Below, piece after piece: positions 1 to 64,000 of a DNA stretch of 64,000 nucleotides. Made by a program: the position numbers and the translations under genes. Origin of the DNA: Allobaculum sp. Allo2 (lineage in GTDB: Bacteria > Bacillota_I > Bacilli_A > Erysipelotrichales > Erysipelotrichaceae); assembly GCF_022701175.1 (NCBI RefSeq), contig NZ_CP078088.1:1116001-1180000 (forward strand), in the 5' to 3' direction. Each line of letters begins with the position of its first letter. Position 1 is the first letter of the stretch. A model generated the notes under the pieces. The model was not told the origin of the DNA and ran no database searches. It worked only from the letters and a program-made list of their open reading frames with translations.

Positions 1-2
1 TC

Positions 3-671
3 TGGATCAGCATCGTTCTGCTAGGCGTTCTCGGCGTTCTGGTTCTTCTCTTCCCGCATCTGATTCCGCGGCTTGGCGAGATGAAATCCGTCGATGCCCG
101 CATCGGAATCTGGCAGGGCGCGATCGAAGGCATTTCGCAGAACTGGCTTTTTGGCGGCGGTCCGCAGTATTACGACATGATCTGGCGCCAGCTGATGACA
201 CCGCCCGCGCCGCACGCCCATAATCTGATCCTCGATCTTCTTCTCAATTCCGGACTGGTCGGCACGCTCGTTATCTGCGTCTATGCCAGCAATGTGTTCA
301 AGGCTGCCTGGGATATGAAAGGCAACGCCGATCTTCCGTATTATCGTCCGCTCGTTCTCTGCCTCACTGGCGCTGTCCTGATTGAAGGCCTTGCGGACTG
401 CACTGTTAACTTTCCGGCACCAGCTCTCGTTCTGCTTACTGTTATGAGTCTGCCGGTTTACCAGAGTCAGGAACAGAGCGCACCGGCCTTTACCGCCGTA
501 TCCGTTCCTGTCCGTCCGGTCTATACCGCTCCGATTTCCGCTTCCGCCAGCCGCTACACCTACAGCAAGATGCTTCCTGCTGTCTCGCAGCCGGTGCAGG
601 CGGTCAGTCCTTCCAGCCCGGTCAAACCGTATCCATATTCGTCCATACGAACCGGGCCGCCGGGATCCTGA
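3..671 (+). CDS. O-antigen ligase / Wzy-like polymerase, C-terminal part
   Basis: The reading frame is open from the window edge, so the N-terminus lies upstream. The visible part begins with a hydrophobic segment, then has the family's typical run R-x-x-x-W-x-x-A, a GGGP glycine motif and a conserved H-N (HAHN, about residue 70), followed by two further membrane segments. That pattern is characteristic of the O-antigen ligase/Wzy_C family, which joins or polymerises lipid-linked surface polysaccharides at the outer face of the membrane. The last 70 residues are a Pro/Ser/Val-rich, probably extracytoplasmic or disordered tail. The family call is likely. The exact substrate (capsule, teichoic or other surface glycan) cannot be read from this fragment. 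Confidence 0.75.
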   Translation, partial: WISIVLLGVLGVLVLLFPHLIPRLGEMKSVDARIGIWQGAIEGISQNWLFGGGPQYYDMIWRQLMTPPAPHAHNLILDLLLNSGLVGTLVICVYASNVFKAAWDMKGNADLPYYRPLVLCLTGAVLIEGLADCTVNFPAPALVLLTVMSLPVYQSQEQSAPAFTAVSVPVRPVYTAPISASASRYTYSKMLPAVSQPVQAVSPSSPVKPYPYSSIRTGPPGS

Positions 672-737
672 CATAGATAACCTGGATGGAGAAAACCGGA
701 CAGACAAATATTTACTGATCCTGAATCCTTTACGTTT

Positions 738-766
738 CCAGCCGCTTTTAAAGGGCTGGATTTTTG
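738..766 (+). terminator. Intrinsic terminator after the Wzy-like gene
   Basis: Stem CCAGCC/GGCTGG (738-743 with 754-759) with a 10-nt loop, followed by ATTTTT. It lies about 70 nt after the stop codon of the preceding gene. Confidence 0.6.
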
Positions 767-1042
767 TCTGGAAAGACAGCAGCCCCTAGCTCTACTGGTG
801 CTGTTAAGGACCGCGAATTCCCCGGTTCGATAGGCTGGAAACGGGGAGGGATTTTCCGAAAGACAAAACGAAAAAATTTGCCCAAGGCTGGAATTTACTA
901 TTTCAATTTTCTAATTCCGGCTTACGAGAATAAAATGCTTGACCAGAAGGGAGATCTCTGATTAAATAAGAAAGCTGTTTGCGCAAGGAAACAGCGCTTG
1001 AAATCAACTCGTGAAAATATTTTAAAAATTCACAAATAATGC
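767..1042. other. Non-coding gap upstream of the rrn promoters
   Basis: No credible gene is seen. The sequence becomes steadily more A+T-rich towards the rRNA promoters. A 65-codon frame at 764-961 has no ribosome binding site and overlaps the terminator tail, so I do not call it. Confidence 0.6.
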
Positions 1043-1071
1043 TTGCATCGCTTCGATGCCCGTGTTATTAT
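1011..1071 (+). promoter_or_regulatory. rrn promoter P1 with AT-rich upstream element
   Basis: -35 TTGCAT (1043-1048), 17-nt spacer, -10 TATTAT (1066-1071). Directly upstream is an A/T-rich block starting GTGAAAAT and ending TTCACAAATA. The same block recurs before P2, as expected for a duplicated UP-type element. Confidence 0.8.
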
Positions 1072-1142
1072 AGTTGAGCGCTGAGGTGAATTGCTTCTCT
1101 CAGTCGTCAAATCACCTTTAGATATCGAAGAAAACAGCTTAA

Positions 1143-1203
1143 GTGAAAATCATGAAAAAATTCACAAATAGTTGTTGACAGAGATTTCTGCAGATGATAT
1201 GAT
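1143..1203 (+). promoter_or_regulatory. rrn promoter P2 with AT-rich upstream element
   Basis: Consensus -35 TTGACA (1175-1180), 17-nt spacer, -10 TATGAT (1198-1203). It is preceded by the second copy of the GTGAAAAT...TTCACAAATA block. Together with P1 this gives the tandem arrangement usual for strong rRNA transcription. Confidence 0.9.
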
Positions 1204-1212
1204 AAACAAGCC

Positions 1213-1260
1213 TTGTGAGAGACATTGATCTTCTCACAAACAGATGGCTCTTTGAAAACT
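1213..1260 (+). promoter_or_regulatory. rrn leader boxB hairpin and boxA antitermination site
   Basis: TTGTGAGA (1213-1220) and TCTCACAA (1232-1239) form a perfect 8-bp hairpin with an 11-nt loop (boxB-like). It is followed by GGCTCTTTGAAAACT (1246-1260), a close match to the Bacillota boxA. A second boxA-like GGATCTTTGAAAAAC lies in the 16S-23S spacer at 3005-3019. These sites recruit the Nus antitermination factors to rRNA transcripts. Confidence 0.75.
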
Positions 1261-1374
1261 TTACAGACAGATCAAGAAATTCGAAATACACAACGTCGAT
1301 TCTTAAAATCACAATAAGTACTCGAACAATCATTTATTCACGAAACATAAACGCATAAGCGTTTGAGTCAATAT

Positions 1375-2902
<1,528 letters not shown>

Positions 2903-3169
2903 TAAGGAGAAAGTACAAGGAAGTCCATTGGTGAAAGCCGATGGCAAAGAGTAATGAGTGAGGATTTGTCTGTGAGGTTTTGGAAGAGCGATCTTCCAGA
3001 GAATGGATCTTTGAAAAACGAGCATCAGTAAGAAGACATAACAGAAGGTCTAACGAAAAGTTGAAGAGTAAAAAGATTTAACCGAAAGTTGGAAACAGTT
3101 AGTGGAACAGTTCTTACGAAATAGAAAAATCTCGAAACAAGCATAACTAGAACCAAAGTTAGAGAACTA
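2903..3169 (+). other. 16S-23S internal transcribed spacer without tRNA
   Basis: About 267 nt. No tRNA cloverleaf is seen: there is no TTCGA-type T-arm flanked by an acceptor stem. The spacer carries the second boxA-like site (3005-3019). Confidence 0.75.
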
Positions 3170-6038
<2,869 letters not shown>

Positions 6039-6156
6039 AAGATTCGAGAAAGCTATACGCAAGAAGCCACTGCTGAAACCAACGATCGCGTTAGATCGTT
6101 ATGCTGGAAGACTGATGTTTGTTTTTGGAAGATCCATTTGATAAACTTTAAAAGTA

Positions 6157-6261
6157 CGGTGACGATAGCGGATGGGATACGCCCATTTACATCCCGAACA
6201 TGGAAGCTAAGCCATCTTGCGCTGACAATAGCCGCAAGGCAAAGATAAGTAGTCGCCGAAC
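6157..6261 (+). rRNA. rrf: 5S ribosomal RNA
   Basis: CGGTGACGAT...CCCATTTACATCCCGAACATGG...AGTCGCCG is a typical Bacillota 5S. The terminal segments CGGTGAC and AGTCGCCG pair. Both boundaries may be off by a few bases. Confidence 0.93.
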
Positions 6262-6267
6262 AAAACG

Positions 6268-6315
6268 AAATCCCCGAGAGATAAAGGAGAAATCCGATAT
6301 CTTTCGGGGATTTTT
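6268..6315 (+). terminator. rrn operon terminator
   Basis: AAATCCCCGA-GAGATA pairs with TATC-TTTCGGGGATTT, followed by a T-run (6311-6315). It begins 6 nt after 5S and closes the operon. Confidence 0.9.
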
Positions 6316-6797
6316 CTTAGGATCGAAAGATTTGATCCTAATACAGGCCCGTCTGAAAATCCGGTTCGTTTTCCGGACTGGAATCCAAATCCAGTTTGTA
6401 CATTCCGAATTTTTCGAACGTTTTTCTAACTGGCCTTTCTTTCTGAAGACCAGGAGCCGACAGAGCATAGTCGGCGGCGAAAGAAGAGTCGGTTTTGTTC
6501 AAAGGCAAGATTATCCAACAAAACGCAAGATCGTTTAACACGTTGCCAAAATGGAATATCCGCTTTTCTATTCTCATAATCTGCCCCGCACACAACCCAA
6601 AGACCCTTTCAAAAAACGTCCCGCGAAGAAGCCAGAAGATTTGGCCAGGCTTTGCGGGATGTGTCTTTCAATGGCCTGTAAAGCGGTTGCGTCCAGTCGG
6701 GCAGTCTTCTTTCGAACGCAAGTCATTTTGCGCATTAAAATGGAAGTGCAAAAAACGATATTTCTTGAAAAAGCCGAAAGGAACAGGAGGAGCGGAT
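6316..6797. other. Non-coding gap upstream of the HAD gene, with one long hairpin
   Basis: No gene is supported. A long stem-loop lies at 6620-6658 (CCCGC/GCGGG continuing into AAGCC/GGCTT), and a smaller GCCGAC/GTCGGC hairpin sits near 6453-6472. The larger one could be leader structure for the downstream gene. No known riboswitch was recognised. Confidence 0.4.
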
Positions 6798-7573
6798 ATG
6801 CAGATTAAAGCAGCGTTTTTCGATATTGACGGGACTTTGCTTTCCCACAAACTGAAGGCAGTGCCCCAGAGCGCACTCGATACGATTGAACAGATGCAGA
6901 AAAAGGGAATTCTCTGTGTAGCTGCAACCGGCCGTTCCATCATGGAGTTCAATCGTCTGCCTACCCGGGGATTCGAATGGATGGCTACATTGCGCTGAAT
7001 GGTCAGCTTGTTCTCGATCAGAATCAGGAAATTCTGAGCGCCCATCCGCTCGAAGATTCCGCCAGAAATCATCTTCTGAAACTTTTCAACGAGAAAGACA
7101 TTCCGGTTCTGCTGATTGAAAAAGACCGTCTGTATATCAATAAAATCGACGATCAGGTCAGAGCAGCCAACAAGGCTGTTTCCACGCCGCTGCCGCCGGT
7201 GGATTCCTGGTCGGGAAATCCTGTATATTCGGCGATTGGCTATATTCCCAAAGAAAAAGAAGAAGAGCTCCATGCTCTTCTTCCGGAATTCACGATTACG
7301 CGCTGGTGCGATCAGGCGGTCGATCTACTTCGAAAAGGCGGCAGCAAGCAGGCGGGCATCGAAGAATTTCTGAAGTTCCACACTATTCGACCTGAAGAAA
7401 CCATCGCGTTTGGCGATGGAGAAAACGATCTCGAAATGCTCCAGCATGCGGGTATCGGCGTTGCCATGGGCAATGCCAAAGCGATCATTAAGGAAAATGC
7501 CGACTACGTTACAGAGGATGTAGAACACGACGGGATTCAGAAAGCCGCGCTTCACTTCGGTCTGATTGACTGA
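6798..7573 (+). CDS. HAD-superfamily phosphatase, Cof/YidA type (frame broken)
   Basis: Start ATG follows GGAGGAGCGGAT. Motif I DIDGTL lies at residues about 9-14, motif IV GDGENDLEM at about 206, and the KAIIKENADYVT tail is typical of Cof-type sugar-phosphate/flavin-phosphate hydrolases with a C2 cap. The reconstructed length is 258 residues, normal for the family. The frame breaks at the CCCGGGG run (6964-6970): one missing G makes the two halves continuous (LP-T-R-GIRMDGYIALNG). Substrate cannot be predicted. It is likely a monocistronic gene, closed by the terminator at 7624. Confidence 0.85.
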
Positions 7574-7623
7574 CCATTTTCACAGAACATTTATAAGCAT
7601 TACCAGACCTCACAAAACATACT

Positions 7624-7650
7624 GCCGGACAGATTCGACTGTCCGGTTTT
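7624..7650 (+). terminator. Terminator after the HAD gene
   Basis: GCCGGACAG/CTGTCCGG stem (7624-7632 with 7639-7646) and TTTTATTT. It lies between two convergent genes, and its T-run touches the stop codon of the minus-strand MFS gene. Confidence 0.75.
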
Positions 7651-8833
7651 ATTTCGCTTTTTGAACGGCGGGCTTGCGTGTCTGCTTCTGAAGCCGTTCA
7701 TGCATGCCGGTCATAAGCAGCAGAATCGCCAGAAGATAGATCGGGAAAATGGAAATCGATAAGAAGCGGGAAAGAAAGCCAAACAGCGGCGGCATGACGC
7801 AGCTGCCGATATAGGCACTGGCCATTTCCACACCGATGATCGCCTGTGAGCGATCCGCGCCGAAATGATCCGGGGTGGAATGAATGATGCTTGGATAAAT
7901 CGGCGCGCAGCCAAGTCCGATCAGAACAAGGCCGACAAGCGCAGCCGTTTCATCTAAAGGGAGAAGCAGAGCGGCACCGCCAATCACGATGATACCCTGA
8001 CCGAAACGGACCATTTGCGCATCGTTCATTTTCAGGGTAAGAAAACCGCCTAGCGCACGGCCGACCGTAATGCCGATGAAAAACAGACTCGCAAAGCTGG
8101 CTGCGGTATCGGCTGCGATTCCCTTGGCAACAACAAGATAGCTGCTCGCCCAGAGTCCGGCTGTCTGCTCGAGCGCGCAATAGCAGAAAAACGTAATCAT
8201 GACGGCTTTAACACCGGGAAGAGTGATTATGGCTTTCAGGCTCAGCGGTTTGGATGGTTCTGTATCGGAATCATCGGAATGGACCGGTCTGTCTTTCCAG
8301 AGGGGAAGACTGAGAAAAATAATGGCGGTAATAACAATCTGGATGATGCTGATGAGACGATAGCCAAGACTCCAGCTGTGTGCTTGAGTAAGTGCGAAGC
8401 CCATGATGTATGGACCGATGGAAGCGCCGACACCCCACATGCAGTGAAGCCAGCTCATGTGCCGGCTGGCGAAATGCAGAGCCACGTAGTTGTTCAAAGC
8501 GGCATCGACACTGCCCGCGCCAAGACCGTAGGGAATGGCCCACAGGCAGAGCATCCAGAATGAAGAGCTGATGGAAAAGCCAAACAGGGCGATAGCGGTC
8601 ATAGCGACGCTGCAGACGGTCACTTTTCCAGCGCCAAATTTACGGGTGAGCCGATCGCTCGAAAGGCTGGAGATCACCGTACCAGCGGAAATGATGAAGA
8701 AAATGATCCCCGACCAGGAAAGCGGCACTCCAAAACTCGGATACATGGACGGCCATGCAGAGCCTAAAAGCGAGTCTGGAAGGCCCAGACTGATAAACGA
8801 AAGGTAGATCACAGCGAGAAGCAGATGAACCAT
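7649..8833 (-). CDS. Major facilitator superfamily transporter
   Basis: 394 residues with about 12 hydrophobic membrane segments and a charged central loop near residue 190 (DRPVHSDDSDTEPSK). The SDRLTRKFGAGK stretch after the second helix is the MFS loop 2-3 motif, and an RALGGFLTLK equivalent appears in the second half. The overall pattern resembles the fucose/sugar-permease-like MFS group, but the substrate is not known. ATG at 8833 was chosen because AAGGAGG lies just upstream; an in-frame extension of 32 codons has no ribosome site. It is transcribed divergently from the AraC regulator, which may control it. Confidence 0.85.
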   Translation of the reverse strand: MVHLLLAVIYLSFISLGLPDSLLGSAWPSMYPSFGVPLSWSGIIFFIISAGTVISSLSSDRLTRKFGAGKVTVCSVAMTAIALFGFSISSSFWMLCLWAIPYGLGAGSVDAALNNYVALHFASRHMSWLHCMWGVGASIGPYIMGFALTQAHSWSLGYRLISIIQIVITAIIFLSLPLWKDRPVHSDDSDTEPSKPLSLKAIITLPGVKAVMITFFCYCALEQTAGLWASSYLVVAKGIAADTAASFASLFFIGITVGRALGGFLTLKMNDAQMVRFGQGIIVIGGAALLLPLDETAALVGLVLIGLGCAPIYPSIIHSTPDHFGADRSQAIIGVEMASAYIGSCVMPPLFGFLSRFLSISIFPIYLLAILLLMTGMHERLQKQTRKPAVQKAK

Positions 8834-8941
8834 GAATTGTTCCTCCTTGATTTCTGCTAAGAAAATATCACTGAATTGATACCCAATGTTAGGATAAAAT
8901 CGACAGGTTTTCAGGAGAATATCACCCAAAGGAGAAAACGG

Positions 8942-9859
8942 ATGGCTTTAAACGCATGCAAGACGATTCAGGTTGACCGACAGGGAAGAGAGCAGATTGA
9001 ACATGGAACGCCTTTGTTTCCGATCGCCTGCTATCACGACAACATCAGCGAAAGGGAAGTGGCATGGCACTGGCATGAAGAACTCGAAGTTCTTGTCGTC
9101 GAAAGCGGAACGGTGCGTGTGGCGGCCAACGGAGAAGACTGTCTGCTCCATGCGGGAGAAGGCGTCTTTATTCAGACGGGTGCGCTGCATGGCGTGTGGC
9201 CGGCCTCAGGTGAAGTCTGCCGTATTCATTCTCTGGTGTTTCATCCGCGTTTAGTCGGCGGAAGTCTCGACAGTATTTTCTGGCAAAAATATCTGGAGCC
9301 GCTTCTGAGTGATTCCTCCATTTCCATGATCCGTCTGGATCCCTGCGTATCATGGGGTAACGAGGCCTGCGAGGATATCGAAAGCGCGTGGCAGCTTTGC
9401 GTAAAGGAAGAAGACGGCTACGAGTTTCGGGTACGGGATCGTCTTTCTCATCTGCTCTTTACACTCGGAAAATCCAGACAGCTGATGGAGCAGAAGCCAT
9501 CGCGCAAAGCCAGACGGGATGGCGAGCTGATCAAAATCATGCTTCAGTACATACAGGACCATCTGGATCAGCCGCTTTCGCTGGCAGATATTGCCAGGAG
9601 TGCACATCTGAGCGAAAACGAATGTCTGCGCTGCTTTAACCGTATGATCGGCAGTACGCCCATTCGCTATATCCGCGAACTGCGCCTGCAAAAAGCAGTA
9701 TCCCTGCTCGTACAGACGGATGGACGTATTTCGGACATTGCTGCGCAGTGCGGGTTTCTGGAGATGAGTTATTTCGCTCGCGTCTTTCGAGAACGAAACG
9801 GCTGTACGCCAGGGGAATATAGAAAACGGTATGGCCCGATGCCGAAGGAAAGCCTTTAA
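8942..9859 (+). CDS. AraC-family transcriptional regulator with cupin sensor domain
   Basis: 305 residues. The N-terminal half carries a cupin-like sensor (HWHEELEV with metal/ligand-type histidines near residue 40; glycine-rich LHAGEGVFI). The C-terminal 100 residues hold the two AraC helix-turn-helix units (SLADIARSAHLSENECLRCF and ISDIAAQCGFLEMSYFARVF, then TPGEYRKRY). Start ATG follows AAAGGAGAAAACGG. The divergent MFS gene shares the 108-nt intergenic region and is the obvious candidate target. The effector is unknown, possibly a sugar as in many members of this class. Confidence 0.88.
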   Translation: MALNACKTIQVDRQGREQIEHGTPLFPIACYHDNISEREVAWHWHEELEVLVVESGTVRVAANGEDCLLHAGEGVFIQTGALHGVWPASGEVCRIHSLVFHPRLVGGSLDSIFWQKYLEPLLSDSSISMIRLDPCVSWGNEACEDIESAWQLCVKEEDGYEFRVRDRLSHLLFTLGKSRQLMEQKPSRKARRDGELIKIMLQYIQDHLDQPLSLADIARSAHLSENECLRCFNRMIGSTPIRYIRELRLQKAVSLLVQTDGRISDIAAQCGFLEMSYFARVFRERNGCTPGEYRKRYGPMPKESL

Positions 9860-9943
9860 ACCAGCGATTTGAACTGGAGCAGGCATTTTGAAGATTTGTT
9901 TTCGATCCAGTCGCCAGGATTGTCGTTAAGGAGGAAGACGAAA

Positions 9944-10499
9944 ATGGAACAGATGGTTATCACGTATTACGAGTCGCCGCTTGGAGAGATCACGATCGAA
10001 TCCGACGGAAACGCGATCACCGGTATCTGGTTTGAAGGCCAGAGAGAAGCGGAAAAAATCAAAGCGGATTCCGAGAAAAACAGCGCAAATGATTCAGATG
10101 AGGATCTGCCGGTATTTGAACAGGCCAGAAAATGGCTGGATCTCTACTTTGCGGGGAAAACCCGGATTTTCGGCCGGAACTCTCGACGCAGGGCACTCTG
10201 TTTCAGCAGGAAGTCTGGGCCATTCTTAAAGCCATTCCGCTTGGTGAGACGACGACGTACGGCGATATCGCCAGAACGATCGCCGCAAAGCGCGGTATGT
10301 CCAGAATGTCGGCGCAGGCGGTTGGTCAGGCGGTCGGCTCCAATCCGATCTCGCTTATGATTCCCTGTCATCGCGTTCTGGGCTCCAATGGATTGCTGAC
10401 CGGCTATGCGGGCGGTGTAGACCGAAAACGGGCTTTGCTTGAGCGGGAAAAAGCGGAAAAATCGCATCCCCGAACAATGAAAACACCGAAGAAAAATAA
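9944..10499 (+). CDS. ogt: Methylated-DNA-protein-cysteine methyltransferase (frame broken twice)
   Basis: A suicide enzyme that removes alkyl groups from O6-methylguanine. The active-site PCHRV lies at residue about 140 with the preceding helix-turn-helix (TTTYGDIARTIA...VGQAVGSNP) and the C-terminal LTGYAGGVDRKRALLE. Start ATG follows TTAAGGAGGAAG. Two single-base losses are inferred: in the A-run 10157-10160 (restores AGKNPDF) and in the C-run 10468-10471. With the second correction the protein ends PPNNENTEEK at 10499 with 185 residues. Without it the frame would run through the terminator hairpin to 10584, which supports the earlier stop. Confidence 0.88.
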
Positions 10500-10566
10500 C
10501 TGCTTTAAACCGATCCAGATGGAACTGGCTTTCAAACTTCCAAAACACAGTCTGGACTCCAATACG

Positions 10567-10598
10567 GGTTCGTTCCCTTTATGAGAACGAGCCTTTTT
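10567..10598 (+). terminator. Terminator after ogt
   Basis: GGTTCGTTC (10567-10575) pairs with GAACGAGCC (10585-10593), followed by TTTTT. Confidence 0.85.
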
Positions 10599-10723
10599 GC
10601 GTTTTCAACCCATGCCAGAGCAGCCATAAGTGCAGAACAGATGCCGCAAGGATGAATGAACTGAATCTGCACAGAAAAAGGTCGGAATTCGGGAAAAATC
10701 CGCCATTTCAATGAGTATGCAGC

Positions 10724-10754
10724 TTGATCTGGAGTGAACTCGAGGTTGTATAAC
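10724..10754 (+). promoter_or_regulatory. MerR-type promoter with 19-bp spacer and operator dyad
   Basis: -35 TTGATC (10724-10729), spacer of exactly 19 nt, -10 TATAAC (10749-10754). The spacer holds the dyad CTGGAGT-GA-ACTCGAG (10729-10744). The over-long spacer with a central dyad is the hallmark of MerR-family-activated promoters, which MerR proteins untwist. It lies directly before the merR gene, so autoregulation of the merR-flavodoxin operon is the natural reading. Confidence 0.8.
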
Positions 10755-10760
10755 GTGCTC

Positions 10761-11150
10761 ATGAACATTGCAGAAGTCAGCAAACTCTATGACATCAGTC
10801 AGGACACCCTGCGCTCCTACGAACAGATCGGCATGATCCCGCCGGTGACCCGCACCGAGGGCGGCAAGCGGGACTATCAGGAAGAAGATCTTCGCTGGGT
10901 CGAACTCGTCAAATGCATGCGCCGGGTCGGTCTGCCGGTCAAATCGATCGTGGAATACGTGACGCTTTATATGGAAGGCGATCAGACCATTCCGGATCGT
11001 CTCGAACTGCTTCAGGAACAGCGGCTCGAGCTGGAAGAGCAGAAAGCCCGGATCGATCAGATGATTCAGCGCCTTTCATGGAAAATCGAACGCTACAAGG
11101 AAGCGCAGATCACAGGCGTTCTGAACTGGGAGAAAAAGGAGGATTTATGA
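10761..11150 (+). CDS. MerR-family transcriptional regulator
   Basis: 129 residues. The N-terminal winged helix-turn-helix (MNIAEVSKLYDISQDTLRSY, then G-x-x-P and RDYQEEDL) is followed by a C-terminal coiled coil rich in Glu/Leu/Arg (about 75-120). There is no cysteine in the sensor part, so it does not look like a metal or thiol sensor of the CueR/MerR type. It resembles the AdhR/NmlR-like branch. ATG 10761 was chosen over the upstream GTG 10734 because the GTG lies inside the promoter spacer. The -10 element ends 6 nt before the ATG, so the mRNA may be leaderless. The stop overlaps the flavodoxin start (ATGA). Confidence 0.88.
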   Translation: MNIAEVSKLYDISQDTLRSYEQIGMIPPVTRTEGGKRDYQEEDLRWVELVKCMRRVGLPVKSIVEYVTLYMEGDQTIPDRLELLQEQRLELEEQKARIDQMIQRLSWKIERYKEAQITGVLNWEKKEDL

Positions 11151-11664
11151 AAAGTTTAGTCGCTTACTATTCCCGCACAGGAGAAAACTATTTTGGCGGG
11201 GATATCCGTACCATCACCGAAGGCAATACGGAAAAAGCTGCGAAGGAAATCGCAAAGCTCACCGGAGCGGATCTTTTGAAATCCGACAGAGCGATCCGTA
11301 TTCGGATACGTACATGACTTACATTCAGCAGGCGCAGGACGACTCGAATGCACATTGCCGTCCAAAGATAGAAAACCTTCCAGCCAGCCTGGATGAATAC
11401 GATGAGATCTGGCTTGGCTTCCCAATTTACTGGGACACCATGCCGATGGCCGTTTTCACCTTTATCGACGCCTATGACTGGAACGGCAAGATCATTCATC
11501 CTTTCACCACCCACGAAGGCAGCGGACTTGGACGCGTGCCGGCGGATCTGGCCAAAGAAGCCAAAGGCGCCATCATCACGCAGGGGCTCGCAATTCACGC
11601 CAGCTATGTCGATCGCTCGAAAGCCCAGATCGATCACGGGGTCAAAGTCAGCTCGACCAAATAA
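11147..11664 (+). CDS. Flavodoxin-family protein (frame broken)
   Basis: 172 residues after correction. The N-terminal SLVAYYSRTGENYFGG is a flavodoxin FMN-phosphate loop, followed by TYIQQAQDDSNA, then EIWLGFPIYWDTMPM and FTTHEGSGLG typical of the flavodoxin_4-type fold. Such proteins carry FMN and act as small electron carriers or FMN-dependent reductases in the cytoplasm. AAGGAGG precedes the ATG, which overlaps the merR stop. The frame is broken in the T-run 11274-11277; one more T gives ADLFEIRQSDPYSD and joins the halves. Coupling to a MerR regulator suggests a role in redox or electrophile stress. Confidence 0.82.
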
Positions 11665-11739
11665 AAACAGAAGAAACTGGCAGAAAACAGCCTGAGAGAA
11701 TATCAAAACAGAAAACCGAAAGGATGGAGGAACGAGACG

Positions 11740-12345
11740 ATGGAAAATAAAAACGCTGTAAAAGCAGAAGCCGAAGAAGATGTATACGCGCTGATGGATC
11801 AGGGCGGTCCAACGGATAATCGAAAGCCATATTTCCGCCCGGCGGTGGATGAAATGATGCGTTCCCGAACGCTCTGCGCAAAAGCCAACCGAAAACTTCC
11901 CGATGATCCGACGTATATGGACGATCTGCGCGAGCTGTTTCATTCCGATCTCGACACCATCCGTGTCCTGACTCCGTTTCAGTGCGATTTTGGAAATCGT
12001 GTGAAGTTTGGAAAAGGCGTTTTCATCAACCATTCCGCAATTCTTTCCGCTTCCGGCGGCATTGAATTTGAAGACGGCGTCATGGTGGCCCCCGGCGTTC
12101 GGATTGCAACAATCAATCATGACATGAATGAACGCCATACGATCTATACCTATGGCAATGTAACCATTCACAAGAACGCCTGGATCGGTATGAACGTGAC
12201 CATTTGTCCCGGGGTAACGATTGGCAAGTACGCGGTAGTCGGTGCCGGCGCCGTAGTTACGCACGAAATTCCTGACTATGCGGTAGCCGCCGGCGTTCCT
12301 GCCAAAGTCATTCGTATGCTCCATCCAGCCGAGCAGAAAGAATAA
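11740..12345 (+). CDS. Sugar O-acetyltransferase of the maltose/galactoside (Maa/LacA) type
   Basis: 201 residues. The C-terminal half is a left-handed beta-helix with hexapeptide repeats (GVFINHSAILSA, GVMVAPGVRI, AWIGMNVTICPGVTIG, AVVGAGAVVTHEIPDYAVAAG), ending GVPAKVIR. It has the conserved NHD histidine (INHD, about residue 127). The N-terminal helical 'Mac' segment is present. It transfers acetyl from acetyl-CoA to a sugar hydroxyl; the acceptor is not predictable. The ribosome site is GGAGGAACGAGACG. It lies 75 nt after the flavodoxin and could share its transcript. The downstream IS66 element inserted 24 nt past its stop. Confidence 0.87.
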   Translation: MENKNAVKAEAEEDVYALMDQGGPTDNRKPYFRPAVDEMMRSRTLCAKANRKLPDDPTYMDDLRELFHSDLDTIRVLTPFQCDFGNRVKFGKGVFINHSAILSASGGIEFEDGVMVAPGVRIATINHDMNERHTIYTYGNVTIHKNAWIGMNVTICPGVTIGKYAVVGAGAVVTHEIPDYAVAAGVPAKVIRMLHPAEQKE

Positions 12346-12361
12346 GCCGAAAAATGGCAGC

Positions 12362-12369
12362 AGGGAAAA
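12362..12369. repeat. Target-site duplication, left copy
   Basis: AGGGAAAA. An identical 8-mer follows the right end of the IS66 element at 14855-14862. Confidence 0.93.
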
Positions 12370-12412
12370 GTAAGTGTCAAACAATCGACGGGTATACGCG
12401 AGACTGAATATT

Positions 12413-12461
12413 AGATACGCTAAACGGGATCCCTTTCGAGATCCCGCTTGGCGTATTTTTT
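12413..12461 (+). terminator. Strong hairpin/terminator inside the left end of IS66
   Basis: GATACGC...ACGGGATC pairs with GATCCCGC...GCGTAT, then a run of T. On the plus strand it would stop transcription entering the element from the acetyltransferase gene. It also lies at the 3' end of tnpC on the minus strand. Confidence 0.75.
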
Positions 12462-14299
12462 ATTCTTCATCGTTTTCTTCATACTTCGGATCCGGTCCAC
12501 GGTATCCAATTCGAAGATATTCAGGTAAATCCTTTGAATACGGCAGAAGTGACTTCAATACATCTACCGCGATTTCATCGTCTTTGAACCATTTGAGTTC
12601 ATCCAGAACGTACTCCATGTAGCGCTCTGGATTTAAGTCGTTCATTTCAGCCGATCGAAACAAAGTCATAAACGCTGCGACGACTTCCGCACCTTTGATA
12701 CTCTTCGTAGTCTGGAAGTTTTTGCGATTGATCACGAATGGCTTTACGGCTCTTTCTGCCACATTATTGTCGATCGGATAATCACCGTCTTCCAGGTACC
12801 TTCCCAACGAGTTCGCTCGATCCATGAAGTACTTGGCTGCTCTGTAGGCGGTGCTTCTTTCCTCGAATCCACTCTGAATCTCCATCATGACTCTTGTGAG
12901 TCTTTCAAAGCAGGGCTTTGAAAGTTCCTGCCGAACTTCGGTTCTCGCCTCGTGCGAGTAAGAAGCAACGTGGGATTCGATGTGGTAGAGCTTCCCGAAC
13001 AGAGACAGGGCTGTGAGCAGAATCTGGAGACCCGGACTTGGTTCGGGTCTCTCTGTTTCGTCCAGCTGGGCTGCCGCTTCTGCGGCCTCTTCGTCGTTCT
13101 CCAGTGTGGTCTTTTCCCACTTCAGGACGTCTGCCTGATACTGCGCGAAGTCTGACCGGACTTTGATGGCTTCGAAGATCTTTCTTCTCGCATGGGCCAT
13201 ACAGTTGAGCTTTCTGCAGGGGCCATAGTAGTTGGCATATGCATAAAGCCCGTCTGTCATAAGGGCATGACGAAAAGAACCGCCAAGGAGGGCGATTACG
13301 AACTCCTGTTTCTTGTAAGGGAAAAACTTATAGACAGCCATCTGGTTCTCTTCATAGATTCCGCTGACGGCGACAACCATAGAAGACTGTTTTCGATCTT
13401 TAACCTCCGTGCACTTTAAAACCGTCTCATCCATATGGACGACGTTACAGTTTGGGAGATCCTCAATCATTTGTTTTACGAGGGGCTTCAGATAAAGATC
13501 GTAAGTTTTTCCAGGATGTTGCCCATGGTCTGACGGCTGATCGGCAGTCCCGTGAGACTCAGGTGCTTTTCCTGACGATAGGCCGGGGTTCCCATTACGA
13601 ACTTATCGTAGGCAATTCCCGCGACCATAGAGGAAGTTGCGACACTCTTGTCGATCAGTGCAGGCTCGTCAGGTTCGGCGGTGCGGATGATGGCTTTCCC
13701 GTTTTCATCCGTACACTTGTTTGGGCACGCGACTGTCTCACGCAGCACTTCTTCCAGCCTATAGCGAGCGGGAATCCGATGAATCCTATAGTGACGTTTC
13801 ATTCCAACAGTTTTCATCTCACAGCCGCAAACTGGGCAAATGCGCTTTTCCCCTTCTACACTGAAGGTAGTGGTTTCTTTGACCGCTTCCTGCTTTCTGC
13901 ACTTGGTGGAAGGTTTTTCTTGCTTCCTTCAACAGAACTGAGCTTTAAATCTTCAGCTTCTTTACGATAGCGGTCTCCCTCTTCCTGATATTTCGCAGCC
14001 CGGTTAAAACAATCATCGGCTTTCAGATCAAGCTGAGCCAGCTGTTTATTCAGAATATTGATATCTGGGCCGCCGTCCTCGTTTTCAGAGTAATCCAGTT
14101 TCAAGGGAACCATCTTTTCCGTAGAAGGACCAAAGCGGCCGCTTTTCACGGCTTTATTGATTTCTTTAGCGAAATAGAGATCCAGGTACATATCCTCAAT
14201 AAATTTGTCTTTCTCTTCTTCCGTCATGGTGCTGATCTGATGATGAAGATCTTCGAGGAGCTCGTTGCGGATTGTCTGGTAAGGGTTCGGCACATTCAT
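12460..14299 (-). CDS. tnpC: IS66 transposase TnpC (frame broken twice)
   Basis: DDE-type transposase, about 613 residues once joined. Order: N-terminal helical region, zinc-finger-like segment (CPVCGCEM), the SRQTMGNILEK stretch, the catalytic core (VVHMDETVLKC, MTDGLYAYANYY, CMAHARRKIFEA, and DNNVAERAVKPFVINRKNF with the DxxxAER/RP signature), and a C-terminal helical part. The two breaks lie in the T-runs 13914-13918 and 13506-13510 (plus strand). One extra base in each restores the frame, matching the error pattern seen in host genes, so the transposase may well be intact. Confidence 0.9.
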
Positions 14300-14341
14300 G
14301 TATTAATTTTAACATATTTAGAGCGATAGATAAAGTAAATG

Positions 14342-14385
14342 GGATGATTTATCTTGATATTCCTTCAAGAAAATCATCCTTTTAA
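14342..14385. other. Inverted repeat between tnpB and tnpC
   Basis: GGATGATTT...TCTTGA faces TCAAGA...AAATCATCC (about 15 pairs with small mismatches), followed on the plus strand by TTTT. It sits in the 92-nt gap between the two IS66 genes and may limit plus-strand read-through or modulate tnpC expression. Confidence 0.55.
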
Positions 14386-14391
14386 ATTGGT

Positions 14392-14778
14392 TTAAACATA
14401 CTTATAAGTTCGTGGCAGAAATGCCGGCTGGGGAACAATCGACAGACCGGAAAGCAGAGAAGCCAGCTGCGAACAGTCAATTCGCATGAAGTCGGACTGG
14501 TCAGTGCTGACAGGCCACTGAAGGGAAGATCTGGAGAGTCGCTTATAAACAAGCCAGAATCCATTTCCGTCACGAAGGATACCTTTGATCTTGTTCTTCT
14601 GTCGATTAACGAAGAGAAAGAGGGATCCATCCAGCGGATCCAGAGCGAGAGGTCCTTGAACCAGGGAGACGTAACCGTCAATTCCTTTGCGAAGGTCAGC
14701 AGGCATCTGAGCCAGATAGATGTTTTTAACTTTGGAGAAATCGATACCGAGATCGATTGCAGGGATGATTGATTCCAT
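14392..14778 (-). CDS. tnpB: IS66 accessory protein TnpB
   Basis: 128 residues of the IS66 Orf2 family (not the IS200/IS605 nuclease of the same name). Diagnostic features are IYLAQMPADLRKGIDGY, the GPLALDPLDGSLFLFVNRQ run and KIKGILRDGNGFWLVYKRL. It is needed for transposition in IS66 elements together with TnpC. A good AAGGAGGCTTTTTC ribosome site precedes the ATG at 14778. It is unbroken. Confidence 0.9.
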   Translation of the reverse strand: MESIIPAIDLGIDFSKVKNIYLAQMPADLRKGIDGYVSLVQGPLALDPLDGSLFLFVNRQKNKIKGILRDGNGFWLVYKRLSRSSLQWPVSTDQSDFMRIDCSQLASLLSGLSIVPQPAFLPRTYKYV

Positions 14779-14854
14779 GAAAAAGCCTCCTTGAATAAAG
14801 GAATTATCCCAAGGAGGCGGTCGAGAAAATACCCGTCTTTTATTTGACGCTTAC

Positions 14855-14862
14855 AGGGAAAA
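14855..14862. repeat. Target-site duplication, right copy
   Basis: AGGGAAAA, identical to 12362-12369. Confidence 0.93.
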
Positions 14863-14890
14863 CGAACACAGAATAAGTTCAAATTGGAAT

Positions 14891-14937
14891 GAAAAAGCGC
14901 AGCTCTTCCACGGAAAAAGGGAAGAACTGCGCTTTTC
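14891..14937. terminator. Bidirectional terminator
   Basis: AAAAAGCGCAG-TCTTCC pairs with GGAAGA-CTGCGCTTTT, giving A- and T-tracts on both sides. It originally lay between the convergent acetyltransferase and ABC permease genes; IS66 has separated it from the former. Confidence 0.8.
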
Positions 14938-15007
14938 GTCTGCAGTCTGGTCAAATTGACCAAAGCGGGGGTCCGGAGCTTTTGAACAGCCCGCAAATCG
15001 TAGAATT

Positions 15008-16631
15008 CTAGTATTTCTTCTGAATGATGCGTTTCATCCAGGCTTCATACAGGAAGATCAGCACAATGATGCCAATGACTGTGAGGAGTGTCGGAACCCA
15101 TAAAAATTCAAAGCAGAGAAGGATGAGTGCGACATAGGCAATGGACAGAATCATGTTCGCCATAATGAGGCCGGCAGCCGACCAGTTGTTTTTGAGCGCT
15201 TCGTATTCGGTACTCCAGTTCAGTCTGGGAAAGAGAAGGTCTACAATCGCACCCGACTGGCAGGCAGGAATGGAAACCAGAGCCGAGGTCAGAATGAACA
15301 GAATGTCCATCCAGAAGGGGATGCTGATCATGTAGTGAATCAAAACGAGATAAAGGAGCGTTGGAAAGAAGGTAAACAGATAGGGCGGTCACCAGTTTGA
15401 CATGAATCTGGGTCAGGAAGGGTACCGGAATGCTTTTCATCCAGTCCACGCCGCGCTGCCCTTCCCGGGTAATCGCCGTGGCGGCAATCATGTTCATGTC
15501 TCCGCTGAAGAGAACAAGAACCGAAGCGGCCAGAATCGGCAGGCCAATCTGCATGGACAGGTCGAGAGAAGCGATATTTACCTGCTTCGCCATATCCATC
15601 AGTTCTGCAATCGACGGATTGTTCAGAATCACGATCAGAATAATGATCGGACCAAGGAAGGAAGAAAAGACGCAGTTGATCAGATAGGTCGGCGAGCGCA
15701 GAAGATTTTTCAGATCGGTTTTGAGCAGCTGACGAAATGCGGTCTGCTTCTTTCTCGAAAAGACGGCTTTCTTTTTCTGAACGGAAGAGGATGAAGCCTG
15801 CGAGCTCATGACGGCGGGCAGATAGAACCGATCAGCGCACCAGGCGAAAGCCAGCGCGCTGATGACGGTGCAAAGAAGCAGCCAGAGCAGCGAGAGGAAG
15901 GATCCGTCAAGAATGAAGGAAACCGACCAGTTTGTCTGAAAGATGATGTTGCTTCCCATGGAAAACATTTCCGGATTGTTCGTGAGAATCGCCATAACGT
16001 TATCGGTCTGTGCACCGATCTGACCGGCATACATGGAAGACATGCTGATGGCGATCGCAAAGATGATGCTGACTGCACCGAAGATCAGATTGAATACATC
16101 CTTATTGTGAAAGAACGGAAGGAACCGCATCACAAGCAGGATAATCAGTCCCATGATAAAGACCATAGAAAGCAGACTCAGAACCATGGACAGGGCCATG
16201 GCCAGAATCTGTCCAATCGACAGCGCGTGCAGGAAGGCAGCTGCCCCAATGCTTCCAAGACCGATCACGACGGCGAAAGGAAGGACAGACAGGAAGACAA
16301 CGATCGTTTTCGCTCCGACAATCTGCCAGGGTTTCAGCGGAAGCGGAAGGAGAAAACGCGCATCCTGCGAAAAGTAGAAGATGGAAGGAAACATGTAGAG
16401 CAGCTGGACCATACAGAGGATGGCGGTAAAGAAGAATGTCATCTGAACGGCCATCTTCACAAAACCCATCTGATAGATCACGCCAAACTGCACAGCTATA
16501 CCAAGTGCAAGCAGCACCATCAGAACAGCTGCGCCAAGCCCGGTCAGAAATTTTTTGCCGAAGAAATTGTTCTTTGTGGAAGAGAAGGTACCTTTGAGCA
16601 GATATTTCGTCAGCACCAGCATCTTATGCAT
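15008..16631 (-). CDS. ABC-2 type exporter permease (frame broken)
   Basis: About 540 residues, with around 12 membrane segments spread over the protein, an internal charged loop (SVQKKKAVFSRKKQT) and no ATPase motifs. It is the membrane partner of the ATPase encoded just upstream; its ATG overlaps the ATPase stop codon by 8 nt. Such single-permease ABC-2 exporters move drugs, peptides or lipids out of the cell; the substrate is unknown. The frame changes near the GGG run at 15383-15385, after VKLVT, continuing as PYLFTFFPTLLYLVLIHYM. The shift equals one extra base or two missing bases, unlike most other breaks here. Confidence 0.82.
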
Positions 16632-17343
16632 CGGCGGTAACCTCCAGGAAGATTTCTTCCAGCGAACGATCCGGATACAGATCGCGGAGCGCCCCGAGCG
16701 TTCCGTCATACACGATCTGACCGCTCTTGATCATCAGAATTTTGTCACACAGTTTTTCTGCGACTTCCAGAACGTGGGTAGAGAACAGGACCGTATTTCC
16801 GTTTGCGGCATGTTCTTTCATTTTCTTCTTTAACAAAAAGGAAGATGTCGGATCCAGACCGGTCATCGGTTCGTCGAGAATCCAGTTGTCCGGATTGGAG
16901 ACGAGAGCGCCGATCAGAATGGTTTTCTGACGCATGCCGTGGGAATAGGAGGCAATTTTCTGCGAGAGCGCGTCCGTCATTTCAAATTCGGCGGCGAGCT
17001 CTTCGGTTCGCTTTTTCGCTGTTTCCGGATCCACTTCGTAAATGGCGGCCATCATTTCGATATATTCCATACCGCTGAGCCGCAAGAAGAGGTCAGGGGA
17101 ATCGGGAACGAACGACAGTTTCTTCTTAGCCTCTTCTGGCTCTTTGGAAATGTCGATTCCGTCGATGAGAATGGTACCTTCATCGGAATGGAGAATTCCG
17201 GTGATCATGTTGAGGGTGGTTGTTTTGCCCGCGCCGTTTGGACCGATAAAGCCCGTGATCGATCCGGCGGGAATTTCTGCGGTGCAGTGATCCACAGCGG
17301 TTTTATTGCCAAAGGTCTTTGTTACATCGCAAAGCTGAATCAT
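16624..17343 (-). CDS. ABC transporter ATP-binding protein
   Basis: 239 residues. Walker A GPNGAGKTTT (about residue 35), Q-loop, signature-like YSHGMRQK, Walker B WILDEPMTGLD and the H-loop STHVLE are all in order. It powers the adjacent ABC-2 permease. ATG 17343 was chosen because MIQLCDVTKTF is the canonical beginning and GAAAGGAAA precedes it; an in-frame extension of 10 residues is possible. Confidence 0.92.
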   Translation of the reverse strand: MIQLCDVTKTFGNKTAVDHCTAEIPAGSITGFIGPNGAGKTTTLNMITGILHSDEGTILIDGIDISKEPEEAKKKLSFVPDSPDLFLRLSGMEYIEMMAAIYEVDPETAKKRTEELAAEFEMTDALSQKIASYSHGMRQKTILIGALVSNPDNWILDEPMTGLDPTSSFLLKKKMKEHAANGNTVLFSTHVLEVAEKLCDKILMIKSGQIVYDGTLGALRDLYPDRSLEEIFLEVTADA

Positions 17344-17743
17344 AAGGATTTCCTTTCTTTCCCTGAAAAGCAAAGGGAAAATCGGTCCGGAAATTCCGGA
17401 TACCGGTTTTCGGCTGCTTCTTCTGGATTCTGGCCGCTCTCTGACCAGAACGAGGGCAGACGAAAACTGTTTCCATTATTGAATTGCCCGAAAAGGTAAT
17501 CAACGGATTTTCAAAAATGTTAGAAAAGGAATCGGGAATTTTTAATCAATCCTGTGTGCAATGAAATTTCCTGATTCAGACAGGATGAGTTTGGAAAGAA
17601 ACGGTGTCATTTTCCCAGCAGAAAACAGGAAAAATCCTGCGAAGAAAAGGAGAGCCGGGAATGGTCTGCACGCAATGGCCGTTTCTATTTTTTTGACCAA
17701 GCCTCATGTATAATGTACGGGAATGAAAAGGACCGATAAACCA
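17344..17743. promoter_or_regulatory. Divergent regulatory region; pyrH -10 element
   Basis: No gene is seen. TATAAT at 17709-17714 is a perfect -10 for pyrH, but no good -35 stands 16-18 nt upstream (TTGACC at 17693 is only 10 nt away). A weak inverted repeat ATCCTGT/ACAGGAT spans 17549-17586. An A+T-rich stretch at 17500-17560 could hold the ABC-operon promoter, which I could not pin down. Confidence 0.5.
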
Positions 17744-18448
17744 ATGTATAAACGTGTTTTGCTTAAATTGAGCGGTGAAGCGCTGTCCTCAAAAGACATC
17801 AACCTGGACCCGGCGATTCTGAAAACGCTGGCGAAGGAACTCAAGGCTGTTAAAGAAACAGGCGTCGAACTCGCAATTGTCGTGGGAGGCGGAAACTTCA
17901 TCCGCGGCAAACAGATTCAGGATATGGGAATGAACCGTGCGCAGGCCGATTATATGGGGATGCTGGGAACGGTCATCAACGCGCTGGCTGTCCAGAATGC
18001 GCTGGAAAACGAAGGCGTAGATACCCGCGTGCAGACTGCAGTCGAAATGCAGAAAGTGGCTGAGCCATTCATCCTGCGCCGTGCTCTGCGTCATCTCGAA
18101 AAAGGCCGTGTCGTTATTTTCGGTGCCGGAACCGGATCGCCGTATTTCTCGACCGATACAACGGCTGCTCTTCGCGCAAGCGAAATTGATGCCGATGTCA
18201 TTCTGATGGCGAAAAACGGTGTGGACGGTGTTTATGACAGCGACCCGAAAAAGAACCCGGACGCCAAACGCTACGATCATCTGACCTATCTCGATCTGCT
18301 CAACAAAGATCTGAAAGTCATGGATTCGACCGCCATTTCCATGTGCATGGATAATGACATTGATCTTGTTGTCTTCAACATGAATGAACCGGGCAACATT
18401 GAAAAAGCGGTTCTCGGCGAAGTAGACGGAACAACCATCACCCGCTAG
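17744..18448 (+). CDS. pyrH: UMP kinase
   Basis: 234 residues. It phosphorylates UMP to UDP in pyrimidine synthesis and is a hexameric amino-acid-kinase-fold enzyme. Seen: KLSGEAL near the N-terminus, [24 protein letters not shown], the [20 protein letters not shown] region, DTTAALRA and [14 protein letters not shown]. Start ATG 17744 has AAAAGGA 10 nt upstream. An in-frame ATG at 17723 would add 7 residues and sits only 8 nt after the -10, so it could be read from a leaderless transcript. It is followed by frr, as in most bacteria; the usual upstream rpsB-tsf are absent here. Confidence 0.95.
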
Positions 18449-18512
18449 AGACCCATTTGCCCAACGCTCTGGATCAGAAGTTCTGATCCGCCTAAGTAAT
18501 AAGGAGAAAAAT

Positions 18513-19058
18513 ATGGAAAACCAGTATCTTGAAATGGCTGAACTGGAAATGGATGAAGTCATTGAAAACTTTGAAAATAACCTCAAAACCATCCGTACCG
18601 GCCGCGCTTCCGCGTCCATGCTCGATCGCGTTCGCGTAGATTATTACGGCGAAATGACACCGATCAACCAGATGGCAAAAATCTCCGTTCTCGAAGGAAC
18701 GCAGCTCGTGGTTAAGCCATACGACCGTTCCATGGTCAAAGGCATCAACCATGCCATTTCCGCTGCCAACCTTGGCGTTACCCCGCAGGCTGAAGCCGAC
18801 TGCATCCGCATCAACGTGCCGCCTCTGACAACCGATCGTCGTAAAGAACTCGCGAAAGAAGCGAAGAAATACGCAGACCAGGCCAAAGTCAATCTGCGCA
18901 ACATCCGCCGCGATGCCAACGACAAGATCAAGAAAGACAAGGAAATTTCCGAAGATATCCAGAAGGAATGGCTCGACGACTGCCAGAAACTCACGGACAA
19001 ATACGTGAAGAAAGTGGATACGCTCGCAGACGCTAAAGAAAAAGATCTGCTCGGCTAA
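18513..19058 (+). CDS. frr: Ribosome recycling factor
   Basis: 181 residues, the standard length. With EF-G it splits the post-termination ribosome. The RTGRASASMLDRVRVDYYGEM motif region, the P-L-T-T-D-R-R-K-E-L-A-K turn and the KKDKEISED helix are clear. AAGGAG precedes the ATG. A short perfect hairpin, GGATCAGA/TCTGATCC (18471-18489), lies in the 64-nt gap after pyrH and lacks a T-run, so the two genes are probably co-transcribed. Confidence 0.96.
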   Translation: MENQYLEMAELEMDEVIENFENNLKTIRTGRASASMLDRVRVDYYGEMTPINQMAKISVLEGTQLVVKPYDRSMVKGINHAISAANLGVTPQAEADCIRINVPPLTTDRRKELAKEAKKYADQAKVNLRNIRRDANDKIKKDKEISEDIQKEWLDDCQKLTDKYVKKVDTLADAKEKDLLG

Positions 19059-19076
19059 ACATTTAGAAACCCATTC

Positions 19077-19141
19077 AAAAGCCCGCTATGGGCTTTTTAA
19101 AGAAACAGCACAGCCGGAAACTGCCGGCTGTGACTGTTTTT
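19077..19141 (+). terminator. Two consecutive terminators between frr and uppS
   Basis: First hairpin AAAAGCCC/GGGCTTTTT (19077-19098). Second is CACAGCCGG/CCGGCTGTG with ACTGTTTTT (19109-19141), 26 nt before the uppS start. The second could act as an attenuator for uppS. Confidence 0.8.
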
Positions 19142-19166
19142 CGATTATGTAAAAGAGGAACGAACT

Positions 19167-19869
19167 ATGGAAAACATTCCAAAGACGGTCGCCATTATCA
19201 TGGATGGTAATGGGCGATGGGCTAAGTCCCGCGGACTGCCCAGAACCGCCGGTCACAAAAAGGAGCGGACCGGGTACGCGATATCGCGCTCGAAGCACAG
19301 AGACGCGGTGTCGAAAAACTGATTCTGTATGCCTTCTCCACGGAAAACTGGAAAAGACCGGAAGATGAAGTCTCCTATTTATGCAAGCTGCCGGGAATGT
19401 TTTTCTCCAGATTCATTCAGGAACTCATGGACAACGACATTCGCGTAACGTTTGCGGGAGAAATTGAACGCTTCCCCAGAATACCCGGGATGTCATTGAA
19501 AAAGCCGTACGGCAGACCAGCCACAACAAGGGTATGGAACTCTGTCTGGCGATTGATTACGGAAGCCGCCGCGAAATGTTACTTGGGATGCAGAAGTATG
19601 CCGATGAAGTCGCTGAAGGCGAACGGAAAAACGATCTGAGCGAAGAAGAATTTTCTTCCTATCTTTTCGTTCCAGAAGATATCGATCTTCTGATTCGCAC
19701 GAGCGGGGAAGTGCGTATCTCGAACTTCCTGCTCTGGCAGATCGCATACGCGGAAATGATTTTTACGCCGATCGCATGGCCGGATTTTGATGAAGCTGCA
19801 CTCGATGAATGCCTGAAAGAATTCGCGCACCGCAGCCGCCGCTTTGGAGGACTGGTCGATGAAAACTAG
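19167..19869 (+). CDS. uppS: Isoprenyl (undecaprenyl) diphosphate synthase (frame broken twice)
   Basis: 234 residues after correction. A cis-prenyltransferase making the C55 lipid carrier for wall synthesis. [11 protein letters not shown] at the N-terminus carries the catalytic Asp; [12 protein letters not shown] and the C-terminal [20 protein letters not shown] signature follow. Breaks: the GG at 19262-19263 (true GGG gives [13 protein letters not shown]) and AA at 19480-19481 (gives [10 protein letters not shown]). Its stop overlaps the cdsA start by 11 nt. Confidence 0.93.
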
Positions 19870-20635
19870 AATTCTGACGGCTATTGCGATTATAGCGGTC
19901 GTTCTCTATCCCATTCTGGCTGGCGGAACGGCTCTGCAGATTCTTGCCGTCTTCATTGTCGGCGCCGGTGCCTATGAATGGCTCCATTGCCTGAAAAACT
20001 ATAAAAAATGGGGAATTCCCGTAACCGCAATTTCCATTCTCTGGGTTTTGGGACTACCCTGGGCAATTGGCTATTTTGGCTCTCGCGTTCTGTATACCTA
20101 CGTCATGCCGATGATTCTGCTGATCTGGGCACTCCCTGTTTTTGTGAAGAGCTTTGATGAAACAAACTGTTTTGCAACCCTCGCGTTTCTCGTCATTTTT
20201 GGAATGGCGTATCTCTGCATGCAGTTTTTCATGGATCAGCCGTCCTACTTGTGGACCGTCGTTCTGGCTACGTACGGCAGCGATACCGGTGCCTACTTTG
20301 CGGGCCGGTTCTTTGGCAGGCATAAGATGATTGAGCGCGTTTCTCCGAAGAAGACCTGGGAAGGCCTCTTTGGCGGCTGGGTGTTTGGCTTTCTGCTTTC
20401 CTTCCTGGTCAGCCTGTTCTATGTGAAGGGCCTTAATTTTGGCCTGAATCTTGCCGTCTGCATTCTCGCTCCGGTTTTCGCCGAACTGGGCGATCTCTGC
20501 TTCTCGGTTTTCAAGCGCCACTATCGCATCAAGGATTTTTCCTCCCTGCTTCCAGGACATGGCGGCGTGCTCGACCGGGTCGATTCTCTGCTGATGAATT
20601 TCCTGTTATTTGGGATTCTCTACAGCTTTCTTTAA
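19859..20635 (+). CDS. cdsA: Phosphatidate cytidylyltransferase
   Basis: 258 residues with about 8 membrane segments. It makes CDP-diacylglycerol from phosphatidate and CTP. The C-terminal CdsA signature is complete: KTWEGLFGG, then F-KRHYRIKDFSSLLPGHGG and LDRVDS. It starts with ATGAAAACTAG overlapping uppS, suggesting translational coupling. Unbroken. Confidence 0.95.
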   Translation: MKTRILTAIAIIAVVLYPILAGGTALQILAVFIVGAGAYEWLHCLKNYKKWGIPVTAISILWVLGLPWAIGYFGSRVLYTYVMPMILLIWALPVFVKSFDETNCFATLAFLVIFGMAYLCMQFFMDQPSYLWTVVLATYGSDTGAYFAGRFFGRHKMIERVSPKKTWEGLFGGWVFGFLLSFLVSLFYVKGLNFGLNLAVCILAPVFAELGDLCFSVFKRHYRIKDFSSLLPGHGGVLDRVDSLLMNFLLFGILYSFL

Positions 20636-20653
20636 GATTTATTGGATATAATC

Positions 20654-20687
20654 AACGCGCCTGTACCTTTCGTATCGGCGCGTTTTT
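20654..20687 (+). terminator. Terminator after cdsA
   Basis: AACGCGCC pairs with GGCGCG, then TTTTT. It separates cdsA from rseP; dxr, often found at this point in Bacillota, is not present. Confidence 0.85.
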
Positions 20688-20714
20688 CGATTCACGTTTT
20701 AGAAAGGAATCCAT

Positions 20715-21916
20715 ATGATCAATGTCCTGATCAGCCTGCTGGCATTTATTTTCATGCTCGGGCTAATCGTTATTATTCATGAGCTGGGCCACTTTCTGGC
20801 AGCGAGAGCTTTTGGCATTCACTGTCACGAATTTTCCATCGGCATGGGTCCGGCCATTTACCAGAGAAAAGGCAAAAATACGATCTTTTCCATTCGTGCC
20901 ATTCCGCTGGGCGGCTATGTGAGCATCGCTTCCGATACGGGCGAATACCCGGAGGCGGAAGAAGCCGAAGACGATGCCAGGGAAGTCGTCGATGCAGACT
21001 ATTCCGAAGCATCCGATGAATTAAAACAGGAAATCCCCGTGCTTTCGGATGATAAGACGAAAGAAAAAGAAGCGGATGAAGAGGAAGACTGGAACGCGAA
21101 AGTTCCGCCTGAACAGAAACTCGATCATCGTCCCGCCTGGCAGCAGGTCATCGTCCTTCTTGCCGGTGTGACGATGAACATCGTTCTGGCTCTCTGTCTT
21201 ATGGCGGTGTTCATCGGCGCGCGCGGTTATGTTCCAATGCCGACTGAGCCAGTCGTTGCGGAAGTCTTTGAAAACTCCCCGCGCAGGAAGGCGGTCTGCA
21301 GCCAGGCGATCGCATCGTCAAAATTACGGCCGAAGACGGCAGCACAGTTGAACCAAAAGAACTCGATGATGTTACGGAGTTTCTCGTCTACAATCACGGC
21401 GAATCCGTCTACACCGTATTGCGGGACAATCAGGAAGTGGAACTGAAAATGACACCGCAGTTAAACGAAGAAAGCCGCTCCTATCTTCTTGGCTTTTCCG
21501 CGGCAGCTTCGTTCAAAGAAGTCCATGGTCTGGAATGCATCGGCTACGCCTGGGATGAACTCTGGGACAATACCATGCTGATCTTCCGCTCGCTGGGCAA
21601 TCTCACGCAGGGCAAAGGAACGGAATCTCTCTCCGGTCCGGTCGGCATTTACAAAATGACCGATCAGATTGTCAGCTACGGCTGGATGCCGTATATCGCT
21701 CTTTGCGCGCTGATCTCCCTGAACGTCGGCATCTTCAACCTGCTCCCGCTGCCCGCTCTGGATGGAGGACGCATTTTCATCCTCCTGTTTGAAAAGCTCT
21801 TCCGGAAAAAGATGCCGCGCAAGGCGTTCGAATGGGCCATTCTGGGAAGCTATGTTCTTCTCTTCGGACTGCTCATCTTCGCCACCTGGAACGATATCGT
21901 AAACTTCTTCCTGTAA
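20715..21916 (+). CDS. rseP: RIP metalloprotease RseP/RasP with acidic insert (frame broken)
   Basis: 400 residues. A site-2 intramembrane zinc protease. HELGH (about residue 22) and C-terminal NLLPLPALDGGR are the zinc/catalytic motifs. One PDZ domain (EGGLQPGDRIVKI) lies in the middle and the SGPVGIYKM segment is typical. Between the first helix and the second lies an unusual acidic stretch of about 55 residues (roughly 75-135, rich in E/D, e.g. EAEEAEDDARE) that is absent from the usual compact family members I know. The frame break is in the C-run 21277-21280; one more C gives ENSPAQEGGLQPGD. Confidence 0.93.
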
Positions 21917-21985
21917 TAGGAAGTGGAAACCAATTCTCAGCCAAATTCAGGCTAGAAAAACTTTCTGAATTATTTGTCCATATCA

Positions 21986-22025
21986 AAAGGGCGGCAGCAG
22001 ATTTTGCGATCTGCTGCCGCCCTTT
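21986..22025. terminator. Bidirectional terminator between rseP and the SseB-like gene
   Basis: A perfect 17-bp stem, AAAGGGCGGCAGCAGAT with its complement, and a 6-nt loop. It serves two convergent genes. Confidence 0.92.
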
Positions 22026-22031
22026 GAAGGT

Positions 22032-22776
22032 TTATTTACGAATGTAAACGGGTTTGAATGTTTCCACGACTTTGGAAACGAGTTCGTCATCGGCCAGAAA
22101 GGCGCGCATTGGACCGGCTTTCTGAACGCTCAGAAAAGCCGAAGCAACGGGAATCGTCTTGTTAAGGTCGCCGGAATCGATATCCGCGACAACGCCCCAG
22201 CCTTCAGGCTGTCCTTCTTCCTGCGTACGTACCAGCCAGAGACGGGCGATATCTGGATCTAAAGCGGCTGTTTTGGCCAGAGAGAGAACGGCTGCCGGTT
22301 TTGCTTCATGGACATCTTCAAAGAAGGAAACGGCTACACCGGCTTCGATGGTACCGGCATGGGAGCTGACTCTGGCTTCCTGGAAGGAGCCAAGGAAGCT
22401 TTCCTTATCAAAGGTGATCGGCGTGCCTTCCGGATTGAAGAGCAGGAAGCCGATTTCCTTATGCGCACGCAGCAGCTTCAGCAGTCCCTGGAAGCTGATC
22501 TGAATCGCGTGACGGGAAAGTTTCTGTTTTCCCAGTTCGTCCTTGTCGGTGAACACCGGCACAATGCTGCCTTTGGAAGATTGAAAGTCGATGAGGTCGA
22601 GCGGGGCAGTGTCCAGAAAGTCCGGATTGCTGAGATCGGCAGGCTTCGGGGCCTCGGTCAGAATGATGTAATAGTTTGATTTGGGAAAGCCCTCGTAAAG
22701 GAGCTTCGCGTTTTTCGCTCTTGTCCTGAACAAAATTCGTAATCAGCTGTCCAAGAGGAAGTGTAGATAAAGCCAT
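22032..22776 (-). CDS. SseB-like protein (frame broken)
   Basis: About 247 residues. It resembles the SseB N-/C-terminal domain family: FLLFNPEGTPITFDKESFLGSF in the middle and a C-terminal domain with ARLWLVRTQEEGQPEGWGVVADID. The family's function is poorly defined (rhodanese-activity-enhancing SseB in E. coli), so no role is assigned. ATG 22776 lies after AAAGGTGATTTT. The frame changes at the T-run 22711-22715 (plus strand). Here the best fit is one extra base (KSENAKLLYEG), the opposite of most other breaks. Confidence 0.65.
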
Positions 22777-22888
22777 AAAATCACCTTTCTTAAGACCGGT
22801 TCCCACAAGAACGGTCAGATTTTCTTCATTTTGACATCAAAAACCGGACCTGTCATCTGTTCCATGAACACGAGGAGGAATTTGTCAA

Positions 22889-23617
22889 TTAAAGATAAAT
22901 CATAATGGCGCAAAGGTGAAGAATTGCTGCCGCAGCAATCATCAGATGCCAGACAAAATGGGCATACGGTTTCTTCCGGGCGTAGAAGAAGGCGCCGATG
23001 GTATAGAAAATGCCGCCACCCGCAATCAGAAGCACAAAGACGGGACCGCATTTCATCCAGACCAGTGGCAGAACGAAGATCGCCATCCATCCCATTAACA
23101 TGTAGAGCGTCATGGAAATCGCCGGATGGGAGTATTTGGAAATGCTTTTGAGAAGAATGCCTGCAATGGCCAGAATCCATTCCAGTGCGAGAATGGCGTA
23201 GCCGACTGGACCGCCAAGCAGAACCAGACAGATGGGCGTATACGTCCCCGCGATCGCTAACAAAATCGAGATGTGATCCAGTTTTCGAAAGACCATTTTC
23301 CAGGTCGTATCGTAGGGCATGATGTGATAGAGACAGCTTCCGCCAAACATGAAGATCATGCAGATCAGGTAAATGCCGATGCCGACCGTTCCCAGCCAGC
23401 CCGCTTTCTGCCAGGCGATGACGGAAAGAACGGGCATCGCAAACAGGAGAAGAAACATCATCACGCCATGGCTGACGGCGTTGCCGACTTCCTCGCCAAA
23501 GCTGAGATGAAACGTATCTTTCATCAGGCGGCGGCTCATTTTGGGTTTATGGTTTGGCTCTTCCGGCTGATCGGAAAGATTGGGATTGGGCAGAGAAGAA
23601 TGAAGAACAGATTCCAT
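22889..23617 (-). CDS. Hemolysin III / PAQR family membrane protein
   Basis: 242 residues with seven membrane segments. Conserved family features: NAVSHG, SCLYHIMP, LDHISILLAIAGTYTP and the C-terminal HFVWHLMIAAAAILH, which supplies the metal-binding histidines. Members are putative metal-dependent membrane hydrolases; the 'hemolysin' name is historical. CGAAAGGAGTTTCCGT precedes the ATG. Confidence 0.9.
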   Translation of the reverse strand: MESVLHSSLPNPNLSDQPEEPNHKPKMSRRLMKDTFHLSFGEEVGNAVSHGVMMFLLLFAMPVLSVIAWQKAGWLGTVGIGIYLICMIFMFGGSCLYHIMPYDTTWKMVFRKLDHISILLAIAGTYTPICLVLLGGPVGYAILALEWILAIAGILLKSISKYSHPAISMTLYMLMGWMAIFVLPLVWMKCGPVFVLLIAGGGIFYTIGAFFYARKKPYAHFVWHLMIAAAAILHLCAIMIYL

Positions 23618-24011
23618 ACGGAAACTCCTTTCGAAAAATGGAGAAGCGTGCAGGCCGGTGCAGCCGGGTTTGCAGAGGCTCTCTAACTAGTTTTTATTCT
23701 ACTGTAATCTAGATATTAAAACCAGATGTAAGACCTGTCCTTTGGAAAACGTCAGAAATACAGACTGGAAGGGGTGTCTTTGATCCCTTCTTCTGCCTGA
23801 AGCATGTACCTCTTGATTTGCGGCGTCTGGTTGCCCGCTTCCGGTCTTTCGTTCCATATATATGGATCATCATATGTGGATCATCGTTTCTCCAGCGGAT
23901 GTCTTCACGCTGGATAAGACGACAGGCAGTGCGTTTTTCGCATAGGCAAGGCAGATTTGAAAAGAGGGCCCACTAATGAGAAAATAGGCATTCAGGAAAA
24001 GGAGGGCGCCA
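23618..24011. other. Non-coding divergent region between hemolysin III and smc
   Basis: No gene or known RNA motif is recognised in these 394 nt. A ribosome site AAAAGGAGGGCGCC ends the region just before smc. Confidence 0.5.
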
Positions 24012-26952
24012 ATGTTCTTAAAACGGATTGAACTAAGCGGATACAAAAGCTTTGCCAATCGAAGCGTTCTGAACTTTGAAGAACCGCTGACCGGCATCGT
24101 CGGTCCAAACGGCTGCGGAAAGAGCAACATCACCGATGCCGTTCGCTTTGCGTTAGGCGAGCAGTCTGCTAAATCACTGCGTTCCGGATCCAGCCTGAAT
24201 GAAATGATTTTCGCGGGAAGCCAGAGCCGCAAGCCGGTCAACATTGCCCGGGTTACGCTCGTTTTCGACAACTCGCAGAAAATCTTTGATTCCCCTATGA
24301 AGAAATTGAGATCACCAGACAGATTCAGCGCGGATCCTCGGAAATTTTCAACTGGATCAACAAAACGCCCTGCCGTCTGAAGGATATTCAGGATCTGGTT
24401 ATGGATACCGGCCTGGGAAGAGATTCTCTTTCCATTATTTCGCAGGGCAACATTTCTTCTTTTGCGGATGCACGGCCGGAAGAACGCCGTCTGCTTTTTG
24501 AAGAAGCGGCCGGTGTAGCCAAATACAAAAAGCGCAAAAAGATTTCGCTGGCCAAGCTCGAAAACGTCAAAGCCAATCTGGAACGTGTACAGGATCAGGT
24601 TGATTCTTGCGCGTCTCAGATGAAGACGCTCGAACGTCAGGCTGAGAAAGCGGAACAGTATCTGGCCTGCAAGAAGGAACTTGCGGATATCGAGATTTCG
24701 CTTCTGGCGATGCAGATCGAAGAAAACAAGGAAAAGGAACTGGAACAGAAAGCTGCGCTTGAGCGCATGCAGACCCGTCAGAATGAACAGAACCGCATCA
24801 GTATGGAAGCGGATCAGCAGATGGAAGCACTGCAGGAGGAAATCCGGCATACCGACGCAAGACTCGTGAATCTGCAGAACGAGCTGGCCCGCGTCATGGA
24901 AGAGTCGGTTTCCTTAAACAAGCAGAAAGCCATTCTGGATGAGCGGCGCAAAATTTCGCTCTCTTCTGCGGACAAGCAGGCCAGAGCCCAGTCGCTTCTC
25001 GAACTGTTTTCAGAAGCCAAATACGAATACGAAGACCGCCGGCGAAGACTGGCGGCTATGAAACTCGATACGCAGACCCGGGAAAGTCACCAGCAGAAGG
25101 CATTAGGCGAAAGCCGTCGTCTGGTCGAAGAAAGCCGCCGCATCGAAAACGAGATTCATTCGCTTCAGAACCAGCTCGCCGGTGTCGAATCCCGTCTGGC
25201 TCATCCGCCTTATCGTAACCATGGCGTACAGGCCGTTATGCACAATGCCTCCCGCCTTTCCGGCATTTGCGGTCTCGTGCAGGATCTGCTCGAATGCGAC
25301 GACGAATACATGAACGCGATTTCTGTCGCGCTCGGTTCCGCAAACGAACAGATTGTTGTGGAAAGCGACAGCGATGCCCGTCGGGCCATCGGCTGGCTGA
25401 AACGCTCCGGCGCAGGCCGGGCGACGTTCCTGCCGCTTTCGGTATGCAAGGGAAGGTATCTGCAGGACTGGCAGCGCTCGATCGCCATTAAGCAGCACGG
25501 CATTCTTGGCGAAGCCAGCCGCTTCGTTCGATGCAAACCGCGCTATGAAGCGCTGCGCGACCGCCTGCTGGGCAATATTCTGATTGCCTCCAGTCTGGAA
25601 GAAGCCAACCAGGCCGCCCGGGCGCTGCGTCAGTCGGTTAAGATCGTTACGCTTGGCGGCGACGTCGTTCACGCGGGCGGTGCCATGACCGGCGGATCGC
25701 TTCGTCCAAACGTCAACCCGATTCCGGCTCTGAAAAAGGAAAAGGAACGTCTGCTCGATGAAATCGCAGCGCGCAGGGAAGCGCTTGGCGATTTGCAAAG
25801 AGAATTCGATCAGGCGCAGGCGCAGACGTCGCAGATGGGCAGTGAACTGCTTCAGATGAAAATCGAGCAGGAAAAGCTCGCCAGCATCGTGCAGGTCAAA
25901 AGGAAAAATACGAATCGCTCCAGAGACAGATCGCCCAGCTCAATCTCGATCCGGTTCTGGATGAAGAAACCGGCGCGGATGCGGCGACCGAACTTGTTGA
26001 ACGCATTTCGGCCCTTCACGCGAAGTCCGATGAGCTCAACGCGCAGATTCGCATGGACCAGGAAAGAAAACCGCTCTGCACGAACAGAGCGCCAGAGCCA
26101 GCGAAACGCTGCGAAACGCCAGACGCGAGCTGACGAGTCTGATGGAAAAACGTCGAAAGTGCAGTCCGAACTCGCCCGTATTCAGACCCGTCTTGAACAG
26201 GATCTGCTCCGTCTTGGTTCGGATTATTCGCTGACGTTTGAAGCCGCAAAAGCGAAAATGCAGCCGATCGAAGTCGTGTCGGCCAGAGCGCAGGTCAAGA
26301 AACTGCGCTCGCAGATCGTCGCGCTGGGCAGCGTGAACCTCGAAGCGCCCGAACAGCTCAAGGAAGTGCGGGAACGCTATGAGTTCCTTACATCGCAGAT
26401 GGAAGAGCTCATATCCGCCAGCGAACAGATTCTCGGCGCCGTCGATGAAATGGATCAGACCATGATCACCCAGTTCAAGGACATGTTCGACCGCATCAAC
26501 GGCTGTCTCGATGAAGTGTTCCAGTCCATGTTTGGCGGCGGCCGCTGCCGGCTCGTTCTCTGCGAACCGGATAACCTGTTAGAAAGCGGCGTCGATGTCG
26601 ATGTACAGCCCCTGGAAAATCCGTCAAGAATCTGCAGACGTTCTCCGGCGGGGAAAAGGCGCTGATTGCGATCTCGGTGCTGTTTGCTATATTAAAAGCT
26701 AGAACCGTACCTTTATGTATTTTTGACGAAGCGGAAGCGGCCCTTGACCAGGCCAATGTAGAACGCTTCGCTCGCTACCTCAAGCGCTTCAAGGACCAGT
26801 CGCAGTTCATTACCGTAACGCACCGTCCGGGAACGATGGAGCAGTGCGACACGCTCTTTGGCATTACCATGCAAAAAGACGGCGTCAGCCAGGTGCTCAA
26901 AGTTCAGCTCAAGGACGCAGCTGGAGCAGCAGGCGAACCAGCGCAGGCTTAA
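24012..26952 (+). CDS. smc: Chromosome segregation protein SMC, short-armed (frame broken five times)
   Basis: About 981 residues after restoring five missing bases. N-terminal Walker A GPNGCGKSN (about residue 32), coiled coil about 165-410, hinge about 413-563 (SGICGLVQDLL... to HAGGAMTGGS), coiled coil to about 770, then LGSVNLEAPEQ, signature FSGGEKALIAISVLFA and Walker B CIFDEAEAALDQANV. It condenses and segregates chromosomes with ScpA/B. Breaks: C-run 24292-24295, A-runs 25898-25901, 26067-26070, 26156-26158, C-run 26609-26612. The length is near that of mycoplasma P115 and about 200 short of B. subtilis SMC. Confidence 0.95.
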
Positions 26953-27048
26953 GCGCATTGGATATAGCAGCAAAGAACCAGAAATCACCAGAAAAAATCA
27001 CTGAAAAAAGTATGAACCGGAACTCTAGCCGGAGAAGGAGGGCTTGGC

Positions 27049-28006
27049 ATGGCCTTTTTGAAAAACTGAAATCCAAGTTTGTCCGTTCCAAAGACAAGGA
27101 CAAATACCTCAGCGGGCTTTCCAAAAGCCGGAAAAGCTTCGGCGACCGGATCCGCGCGCTGTCCAACAGCTTTCATGGCATCAACGATGAACTTCTCGAA
27201 GAGATCATGATCATCCTGCTCGAAAGCGACATGGGCATTCACACCGCACAGAAAATCGTGGACGAATTTGAAGCCCGTTCCAAGGAAATCAAAACTACGA
27301 TTCCATGGAAGACTACCTGATTCAGATTCTTTACGATTTCTACAACCCGGAAAAAGAAGAACCGTGGCACTTCAACGAAAACGGTCCGACCGTCATCCTG
27401 ATGGTTGGCGTCAACGGATCGGGAAAAACGACCACAACCGCAAAGCTGATCAACTTCTTCCAGGAAACCGGAAAGACGGTGGCTGCAGCAGCCGCCGATA
27501 CGTTCCGTGCCGGGGCAGTCGAACAGATTGAAATCTGGGCCGAACGGCTGAACGCCCCGTGCATCGCCGGCAAGGAAAAGCAGGATCCGGCCAGTGTTAT
27601 TGTAGACGGTTGCCGCTACGCAAAAGACAACCAGATCGATGTGCTGATCTGCGATACCGCCGGCCGCCTTCAGAACAAGACGAATCTGATGAAAGAGCTC
27701 GAAAAGATGAGCCGTGTTGCCGGACGCGAAATCGAAGGCGCCCCGCACGAAACGTGGCTCGTTCTCGATGCGACAACCGGACAGAACGGCATTTCGCAGG
27801 CGAAGGAATTCATGGAGGTCACCCCGGTAACGGGTATTATCCTGACCAAAATGGATGGTACCGCAAAAGGCGGCGTCGTTATGGCGATCCGCGATCAGCT
27901 CGGTCTGCCGGTCCGTTTCCTCGGACTGGGTGAAAAACCGGAAGATCTGCGCCCGTTCGATCTGTCTTCCTATCTGATCGGCATCACCAAAGGACTGGAA
28001 GACTAG
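27049..28006 (+). CDS. ftsY: Signal recognition particle receptor FtsY (frame broken twice)
   Basis: 319 residues. GTPase that docks SRP-ribosome complexes at the membrane. NG domain motifs: GVNGSGKTTTTAKL (G1), DTFRAGAVEQ, DTAGRLQNK, TKMDGTAKGG and GLGEKPEDLRPF. The acidic A domain is minimal. Start ATG 27049 follows GAGAAGGAGGGCTTGGC. The first break lies only 6 nt in (T-run 27055-27059; corrected protein begins MAFFEKLKSKF), the second at A-run 27291-27294. It lies in the common smc-ftsY-ylxM order. Confidence 0.95.
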
Positions 28007-28012
28007 TCGAAC

Positions 28013-28317
28013 ATGATTTCGCATCTTGAAGCCAACGATCTGTTTGATCTGTACAGCCTCCTGCTTTCGCCCAGACAGCAGGAAGTGCTTTCGCTTTATT
28101 TCCAGGAAGACTTTTCGCTTTCGGAAATCCGGGAAAATCTCGGCATTTCCAAAGCAGCGGTGTATGACGCCCTTCAAAAGGGGTAAGCGCCATGGAGCAG
28201 TACGAAGAAAAGCTCCATCTTCTGGCGTATCGAAAAATTATTAACGACTATATCGCGGACCATCCCGAAGCCAGAGTGCTCGAAGAAAAGCTCGAAGCGA
28301 TCGGCGCGTCCGATTAA
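28013..28317 (+). CDS. ylxM: YlxM family SRP-associated HTH protein (frame broken)
   Basis: 101 residues after correction. LSPRQQEVLSLYFQEDFSLSEIRENLGISKAAVYDALQK is a sigma-region-4-like helix-turn-helix, followed by YEEKLHLL and a C-terminal helix. In other Firmicutes this protein is encoded with ftsY/ffh and binds the SRP pathway. Break: G-run 28180-28183; one more G removes the internal stop (KGVSAMEQYEEK). It starts 6 nt after ftsY. ffh does not follow here. Confidence 0.85.
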
Positions 28318-28382
28318 AAATCCATCTATGCCTGCAGCCGGCTCCCGCCTGCGCGTCCAGACATGGATCCATTCAGAACTAC

Positions 28383-28413
28383 GGCAGAGGAAGAAAAGCC
28401 TCTGCCTTTTTTT
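28383..28413 (+). terminator. Terminator of the smc-ftsY-ylxM operon
   Basis: GGCAGAGG/CCTCTGCC with an 8-nt loop, then seven T. Confidence 0.9.
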
Positions 28414-28454
28414 CGAAATCCGTTTTGTTTCGGTTTTGAATTGTCTTTGCAAAA

Positions 28455-28541
28455 TTTGCGCTCGACGTACTGGAGGTCCGCGGTGCCGGTCCACCTGCTC
28501 GAGTGACCAGAAAAGCCAATCGCTTATACACAAGCGGTTTT
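28455..28541 (+). ncRNA. Candidate small structured RNA
   Basis: Between the ylxM terminator and the ackA leader lies a nested inverted repeat: CTCGA/TCGAG outside, AGGT/ACCT and CCG/CGG inside (about 28461-28504). It is followed by a second terminator-like hairpin CGCTT/AAGCG and TTTTT (28521-28541). No family was recognised, and no convincing promoter was found upstream. A terminator with no gene before it suggests a short transcript. Confidence 0.3.
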
Positions 28542-28696
28542 TCGATCGTTCGAAACCGCGCAGCAAGTCTCCCTTCGTTTTCCGTAATTGCGGTAAATAT
28601 TTCAATTTCTAGGACGGAAATCACAGGGATTCATCTGCGGATGAAAAAGGTTGTACACTGAAAGAAGCGAAACCTAGAGAAAAGGAGATTTTTAAA

Positions 28697-29889
28697 ATGG
28701 CAATTGTTATGTCAGTCAATGCCGGCAGCTCTTCCCTGAAATTCCAGGTTTATGAAATGCCGGAAGAAAAAGTTCTCGCCAAAGGACTTGTTGAACGTAT
28801 TGGTTTAAACGATGGAGTGTTCTCCATTACCGTGGACGGTCAGAAATACACCACCACCTGCGATATCCCGGATCACGAAGCTGCAGTACGCATGCTCGTT
28901 GACGCTCTGCTCGAGCACCACGTTGTAAATTCCCTCGATGATATCAAAGCCGTTGGCCATCGTATCGTACACGGCGGCGAATTCTACTCGGATTCCGTTG
29001 AAGCCAGCGCCGATGCGGTTGAAAAAGTCGAAGAGTGTATCCCCTTGCACCGCTGCACAACCCGGCAGGTCTTGTAGGATACAAATCCTTCTCCAAACTG
29101 CTCCCCGATGCCAGCCAGACTTTTGTTTTTGATACAGCCTTCCATCAGACGATGCCGGCAGAAAACTTCATCTACCCGATTCCTTACGAATACTACGAAG
29201 AAGATAAAATCCGCCGCTACGGCTTCCACGGAACAAGCCACAAGTATCTGACGCAGCGCTATGCCGAAATCACTGGCAAGAAGCCGGAAGACGTTCAGAT
29301 CATCACCTGCCACCTCGGAAACGGCGGTTCCATCACCGCGGTTAAAGACGGCAAATCCTTCAAGACGTCCATGGGTCTGACTCCGCTGGCCGGTATCGAA
29401 ATGGGTACCCGTTCCGGGGACATCGATCCAGCCATCCCAGGCGTTCTGATGCAGCGTCATAACCTGACTGCACAGGAAGTCGACAATATCCTCAACAAGA
29501 AATCCGGTCTGCTTGGCGTATCCGGCGTATCTTCCGACAGCCGCGATATCGAAAACGCAGCCAAGGAAGGCAACGAACGCGCAAAACTCGCCAGCAAGAT
29601 TTTCGATGACCGCGTTATTGAAACCGTAGGCGGCTACTATGCCCTGATGGGCGGCGCAGATGCCATTCTGTTTGCGGGAGGCATTGGCGAAAACTCCATC
29701 ACAACCCGTGAAGCCATCATCGACGGTCTCGCTGCTCTGGGTGTAAAACTCGATCACGAAGCCAACAACTGCCGCGGCAAGGAAGTGAAAATTTCTGCAG
29801 ATGACTCTTCCATGGACGTGTATGTCATTCCGACAGATGAAGAAGTCATGATTGCCCGCGACGCCTACAAAAATCTTGCCGCTGAATAA
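28697..29889 (+). CDS. ackA: Acetate kinase (frame broken)
   Basis: 397 residues. It converts acetyl phosphate + ADP to acetate + ATP. N-terminal VNAGSSSLKFQ, HRIVHGG, FDTAFHQTMP, RRYGFHGTSHKY, CHLGNGGSITAV and C-terminal FAGGIGENS are all present. AAAGGAGATTTTTAAA precedes the ATG. The frame breaks at 29047, where one missing G restores CIPLAPLHNPAGL. pta is not adjacent. The start of the following DHH gene overlaps its end. Confidence 0.95.
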
Positions 29890-30802
29890 AGAAGTACAGC
29901 CTCTGTTTGACGCATTTGATCAGGCAGAGTCGATCGTCGTATTCCATCATTTTTTCCGGACCCCGACGCCCTGGGTACGCAGATGGGTATGGCTGAGTTT
30001 TTAAAAGCACGCTATCCAGACAAGACGATCCTCATGGCGGGGAGCCAGGAGGGCATGGATTCGATCAGCGATGCACAGATGGAACAGTCTTTAGCGCTTC
30101 TGTGCGATACCGCGACCGGCGAGCGTGTGGATGATCTTCGCTTTACCCGGGCAAAAAGATTGCCCGTATTGACCACCACATTCAGCTCGAAGACTACGGC
30201 GATCTTGATTACGTCGATGAAAAATCGGCGGCCGCTGCTCAGACCGCAGTCGATATTCTTAAAAGCATGGCGAAACGCTGACGCCTAAGGCTGCCCAGCA
30301 TTTCATGGAAGCTCTGATGTCCGATACCCAGCGCTTTACGTTGCCCAACGTCAGTCCGGCGACGTTTGAAGCCGCAGCGTGGCTGGTCGGCCAGGGCGCA
30401 AGCGTGCAGAAAGCGGCGCTGAATCTCTATTCCAAAACCGTTTCGCGCAGCGTCTATGAAGGCAAGGTGCTTTCGAAACTTTGCGTACTCGATCGTCTGG
30501 CGATTGCGGTGATGAGCCGGGAAGACTACCTGTCCATCGGACTGCCTTTTGAAGACGCCAAATCGGTGGTCAACATCATGGGCAATCTGGATGGCGTGGA
30601 AATCTGGGCGCTCTTTACTGAGGAATCTGACGGCGTGCATTATCGCGGTTCGCTGCGTTCGCGCTCGATCGCGGTCGACGCGCTGGCCAACGAATGGCAT
30701 GGCGGCGGTCATAAAAACGCCTGCGGCGTTAAGAATCTTACCGCTGCCGACGTGGAAACGATCACGCAGCAGCTGCGCAGACTTTCGCTTTCCAAAGACT
30801 AG
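29876..30802 (+). CDS. nrnA: DHH-family phosphoesterase, NrnA-like (frame broken three times)
   Basis: About 309 residues. Likely degrades short oligoribonucleotides and 3'-phosphoadenosine phosphate. HHFFPDPDALGTQ (DHH-family motif I), ARIDHHIQ and the C-terminal DHHA1 motif GGGHKNACG are visible. Breaks: T-run 29950-29955, A-run 30153-30157, GG 30269-30270. The start is uncertain: I propose TTG 29876, overlapping ackA by 14 nt, because no ATG precedes the conserved N-terminus in frame, and there is no good ribosome site. Terminator at 30877. Confidence 0.82.
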
Positions 30803-30876
30803 ATGCAATATGGGAATCGAACGATTCCAGAAACGGGATCAGGAGATTTCAAATACAAAATTCAAGCGATAAATTC

Positions 30877-30917
30877 GGCTGTCCGACCTGGGAAAACTCA
30901 GAGCGGACAGCCTTTTT
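30877..30917 (+). terminator. Terminator after nrnA
   Basis: GGCTGTCCG (30877-30885) pairs with CGGACAGCC (30904-30912), then TTTTT. Confidence 0.9.
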
Positions 30918-31014
30918 CACGCCGTTGTGTCGGCTTTCGACAGGCTTTTGCCAAGCACTCTGTCCGGCGTCCGTTCTGGCCAGCATATCCGTTCGGCAGG
31001 CGGGAATAGCCGCC

Positions 31015-31045
31015 TTTTTGTGGAGTTCTTGAGAAATGGTAAACT
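31015..31045 (+). promoter_or_regulatory. Putative dnaE promoter
   Basis: -10 TAAACT (31040-31045) lies 6 nt before the dnaE ATG. A weak -35 TTTGTG stands 17-19 nt upstream. No Shine-Dalgarno is visible, so the transcript may be leaderless. Confidence 0.4.
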
Positions 31046-31051
31046 AGGTCT

Positions 31052-34000
31052 ATGATTCATCTTCATACGCGATCACGCTATTCGCTGCTCGAGGCGGTTC
31101 TCGATATTGACGACATCATTCGCCTCGCCAAGGAAAATCATCAGACGGCTGTGGCCCTGACCGATCATCGTTCGATGTTTGCGACGATGTCTTTGTGCAT
31201 GCCGCAAAAGAAGCCGGACTCAAGCCGATCATTGGACTGGAAGTCGAGACAAACTGGAAAAATCAGCCGATTTCCTTTTGCTGCTGGCCAAAAACGGACA
31301 GGGTCTGCATTCGCTTTATCTGCTTTCTACCCGACTGATGTCTGACTCGACGCCGCTTGAACTCGACGATATGAAGGCGTATGTCGACGGCTGTATTCTC
31401 ATGAACGCAGGCGGCGACGACGTGTTCGAAACGCTCGCTCATGAGCCAAATGAAGACCTTCTGGATGAACTGCTCGATACGCTCAAATCCTTTGTCCTGG
31501 ATCCGGACGATCTCTATATCGCAATGTCGATTCACGATTCACCGTATTTCCGTCAGAAAGATGAACAGCTCAAAAAGCGTGCCCAATTCAAAGAGATCCC
31601 GACCGTTGCGCTCAGCCGGATTGAATACGAAAAACCGGAAGATGAGCGCACCCTGCGCCTTCTGCAGGCGATCAATCAGCAGAAAGTGATCGACCATCCC
31701 GACATTCGGGTACGAAGCGGCCGCTACTGGCGAACAGAAGACGAAATGGAATCGCTCTACGACGCGGACGATCTCAAAGCCACGGAAACGATTGCCGCCC
31801 GAATTGAAGACTACCGTCTGCCCAAAGCAAGTCTGCCGCAGTTTGTCAACAAGGTAAATCTGAGCAGTGAAGACTACTTGCGCGAGCTGTGTCTGGCCGG
31901 TCTGAAAAAGCGGCTGCAGGGAAAAACGGTCAACGCGCAAGTGTATCGCGAGCGGCTTGATCATGAGCTGAATGTCATTTTGTCCATGGGGTTTGCGGAC
32001 TATTTTTTAATCGTATGGGACTTCATTCGCGAAGCGCGTTCCCGCAAAATTCTCGTCGGTCCCGGACGAGGCAGCGCGGCCGGATCGCTCGTTTCGTGGG
32101 TGCTGGGCATTTCGCACGTTGACCCGATTCAGTCCGGATTGCTCTTTGAACGTTTTCTCAATCCGGAGCGTATTTCCATGCCGGATATCGATACCGACTT
32201 TCCGGATAACCGCCGCGATGAAGTGATCGAATACGTACAGTCCGTCTATGGAAAAGGCCATGTCGCCCATATCGTGACTTTCTCCCGATTAAAAGCGCGT
32301 GCCGCTTTGCGCGACTGCGCGAAGGCATTAGGTCTTGGCGTACGGGAAGCGGACAAGCTGACGGCGATTGCGGCGACGATGCCAAACGAAACGCTGCCGT
32401 CGGTCTATGCACAAAGCCGCGCGTTTTCTTCGCTGGTAGAGAATTCGCCCTCGCTCAAAAAGCTGTATCACGCCGCCTGCGCCATTGAAGGCTTTCCAAG
32501 ACATACGTCCATTCATGCCGGCGGTATTGTGCTGGCGCGGGATGTGATTACCGAACAGGCACCGATGATGGACGACGGCAGCAGCGTCCCTGCCGTTCAG
32601 TTTTCGATGGAACATCTCGAAGAAATTGGTCTGATCAAATTCGACTTTCTGGCGCTGCGCAACTTAAGCATGATCGAAGAAATCCTGCAGGAAATTCAGC
32701 GCCAGAACGGTCCGGTGATCGAACCGCTCCATCTGCCTTTAAACGATCCGCAAGTGTATGCGCTGCTGCGCACCGGCGATACGCTGGGCGTCTTTCAGCT
32801 GGAAAGTTCTGGCATTCGTCAGCTCATTTTGCGCTTCAAGCCGGAACGCTTTGAAGATATTGCCGCCATTCTGGCGCTGTATCGACCGGGCCCGATGAAA
32901 AGCATCGATACGTATCTGAACGCCCGTTTCAACCCGCGGGCCAGACAGTCGATCCATCCGCTGATCGATCCGATTCTGGCCGAAACCGGCGGCATTTTCC
33001 TGTATCAGGAGCAGATTATGGAAGCCGCAAGAATTCTGGGCGGATTTACTCTGGCTCAGGCGGACATTTTGCGAAAGGCGATGTCCAAGAAAAACGCGAA
33101 ACGATGGAAGCCTGGAAAAGCCGCTTTGTAGAAGGGGCGCAGAAGCAGGGAATTGAAGCCGAACAGGCTGACAAAATATTTGAAATCATGGAACAGTTTG
33201 CGGACTACGGCTTCAACAAGTCGCATTCGTACGCGTACGGTCTGATCGTTTACCAGATGGCGTGGCTGAAAACCCATTACCCGCTGTCGTTTTATCAGGT
33301 CCTGCTCGATTACACGGGCAAGTCCGGTGCCAAACTCGCCAGCATTTTGGGCGAAGCCGCCCATCGGCACATTCGCGTTTTGCCAGTATCGCTCAACCGC
33401 TCCGGTACCCGTTATCAGATCGAAGGCAACGCGCTTCGGATTCCGCTTACCCAGGTCCGTACGTTTTCGAGACAGCAGGCTGAAAAGATTGAACAGGAGC
33501 GCCAGGAACATGGCCCCTTTACGGATCCGGTCATGTCGGTGCTGCGTCTTTCCGCACTGAAAATCAAGGACGAGCAGATCGTCAGCCTCGTTCGGACCGG
33601 TGCCTTTGATGAAATGGGCATCAACCGCGAGAGTCTGGAAGCCGCGCTGGAAGAAATTCTTCGTCTGGGCGATCTGGCCATGCTGGATCCCGAAGGCGGC
33701 GGGTGGCGTCTGGCCGGCGTTTCCGCGCCGATCGTCGCCAGACTTCCCGTCGATCCAGCCAGACGAATCGTTCACGAAAAGGACGTGCTCGGCTTTCTGA
33801 GCGGCCCGCATCCGGCGGAAGGCGTTCGCGCATCGGATCGATCCCTCGTATCGATTGCGGCTGCAGGCCGTCTCAAAGGTGGTACGAGCCTACGCATCTG
33901 CGCCATGATTTCCCGCATCCACCTGCATAAGACGAAGAAAGGCGATACAATGGCTTACGTTACGCTCGATGACGATACCGGACAGATGGAAGGCGCTGTC

Positions 34001-34152
34001 ATGCCCACGACGTATGCCAGAGCGCAGGACGATTTGAAAGACGGTGCGTTTGTGGTCGCCCAGGGCAGGATGGATCAGCGAAGGAAGGGTCCATGGCGAT
34101 TTTTGAACTCCACTTTCTGCCGCTCAGTTCTGGTCCAGTCCGACGGCGCTGA
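31052..34152 (+). CDS. dnaE: DNA polymerase III alpha subunit DnaE (frame broken four times)
   Basis: About 1,034 residues. PHP domain at the N-terminus (MIHLHTRSRYSLLE, ALTDH), polymerase core (GRGSAAGSLVSWVLGIS, PDIDTDFPDNRRDEVI with catalytic Asp residues, LIKFDFLALRNL), ALYRPGPM, then a helix-hairpin-helix and an OB-fold (ISRIHLHKTKKGDTMAYVTLDD). Breaks: 31181 (lost G), T-run 31276-31279, A-run 33099-33101 and near 34080. Correcting the last moves the stop from 34219 to 34152. The length is right for a DnaE1/DnaE3-type enzyme without an exonuclease domain. Confidence 0.95.
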
Positions 34153-34351
34153 GCCAATGAGTCGTACCGGTCTGAAACGATTCGAGCCGGTACAAACAGA
34201 TAACGAAAGGCAGAACTAAGAAGAATCAAGCAGAAAAAACTCAAAAATCAGGATGCTGAATCCAAAAAGAAACGAAAACCCTTTCGGCGGCTGGCTTCGC
34301 GGCCAATGCCAAAAAGCAATTCGCCTTTGCCTAAAGGCTCAATTTACCTAC

Positions 34352-34380
34352 TTGACGCGGACATAAGGAATCATTAATAT
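34352..34380 (+). promoter_or_regulatory. rplU-prp-rpmA promoter
   Basis: -35 TTGACG (34352-34357), 17-nt spacer, -10 TAATAT (34375-34380). Confidence 0.85.
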
Positions 34381-34386
34381 ATGTCT

Positions 34387-34482
34387 GTTGCAGTCTTCAC
34401 GACTTGCAACCGCACAGAAGAGGCTTTAAAGCGGCGACAAGCCCGCCTTCATGGCGAGTATCAAGAATCGGAAAGGAGACCA
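34387..34482 (+). promoter_or_regulatory. Ribosomal L21 leader (structured 5' UTR)
   Basis: About 95 nt between the predicted start and rplU contain hairpin GTTGCA-GTC/GAC-TTGCAAC (34386-34409) and a second CGCC/GGCG hairpin just upstream of GAAAGGAG. Position and two-hairpin layout match the L21 leader element of Firmicutes, thought to mediate autoregulation of the operon. The match is by eye only. Confidence 0.6.
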
Positions 34483-34485
34483 TCT

Positions 34486-34787
34486 ATGTACGCAATTATC
34501 GAAACCGGCGGAAAACAGATCAAGGTTGAAGACGGATCCGTAATCTGGGTAGAAAAACTGAACGCTCAGGAAGGTGAAACCGTAACATTCGACAAAGTTC
34601 TGTACGCAGACGGAAAAATCGGCAAACCCTTCGTGGAGGGCGCCGTTGTAACCGGCGTGGTTGAAAAACAGGGCAAAGGCAAGAAAATCACGATCGTGAA
34701 ATACCGCCCGAAAAATCTTCCACACGCAGAAAACAGGGTCACAGACAGCCCTATACGCGCGTTAAAATCGAATCCATTCAGGCTTAA
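34486..34787 (+). CDS. rplU: 50S ribosomal protein L21 (frame broken)
   Basis: 100 residues after restoring one A in the run 34711-34715, which yields the canonical C-terminus [31 protein letters not shown] is the standard start. The stop overlaps the prp ATG by one base (TAATG). The frame as read would run into prp, an artefact. Confidence 0.97.
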
Positions 34788-35095
34788 TGATTCGGATCCG
34801 TATTGCTCGGCGCGGCACGGATATTCAGGAAATTAAGATTACCGGACACGCTCTGTCGGCTCCATACGGAGAAGACCTGGTGTGCTGCGGCGTATCAGCC
34901 ATTTCCATATCCGCATTAAACGCGATCGACGAAATGTTCCCAGAAGCCTGCCGGCTTGTCTGCGAAGACAACCGCATTCTCATCGATGTTCAGACGAGCA
35001 GTGAGAAACTGCAGACGGCTCTGGACATGGTTGCGCTTCAGCTTCAGTGCATGGCGCAGACGTATCCAAAGCACATCCAGCTGGGAACGGATTAA
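34787..35095 (+). CDS. prp: Ribosomal-processing cysteine protease Prp
   Basis: 102 residues, the YsxB/Prp family. It has the catalytic GHA histidine (about residue 21) and the cysteine in [11 protein letters not shown]. It removes the N-terminal extension of ribosomal protein L27 in Firmicutes, an essential step for ribosome assembly. It lies between rplU and rpmA as usual, and the L27 encoded next carries the matching cleavage motif. Confidence 0.93.
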
Positions 35096-35141
35096 CGTGC
35101 AGCTTTATATTTCAATCATCCGAAGAGAAAGAGGTAAAATC

Positions 35142-35426
35142 ATGCGTTTTAATATGGACCTTCAGTTCTTCGCTTCCAAAAAAGGTGTAGGTTCGACAAA
35201 GAACGGCCGTGATTCGCACTCCAAACGCCTTGGTGCGAAACTCGCAGACGGACAGAAATGTCTGGCCGGTGCTGTCATCTACCGTCAGCGCGGAACTAAA
35301 ATTCATCCCGGAACAAATGTAGGCAGAGGCGGCGACGATACGCTCTTCGCTACAGTTGACGGCGTTGTTAAATACGAAAGACTCGGCAAAACAAGAAAGA
35401 AAGTTTCTGTTTACCCAGTTGACTAA
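35142..35426 (+). CDS. rpmA: 50S ribosomal protein L27 with cleavable N-terminal extension
   Basis: 94 residues. The N-terminus [19 protein letters not shown] contains the LQFFA motif cut by Prp, leaving SKKG as the mature end that reaches the peptidyl-transferase centre. The rest ([27 protein letters not shown]) is standard L27. GAAAGAGG precedes the ATG. Confidence 0.97.
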
Positions 35427-35440
35427 GCAAACATTAAATT

Positions 35441-35463
35441 GAGCCTGTCCAAGGCTCTTTTTC
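35441..35463 (+). terminator. Terminator after rpmA
   Basis: GAGCC/GGCTC (35441-35445 with 35453-35457), then TTTTT. Confidence 0.8.
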
Positions 35464-35502
35464 ATGTATGAAATATGATGATCAGGAGAGTGAGGTACCA
35501 GC

Positions 35503-36786
35503 ATGTTTGTAGATCAGGTCAAAGTTCACGTCAAAGCCGGTAAGGGCGGCGATGGACTCGTGTCGTTCAAACACGAAAAATATATTGCCAATGGAGGTCC
35601 TTTCGGAGGAGACGGAGGAAATGGCGGCAGCGTCATCTTTGAAGCCGATCCCGGTATGGTCACCCTTCTGGATCTGCGTTTCAACCGGATTATCCGTGCC
35701 CAGGAAGGGGAGAAGGGAAAGAACAAGCGGATGCACGGCGCCAACGCCTGCGATCGTATTGTTAAAGTGCCGCTCGGCACAATCGTCAAGCGTGCCGATA
35801 CCGGCCAGATTCTGGCCGATCTGACGGAAGCCCATCAGCAGCAGGTTGTCGCGAAAGGCGGCCAGGGCGGACGCGGAAACTCGCGATTTAAATCGTCCCG
35901 CAACGTCGCGCCGCGCTATGCGGAGCCGGGCAAGGAAGGTGAAGAATTCGATGTCATCGTCGAACTGCGCACCCTTGCGGATGTCGGCCTCGTCGGCTAT
36001 CCGTCGGTCGGCAAATCTACATTCCTGGACGCTGTATCGCGTGCCCGCCCGGAAATCGGCGATTATCCGTTTACGACCATTACGCCAAACGTCGGCGTAG
36101 TCCAGACCAAGGACGGCCGCAGCTTTGTCATGGCGGACCTGCCAGGGCTGATTGACGGCGCCAGCGAAGGAAAGGGCCTTGGCCATCAGTTCCTTCGTCA
36201 TATCGAACGCTGCCGCGTTATCATTCATGTCATCGACATGGGCGGCGAAGAAGGCCGTGATCCGGTACAGGATTACGCCAATATCAACAAGGAACTCGAA
36301 AACTACCATCTGCGTCTGCTTGAACGCCCGCAGATTGTGGTCGCCAATAAAATGGACGAAGAACATGCACAGGAAAATCTGCGCCGCTTCAAGGAAGCCT
36401 ATCCGGATCTCGAAGTCTTTGAGACGATGACCCTCATTCACGAAGGCCTGGATCCGGTACTGCGCAAAGCGGCCGATCTGCTCGAGACGACGCCGGTTTT
36501 CCCGGTCCTTGACGAAAACGAGCAGGATCAGGGCGTTACGTATACGTTCGCCGAAAAAGAGAAGCCCTTTACGATCGAGCAGGCGGCTCCTGGACGCTAC
36601 AAAGTCTATGGACCGCTCATCAAGAAAAACTTCAATCTCGACAAGCTCAATACAGATGAGGACTTCTACAACTTCGCCAATCAGATGCGCTTCCTTGGCA
36701 TCGATAAGCATTTGCGCGAAGCCGGCGCGGAAGACGGCGACGTGGTGGAACTCGAAGGCTACGAGTTCGAATTCCTGGAAAACTAG
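35503..36786 (+). CDS. obg: GTPase Obg
   Basis: 427 residues, unbroken. The glycine-rich Obg fold at the N-terminus (KAGKGGDGLVSF, GGPFGGDGGNGG), the G domain (GYPSVGKST, DLPGLIDGASEGKGLG, NKMD) and a C-terminal OCT domain (about 345-425) are all present. Acts in 50S assembly and stress control. The ribosome site is GAGTGAGGTACCAGC. Confidence 0.97.
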   Translation: MFVDQVKVHVKAGKGGDGLVSFKHEKYIANGGPFGGDGGNGGSVIFEADPGMVTLLDLRFNRIIRAQEGEKGKNKRMHGANACDRIVKVPLGTIVKRADTGQILADLTEAHQQQVVAKGGQGGRGNSRFKSSRNVAPRYAEPGKEGEEFDVIVELRTLADVGLVGYPSVGKSTFLDAVSRARPEIGDYPFTTITPNVGVVQTKDGRSFVMADLPGLIDGASEGKGLGHQFLRHIERCRVIIHVIDMGGEEGRDPVQDYANINKELENYHLRLLERPQIVVANKMDEEHAQENLRRFKEAYPDLEVFETMTLIHEGLDPVLRKAADLLETTPVFPVLDENEQDQGVTYTFAEKEKPFTIEQAAPGRYKVYGPLIKKNFNLDKLNTDEDFYNFANQMRFLGIDKHLREAGAEDGDVVELEGYEFEFLEN

Positions 36787-36880
36787 TTTTCCCCATACTT
36801 TTAAATGTTTAATAACAGGTCGTCTGTCCCAGAACGGAAAAACAGTTTCTGGTAAAAATGGATGATGTCCGTGCAGATTC

Positions 36881-36917
36881 AAGCCGAAAGGAATATTGTT
36901 TTCCTCTCGGCTTTTTT
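36881..36917 (+). terminator. Terminator after obg
   Basis: AAGCCGA-AGGA pairs with TCCT-TCGGCTT, then a T-run. The remaining 300 nt up to the next gene are A+T-rich with no feature recognised. Confidence 0.85.
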
Positions 36918-37223
36918 GCGTTCATCGCCTTTTACCTATTGAAAAGGCGAGCTTTTCTAAAATCTGCAAGGCATTTCACTAAAGGGATCTGTTTTCTGCT
37001 ATTTTTAAAGTTAAAATGTAAAGGATATCATTCCACTTTCCCTAAGATGTAAATCAAGAATGAACAAAGTCCAGCGTTTTTGGCAGATATGTCTATTCAT
37101 ATTGAAAAAGTATTCGGGCTGTTTTTCTTTTTCAGGCAGTCTCTGTTCGGGCAAAATACAGAGAAAACCGCAAAAGAATATGGATTTGAATGTCGAAAAC
37201 CGGAGAAAAAAGAAGGAGTAAAA

Positions 37224-40200
37224 ATGAAAAAGCTGCTAAGCTGACCAGCGCGTTTCTTTCGCTGCTGCTCGGCGCCAGTCCGCTGTTAACGACGACCATC
37301 CCGGCCGTAGCCAACGAAGCCAGAGCCGGGCAGGATGACGCACTGACCGGCGAAGTTATTGACGTCACGGAATACGGTGCGGATCCGTCCGGATACAAGG
37401 ACAGTTCCCCTGCCATCATCGAGGCCATTGCTGCGGCCAAGGAAAAGACGGATGCAGGCGAGTCTGTCACGCTTTCTTTCCAAAGGGCGAATACAATTTC
37501 TACCCGGACAAGGCCACGAAAAACTGCTCTACCTGTCCAACACAACCGGTGCGAATACCAGCGCATCGCAGCGCACCATCGGAATCTGTATTGAAGACAT
37601 GCAGAACGTTACCATCGACGGCAACGGTTCCCGTTTTGTTTACCACGGCAAGATGACGCCGTATGCGTCGATTTCTTCGGAAAATGTCGTATTCAAAAAC
37701 TTCAGTATCGATTACGCGGCACCAACCTGTCTGGAAATGACTGCGGTTGTGGTGGACCAGGCTGCAAAAACGATCACGTACCACATTCCGGAAAGTCTGA
37801 CCTACACTCTGGATGGAACGAACATCAACTGGAGTTCAGACAAATCGCCCTATACCGGTCAGCCGTACTGGACTCAGGCGAACTCATACAGCTATACCCA
37901 GAGCTTTGACGCGGTAAGCGGCGATGCGTGGCGCGGAAGTTCGGATCCTCGTTCCGGTGCTTCAAGCATTGAAGATCTTGGAAACCACATGCTTAAGATC
38001 CACTATTCTTCCATGCCGGACATTCCGGCTGGCCGCGTTTATCAAACCCGCAACACGCTGCGCGATCAGACCGCAGGAACGCTGGCGTATTCCAAAAACG
38101 TCACCCTGCAGAACATCGAAGAAAACTACGTTCACGGTTTTGGCATCATCGTGCAGATGTGCGAAGACATTACGCTGGACGGCGTTATCTTCGATACGCC
38201 GGACAACTCCGGACGCGCAACGTCCTCAAGTGCCGATGACATCAACATTTCCGGTGTCAAAGGAAAAATCACGATCAAGAACTCCCGGTTCCACAATCCG
38301 CACGATGACCCGATCAACGTGCATGGAACATTTCTGAAAGTCACAAACGTAGATGGAAACAAAGTCACCGTGGAATACCAGCATAACGAGACATCCGGTT
38401 TTCCGAACTACTTTGTCGGCGACAAGATTGAGTTCTCCGAAAGGGAAGCATGGCGCCAGTAGCCAATTCTACCCGTACAGTTACGGCAGTCAGCTCTCCG
38501 GATGGCAAAGGCGGCTGGATCGGAGAAAATACCGGTTCTCTGGGCCGCATCGTCCTGACGCTCGATGAGGCGGTGCCCGCTGGCATTACCGCCAACAACT
38601 ACCTGACCGAAAACATTTCCTATACGCCGGATGTCGACATTCATGACAACGTCTTTGACGCCTCGCCGACGCGCGGAATTCTCTGTACGACCCGCGGCAA
38701 TGTCCAGATTCATGACAACATGTTCAACCGCATGAACATGGCGGGCATTTACATTTCCTGTGACGGTCAGTCCTGGTATGAATCTGGCCGTTCGACCAAT
38801 GTGAACATCTATAACAACACATTTATCAACGGCAACTCACAGGACATTTTCATTGATCCGACTAACCCGAACGTTTCCAAGGACAAGCCGGTTCATCACA
38901 ACATCAACATTGAAAACAATACGTTCTATACCGAAGGCCATAAAGTACTGGACGCTAAGAGTACCGAAGGCATCACGTTCAAGAACAATACCGTTCTTCG
39001 CTCGCAGCCGTTCTCTTCGCTCAGTTTCACAACCACAAGCGATGAGATGACAGTGGGCGATACGATGGTTCCGACAGCCACAATGGAAATGAACAAGTAT
39101 ACTTCCAACCTGTTCTCCTTTAACGGCTGCTCGAATATTAAATTTGAAGGCAACACCTATGATCCGCAGCTGCGCCCGGGCATTGACTTTGGCGGAGGAA
39201 CAAATGCGGCTGACGTCACATCCACCGACCAGACCAGCGCGTCTCTGAACCAGAACCTGCCGGAAGATGCCAAAGCCTACTATCTTTCCAGCGATCCATC
39301 CGTGATTTCCACCGATGCCGCCGGCAACCTGATTGCGGAAGGCCCAGGTGAAGCCACCATTACCGGCTATGTCATCAGCGGAACCCGTAAATTCGAGATG
39401 GGAAGCAAAACCATCACCGTTACCGGCGATGCGTCCACATCGGATGCGACGATCGCCGTATCCAGCAATAAAACGGTCCTCAACGGCGGAGACACCGCCA
39501 AACTGAGCGCCACAGTAACCGGTGCTGAAGAAGGAACGAAAGTTTCCTGGATCGTTCGCGACGCCTTTACCGGACAGGAAACCGATGGGGCAACCATTAC
39601 CGAAGACGGCACCCTTACCGCCGGCAATGCAACATTCATCGTCCGCGTAACGGCAAAAGCTGCAGGCACTTCCGCAAGTACCTTGATCCAGATCAATGGT
39701 GCGCGTGAATACAAACTGAGCGATGCGCTGAGCGTTCTGCACGCAGCCGAAAGTGATTCGGACCTGTCGCGTGTCGTTTATGGCGACGGCACGATCAAAA
39801 TGCCTCTGCTTCCTGTTGGTCTGTATCAGCAGCAGGCCGCTGCACATACGCTGGGAACGGCAGTACCAGAAGGTATCGATAAAACAGACTTTACTGTAAC
39901 AGTAAAAGCCAGCACGCCAGACGGCAACGGAAACTGGGGCTACAGCGGCCTGTATCTCTTTAAGGATCAGGACAATTACGTCTCAGTAGAAAAGAAGAGC
40001 CGCGACGGCTCGAGCAATGTCTCCGAGCGCATGGCCATGGTCCGCGAAGTCAGTCAACATGCAGCGGAAACGTGGAATGGCGGCACGGAAGGCGACGGTG
40101 AAAACCTGAACACCGCTGCGGATGTATGGTATCGAATCGTTAAGAAAGACACTACGATCGAAGGCTACTACAGCAAGGACGGCGAAACCTTTAACAAGAT

Positions 40201-43200
40201 CGGTCAGGTAGACGGCGCATTCCTTGGAGATGACTTCAAGATTGCACTGGCGGCTGGATCGAACGCTGTCTCGCCTGTACCGTTTGTTACCTATTCCGGA
40301 CTCACCGTAACGAGCGGCGAGACGGTGAAGAATATTGCGCTTACACAGGAAAATACGCTTCCTGCTCTGACTTCCGCTTCGTGCGCACTGAACGGCAAGA
40401 CGCTTTCCGTCAGCGCCGAAGGCCAGAGTGCAGGTACCGAACTTGCTGTTCTCTGGGAAAAGGCAGACAGCAAAGACGGTCCATGGACACCGGCCGATTC
40501 GCTGACCGGAACTACGCCGGCGGTCGGCAACAGCCTGGCGGGCAAATTTATTCGCGCCAAAGTCTATCAGAAAAAGGTTCGGCTCTGTCTGCGCCAGTAA
40601 CAACCGCAGCGGTACAGACAGAAGCGAAACATACCGTAACGATTAATACGCCTGCAGAATCTGTCAAAGCAGGAGAAAACGCGACCTTTACCGCTACGGC
40701 TTCGGATGAAAATGCAAGCATCGCCTGGAGTGTCTGTGACGCCTTTACGGGTCAGGCCACAACGGCAGCCACGATCAATGAAAGCACCGGTGTGCTGAGC
40801 GGCGTTTCCAGCGGTCTGGTTCTTGTTACTGCGACGACGGGCAGTGCGAGTGCAAGCACGCTGGTAAAAATCGAAAAAGAAGCCTATGGACTGGCCGATG
40901 GCGTAACGATCGCACATCGAGCAAGCGCAGACTCCTCCGCTTCGGGTATTGTTCCAGGTGAATCCGGACTGAGCATGGCTCACTGGCACTTTGGTCTGTA
41001 TCAGCAGCAGACTCCGGGTCATGTAGTAACGTTTGAACTCCCAGATGGCGTTGATGCTGAGCACTTCTCCATTGATGTCAAAGCAAATGCGCCGCAGGGC
41101 TCCGGCTACTGGGGTGCGAGCGGTCTCTACCTTTTCAAAGATGCGGACAACTATATTTCCGTGGAACGAAAGAGCCGTTCAAATACAAGTAATGAACGAG
41201 AAGTCATGGCGCTTGTACGCGAAGTAAATCAGAGTGCAGCTGAATACTGGGATGACGGCAATGTAGATACCGCTCCAAGCATGGCCCACATAGATAATGT
41301 CTGGTATCGCCTCAGTCGAGACGGCAGTACGATCACAGCCGCCTACAGTACGGACGGAACTACCTTCAAGACGATTTCTTCCAATACAGACACAAGTTTC
41401 CTCGACGGTGAGAGAACCATCGCTCTGGCCACAGCGACTGGAAACAACGACAGTCATCCGGTAACGACGTTCAGCGATCTTTCCATTACCAGCAATGGCG
41501 AGACCAAAGCCTTTGCCCTGACAAGGAAAGTTGAACTTGCCGCACCGACTTCAGTTTCGGTTACGGACGATGAAGAATCGCAGACTCTCCATGCATCGGC
41601 AAATACAGACAGTGCCAATGGTTCGATTTCCTACGTATGGCAGAGCGCCGGCAGCTTAGACGGTCCGTGGACGGTTGAGACCGGCCTGCATGGCGACAAT
41701 GCGCAGTACGATGACAAACTGAATGGAAAGTATCTGCGTGTTCTCGCCTATACCGTTGAAAACGGCATCGTAGGTCCAGCAGCAGAATCGGCTGCGGTAC
41801 TCATTAAGAACGCTCAGGAAGTGGAAAATCCTGCAGCAACCAAGGAAAGCAGTGAAACACGTCTTGGCAAAGCCCAGGTCAAAGTCGCTGACGCAAAAGA
41901 CTTCAGCAGTCTCGAGCTTTCCCGTCAGTACTGGTATCTGTTCGCGGATGAAGATCAGGAGACGATCTCCTATGACTTCGCAGCCCTTGCACCGGATGCC
42001 AAAGTCACAGTCAGCTTCAACAACAAGCCGGTCGATGCCAAGGCGGATGATGTAAAACTGTACGCCGGCTTCAACCTGTTCGAAATTTTCGTTACCGCTA
42101 AAGACGGAACGATTAAGGATTACCGTCTGCAGGTATTCCGCTCCGGCGATGGCGACCAGTCGGTCAAGACCCTTATAGTCAACGGTGCAGAAGTCGCAAT
42201 TCCAGAAGACGGAAAGGTTCGCGTCGATGTCGATTCCACGGCCACAAGCGCGGCTATCGAAGCCGAAGCGAATTCGAAGCGCAGCACGATCGAATACTTC
42301 CTCGATGGCAAGAAGCTCGACAACCCGATGATTGATCTTAAGGACGGCCCGAATAAAGTGATTGTCGTCTGCCACAGCGAGGCACTCCAGATGCCGAACT
42401 ATGTCGAAGTCAACGTCTACAAAGCGACAAACGCAGACTGCAGCCTGAGCGGCGTGGATTTCGGAGCGAATGCGTCCCTTACCGAAACCTTTGATCAAGC
42501 CGTTGACACGTATACGGGTTCGCATTTCGGTCTGCTCATTCCGTTCACTTTCACCGCGACCAACGCCAATGCGAAAGTTGAAGTCTTCAAGGGCGACACG
42601 CTGATTAAGAGCGGAACCGGCAGCGTAACCTGGAATACAAACGGCTCGGCTGAAGATCCAACCGAGATCAAAGTCAAAGTCACCAGCCCCGATGCGTCGG
42701 CGACCAAGACGTACAGCTTCACCCTCACGCCAGCCGACGGCTATTACGCATCGGAACTGCCCTGGACGAAAGCCGAAACCGGCTGGTCCGGTCACAACCC
42801 GCAGCGTGATCTCAGTGTGGAAGGCAATGTGCTGACCCTCTTTGACGGAACGAAAGATGTTACATTCGCCAAAGGGATCGGTACGCATTCTGCCGCGAGC
42901 GGAGATGTAGATATCGATATCGATCTGAGCGGCAAGCAGGGACTCGATCACTTCTATTCCAAAGTCGGACTGGACAAGGAAGCCGCTTCGGCCAGCCCGA
43001 AAGTCAAGTTTACGGTTCTGGCCGACGGTGTAGAACTTGGCTCGGTCGACAACCAGACGCGTGAAATGAAGTACGGCGAAATCGACGTGGATATTCCAGC
43101 CGGAACGAAGACGCTGACGCTGCGCGTTACCAACCGCGCGGACGGAAACTCCAACTCGCATGCCGACTGGGCTGAAGCCAAACTGACGAAGAAAGCGGAA

Positions 43201-44181
43201 ACCCCGCTCCATCTGAGCGCTCAAATTGATCCATCCTGCAGCGGAACCGGAACGGTGACTGCATCGGAAGGCGATCTGGCCGCCGGTCAGTGGGTAACCG
43301 TCAAAGCGGAAGCAGCCGAAGGATCCCGTTTCGTTCGCTGGACCAAAGCCGATGGAACGGAACTGAGTACGGATGCGGAATACACGTACCAGATCGCAGC
43401 CGACACCGCTTCGATCCTGGCCGTATTCGAAAGCACAGACGGCAAGCTCCCGGCTCCAACAGGACTGACGGCGACGCCGTCCCGTGAAAACGGTGTACTG
43501 GGCGCTACCCTCAGCTGGAATGCGGTAGAAAACGCAAATGGCTACACCGTAGGCATCACCATGCCAAACGGCATGCATTTCGAAATGCCGGGAAGCGAAA
43601 CGTCCATGCCGACCGGTCTGACCCGCAAAGGTACCTGGACCTGGACCGTTACTGCCAACGGCAGCGAAGAATCCGGAACGCTTGACAGTAAACCTGCCGA
43701 AAGCAAGATTCAGGTTATCGGTGTAACCTTCGATACGCAGATTGAGGGCGAACAGAGCAGTGAAGCGCTCTACGTTGCCGGATCCCCTGTTGAAAAACCG
43801 GCTGATCCAGAACGCGAAGGCTATACGTTCAGCGGCTGGTATACCGATGCGGATTGCCAGAATGCGTTCAGCTTCGAAACCGAGAAGCCGGCAGCCGAAA
43901 CCACGCTTTACGCGAAGTGGACCAAAGACGAAGAGCCGACACCGGAACTTGACTGGACGCTTCTGAATGCGGCGATTGATAAGGGCAATGCGATCAACGC
44001 AAAACTGGCATCCTACTCCGATACCGGCAAGAAAGCCTTCACCGATACGCTGGCCTTGGCAAAACTGCTCAAAACCAGTAAGAACACAACGCAGCAGGAG
44101 ATTGACGCAATGGCTAAAGATCTGGCTTCCAAAGAGCTGGCTCTGCGCCTGACGCCCGACAAGAGTCTGCTGACGAAGTAA
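37224..44181 (+). CDS. Secreted multidomain alpha-1,3-galactosidase of the GH110 type (frame broken five times)
   Basis: About 2,320 residues. Signal peptide (KKAAKLTSAFLSLLL...AVANEA), then a right-handed beta-helix of GH110 type (about 45-660): GVKGKITIKNSRFHNPHDD, RGILCTTRGNVQIHDNMF and SWYESG are hallmarks of enzymes cleaving terminal alpha-1,3-galactose such as blood-group B. Then come a bacterial-Ig domain, two copies of a three-domain unit (about 737-1126 and 1130-1526), two cadherin-like sandwiches, an NPCBM-like module (about 1840-1990), InlB-type repeats flanking an FN3 domain, and a FIVAR-like C-terminus. No LPXTG or C-terminal membrane anchor. Breaks: A-run 37227-37231, CC 37480-37481, A-runs 37519-37523, 38440-38442, 40571-40575. 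Likely acts on host mucin glycans (inferred). Confidence 0.85.
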
Positions 44182-44261
44182 TTCATTCGTGCTTACCAGA
44201 CGTTCTGGAGGATTTAGACTTTTTCCACCACTTTTGACGAACCAGAATGTCTGAAGCAAAT

Positions 44262-44312
44262 TGCGGCGGTTCACGCCTGCAGAGAAAACTGCAGGACGAA
44301 CCGCCGCTTTTC
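44262..44312 (+). terminator. Terminator after the GH110 gene
   Basis: GCGGCGGTTC pairs with GAACCGCCGC, with an inner CTGCAG/CTGCAG stem, followed by TTTTCT. The 240 nt from here to the glycosyltransferase show no other feature. Confidence 0.85.
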
Positions 44313-44556
44313 TGTATCCAAAAGAGAAAGGAAATTGACGGCGTCTTTCTTACGATTGCCGGGAAATCTGCCTTAGAAAAAGCGGATATTGTAAAATGAG
44401 ACAGAGAATCGCAAAGCCGGTTCAAAATGCGACAAGACAGAGCCCTCCTGCTGCAGCTGCTTCTTCGGATACCGAAAGAGCATAAGAATATCCGGTATCC
44501 GGGGAAGATTTGGGAACGATAGGATCTGTGTTAAAATTTTCAGGTATAGGTGAAAT

Positions 44557-45671
44557 ATGTCTAAAATTTCTATTATCGTGCCCTGCTACAATGAGCAGGC
44601 CATGATCCCATTGCTGTATGAAACGCTGGTGAAGACGACCGACGCCATTGAAGGTCATACTTTTGAGTTTCTGCTGGTAGATGACGGATCCAAAGACAAT
44701 ACGATGAAGGAAATTCTGGAGATCGCCAAAATCGATCCGCGCGTTCGCTACATTTCCTTTTCCGCAACTTTGGCAAGGAAAGCGCCATTTACGCCGGTCT
44801 GGAAAACTCAGACGGCGATCTGACGGTCATCATGGACGCTGACCTGCAGGATCCGCCCGCACTGCTTCCTGAAATGATTGATGCGATCGAAAAGGAAGGC
44901 TATGACTCTGTCGCTACCCGGCGCGTGACCCGAAAAGGCGAGCCGAAAATCGTTTCCTTTTGCGCGCCGTTTTTATCAGCTGATGAATCGAATGAGCGAT
45001 GTGGACATGGTCGACGGCGCCCGGGACTACCGTATGATGAACCGCGAATTTGTGAACGCCATTCTGGAACTTGAAGAATACAACCGCTTTTCCAAAGGCA
45101 TCTTTGGCTGGGTTGGATTCAAAACCAAATGGCTCGAATACGAAAACATCAAGCGGGCAGCCGGCGAGACCAAGTGGTCGTTCTGGAAGCTGTTTAAATA
45201 CGCCATTACCGGCATCGTTTCTTTTTCGACCGTTCCGCTTCAGTTTGCGGCAGCTTTAGGCGTACTCTTTTCCTTAGTAGCGTTTGTGATGATCATCGTG
45301 ATTGTCGTGCGCAAAATCTGCTTTGGCGATCCGGTGCAGGGCTGGGCGTCTACGGTATGCATAATTATGCTGATTGGGGGATTCAGCTGCTTTCGATCGG
45401 GGTGCTCAGTCAGTACATTTCCCGCATGTATCTCGAAATCAAGGATCGTCCGATCTATTTGTGCGCCAGAACGAACCTCGATGACGATGCGCCCGCGTCG
45501 GCTTTGCATCATGGCCGCCGCCGTTCTGTCCGCCTGTATGCGGATCGAGAGGATTACGGATCCGCGCCGCAGCGTGCAGATCAAAAAGGATACAGGCAGG
45601 AGAAGCGGATGCAGACGATACGGTTAGACCCGCTGATCCAGCGAACGAATAAGAATCCTGAGCTTTCCTAA
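44557..45671 (+). CDS. Membrane glycosyltransferase family 2, GtrB/DPM1-like (frame broken three times)
   Basis: About 371 residues. GT-A fold: SIIVPCYNEQ at the N-terminus, LLVDDGSKDNT, FSRNFGKESAIYAGLE, VIMDADLQDPP (DxD-type metal site) and NRFSKGIFGWVGFKT. Two C-terminal membrane helices (about 245-325). It probably transfers a sugar to the polyprenyl-phosphate carrier for surface glycosylation. Breaks: CC 44762-44763 (lost C), T-run 44958-44961 (one extra T or two lost), G-run 45376-45380 (lost G). The charged C-terminal tail after IYLCARTNL is atypical and may conceal another error. Confidence 0.83.
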
Positions 45672-45704
45672 TAACGGAAAGCTTATAGAAAGAAGGGTAA
45701 AGTG

Positions 45705-46462
45705 ATGGAACTTCTTACCTGGAATGTGAATGGAATCCGGGCTCTGGCTCGAAAGGGCCTGGAGCAGATGCTGGATTATCTGAATGCGGACATTGTCTGC
45801 TTTCAGGAAATTAAGGCGACGGAAGATCAGATTGAACTGAATCCTGATCTTTATCCGTATCAGTACGTGAATTCAGCCGTAAAGAAAGGCTATTCCGGAA
45901 CGATGATTGCCTCCCGCATGGAAGCAAAAAAGTCGTCCGGGGAATCGGGATCGAAGAATTCGATCAGGAAGGCCGCGTGATTACCGCATATTTTGAACAC
46001 TTTGCGGTCGTCTGCGTTTACGTGCCCAACTCGCAGGAAAATCTGAAACGAATCGACTACCGTCTTCGCTTTGACAAGGCGTTTACCGACTATCTTCGCT
46101 CCATCGATCTTCCTCTGTTGGTGTGCGGGGATTTCAACGTTGCGCGCACTGCGCAGGATATCTGGGATGAGGCCGATGGAGAAGGAAGCGCCGGCTATTC
46201 TGAACAGGAAAGAAACAGTTTTGAAACGAACTACCTGTCCGATCTGGCTGACGTGTACCGCGTTCTGAAGCCAGAGGGCCGCGATTATTCCTGGTGGTCC
46301 TACCAGAAACGCAGCCGCGATCGCAATGCCGGCTGGCGAATCGATTACTGGCTGGCTTCCAGGGACCTCATGGACAAGGTGGAGGACATCGAAATTCTTG
46401 GTGATCTGTACGGCAGCGATCACTGTCCGGTTCTGCTTACGATCGATCTTCCAGAAGAATAA
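45705..46462 (+). CDS. xth: Exodeoxyribonuclease III (frame broken)
   Basis: 252 residues. AP endonuclease/3'-exonuclease of the ExoIII family. TWNVNGIRA, FQEIKATEDQ, CGDFNVAR, WRIDYWLAS and the terminal GSDHCPV triad motif are intact. The break is in the A-run 45926-45931; one more A gives AKKVVRGIGIEEFDQEGRV. ATG 45705 was chosen over GTG 45702; AGAAGGG lies upstream. Confidence 0.94.
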
Positions 46463-46528
46463 AGGCTTTTTCTCAGCTGAGATTTCTTCTGTTCGCCTGC
46501 CGCGAGCGGATTTGCCAAATCAAAACAG

Positions 46529-46567
46529 ACGGCCCGGTCTGACAGGACAGTCAGCCGGGCCGCTTTT
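46529..46567 (+). terminator. Terminator after xth
   Basis: GCGGCCCGGC-type stem: CGGCCCGG(T)CTG with CAGCCGGGCCG, then TTTTT. Confidence 0.85.
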
Positions 46568-46641
46568 TGATGGCGTTATGAAATACAGGGCGAATGGAAA
46601 GCGTCGGAAAAGCCAAAATCATGGCATCCGTTCTGGTGTAT

Positions 46642-46690
46642 TGAAAACTGGTCCAGAATGTCGCTAATCGGAAATGAAAACTGATCCAGA
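46642..46690. repeat. Two 16-bp direct repeats, possible IS-end relic
   Basis: TGAAAACTGGTCCAGA (46642-46657) and TGAAAACTGATCCAGA (46675-46690) differ at one position and are spaced 33 bp apart. Repeated TGAAAA-type motifs of this sort line the ends of IS21-family elements. No transposase gene is nearby. Confidence 0.45.
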
Positions 46691-46706
46691 GAGAGAACAA
46701 AGGAAA

Positions 46707-46748
46707 AAGCCTGAGAGGCTGCATGAGCAGTTTCTCAGGCTTGATTTT
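46707..46748 (-). terminator. Terminator of the serC-serA-DUF1015 operon
   Basis: GCCTGAGA/TCTCAGGC stem (46709-46716 with 46733-46740). On the minus strand it is followed by TTTTTCC. Confidence 0.8.
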
Positions 46749-46776
46749 TAACAGATGAATTTCAGGAGGGACAAAT

Positions 46777-48018
46777 TCAGGAATCGGATTCGTCTTTGAA
46801 ACGGAGGCGCTTGCCTTCCAGGTAGTAGCGCTTTTCCTGAGCATGACCCATAGAGAACGTCTTACGCGGAAGCGAACCGTCGGCTTCGATGGTTTCAAAC
46901 AGGGAATCCCGTTCGATTTTTGGAAGGAAGAATCCGATGGATCCATCCTGCGAGGCCAGATCTTCGAGATCTTTTTCGCCATGGATGTAATCGATCGTTC
47001 CTTCGTTTTCGGCCAGCCACTCGTCCAGCTGCTTCTGAAGCACAGCCAGAGGAAGCGGGGAAATCGCATCGTCGAGAACGATCGTACCGTTTTCGCCCCC
47101 GGCTGCCCATTCGATGGGGTAACCGCCCTGAGCGGGTGCTTTCTCGTTGAAATAAGCGATCAGCCCAGCCGGATCGGTATTTTTGATGATGCGGTGAATC
47201 GGTTCGAACTTCTGGGCTTCATCCTGCAGGTTTTCCAGTTCGGCTAAGGCGAAACGGGCCGGATGAACGCGCTTTTCTTCTTCTGTAAGTGTCGGCTTGA
47301 TTTCTTCCCAGATCGTTTTGGCAGCGGCAAGAGAATGGTTTCCATCGCCGACCGCATAAACGAGCGGATTGGGCAGGGAAGAACGGGTTTCGTATTCGGA
47401 AATCCAGGCGCAGACGAGATCTTTTTCTTCGCCCTGAATGATGCGTCCAGTGATGTGGCCGCCGTCTTTCATGAGGTCAAAATCGTAAAGAACCGGCAGA
47501 GTTTCCCGAATGGCGTGAAGCTGCTTGAACAGCGCGTCTTCGGCATCGTTCTGAAGCAGAAGAATGTGCGGGAATTCAAGAATGGCATCGCGGCGAATCT
47601 GGGCACGCGGCGGAATGCGTTCCAGAATCGTGGCTTCCGTTGCACGGATCGGACGATCCGTCGGGCAATGGTAGTCGTATTCTTCGAGATCAAGCGCGCC
47701 GACCAGACCTTTACGGATCGAACCGTCGACGAGCGTACGTTCTACATAAATCAGGCAGTCCCTGAGTTCTTTGAGCACGCCGTCGTTTAAGTAGCTCGAC
47801 ATGTTCTGGGCAATTGTTGCCTGATGGGCTTCGCCCTGTTTCGTTTCCAGCCAGGCTTCCGGGAGGATCAGATTCAGCGTACTTGGGGAATCCTGGATTG
47901 ATTTCGCCACCGAGTTCCAGTATTCGGGATTGCTGGAATACTGGTCGCAGGCGACAACCGCCCAGTCCCTGAAGTTGCCGTTGGCCGGAATGAGGATATC
48001 AGCAGAAGAGAAGATCAT
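46777..48018 (-). CDS. DUF1015 family protein
   Basis: 413 residues. Conserved features of this uncharacterised family: N-terminal VACDQYSSNPEYWN, YVERTL, GALDLEEYDYHC, a central VYAVGDGNHSLAAAK and C-terminal GSIGFFLPKIE. Its ATG overlaps the serA stop (TAATG), so it is translated with serine synthesis genes. This linkage recurs in other Firmicutes, as I recall, and hints at a role in or near serine metabolism. No catalytic role is assigned. Confidence 0.88.
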   Translation of the reverse strand: MIFSSADILIPANGNFRDWAVVACDQYSSNPEYWNSVAKSIQDSPSTLNLILPEAWLETKQGEAHQATIAQNMSSYLNDGVLKELRDCLIYVERTLVDGSIRKGLVGALDLEEYDYHCPTDRPIRATEATILERIPPRAQIRRDAILEFPHILLLQNDAEDALFKQLHAIRETLPVLYDFDLMKDGGHITGRIIQGEEKDLVCAWISEYETRSSLPNPLVYAVGDGNHSLAAAKTIWEEIKPTLTEEEKRVHPARFALAELENLQDEAQKFEPIHRIIKNTDPAGLIAYFNEKAPAQGGYPIEWAAGGENGTIVLDDAISPLPLAVLQKQLDEWLAENEGTIDYIHGEKDLEDLASQDGSIGFFLPKIERDSLFETIEADGSLPRKTFSMGHAQEKRYYLEGKRLRFKDESDS

Positions 48019-49189
48019 TACTTCGCATCCTTTTCAAAGAGGTTTACGCGGATGACTTCATCCAGGCTGCGGATGGCTTCCAGGGATTCTTCGGTCGGTT
48101 TTTCTTCGAGATCGAGAATGGTGTAGGAAATGTTGCCGCGGGATTTGTTCAGGAGGTTTTCGATGTTGGATCCGTTTGCGGACAGGATGTCAGTCATTCT
48201 GGAGAGCACTTTCGGCTTGTTGGAATGGATGACGCCGACACGGTACGGCATTCTCAGTTCGAGAGATACGTTTGGCAGGTTGACGGAGTTGATGATGCTG
48301 CCTTCTTCGAGGTAGGCACGCAGTTCCTTTGCAGCCGCAACGGCGCAGTTTTCTTCGGATTCAGCCGTGCTTGCACCGAGGTGCGGCAGAGCAATGACAC
48401 CAGGATGTCCGGCGAGCTTGGCGTCTGGGAAGTCAGTTACGTACAGAGCGACTTTTCCGGAATCGAGCGCTTCGAGGATATCGTCATCGTTAACGAGTCC
48501 GCCGCGCGCGAAGTTCATGATTTTCACGCCGTCTTTCATCTGGGCGATGGTTTCCTTGTTGATCAGGCCGCGTGTGGAATCGAGCAGCGGCAGATGGAGG
48601 GAGACGAAGTCGGCATCCGCAAGCAGATCTTTGAGATCTGTCTTGTGCTCTACCCAGCGGGAGAGTTTCAGAGCGGATTCAACGGAAAGGTAAGGGTCAT
48701 AGCCCATAACGTTCATATCGAGATGGAGCGCGGTGTTGGCCAGCTTGCTTCCGATGGCGCCAAGACCGATGACACCGAGTTTCTTTCCGGCGATTTCGTT
48801 GCCGGCGTATTTCTTTTCTGCTTTTCTACGTCTTTGGCAAGCGTTTCGCTGCCGGCCTGGGTGTTAACCCATTCCATACCGTGATACAGATCGCGGCTGG
48901 CGAGAAGCAGTCCGGCAATTACGAGTTCCTTAACGGCGTTGGCGTTGGCACCCGGCGTATTGAATACGGCGATGCCGCGTTTTGTGCATTCGTCAAGATC
49001 GATGTTGTTGACGCCGGCGCCGGCACGGGCGATGGCTTTCAGTGTTTCTGGATAATCCAGGTTATGCAGATCCGCACTGCGGACCATGATGGCGTCCGGG
49101 TTGGCGGCGTTGGCTTCATACGTGTAGGTTTCGTCAAATACTGCGGTTCCTTTGTCCGAAATCGCGTTCAGTAAAGAAATGGTTCTCAT
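48018..49189 (-). CDS. serA: D-3-phosphoglycerate dehydrogenase (frame broken)
   Basis: 390 residues. First step of serine synthesis. RAGAGVNNIDLDECTKRGIAVFNTPGANA, the NAD-binding GVIGLGAIGSKLAN, MNFARGGLVND, LPHLGASTAESEENCA and a C-terminal ACT domain (about 315-390; GVIHSNKPKVLSRMTDIL), which usually confers serine feedback. The break is in the T-run 48814-48817 (plus strand); one more base gives VEKQKKKYAGNEIAG. Its ATG overlaps the serC stop (ATGA). Confidence 0.95.
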
Positions 49190-50267
49190 ACGTGTTCCTC
49201 TTCAAATGCTTTCATAAAGTCGACAAGGGCTTTTACGCCTTCTACAGGCATGGCGTTGTAAATGGAAGCGCGCATGCCGCCGACGGTACGGTGACCTTTC
49301 AGGTTTTCAAAACCGGCTTCTTTGGCTTTGGCGATGAATTCTTTATCGAGTTCCGGATCGCCGGTTACGAACGGGATGTTGACCAGGGAACGGTCTTCTA
49401 CCGCTACCGGGTTAGAGAACATCTTGGAGTTATCGAGGTAGTCATAGAGAAGGCCGGCTTTTTCCTGATTGATCTTTTCCATGTTTTCCAGACCGCCGAT
49501 CTGTTCTTCGAGCCATTTGCAGACAAGGCCGACCATGTAAATGCCGTATGTAGGAGGCGTGTTGTACATGGAATCGTGGTCTACGTAAGTCTTGTAGTCG
49601 AGCATGGCCGAAGGAATATCGTCGCGCTGCTCATCGAGCAGGTCTTTCTTGATGATGACCAGAGTAACGCCGGCAGGACCGAGATTTTTCTGGGCGCCCG
49701 CAAAGATCATGTCATACTGGGTGACATCTAGCGGTTCAGTGAAAATGCAGCTCGAAAGGTCTGCAATCAGACGCTTGCCTTCATGAGGCGGCAGATTTTT
49801 GTACTTTGTTCCGTAGATGGTGTTGTTTTCGCAGATGTAGACGTAGTCTGTATCCGGATCCAGATCTTCCTGGGTAATTTTTGGAATATATGTGAACGTT
49901 TTGTCGCTGCTGTCTCCGGCAAGATGAACACGGCCAAGTTTTTCGCTTCTGCGATGGCTTTCTTTGTCCACTGACCGGTGTTGATGATATCAGCTCCGTT
50001 TTTGTTGAAGTTCATTGGAACCATGGAGAACTGAAGGTTTCCGCCTCCCTGCAGGAAGAGGATTTCGTAGTCTTCCGGAATGCTGGCCAGACGACGAATG
50101 GTATCTTTGGTTTCCTGAAGAATGGATTCGAAGGCCTTGGAACGGTGAGACATTTCCATCACGCTCATTCCAGATCCTCTGGCATCCAGCATTTCATCGG
50201 CTGCTGTTTTCAGCACCCATTCAGGCATACAGGCCGGGCCTGCAGAAAAGTTATACACTTTACTCAT
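49186..50267 (-). CDS. serC: Phosphoserine aminotransferase (frame broken)
   Basis: 360 residues. PLP enzyme converting 3-phosphohydroxypyruvate to phosphoserine. MSKVYNFSAGPACMPEWVL, EMSHRSKAF, FLQGGGNLQFSM, the PLP-lysine region FAGAQKNLGPAGVT and the C-terminal GHRTVGGMRASIYNAMP are clear. The break is in the T-run 49939-49943 (plus strand), restoring AEAKKLGRVHLAGDSSD. First gene of the minus-strand operon; serB is not present. Confidence 0.95.
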
Positions 50268-50312
50268 TTTGATCTCCGTTTCTAAATTTCCAGATTCCTG
50301 TATCGATCAGAA

Positions 50313-50339
50313 ATCGTGTACAGCGTTCACGATTCGTGA
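50313..50339 (-). promoter_or_regulatory. Overlapping palindromes upstream of serC, candidate operator
   Basis: TCACGA-T-TCGTGA (50327-50339) is a perfect 13-bp palindrome. It overlaps a second, ATCGTG...CACGAT (50313-50333). On the minus strand they fall just downstream of a TTGAGA -35-like hexamer, where a repressor could block the ser operon. The regulator is not known. Confidence 0.45.
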
Positions 50340-50824
50340 TCTCAAGAGGAATATGTAAGTTATATCACTCGAAGGGAAAGTCAAAAAATCTGGATCGGCT
50401 TTTTACTAAAATTCGCCTGAGAGTGTACGCAAATGTGAAAATTTTCATTTTTCCGGACTTGCTTTCTGAAAGAAAAATTGGTTCAGAAAACAGAGATGGC
50501 TTTCAAAAGGGCGAATCCAATCCGAATTGGGCGATGCGTGCGGAAAATACGCCGCGTAACCGTCTTTTGCCTCGAATGAACGTCCATTCGCGTACAAAAC
50601 AGAAAGAAAAACCGTGCTCTGTTCAGCCGGCGCATGCAGAAGCTGACAACCGCTCCATGCGCTCGTGTACGGCAAAAGGCTGCCGGAAAATGGGAAACGG
50701 CAGGCGGCAGTGGATTTGGTATAATGGGAAGGCTGGTCCGAGCGCGAAAATGCACAGGGAAATTCGGCGTATTGAGTCGAATGGAAAGCGACGGAAACAG
50801 CGAGAAAAACAGGGAGGAAGGCCT
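50340..50824. promoter_or_regulatory. Non-coding region with extended -10 promoter for ruvA
   Basis: TGGTATAAT (50717-50725) is an extended -10; no strong -35 is seen. The rest of the 480 nt shows no gene. A frame running through it in phase with ruvA has no start signal and unlike composition, so it is left out. Confidence 0.5.
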
Positions 50825-51484
50825 ATGATTGGATATCTGGAAGGAACCGTTTTAAAAACGCGAAAAGACAGTCTGATTCTTCAGTGCGGACCGATCGGCT
50901 TCATCGTCTATGTGCCCGCGGCCAAAAGCTACGCGCCAGGCCAGGCTCTCTCTTTATATTGTTATCAGCAGTTCAAGGAAGACGATCAGTGCCTGTACGG
51001 CTTTGAAAGCGAAGCGCTTTACGATCTGTTCGTACTCCTGATTCAGGTCAAGGGCATTGGATGCAAAATGGCGCTCAACATGCTTGCCGCCTCGAATGAA
51101 TCGTCCATTATCCGGGCGATTGAAAACGGCGATGCCGCAGCACTCAAAAAGCTGCCGGGCATCGGTGCCAAAACCGCTGGCCAGATTCTGCTCGATCTCA
51201 AGGGAAAAGTCGTTCTTCCCGAAGACAAGCCCAAATCCAAGGACAGTGCTGCTCCATCCGATCCCGTTGTCGCGGAAGTCAGCGATGCCCTGTTATCGCT
51301 GGGCTATCGTCAGCCGGAAATCGACAGTCTGAAGCTGAACGAACAGCTGGCGCAGTATCCGCAGACCGACGCGCTTTTACGCTTTGCGCTGCGTGAACTG
51401 GCGCGCAGAAAAAAGGCGTCTGAGAGGCGCCCGGATCGTCAAGTCCAAACGCGTTTAACCTTACAACAATTTCGTTCTGTCTGA
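50825..51484 (+). CDS. ruvA: Holliday junction DNA helicase subunit RuvA
   Basis: 219 residues as read. The OB-fold at the N-terminus (MIGYLEGTVL, LYGFES), two helix-hairpin-helix motifs (LIQVKGIGCKMALNML, LKKLPGIGAKTAGQILLDL) and a C-terminal domain III (SDALLSLGYRQPEI). AGGGAGGAAGGCCT precedes the ATG. The last 20 residues (SERRPDRQ...) look unnatural. One missing A in the run 51408-51414 would end the protein as ARRKKGV at 51423, giving 199 residues, the usual length. It works with RuvB encoded 300 nt downstream. Confidence 0.93.
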   Translation: MIGYLEGTVLKTRKDSLILQCGPIGFIVYVPAAKSYAPGQALSLYCYQQFKEDDQCLYGFESEALYDLFVLLIQVKGIGCKMALNMLAASNESSIIRAIENGDAAALKKLPGIGAKTAGQILLDLKGKVVLPEDKPKSKDSAAPSDPVVAEVSDALLSLGYRQPEIDSLKLNEQLAQYPQTDALLRFALRELARRKKASERRPDRQVQTRLTLQQFRSV

Positions 51485-51782
51485 ACAAATTTCTACCATA
51501 TTTATTTATTTATTAGGGATCCGTTTGGGTCTCTCTTCATAGAAGGCCGAAAATGAAATCGGTAACATTTTCTGAATAAAAGAGCAGAGAGAAATCCAGA
51601 GGAACCAGATCCGAAACGAATCGGGTCCGAACGGAATCAAACGGTTCTGAAAAAACGATCCGCAAAAGAATACGTACCCAAAGAAAAACTGGAACGAATG
51701 GATTCCAGTACTCATAAAGTAAAGCCCCCGATCCGGCGCAGTTTCTGGCGTCTCGATCGGAAAGTGAAAGAAAGGAGGACCT
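51485..51782. other. Gap between ruvA and ruvB
   Basis: About 300 nt, purine-rich with short repeated GGAA/GAACGG motifs. No gene, terminator or known RNA element is recognised. ruvA and ruvB are normally adjacent or overlapping, so the gap is unusual. Confidence 0.4.
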
Positions 51783-52814
51783 ATGGAAGAAGAACGTCTT
51801 GTAGATGCAGCCGAGCAGACCGAAGACAAAGATCAGGCGCTGCGTCCGGCAACGCTGGCGGAATACATTGGCCAGCAGGAACTGAAACAAAATCTTAACG
51901 TCTACATTCAGGCGGCCAGAAGCCGCAGCGAAGTTCTGGACCACGTCCTTTTATACGGACCTCCCGGACTGGGAAAGACGACCCTGGCGATGATCATCGC
52001 CCATGAAATGAACGGCAATCTCGTGACCGCTTCCGGTCCGGCGATTCAGAAATCCGGTGATCTGGCGGCGATTTTATCGACGCTGGAAGCCGGCGATGTG
52101 CTCTTTATTGATGAAATTCACCGCATTCCGCGCCAGATTGAAGAAATTCTCTATTCGGCGATGGAAGACTTTTATCTCGATATTGTGGTCGGAAAGGAAG
52201 GCGCTTCAGCCCATTCGATCCGTCTGGCTCTGCCGCCCTTTACGCTGGTCGGCGCAACAACCCGTGCCGGCGATCTTTCCGCGCCGCTGCGCGACCGCTT
52301 TGGCATCGTGCTGCCGCTCGAATATTACGCGCAGGCCGATCTCGAAAAGATCGTCAGCCGTACGTCGGGCATTCTCAACACATCGATTGAAGATGATGCG
52401 ATTGGCGAAGTGGCCAGACGCTCGCGCGGTACGCCGCGTATCGCCAACCGCCTGCTCCGCCGCATCCGCGACTTTGCCCAGGTGTATAACGGCGGACACA
52501 TTTCCCTTGATGTGGCCGGTGATGCGCTCGACCGCATGAAAGTCGACGATCTTGGTCTGGATCAGGTGGACCGCAAATATCTCGAAGGCATCATTTTCCG
52601 CTTTGGCGGCGGACCCGTCGGTGTAGAAGCCCTCGCCAGTTCCATTGGCGAAGACGCGGCGACACTCGAAGACATGTACGAGCCGTTTCTGCTGCAGACC
52701 GGTCTGATTAACCGGACCCCGCGCGGCCGTATTGCTACGCCGAAAGCGTACGCCCATCTGCACATTACCGAGTCGGCTTTGCACGACGAGGCAGAAGACG
52801 ATTCGCAGGATTAA
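51783..52814 (+). CDS. ruvB: Holliday junction DNA helicase RuvB
   Basis: 343 residues, unbroken. AAA+ motor of branch migration. [14 protein letters not shown], Walker [13 protein letters not shown], Walker B LFIDEIHR, sensor 1 [12 protein letters not shown], the arginine finger PLRDRFGI, sensor 2 [16 protein letters not shown], and a C-terminal winged helix ([16 protein letters not shown]). AGAAAGGAGGACCT precedes the ATG. Confidence 0.97.
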
Positions 52815-52928
52815 GGACAAATCCGGCGAATGGACAGACGCGGCAAATCTGTACTGGAAATCCGTACGGTCAATCCGTACGCTACCACCAGAACAGCCCA
52901 TCTAACAAAGACAGAGTTTAAGAAGATC

Positions 52929-52954
52929 GCGCGGCTTTCCCTGCGCGTTTTCTT
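52929..52954 (+). terminator. Weak terminator after ruvB
   Basis: CGCGC/GCGCG stem with a 10-nt loop, then TTTTCTT. Confidence 0.5.
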
Positions 52955-52997
52955 ACGCTCTCTCACGAATTTTCCATACTGAAAAGGAGAACGAACT

Positions 52998-53501
52998 ATG
53001 CGATCCGTTTCGCGGCTTTCCTCTACGCTTTCTGAAACCGCTCTGGCAGTTCTGCTCGTTTTGGGCGTGCCTTTGCTGAGCGCCTGCGGTTCGTCCAGAC
53101 GGACCGTCAGCTGTACGCAGACCAACGAGAACGGAAGTCTTTCTCTTCGTATGAGCGCACCTTCCGAACAGAGCCAGGTCGAACTTCTGGAAATTACCAT
53201 GAAGTATCCGCACGATTTCGATCAGCAGCTGACCGGCTATCGGGTCCCTTTGCAGGAAGGGGACAGCGACGGCTCCAAAACAAAAAGCGCGCTGATTGCG
53301 GATGCCCTTGCGCAGACGCTTGGCATTCAGGCCGATCTGGTCAAAGTGAAGCGAGAAGATGATGGCTATATCGCCAGCGCGACAATTCAGAACATCCCCG
53401 CTCTGTTTGCCTCCCTTGGTCTGAGCGCAGACGGACTCGATCTCGACGAAATTGAAGCCGCCCTCGAACAGGATGCGCAGTTTGCCTGTCTGCCCGAGTA
53501 G
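52998..53501 (+). CDS. Small lipoprotein, paralogue 1 of 3
   Basis: 167 residues. N-terminal signal with lipobox LLSAC (lipidated Cys about residue 31), then SSRRTVSCTQTNENGSLSLRMSAP and a beta/alpha domain ending QFACLPE. It shares with the genes at 58973 and 59914 a 'CT' just after the lipobox, a beta-hairpin AP-S/F motif and a cysteine within four residues of the C-terminus. It resembles the DUF1307/YehR-like lipoprotein group, function unknown. GAAAAGGAGAACGAACT precedes the ATG. Confidence 0.75.
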   Translation: MRSVSRLSSTLSETALAVLLVLGVPLLSACGSSRRTVSCTQTNENGSLSLRMSAPSEQSQVELLEITMKYPHDFDQQLTGYRVPLQEGDSDGSKTKSALIADALAQTLGIQADLVKVKREDDGYIASATIQNIPALFASLGLSADGLDLDEIEAALEQDAQFACLPE

Positions 53502-53715
53502 GATCGCCAGATCGGCAAAAGAAAAGCGGTGTTTAAACCATCGAAAACAGATGTACAGACCGATTTACGGGAAGGAGCAGCGGCTCTTTCCCGTTTTCCG
53601 CTTTACGCCCGACTGGCTTTCCAGAAAAGAATCCTTTCTTTTTCGCACCGAGCGTAGCAGCACGAATCGTCCGTTCGGGGTGGAGAAAAAGGGCGTGGAT
53701 ATAATGGAGATGCCT

Positions 53716-55340
53716 ATGAAAAATGAAAAAACAACCGCGGGAACGGCAGATTTGTCCTCCGCCGCTTCCCATTCAGAACAAAGGACACCCGTTCTTTCGG
53801 GTCTGGCGTACAAGATTTTGAATCACGCCCATCTCGATGAAAAAGAGCGGGACGAAATTCTTCATCCCTCCCCGCTTCGTCCCGTCTGCACGGCTAAATG
53901 CATGCAGGACTTTGTAAAGCGTATGGAAGAGGCGAGAGAAAAGGGCCAGAAAGTGCTGATCGCGGGCGATTACGACTGCGACGGCATTATGTCGACGATT
54001 ATTTTGTATCAGGGCCTGAAACGGTATGGCCTGGAAACGATGTACTACATTCCCGACCGCTTAAAAGAAGGATACGGCTTAAGTGAGCAGACCGTTGAAA
54101 AGGCAGCAAAAGCCAGCTATGACTTGATCATCACGGTCGATAACGGCGTATCGGCTGGTTCCGCGCTGGAACAAGCCAGAGAACTTGGCGTGGATGTGAT
54201 CGTTACCGATCATCATCTGTACGAAGATGAACCGGACTGCACGCTGCTCGTTCACCCGATGAAAATGGGCGAAGACTTTGATGTATTGTGCGGTGCTGGC
54301 GTCGCCTTTGAATGCGTACGGGCGTTAGGCATAGAGGAAGAAAAATTTCTGATCTATGCGGCGGTCGCTTCGATTGCCGACTGCATGCCTGTCTTTAAGG
54401 AAACCCGATCGATTATTCAGGAAGGTCTCAAGGCGCTCAACGCCCATCACGAACCGCATTTTGATCCGTTCATTCGCTCCTATCCAGTGTGTGAAACGGA
54501 TATTTCCTTTCAGGTTGCTCCTTGCATCAACGCCCTGGGCCGTCTGAGCGACCGGGCCAAAGTGAATACGTTTGTCCGCTACATGGAAAGCACGAATCCG
54601 ATCGAAATTCAGAAATACGCTGCGCGTGTAATGGAAATCAACGAAGCGCGCAAAGAAATGACGTATCAGGTGCAAAGCCAGGCGCTTGCGGAAATTAATC
54701 CGCTTTCCGCCATTCTCTTTGCGATTTCCCGAATTTCCATGAAGGCATTATCGGTCTGGCGGCCGGCCGGCTGAGCTCCCAGTTCGATAAGCCGGCGATT
54801 GTCGGAACCTTAAACGGCGATGTAGCCAAATTCAGCATGCGCGCTCCCGAAGGCTATCACTGCCTGGAATTCCTGCAGAAATACGATGGCTTTCTTGCCC
54901 TTGGCGGTCACGCACAGGCAGCGGGATTCGCCCTGCCGGCGGGTAAAGTCGAGGATTTTCGAAGCTTTCTGATCAAAAACGCCTCCAAAATGGTGCGGAC
55001 CAAAATGCCGGCTGAACCGATGGAAATCGAAGTGTCGGACATCACCGTTGAAAACATGGATTCTCTGCAGGCGATTCGTCCGTTTGGAACCGGCTTTAAA
55101 ATGCCCGCATTTGAAATCGATCAGCCGCTGATTCTTAAAAGCTTCGACTTTTCGCAAGGCCGTCATCGCCGCTTTTATCTCGATGGCGGCATCAACGCGA
55201 TTCATTTCAACCAGACCTCTACGGATAAGCTGGCCAAACAGGAAGGCATTGAAAAGCTGATCGGCTCGATTTCCATCTCGACCTGGAACGGTACGCGAAA
55301 AGCCGAGTTCATGATCGACGAAATCGTCTACGAAATCTGA
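53716..55340 (+). CDS. recJ: Single-stranded-DNA exonuclease RecJ (frame broken)
   Basis: 541 residues. DHH-family 5'-3' exonuclease. Motif I IAGDYDCDGIMST, ITVDNGVSAG, VIVTDHHLYEDEPD (DHH), INALGRLSDRAKVNTF, then LALGGHAQAAGFALP (DHHA1) and an OB-fold (about 430-541). Break: TTT at 54718-54720; one more T gives ILFCDFPNFHEGIIGLAAGR. Start ATG 53716 was chosen; a TATAAT at 53700-53705 lies just upstream, so the leader would be very short. It lacks the long C-terminal extension of B. subtilis YrvE. Confidence 0.93.
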
Positions 55341-55562
55341 TCGGAAAAAGTCGTTTTCTGCAGGAAAGCGTGTCGGTTTAAAGCGGCATATGTGCAAATT
55401 TGTGCAGAGATCTCGCAGCTGCAGAGCGCACTCGAAAAAATACCGGTACAATCAGACTGTACAGAAGCTCAGAAATTCGGTACGCTTGATGTTCTGTTCC
55501 TCTTGGATGGAACAGTGTGAAAAAGAAGAAGTGCTGCAAAGCAGCCAGGAGAAAATACAACT

Positions 55563-56083
55563 ATGGATTTAAAAACCAGAATCGCTTCGATTCCCGGATT
55601 TCCAAAAGAAGGCATCATTTTCCGGGATATCACGCCGATCCTTGCCGATCCGGAAGCGCTCGCGCAGACTGCGACTGAAATCGGAAATTTTGCCAAAGAA
55701 GTAAACGCGGATGTCATCGTGGCTCCGGAAGCCCGCGGCTTCATGTTCGGCATTCCAGCCGCCATGGACGCGAAAATTCCGTTCATTCCCGTACGCAAAC
55801 CGGGCAAACTCCGCGTCGTACCATTACGGAAACATACACGCTCGAATACGGCGAAGATTCCCTGCAGATGCATGCGGAAGATCTCAAACCGGGAAGCCGC
55901 GTTCTGATCGTGGATGACCTGCTCGCAACGGGCGGAACGTGCGAAGCGATCGCCAGCATGGTTCGCAAGGAAGGCTCCGAAGTAGTCGGCTTCGCGTTCG
56001 TTGTCGAACTCGATGACCTCAAGGCCCGCGCGAAATTCGGCGATACGCCGGTTCTTTCCCTCGTTCACTACGAAGGCGAATAG
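55563..56083 (+). CDS. apt: Adenine phosphoribosyltransferase (frame broken)
   Basis: 173 residues. It salvages adenine to AMP using PRPP. IPGFPKEGIIFRDITPI, VAPEARGFMFG and the PRPP loop VLIVDDLLATGGTCEA are present. One T is missing at 55810 (CTT read as CT); restoring it gives RKPGKLPRRTITETYTLEYG. CCAGGAGAAAATACAACT precedes the ATG. The recJ-apt-rel order is common in Bacillota. Confidence 0.95.
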
Positions 56084-56466
56084 ACGGCCGTAAAAGGACA
56101 CGCCGATTTTTAAAGCACAGGAAATCCGATTCTGAATTTGTTTTGAAAAGGGAAGAGGCTGGCCATATGTTGAAAATGTATAGGACAGGCATTTCCGATT
56201 GAAAAAACAAGTAAATCGAGTAAGCTTTTCCAAAAACGATTTAAAAACCAAGATTTCACATAATATGAAGAATAATCAGCAGCCGGGAAATAAATTCCGG
56301 CTGCTCGTTCATATATCCGTTTTAAAACGTGACAGAATGTTCTCATTCCAAAAACGGAAACGATTGACCATCGCTTTGGCTTACGGCGCTCCCAACGCTA
56401 GAGCAGCAAAGAGCGCATCTGTCATAAGGAAACCCGTACGAATCAGAAGATAAAAAGGAGGCACCT
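56084..56466. other. Gap between apt and rel
   Basis: No gene. Hairpin AGCAGCCGG/CCGGCTGCT (56278-56305) without a clear T-run may be a weak terminator. No recognisable promoter was found for rel. Confidence 0.45.
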
Positions 56467-58674
56467 ATGGCGACTAAACACAGCGTCACGATTGAAGAAT
56501 GTATGGAACATATTCAGACCTACATTCATCGCAAAGAAAATCTTGAGCTGATCGAAAAAGCCTGGAAATTCGCAGATCATGCCCACGAGGGACAGAAGCG
56601 AAGATCGGGCGAACCGTATACGGTTCACGTCATTCAGGTCGCCGACATTCTGGCTGGACTGCACTGTTCGCCCAAAACCATTGCCGCCGGTCTGCTCCAT
56701 GACACGCTTGAAGACTGCGATGATGTTACGTACGAAATTCTGGAACAGGAATTTTCTACGGAAATCGCCGATCTGGTCGAAGCCGTCACCAAAATTGGAA
56801 AGATCAAAAGGAATTCAAGGACGAAAAGGAATACCAGGCCAGCAATCACCGCAAAATCTTTATCGCGATGGCCAAGGACGTCCGCGTCATTCTGATCAAA
56901 CTGGCTGACCGTCTTCATAACATGCGCACACTGGAATACCAGTCCGAATCCGCGCAGAAGCGCATCGCCCGCGAAACGCTCCAGGTGTACGCGCCGATCG
57001 CCCATCGTCTTGGTATTTCGCAGGTAAAAACGAACTCGAAGATCTGAGCTTCAAGTATCTCGATCCAAGAGAATACCAGAACATCAAGCAGCTCGTCGCC
57101 AACCGCGAAAGCGAACGTAACGAGCAGGTTACCGAGATGATCAACGACATCAAGACCATTCTCGACAATTACCATATTCCATACCGTATTTTCGGCCGCT
57201 CCAAGCACTTCTACTCCATCCATAAAAAGATGGTCACCAAGCACAAACGCTTCGAAGAAATTCTCGACTTGCAGGCGATTCGAATCATTACCGATTCCAT
57301 CGCGCACTGCTACGAAATTCTCGGCTACATTCACGCCACCTATACGCCAATCCCTGGCCGCTTCAAGGACTACATCGCGATGCCAAAAGCAACCTGTATC
57401 AGTCCCTGCACACAACGGTCATCTCCTCGGCATCCGGCAGCACGTTTGAAATCCAGATCCGTACCGAAGAGATGGATTCCGTTGCCGAAAAGGTGTCGCC
57501 GCCCACTGGCTGTACAAGGAAAACAAGTCTGGCATGGACGAGGGGATGCAGACGAGGGAAATGGAAGACAAGCTTTCCTGGTTCCGCGATTTCTCCATCA
57601 TCACCGACGAAGACAGTGAAGATCCGCTCGAATACATGAACACGGTGCAGAAGGACATTTTCGAAGCCAACGTCTACTGCTTCACCCCGCGCGGCAAAGT
57701 CATCTCGCTGCCCAGCGGGGCGACGCCCATTGACTTTGCCTATCGCATTCATACCGAAGTCGGCAACCATACTGTCGGCGCACAGGTCAACGGCGGCATC
57801 GTTCCGCTCAATACTCCCCTCAAAACCGGCGATGTGGTTTCGATCATGACCAACAAAGCGTCGGCCGGCCCTTCGCCCGACTGGATCAAGATCGTCAAGA
57901 GCGCCCACGCCCGAAACAAGATCCGTGCTTTTTCCAGAAACAGGCGCAGAAAGACAAGCGCGAAGATGTTCGCAAAGGACAGGAAATGTTAATGGACGAC
58001 ATGAAAAAGGCCGGACTCGATCCGTCCATCGTCCGTACATCCAAGAAAATCGACTCGATTTTGCAGAGCCTTTCCTTTAAAACGAGCGACGACCTGTACG
58101 CGGGCATTGCCGCCAAACGCATTCCGACTGCGGTCGTCATTGAACGTCTGAACACGACTAAGGCGGCCGTCGATGACAACGAAGAAATCATCAAGCTGTT
58201 CTCGAAAAACGAGAAAAGGAAAAAGTGTCCGACTGCGGCATCGTCGTACCGGGCATCGACACGATCAAAGTGTCCCTTTCGCCCTGCTGCTCGCCGATCC
58301 CCGGCGATGAAGTCGTCGGCTACATCACCAAGGGTCATGGCGTCAAAGTTCACTGCAGGGACTGCCCGAACATTGCCAAGGAGTCAAAGCGTCTGATTCC
58401 TGTCGCCTGGGGCGATAATCTCGAAGACAAAACGTATCCGGTTCACCTGCAGATCGAATCCAATGATCGCAATTATCTGCTTTCGGATCTCGTTACGGTT
58501 TTCCAGCAAAACGGCATTTCCATACGGGCCATCAATTCAACCGTCAATAGCGATTCGCTGACCGCGACGACCAAAATTGAAATCATGGTGCGGAATTCCG
58601 AATCTCTTGAACGTCTGATCGCCAATCTGCGCAAGGTTCGCTCCGTCCTTTCGGTCACCCGTGTCATCCTGTAA
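56467..58674 (+). CDS. rel: Bifunctional (p)ppGpp synthetase/hydrolase Rel (frame broken six times)
   Basis: 737 residues after correction. HD hydrolase domain ([22 protein letters not shown]), synthetase domain ([42 protein letters not shown]), TGS ([24 protein letters not shown]), a helical domain, a zinc-finger segment with CCSPIPGD and CRDCPN, and a C-terminal ACT domain. It makes and degrades the stringent-response alarmone. Breaks: A-runs 56806-56809, 57026-57030, 57385-57388 and 57488-57491, T-run 57929-57933, GG 58218-58219. AAAAAGGAGGCACCT precedes the ATG. Confidence 0.96.
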
Positions 58675-58972
58675 GCCGCTGCCCGCCCTGCACAAGAAAA
58701 GGCCATTGACCGCAAGATCGGACAGTTTGTACAAAACAGTTGAGCAATACTAGAAATTGATATCGACGGAAAGGTTTGTTTCGAAAATCGATCGTCATTC
58801 GATACAATACCCATATTGAGGCGGCGCTTTCAGAGAGTTTTCAAATCGGGCAGATCTTTCTGTTTCCGTGGGGCACTGGAAATTCGCAGTTCTGAAGGTG
58901 TGCGTCCCTTTGCGGCTTCTGGCTGCTTGACCGGAAAGCTCAAAAGGAAAAGAGAGACAGAAGGAGAATCGT
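58675..58972. promoter_or_regulatory. Leader region of the second lipoprotein
   Basis: A -10-like TACAAT (58803-58808) with a weak -35 (TTTCGA, 18 nt upstream) could start a 165-nt leader. A ribosome site AGAAGGAGAATCGT lies before the ATG. No gene is seen. Confidence 0.4.
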
Positions 58973-59436
58973 ATGTTTAAAAAACGTTTTGCTGCGGGTC
59001 TTCTTGCAGCAGGTATGCTGCTGGCAGGATGCAGCGGTTCCGGCGGTTCCGACGGCGCAAAAGCGGTTATGACCACGTGCACCGCAGAACAGGAAGGTCA
59101 GACCATTCAGGTTGTTCTGAACGCGCCCTCCGAAAACGCACAGATCAGCAGCATGGACATCGCCATTACTATGGACCTCTCGTCTGCGGGGGTTGACGGT
59201 GAACAGCTGATAGACCTGTATGGCAGTATGATTAAAAGCCAGGTAGCCCAAGAGCTGGGAATCGACGAAGAGGATCTGAACGTTACCGCGGACGGATCAA
59301 AGCTCAGTGTCACAGTATCGCTTAAGGATCCTAAGAAATTCTTCAGCAGTGTTCTTGGAGAAGAGGAAGTCAAAGACAGCGATCTCGTTTTTCCACAGCC
59401 AAAGCACAGCTCGAAGCACAGTTCACCTGTGAATAG
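58973..59436 (+). CDS. Small lipoprotein, paralogue 2 of 3 (frame broken near the end)
   Basis: 154 residues after correction. Lipobox LLAGC, a Ser/Gly linker, then TTCTAEQEGQTIQVVLNAPSE, DLSSAGVDGEQLIDLYGSM and GIDEEDLNV. The frame is lost in the T-run 59388-59392; one more T gives DSDLVFSTAKAQLEAQFTCE and a stop at 59436. A terminator at 59457 supports that end. As read, the frame would run on to 59653 through the terminator. It is clearly related to the neighbour at 59914 (SAGVEGQDLLDQYGESM, DEDLVFS). Function unknown. Confidence 0.8.
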
Positions 59437-59456
59437 TTCAAAGCTTCCGCTGTATG

Positions 59457-59494
59457 CAAAACCGTTTCTTCCTGTTGGGGAAGAAACGGTTTTT
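59457..59494 (+). terminator. Terminator after lipoprotein 2
   Basis: AAAACCGTTTCTTCC pairs with GGAAGAAACGGTTTT, followed by T. The next 420 nt up to the third lipoprotein contain a -10-like TATACT (59811-59816) and no gene. Confidence 0.9.
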
Positions 59495-59913
59495 GTGGAC
59501 GCCCGCCCCTCTCACACAAAGCCGAACCCTCAGCAGAGCAGAAGAACAAAGGGGAAAGTTTCTGGTGCGCTTAATATTGTGCGAAAGAACGAGCTCCATT
59601 TCGAAGACATCTTTTCCGCCCGGATTTTGCGCGCTCAAGATGAGGAAAGCTGAATAAAGCTGTACAGAAACGGATGAACTTTAAGGGGAAAGAAGAATAC
59701 TTTCAAAAAAGCAAAATCATATTTCGATCCTTTTTGAAAATCGAGCCAGATACAGGTGTTCCATAAGGATTGAGTGCTTCCCCCTGAAAATGTCAAAACG
59801 TGCCATAGGGTATACTGGATTCAACCTGGATAATTTACCCTTCAGGAAAGAAAATGCCTGCTGGATCGCATGCGATCCGACAGGATAAGAAAACGCGAAG
59901 AGAGGTATTTTAA

Positions 59914-60392
59914 ATGAGAAAGAGAAAGAATGGCCGCGCTGTCGCATCCGCTTTACTCATAGCGGGCACACTGCTGGCAGGATGCAGCAGTTCGAAGCCA
60001 GCAGGAAGTGAGGTCAAAGCGGAGGTGCTGACCTGCACCGTTTCACAGGAAAACCCGATCGTGAAGGTTATTATAAAAGCTCCTTTCAAAGATGAAATGG
60101 TGAACTCGATGGAATACGTTGTGATCTATGATCTTGGATCCGCCGGTGTGGAAGGACAGGATCTGCTGGATCAGTATGGCGAGTCCATGAAGTCGGATAT
60201 GGCTCAGGCATATGGAATACCAGAAGACAAAATCGATTTGAAGACGGAAGGGAATCTCCTCCAGGCCAGCATCGTCTTTGATGATCCCAAAGAACGTTTA
60301 ACCGACATTCTTGGAAAGAGAAAGTCAGCGACGAGGATCTGGTTTTCTCCCGTTTCAAATCGCAGATCGCCAATAAGCTGATGTGCGAGTAA
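59914..60392 (+). CDS. Small lipoprotein, paralogue 3 of 3 (frame broken near the end)
   Basis: 159 residues after correction. Lipobox LLAGC (about residue 25), SSSKPAGSEVKAEVLTCTVSQ, VIYDLGSAGVEGQDLLDQYG and GIPEDKIDLKTEGN. One A is missing in 60315-60317; restoring it gives ILGKEKVSDEDLVFS and the C-terminus IANKLMCE at 60392. It probably arose by tandem duplication with the gene at 58973. AGAGAGGTATTTTAA precedes the ATG. Confidence 0.8.
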
Positions 60393-60434
60393 TTCCATTG
60401 ATCTCTGGGAAAAGAACCGTTTCCAAAAATGATA

Positions 60435-60497
60435 AGCTCCCCGGCGAGCAGACACGTGAAATAAACAAACGTGTTCTTCTTGAAAGGGAGCTTTTCT
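60435..60497 (+). terminator. Terminator after lipoprotein 3
   Basis: AAGCTCCC (60435-60442) pairs with GGGAGCTT (60487-60494), with an inner ACACGT/ACGTGT stem, then TTCT. Confidence 0.65.
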
Positions 60498-60724
60498 GAC
60501 CTCCACAGATGGTATCTCTCGGGGTTTCTACCTTATCTCAAGCCCCTTCAATTCAGCGATAGGTAAAGCACTTTTGGTTATCCTCCAACATTTAAGAACT
60601 TTCTAAAAGCCTCTCTCCTGATACGGTGGGGTTTTGTGGAAAAATACAGTATTTCTGTTATTTTGACCCTAAACCGTATATAATTTTCGAACAGGGATAA
60701 AAGCTCCAGAACAACCGAATTACG

Positions 60725-60752
60725 TATAATTTGCAGATAGGGTCCTATCTGC
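60725..60752 (+). promoter_or_regulatory. Promoter -10 and palindromic operator of the ImmA/XRE cassette
   Basis: TATAAT (60725-60730) is followed at once by the palindrome GCAGATAGG-GT-CCTATCTGC (60733-60752), which covers the predicted start site. Another TATAAT lies at 60679-60684. Neither has a good -35 at normal distance. The palindrome is a likely binding site for the XRE-like partner. Confidence 0.6.
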
Positions 60753-60796
60753 ATTTTGTTTCTCGTTCAAGAATTAAAGAGAAAGAGGGTGTTAAT

Positions 60797-62293
60797 GTGA
60801 AAACCATGGATGACTTCAAAGCTTATCTGTTGAAAGTATATAAAGGAAAAATCGAGGAGCGGATTTCTGAAGATTTGACAGATTTGTTTAATCAGATTTG
60901 TGAGTTCAAGAATAATTGGTGCAAACAACCAGTCATTAAGTCTGATTTCACTCTGCTTGAATGCGAGCTAGAATTTTCTTCAATGTCGAAAATTATCGCA
61001 CATCTCCTGGTCGATGTTCATTTCGCTTGTTATGAAGTGACAATGGATAATGATGGAAATGCCGACTGGGATGTCTACGCTGCTGACCAACACACTGGAG
61101 CCTATCTTAAGCTCGAGGCGGATATCAAAGACGATCTCACCTGGTTTCAAATCTGCGATTCTTCACTGATCATTTCTGAAGATCCTTTTGAATACTTCAA
61201 AGCAAGACTTCCGGAAAATGGCCTGTTCTACTCAGACAAACTTCTCCCCCAAATTACATCTCACGACCTTAACGCTGTCGCATGTAGATTCCTGGAGGAC
61301 TGCTATTATTCCAACCCTGAATGTGAACGTGGCAAAGAAATCGACCTCATGAAGTTGGCGGAAAATATGAGGCTGACCGTTAAACTGATCAGTACCCTGT
61401 GCCGTCATGAAATTGACGGACAAATCTTCTTCAGTGATGGAACATACACCGATTACAATATGTGGACCGATACTTGCTCACAGGAAAACGCTACTCCTGG
61501 AACTGTGGTGGTTTATACGGGCCACTCTAGCAATCGGCACAACAACACATTAGTTCATGAGTGCTTGCACTGGTATTTGCATCGAGCATCATTCTATTTG
61601 CAGAGACTATTAGGACATGAGCTGCCGAGCATAACTTGTCGAAAAAGCACAATGCAAGGCTATGAACACGGTGATTACTGTCAAATTCGCGAGTGGCAAT
61701 CCAATAAGATTTCCCCACTCGTGCTGGTTCCATCCAGTGATAACTTACTGGAGTTAGCCCATGCTGAATTTGAAAAGGTGATTCAATCAGATCCCGGGTG
61801 TTTTCAACTAGATGCGGCAGACTCTGTAATCCGATCATTGGCAAAAAAATATAACGTATCTCCTCAGCTTTTTGCGATCCGCCTCAAAGAAGAAGGGGCA
61901 AAAAACTTAGACGGCTTTTATCGGTGTCCAAACAAAAAGTCTGTTGGCTTATCTTCCTATTGCGATCCATACCTTCTTCGTGATTGGGAACTGCGATTTG
62001 GTCAAACCTATGACATTTCTTTAGAAGAGTTTGAACAGTGGCTAGAAGAGAATCCTACAATGAAAGAAGCCCACGATCTCAACATCATTAAGCATATTGA
62101 CGGTCACGTGTGCCTAGTGAAACCAAATTTATGTTCGCCGGTCAGTCCATCAAATTTATCTGAGTATGCCCGAATGCATATGGATGAATTCTGCCTTGTT
62201 TTTAACGAAAACAAATCTCGAAATTCTTATGGAGACAATTCATCCATCCAAAACCCGAATCGTGCTGTTCCTGTTGATACTTTTAAAAGGTGA
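60797..62293 (+). CDS. ImmA/IrrE-type metalloprotease with long N-terminal extension
   Basis: 498 residues, unbroken and visibly more A+T-rich than the host genes. The zinc motif HECLH lies at about residue 254. It is followed by EWQSNKISPLVLVP, matching the ExxAN-x-FAxxLLMP-like element that supplies the third ligand in ImmA/IrrE (DUF955) proteases, then LAKKYNVSPQLFAIRLKEEG, the family's C-terminal helix pattern. The first 200 residues match nothing I know. GTG 60797 has AAAGAGGG upstream. The stop overlaps the next start (GTGA). Family known roles: cleavage of repressors, or as the toxic part of toxin-antitoxin-like pairs. Which applies here is inference. Confidence 0.75.
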   Translation: MKTMDDFKAYLLKVYKGKIEERISEDLTDLFNQICEFKNNWCKQPVIKSDFTLLECELEFSSMSKIIAHLLVDVHFACYEVTMDNDGNADWDVYAADQHTGAYLKLEADIKDDLTWFQICDSSLIISEDPFEYFKARLPENGLFYSDKLLPQITSHDLNAVACRFLEDCYYSNPECERGKEIDLMKLAENMRLTVKLISTLCRHEIDGQIFFSDGTYTDYNMWTDTCSQENATPGTVVVYTGHSSNRHNNTLVHECLHWYLHRASFYLQRLLGHELPSITCRKSTMQGYEHGDYCQIREWQSNKISPLVLVPSSDNLLELAHAEFEKVIQSDPGCFQLDAADSVIRSLAKKYNVSPQLFAIRLKEEGAKNLDGFYRCPNKKSVGLSSYCDPYLLRDWELRFGQTYDISLEEFEQWLEENPTMKEAHDLNIIKHIDGHVCLVKPNLCSPVSPSNLSEYARMHMDEFCLVFNENKSRNSYGDNSSIQNPNRAVPVDTFKR

Positions 62294-62733
62294 AACAGAT
62301 CATTCTGACAAACCCAACCAACCAGGAAGCAATGCAGTGGATCAAGAAACAAAGTGACGATATTCGCAATACACTGCGGACACTTGTTCAAGAGTTGAGC
62401 GCCGATACCAAAACTCTAAAAAAGTGGTCTGGATATACTACTGAAGCCATAGCCTATCAGGGTCATATAAGCGAAAGTGCGTTCAAAAATATCCTTTCTA
62501 GCAAAACCGAGGAGCCAAAACTCGAGACGCTCATCTGCCTTTGTTTTGGTATGAAATTGCCATACAAGCTTTCACTTGCTCTTTTGGAAGCCGGTGGAAA
62601 ACACCTCAATAATTCTGAAACGCAATCTTGCTACGATGAGATATTGCAGAACTATACATATGATTCACTCGAAGTCGCCAACGCATATCTAGCCTGGTGC
62701 GATATAAAACCTCTAGGAAATCCGTTGGATTAG
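62290..62733 (+). CDS. XRE-like helix-turn-helix protein paired with the ImmA-type protease
   Basis: 147 residues. The central part (ISESAFKNILSSKTEEPKLE followed by TLICLCFGMKLPYKLSLALLEAGG) is the HTH_3/XRE recognition pattern with the typical 'P-x-L-E-T-L-I-x-I-C' and 'LLEAG' ends. The N-terminal 50 residues are helical and the C-terminal 50 may bind a partner. GTG start inside the ImmA stop codon (GTGA) implies translational coupling. It is the probable repressor of, and antidote or substrate for, the upstream protease. Composition is A+T-rich like its partner. Confidence 0.7.
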   Translation: MKQIILTNPTNQEAMQWIKKQSDDIRNTLRTLVQELSADTKTLKKWSGYTTEAIAYQGHISESAFKNILSSKTEEPKLETLICLCFGMKLPYKLSLALLEAGGKHLNNSETQSCYDEILQNYTYDSLEVANAYLAWCDIKPLGNPLD

Positions 62734-62767
62734 GTATTTCAAGTAACCAAATCAACCCCTGTAAAAA

Positions 62768-62809
62768 CCTCCAGAACGCGGAAACCAACCATTGTTCGGA
62801 GGCTTTTTT
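62768..62809 (+). terminator. Terminator of the ImmA/XRE cassette
   Basis: CCTCC-(A)-GAAC pairs with GTTC-GGAGG, then TTTTTT. Confidence 0.85.
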
Positions 62810-62863
62810 GTGCTCGTACTTTATTTAAAGCATTAGTTGTACGTTGCTTCACCACAATCATTG

Positions 62864-63050
62864 GGCACTTGAAGTGCCTTTCACCATTTCCGTCACCCAC
62901 GTATTCTGACTATGCGAGGCAGCCAATGCCTCTAGAAAGTCAAAATCCTACACGGTGGCCACCGGACTGGATTCATTAAACCGAATGCCGAGTCCGTCAT
63001 CTTTACTACGTCTTTTTCTGTATGCCTGCGGACTCAGTCTGCAGGTTTTT
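62864..63050 (+). other. Run of hairpins ending in a terminator or attenuator
   Basis: GGCACT/AGTGCC (62864-62878), GAGGCA/TGCCTC (62916-62932), palindrome CGGTGGCCACCG (62953-62964), then CCTGC/GCAGG with TTTTT (63025-63050). This lies directly before the phage-type genes and may be a small RNA, a leader with attenuator or a set of repressor sites. No family was recognised. Confidence 0.4.
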
Positions 63051-63081
63051 GTTTTCCGGTCGGTGGGACCGAGTCGGAAAA

Positions 63082-63522
63082 GTGCTCATCAGATATGAAG
63101 ACAACTACATCGAAATCCCAGTAAACCCAGAAGAATGCCCCTATGACCAGGAGTGGTTCGAAGAAAACATCAACAAGCCGGAATACAACATCTGGCACCG
63201 TGAAACCCGCCATCTTGATGGCCGTTATAACGGAACCGACGAAGCAACACTTTATCTGTGGGACCAGGTAGCCGCCAATGCTCCATCGCTCGAAGAGACG
63301 GTCTCCAACAAGATCCTCGAAGAAGACATCCACGCCTGGATTGACCAGGTCTTGGACGAATACGAGAAAGACCTGTTCCTCTCCGTCGCCTACGATCGTG
63401 TCTGCACCACTCAAGAGTATGCCGCGATGCACGATCTCAAAGCTACAACAGTCAGAAAAAGACTGGAGCGTGTTCGAACAAAAATGAAAAAGCTGTCACG
63501 CAGTCCCCATTCTCGTGGCTAA
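63082..63522 (+). CDS. Phage/ICE-type sigma-70 region-4-like protein
   Basis: 146 residues. It begins VLIRYEDNYIEIPVNPEEC, a start typical of small sigma-like proteins in Firmicute conjugative elements and prophages. A C-terminal helix-turn-helix follows (DLFLSVAYDRVCTTQEYAAM, then LKATTVRKRLERVRTKMKKL). GTG 63082 was chosen because the upstream ATG (63022) lies inside the attenuator hairpin. No strong ribosome site is visible. It likely drives or regulates element genes. Confidence 0.6.
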   Translation: MLIRYEDNYIEIPVNPEECPYDQEWFEENINKPEYNIWHRETRHLDGRYNGTDEATLYLWDQVAANAPSLEETVSNKILEEDIHAWIDQVLDEYEKDLFLSVAYDRVCTTQEYAAMHDLKATTVRKRLERVRTKMKKLSRSPHSRG

Positions 63523-63541
63523 CCAGTGAGGAGGTATCCAA

Positions 63542-63907
63542 ATGAAAAACTTGGAAGCAATCAGCCAGGAAATGCTGAAAGCCAGCATCGACCTTTTCTT
63601 AAAAGCCGAAGACGAAGAAGCAATCTTCTCTCTGCTCCATCGTATCACTGAGAATCCCGCACCAGTCGGAATTATCCAGATCGCCAAAGACTACGATCAA
63701 TCACCGTTTGTGATGGAAGAAATGCTCGATGCCATGGATTGGACTTATCACGGGTTCGTCAATCCAACACACCTTGCACAGGGTCTGTGCGTCGTTGACC
63801 GAAAAGGTCAGCTGAGAATCACACCAGCAGGTCGAATCAAACTTCTGCTGGACTTCATGAAGGATGGGTTTCTTCCCGTCGTCAAAGAAAACAAGGAGGC
63901 AGCATGA
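63542..63907 (+). CDS. Hypothetical mobile-element protein
   Basis: 121 residues, not recognised. It has a winged-helix-like feel in the centre (GIIQIAKDYDQSPFVMEEML...RKGQLRITPAGRIKLLLDF) but no firm family. GTGAGGAGGTATCCAA precedes the ATG. The stop overlaps the next start (ATGA), so it belongs to the same operon as the sigma-like and antirepressor genes. Confidence 0.7.
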   Translation: MKNLEAISQEMLKASIDLFLKAEDEEAIFSLLHRITENPAPVGIIQIAKDYDQSPFVMEEMLDAMDWTYHGFVNPTHLAQGLCVVDRKGQLRITPAGRIKLLLDFMKDGFLPVVKENKEAA

Positions 63908-64000
63908 ACGAATTGATCCGCTACAACACCGAAAACGAACCCTACATCGAGGGTCGCGCGCTCCATCAGGCACTGGGCGTTAAGTCGAAATATGCCGACT
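63904..64000 (+). CDS. AntA/AntB-type phage antirepressor, N-terminal fragment
   Basis: Starts at ATG 63904 after GGAGGCAGC and runs off the window. The 32 visible residues contain EGRALHQALGVKSKYAD, matching the 'RELHEFLxVKTxF/YxxW' beginning of AntA/Ant antirepressors, which lift phage lysogenic repression. Confidence 0.7.
   Translation, partial: MNELIRYNTENEPYIEGRALHQALGVKSKYAD

Follow-up and report, generated by a model that had tools for sequence, protein, structure and literature searches.

A predicted single-chain M78 protease-HTH protein of Firmicutes prophages, read as two genes in an Allobaculum genome

What do two overlapping reading frames at the edge of a mobile region encode, and whom do they serve? 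The window analysed here, 64,000 nucleotides of Allobaculum sp. Allo2 (NZ_CP078088.1, positions 1,116,001 to 1,180,000), was first interpreted from its letters alone. This sequence-only reading described a self-contained cassette of an ImmA/IrrE protease gene followed by an XRE-like gene, and proposed a defence or toxin-antitoxin system. Several elements on which it was built are indeed present (Table 1): the frames of 498 and 147 aa share GTGA, they are A+T-rich (G+C 0.42-0.44 vs about 0.51 around), a perfect -10 hexamer precedes them, and the first frame contains both HECLH and the EWQSN third-ligand motif.

The protease part and the HTH part of the window copy, however, match a single profile rather than two. 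Both frames fall in order on separate parts of one PHROG family, phrog_4031 (626 positions), and together span most of that profile, the 498-aa piece on profile positions 129-454 (E 2e-38) and the 147-aa piece on positions 493-624 (E 3e-14). Another genome of the same genus (G001) holds the same prophage with an intact ORF of 645 residues (locus L006) spanning both pieces. The one open frame that is interrupted in the window assembly is thus found in a near-identical copy; the otherwise co-linear DNAs show a length difference of one base at the junction. Single chains of 600-670 residues make up about 90% of the 171 relatives collected, among which some shorter ones sit at contig ends. Frame breaks are common in the window assembly: with the proteins of G001 as reference, 16/38 prophage proteins and 4/6 chromosomal ones were broken into more than one frame, and in the reverse comparison, with the window-genome proteins as reference, the corresponding values in G001 were 8/46 and 1/6. 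The dN/dS between the window and G001 copies is 0.14 before the break and 0.05 after it; both halves are under purifying selection. Given the shared profile, the intact frame in G001, the predominance of single-chain relatives, the frequent frame breaks and the low dN/dS, it is practically certain that the two ORFs are one prophage gene. A true two-gene operon, protease first and HTH protein second as a natural split of the family, is barely credible: the GTGA overlap does resemble translational coupling and a few other relatives look split too (L142, L175, L210), but those are mostly draft metagenome contigs, breaks occur assembly-wide, and the window copy is off by one base in length from its otherwise co-linear intact counterpart. 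The two-gene operon was therefore set aside on the intact relative, the frame-break rate of the assembly and the selection on both sides.

The likeliest cause of the break is an assembly error; the window copy may also carry a real recent break, intact copies existing elsewhere. The listed completeness of the window genome is 58% despite its single 2.7-Mb contig. At 49767-58674 of the window, housekeeping genes (serC-, recJ-, relA-like and others) each lie in several frames, which fits an indel-rich assembly. Given these split genes, gene-content claims from this genome call for care, and frame breaks in error-prone assemblies may more widely mimic translationally coupled operons.

Table 1. 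Features of the M78-HTH locus (window coordinates; domain limits are predictions)
Feature	Position	Strand	Remarks
Left prophage limit	60478..60514	.	Similarity to the G001 copy of the prophage starts here (blastn, window genome G000 vs G001)
-10 hexamer TATAAT	60725..60730	+	Direct reading; perfect; identical in G001
Dyad GCAGATAGG-GT-CCTATCTGC	60733..60752	.	Candidate operator or leader hairpin
First ORF piece	60797..62293	+	498 aa, GTG start; N-terminal piece of the single-chain M78-HTH gene
Putative N-terminal cystatin/NTF2-like domain	60797..61186	+	Residues ~1-130; AF2 model and structure comparison, Z 6-7, weak
Predicted CapP/IrrE-like M78 protease core and C-terminal sensor-like domain	61241..62191	+	Residues ~149-465; CapP Z 10.3, IrrE 9.2
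HECLH zinc-binding motif	61556..61570	+	Residues 254-258; invariant in aligned relatives
Third zinc ligand Glu299 (in EWQSN)	61691..61693	+	Invariant in aligned relatives
Frame-break junction	62284..62293	+	One-base length difference to intact relative; source of the apparent GTGA overlap
Second ORF piece	62290..62733	+	147 aa; C-terminal part of the same gene
Predicted XRE/Cro-type HTH	62386..62601	+	Alignment to L168 residues 515-587
Terminator-like hairpin and T-run	62768..62810	+	3' of second ORF
Sigma-70 region-4-like phage gene	63022..63522	+	Follows the M78-HTH gene in most relatives

AlphaFold2 models were built of the 498-aa piece (pLDDT 84.5) and of L168, a full-length relative of 629 aa from Bacillus xiamenensis (pLDDT 87.3); they show three blocks, with a low-confidence, presumably flexible linker preceding the HTH. 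According to these models the protein combines an N-terminal cystatin/NTF2-like domain, a CapP/IrrE-like M78 protease and a C-terminal XRE HTH. The protease core (residues ~150-465) compares with CapP at Z 14.6 for L168 and 10.3 for the window piece, and with IrrE/PprI at Z 8.2-11.6, while L168 residues 515-587 resemble Cro, CapH, DdrO, ImmR and R-M controller proteins (Z 7-8). The combination by which M78 (ImmA/IrrE) peptidases are recognised, HExxH plus a Glu ligand within the M78 fold, occurs in the predicted fold of the window protein, and the H, E, H and third-ligand E are unchanged across the aligned relatives. The PADLOC capP model matched 55/60 relatives and any single RmrA model at most 4/60, weakly; the Pfam M78 model fell below threshold with the window protein (E 0.049) but was detected in 37/60 relatives. 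No match to the window piece was obtained in a PDB sequence search at E<=10. The ImmA/IrrE-type protease and XRE-type HTH of the sequence-only reading are supported by these comparisons, but its unmatched N-terminal domain of 200 residues shrinks to about 130 in the structure prediction. In that block a helix packs on a curved sheet, an arrangement that is cystatin-, NTF2- or VirB8-like; the assignment is tentative, Z 6-7 being the level of common arrangements.

Two scans confirmed 165 viral and 197 genome loci of the family. It was reached only by alignment-based search, the viral-contig scan with the window protein alone returning nothing. This large and widespread family comprises single-chain zinc-protease/DNA-binding proteins of Firmicutes prophages, which most of the inspected phage records label hypothetical protein and which, as phrog_4031, are of unknown function in PHROG. 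Compared with that profile, the window copy is frame-broken and the first ~129 family positions are unmatched by the window protein. Homologues always fixed in core chromosomes, with neither toxicity nor a phage phenotype, had been named as an observation that would speak against a defence or toxin-antitoxin system; in the part of that survey that was run, they sit in prophages and viral contigs instead. Experiments on any family member were not found in the literature, and no papers on the family beside R-M genes were recognised in the open literature, which is weak evidence of absence. Probably the family is a one-chain counterpart of the two-gene ImmA/ImmR and CapP/CapH switches.

The placement at the edge of a mobile element was correct: the M78-HTH gene is the first gene inside a prophage of ~52 kb (window ~60478 to genome ~1228445), and phage-type genes follow it. 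In G001 the same prophage is inserted elsewhere, flanked by an Rrf2-type gene and a cysK-like gene. The true ends of the prophage are uncertain, because no direct repeat of >=10 bp was found between the tested ends. Transposase-like sequence stands directly after the right limit of similarity (G000:C1 from ~1228445), and the right end is therefore uncertain as well. The prophage encodes two large serine recombinases. A sister prophage of G001 has a classical ImmR-ImmA pair in the equivalent slot, and relatives of its ImmR, ImmA or S24 protein were not found in the window prophage. There, a search for other repressors gave no HTH_3 match at E<=0.01, a search by which another repressor type may be missed.

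The neighbours were counted in 75 non-redundant loci that had sufficient flanking sequence. Within a distance of five genes, 56 of these loci have R-M genes on the upstream side and two on the downstream side, several unlabelled upstream genes being R-M genes as well, and phage early genes follow the M78-HTH gene in 62. The neighbourhood in relatives is rich in defence genes, as had been anticipated, and the family marks the place where, in many Firmicutes prophages, a defence-cargo site meets the phage early genes. Whatever its function, it can serve as a marker for locating prophage-borne defence cargo. Relatives also adjoin other cargo, such as tet(W) and genes for Rib-domain and S-layer proteins, and L127 has DUF5986 and RmrA as neighbours. 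When non-overlapping pairs of relatives, 60-97% identical, were compared, only the downstream phage side was kept in 19 pairs, only the upstream cargo side in five, both in two and neither in 14. The M78-HTH gene stays with the phage side when the cargo changes; this is support rather than proof, because only a modest number of lineages contributed pairs. In none of 19 matched plasmid records is 80% of the protein covered at a single site, and the plasmid copies inspected are truncated, broken or HTH only, adjoining R-M genes without a phage module. Examples are Enterococcus and Lactococcus plasmids with broken or truncated family copies beside R-M genes (L258:5108-6663, L259:5983-6339, L047:7596-8837). 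The pair comparison and the plasmid records place the gene on the phage side and not among the defence cargo, where it had initially been put. A dedicated R-M partner, at first favoured from the upstream R-M counts, was weakened by the same two results.

The M78-HTH protein is probably a single-chain protease-repressor switch, a reading adopted because of its homology to PprI-DdrO and CapP-CapH. PprI and CapP cleave HTH repressors once single-stranded DNA has activated them (PMC10904395, PMC13373217). The HTH would repress its own promoter and, in addition, phage or cargo genes; in response to DNA damage, to single-stranded DNA or to infection, the M78 domain would cleave either the HTH part of the same protein or a partner repressor and so end the repression, the cleavage being modelled on that of ImmR by ImmA, DdrO by IrrE and CapH by CapP. 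Signal, substrate, cleavage in cis or in trans, operator and target genes are what we infer from these analogues. Granted such a switch, it rather probably serves mainly the prophage life cycle and not the cargo. The two parts together, a single-chain switch serving mainly the prophage, are in our judgement the best explanation as a whole, with an even chance of being right. The CapP/IrrE fold, the XRE HTH, the invariant metal ligands, the downstream phage early genes, the pair comparison (19 vs 5), the incomplete plasmid copies, the ImmR-ImmA pair in the sister's slot and the absence of any further HTH_3 match in the window prophage argue for it. Against it, a terminator usually lies between the M78-HTH gene and the phage early genes, the gene is often close behind an upstream cargo gene, the dyad has neither a second good copy in the prophage nor a strong counterpart in relatives, and the gene is not always the sole repressor, a CI-like one adjoining it in some S. 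suis phages. If a single-chain protease-repressor is what the gene encodes, it offers a way into damage sensing by these prophages.

Control of the adjacent defence cargo, with the protein as a single-chain counterpart of CapH+CapP holding R-M low until DNA damage or infection, is less probable but still carries weight. CapH+CapP do control adjacent immune operons, and the skew of R-M genes to the upstream side, the short same-strand gaps there, the terminator behind the gene and the occurrence of its C-terminal module both fused to HsdR (two loci) and free-standing beside R-M genes would fit such a role, as would L063, in which the gene shares its direction with McrBC-like genes and the phage genes diverge from it. 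Yet the cargo changes while gene and phage side remain, the gene also adjoins non-defence cargo, plasmids keep R-M genes while the gene is incomplete, and same-type prophages L241 and L244 have R-M-type genes in that slot without it. It is unlikely, though not by far, that the family is one of self-processing repressors, a zinc metalloprotease and the XRE repressor it cleaves in one polypeptide; such a metalloprotease analogue of LexA/CI would control prophage immunity and, via the border position, the adjacent defence cargo. We give a low probability to a stand-alone anti-phage effector whose protease attacks a protein of the invader and whose HTH merely autoregulates: the site borders defence-rich cargo, the gene has a terminator of its own and M78 domains are known in defence systems, but the gene stays with the phage module instead of being swapped like cargo, and in characterised relatives M78 with an XRE HTH points to regulation. 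Least credible among the single-gene readings is an anti-restriction protease shielding phage or element DNA from R-M enzymes with the same C-terminal module, with an effect like that of ArdC, a metalloprotease-fold protein which overcomes HsdRMS restriction (PMC7213743), for the module ends the HsdR of L194 and L204 but these are just two fusions among the loci and most adjacent R-M enzymes are without it.

The control elements bear on the switch reading as well. The 20-bp palindrome described as an operator over the start site is real, with two perfect 9-bp arms flanking 2 bp, and inverted repeats scoring as high occurred in 3/103 shuffled upstream regions of relatives; its role as operator is one of two readings, since it scores equally as a terminator-like hairpin (9 pairs and a T-rich tail). 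An operator regulon was dropped: the prophage stretches searched contained no further good copy, and the counterparts upstream of relatives were weak. No -35 element was found upstream of the gene by consensus scan. Similarly, the proposed terminator exists as a hairpin with a T-run, but its folding energy is ordinary for its composition (z -0.74). Terminator-like elements stand 3' of 65/102 relatives vs 4/102 control stretches, and the same-strand gaps of relatives have a median of 46 nt on the upstream side, short beside the median of about 214 nt on the downstream side.

Among known systems, CapH+CapP is close in that CapP is the nearest solved fold of the protease core and CapH resembles the HTH. 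It differs in having separate HTH and protease genes beside the immune operon they control, whereas the window family is one chain, protease before HTH, with an extra N-terminal domain, and its gene stays with the phage. ImmA/ImmR, the ICEBs1-type switch, likewise brings an M78 protease and an XRE repressor together in a mobile element, but as two proteins, the repressor ImmR and the antirepressor ImmA, with the HTH gene first and a protease of ~250 aa. IrrE/PprI-DdrO shares the M78 protease with a sensor-like domain and a similar HTH in DdrO; its genes are separate and serve a chromosomal DNA-damage regulon. RosmerTA, to which the sequence-only reading had likened the locus, pairs a separate toxin with an antitoxin that is a protease protein and often has an HTH of its own (PMC10440598). 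RmrA may combine HTH and M78 in one chain, and RosmerTA genes adjoin some relatives, as confirmed for L127 and as judged from a matching gene pattern for L186 and L118; however, RmrA has ~370-400 aa with the HTH first and requires its toxin partner. RosmerTA was ruled out: the RmrA profile gave no match to the window protein at E<=1, matches in relatives were few and weak, and no RmrT toxin adjoins the gene, whose presumed partner is the protein's own C-terminus. The transcription unit contains no other gene, and with one gene there is no second protein left for the toxin-antitoxin pair that had been suggested, type II systems consisting of two interacting proteins encoded side by side.

Some further features of these loci were noted. 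The C-terminus of HsdR in L194:4686-8654 and L204:4165-8085 bears the middle-domain-plus-HTH module that the adjacent M78-HTH protein has; a scan with the HsdR tail gave no viral relatives, and the alignment of C-terminal modules was too diverse for searching. A free-standing gene of ~270 aa with the same module (L045:6781-7599, L139:7012-7812, L098, L121, L123, L191) lies directly before the M78-HTH gene in LlaJI/McrBC-type R-M contexts. In 17 loci (e.g. L153, L163, L165) the opposite-strand gene at -1 encodes a ~70-aa HTH_26-like regulator heading the cargo operon. At its right end the G001 prophage carries a type I R-M locus whose S genes have a tyrosine recombinase gene between them (L058:303-8408; G000:C1 ~1219930-1228445 in the window genome), a layout typical of specificity-switching shufflons. 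Between the two genomes this locus shares 98-99.8% identity, compared with about 88-98% for the remainder of the prophage.
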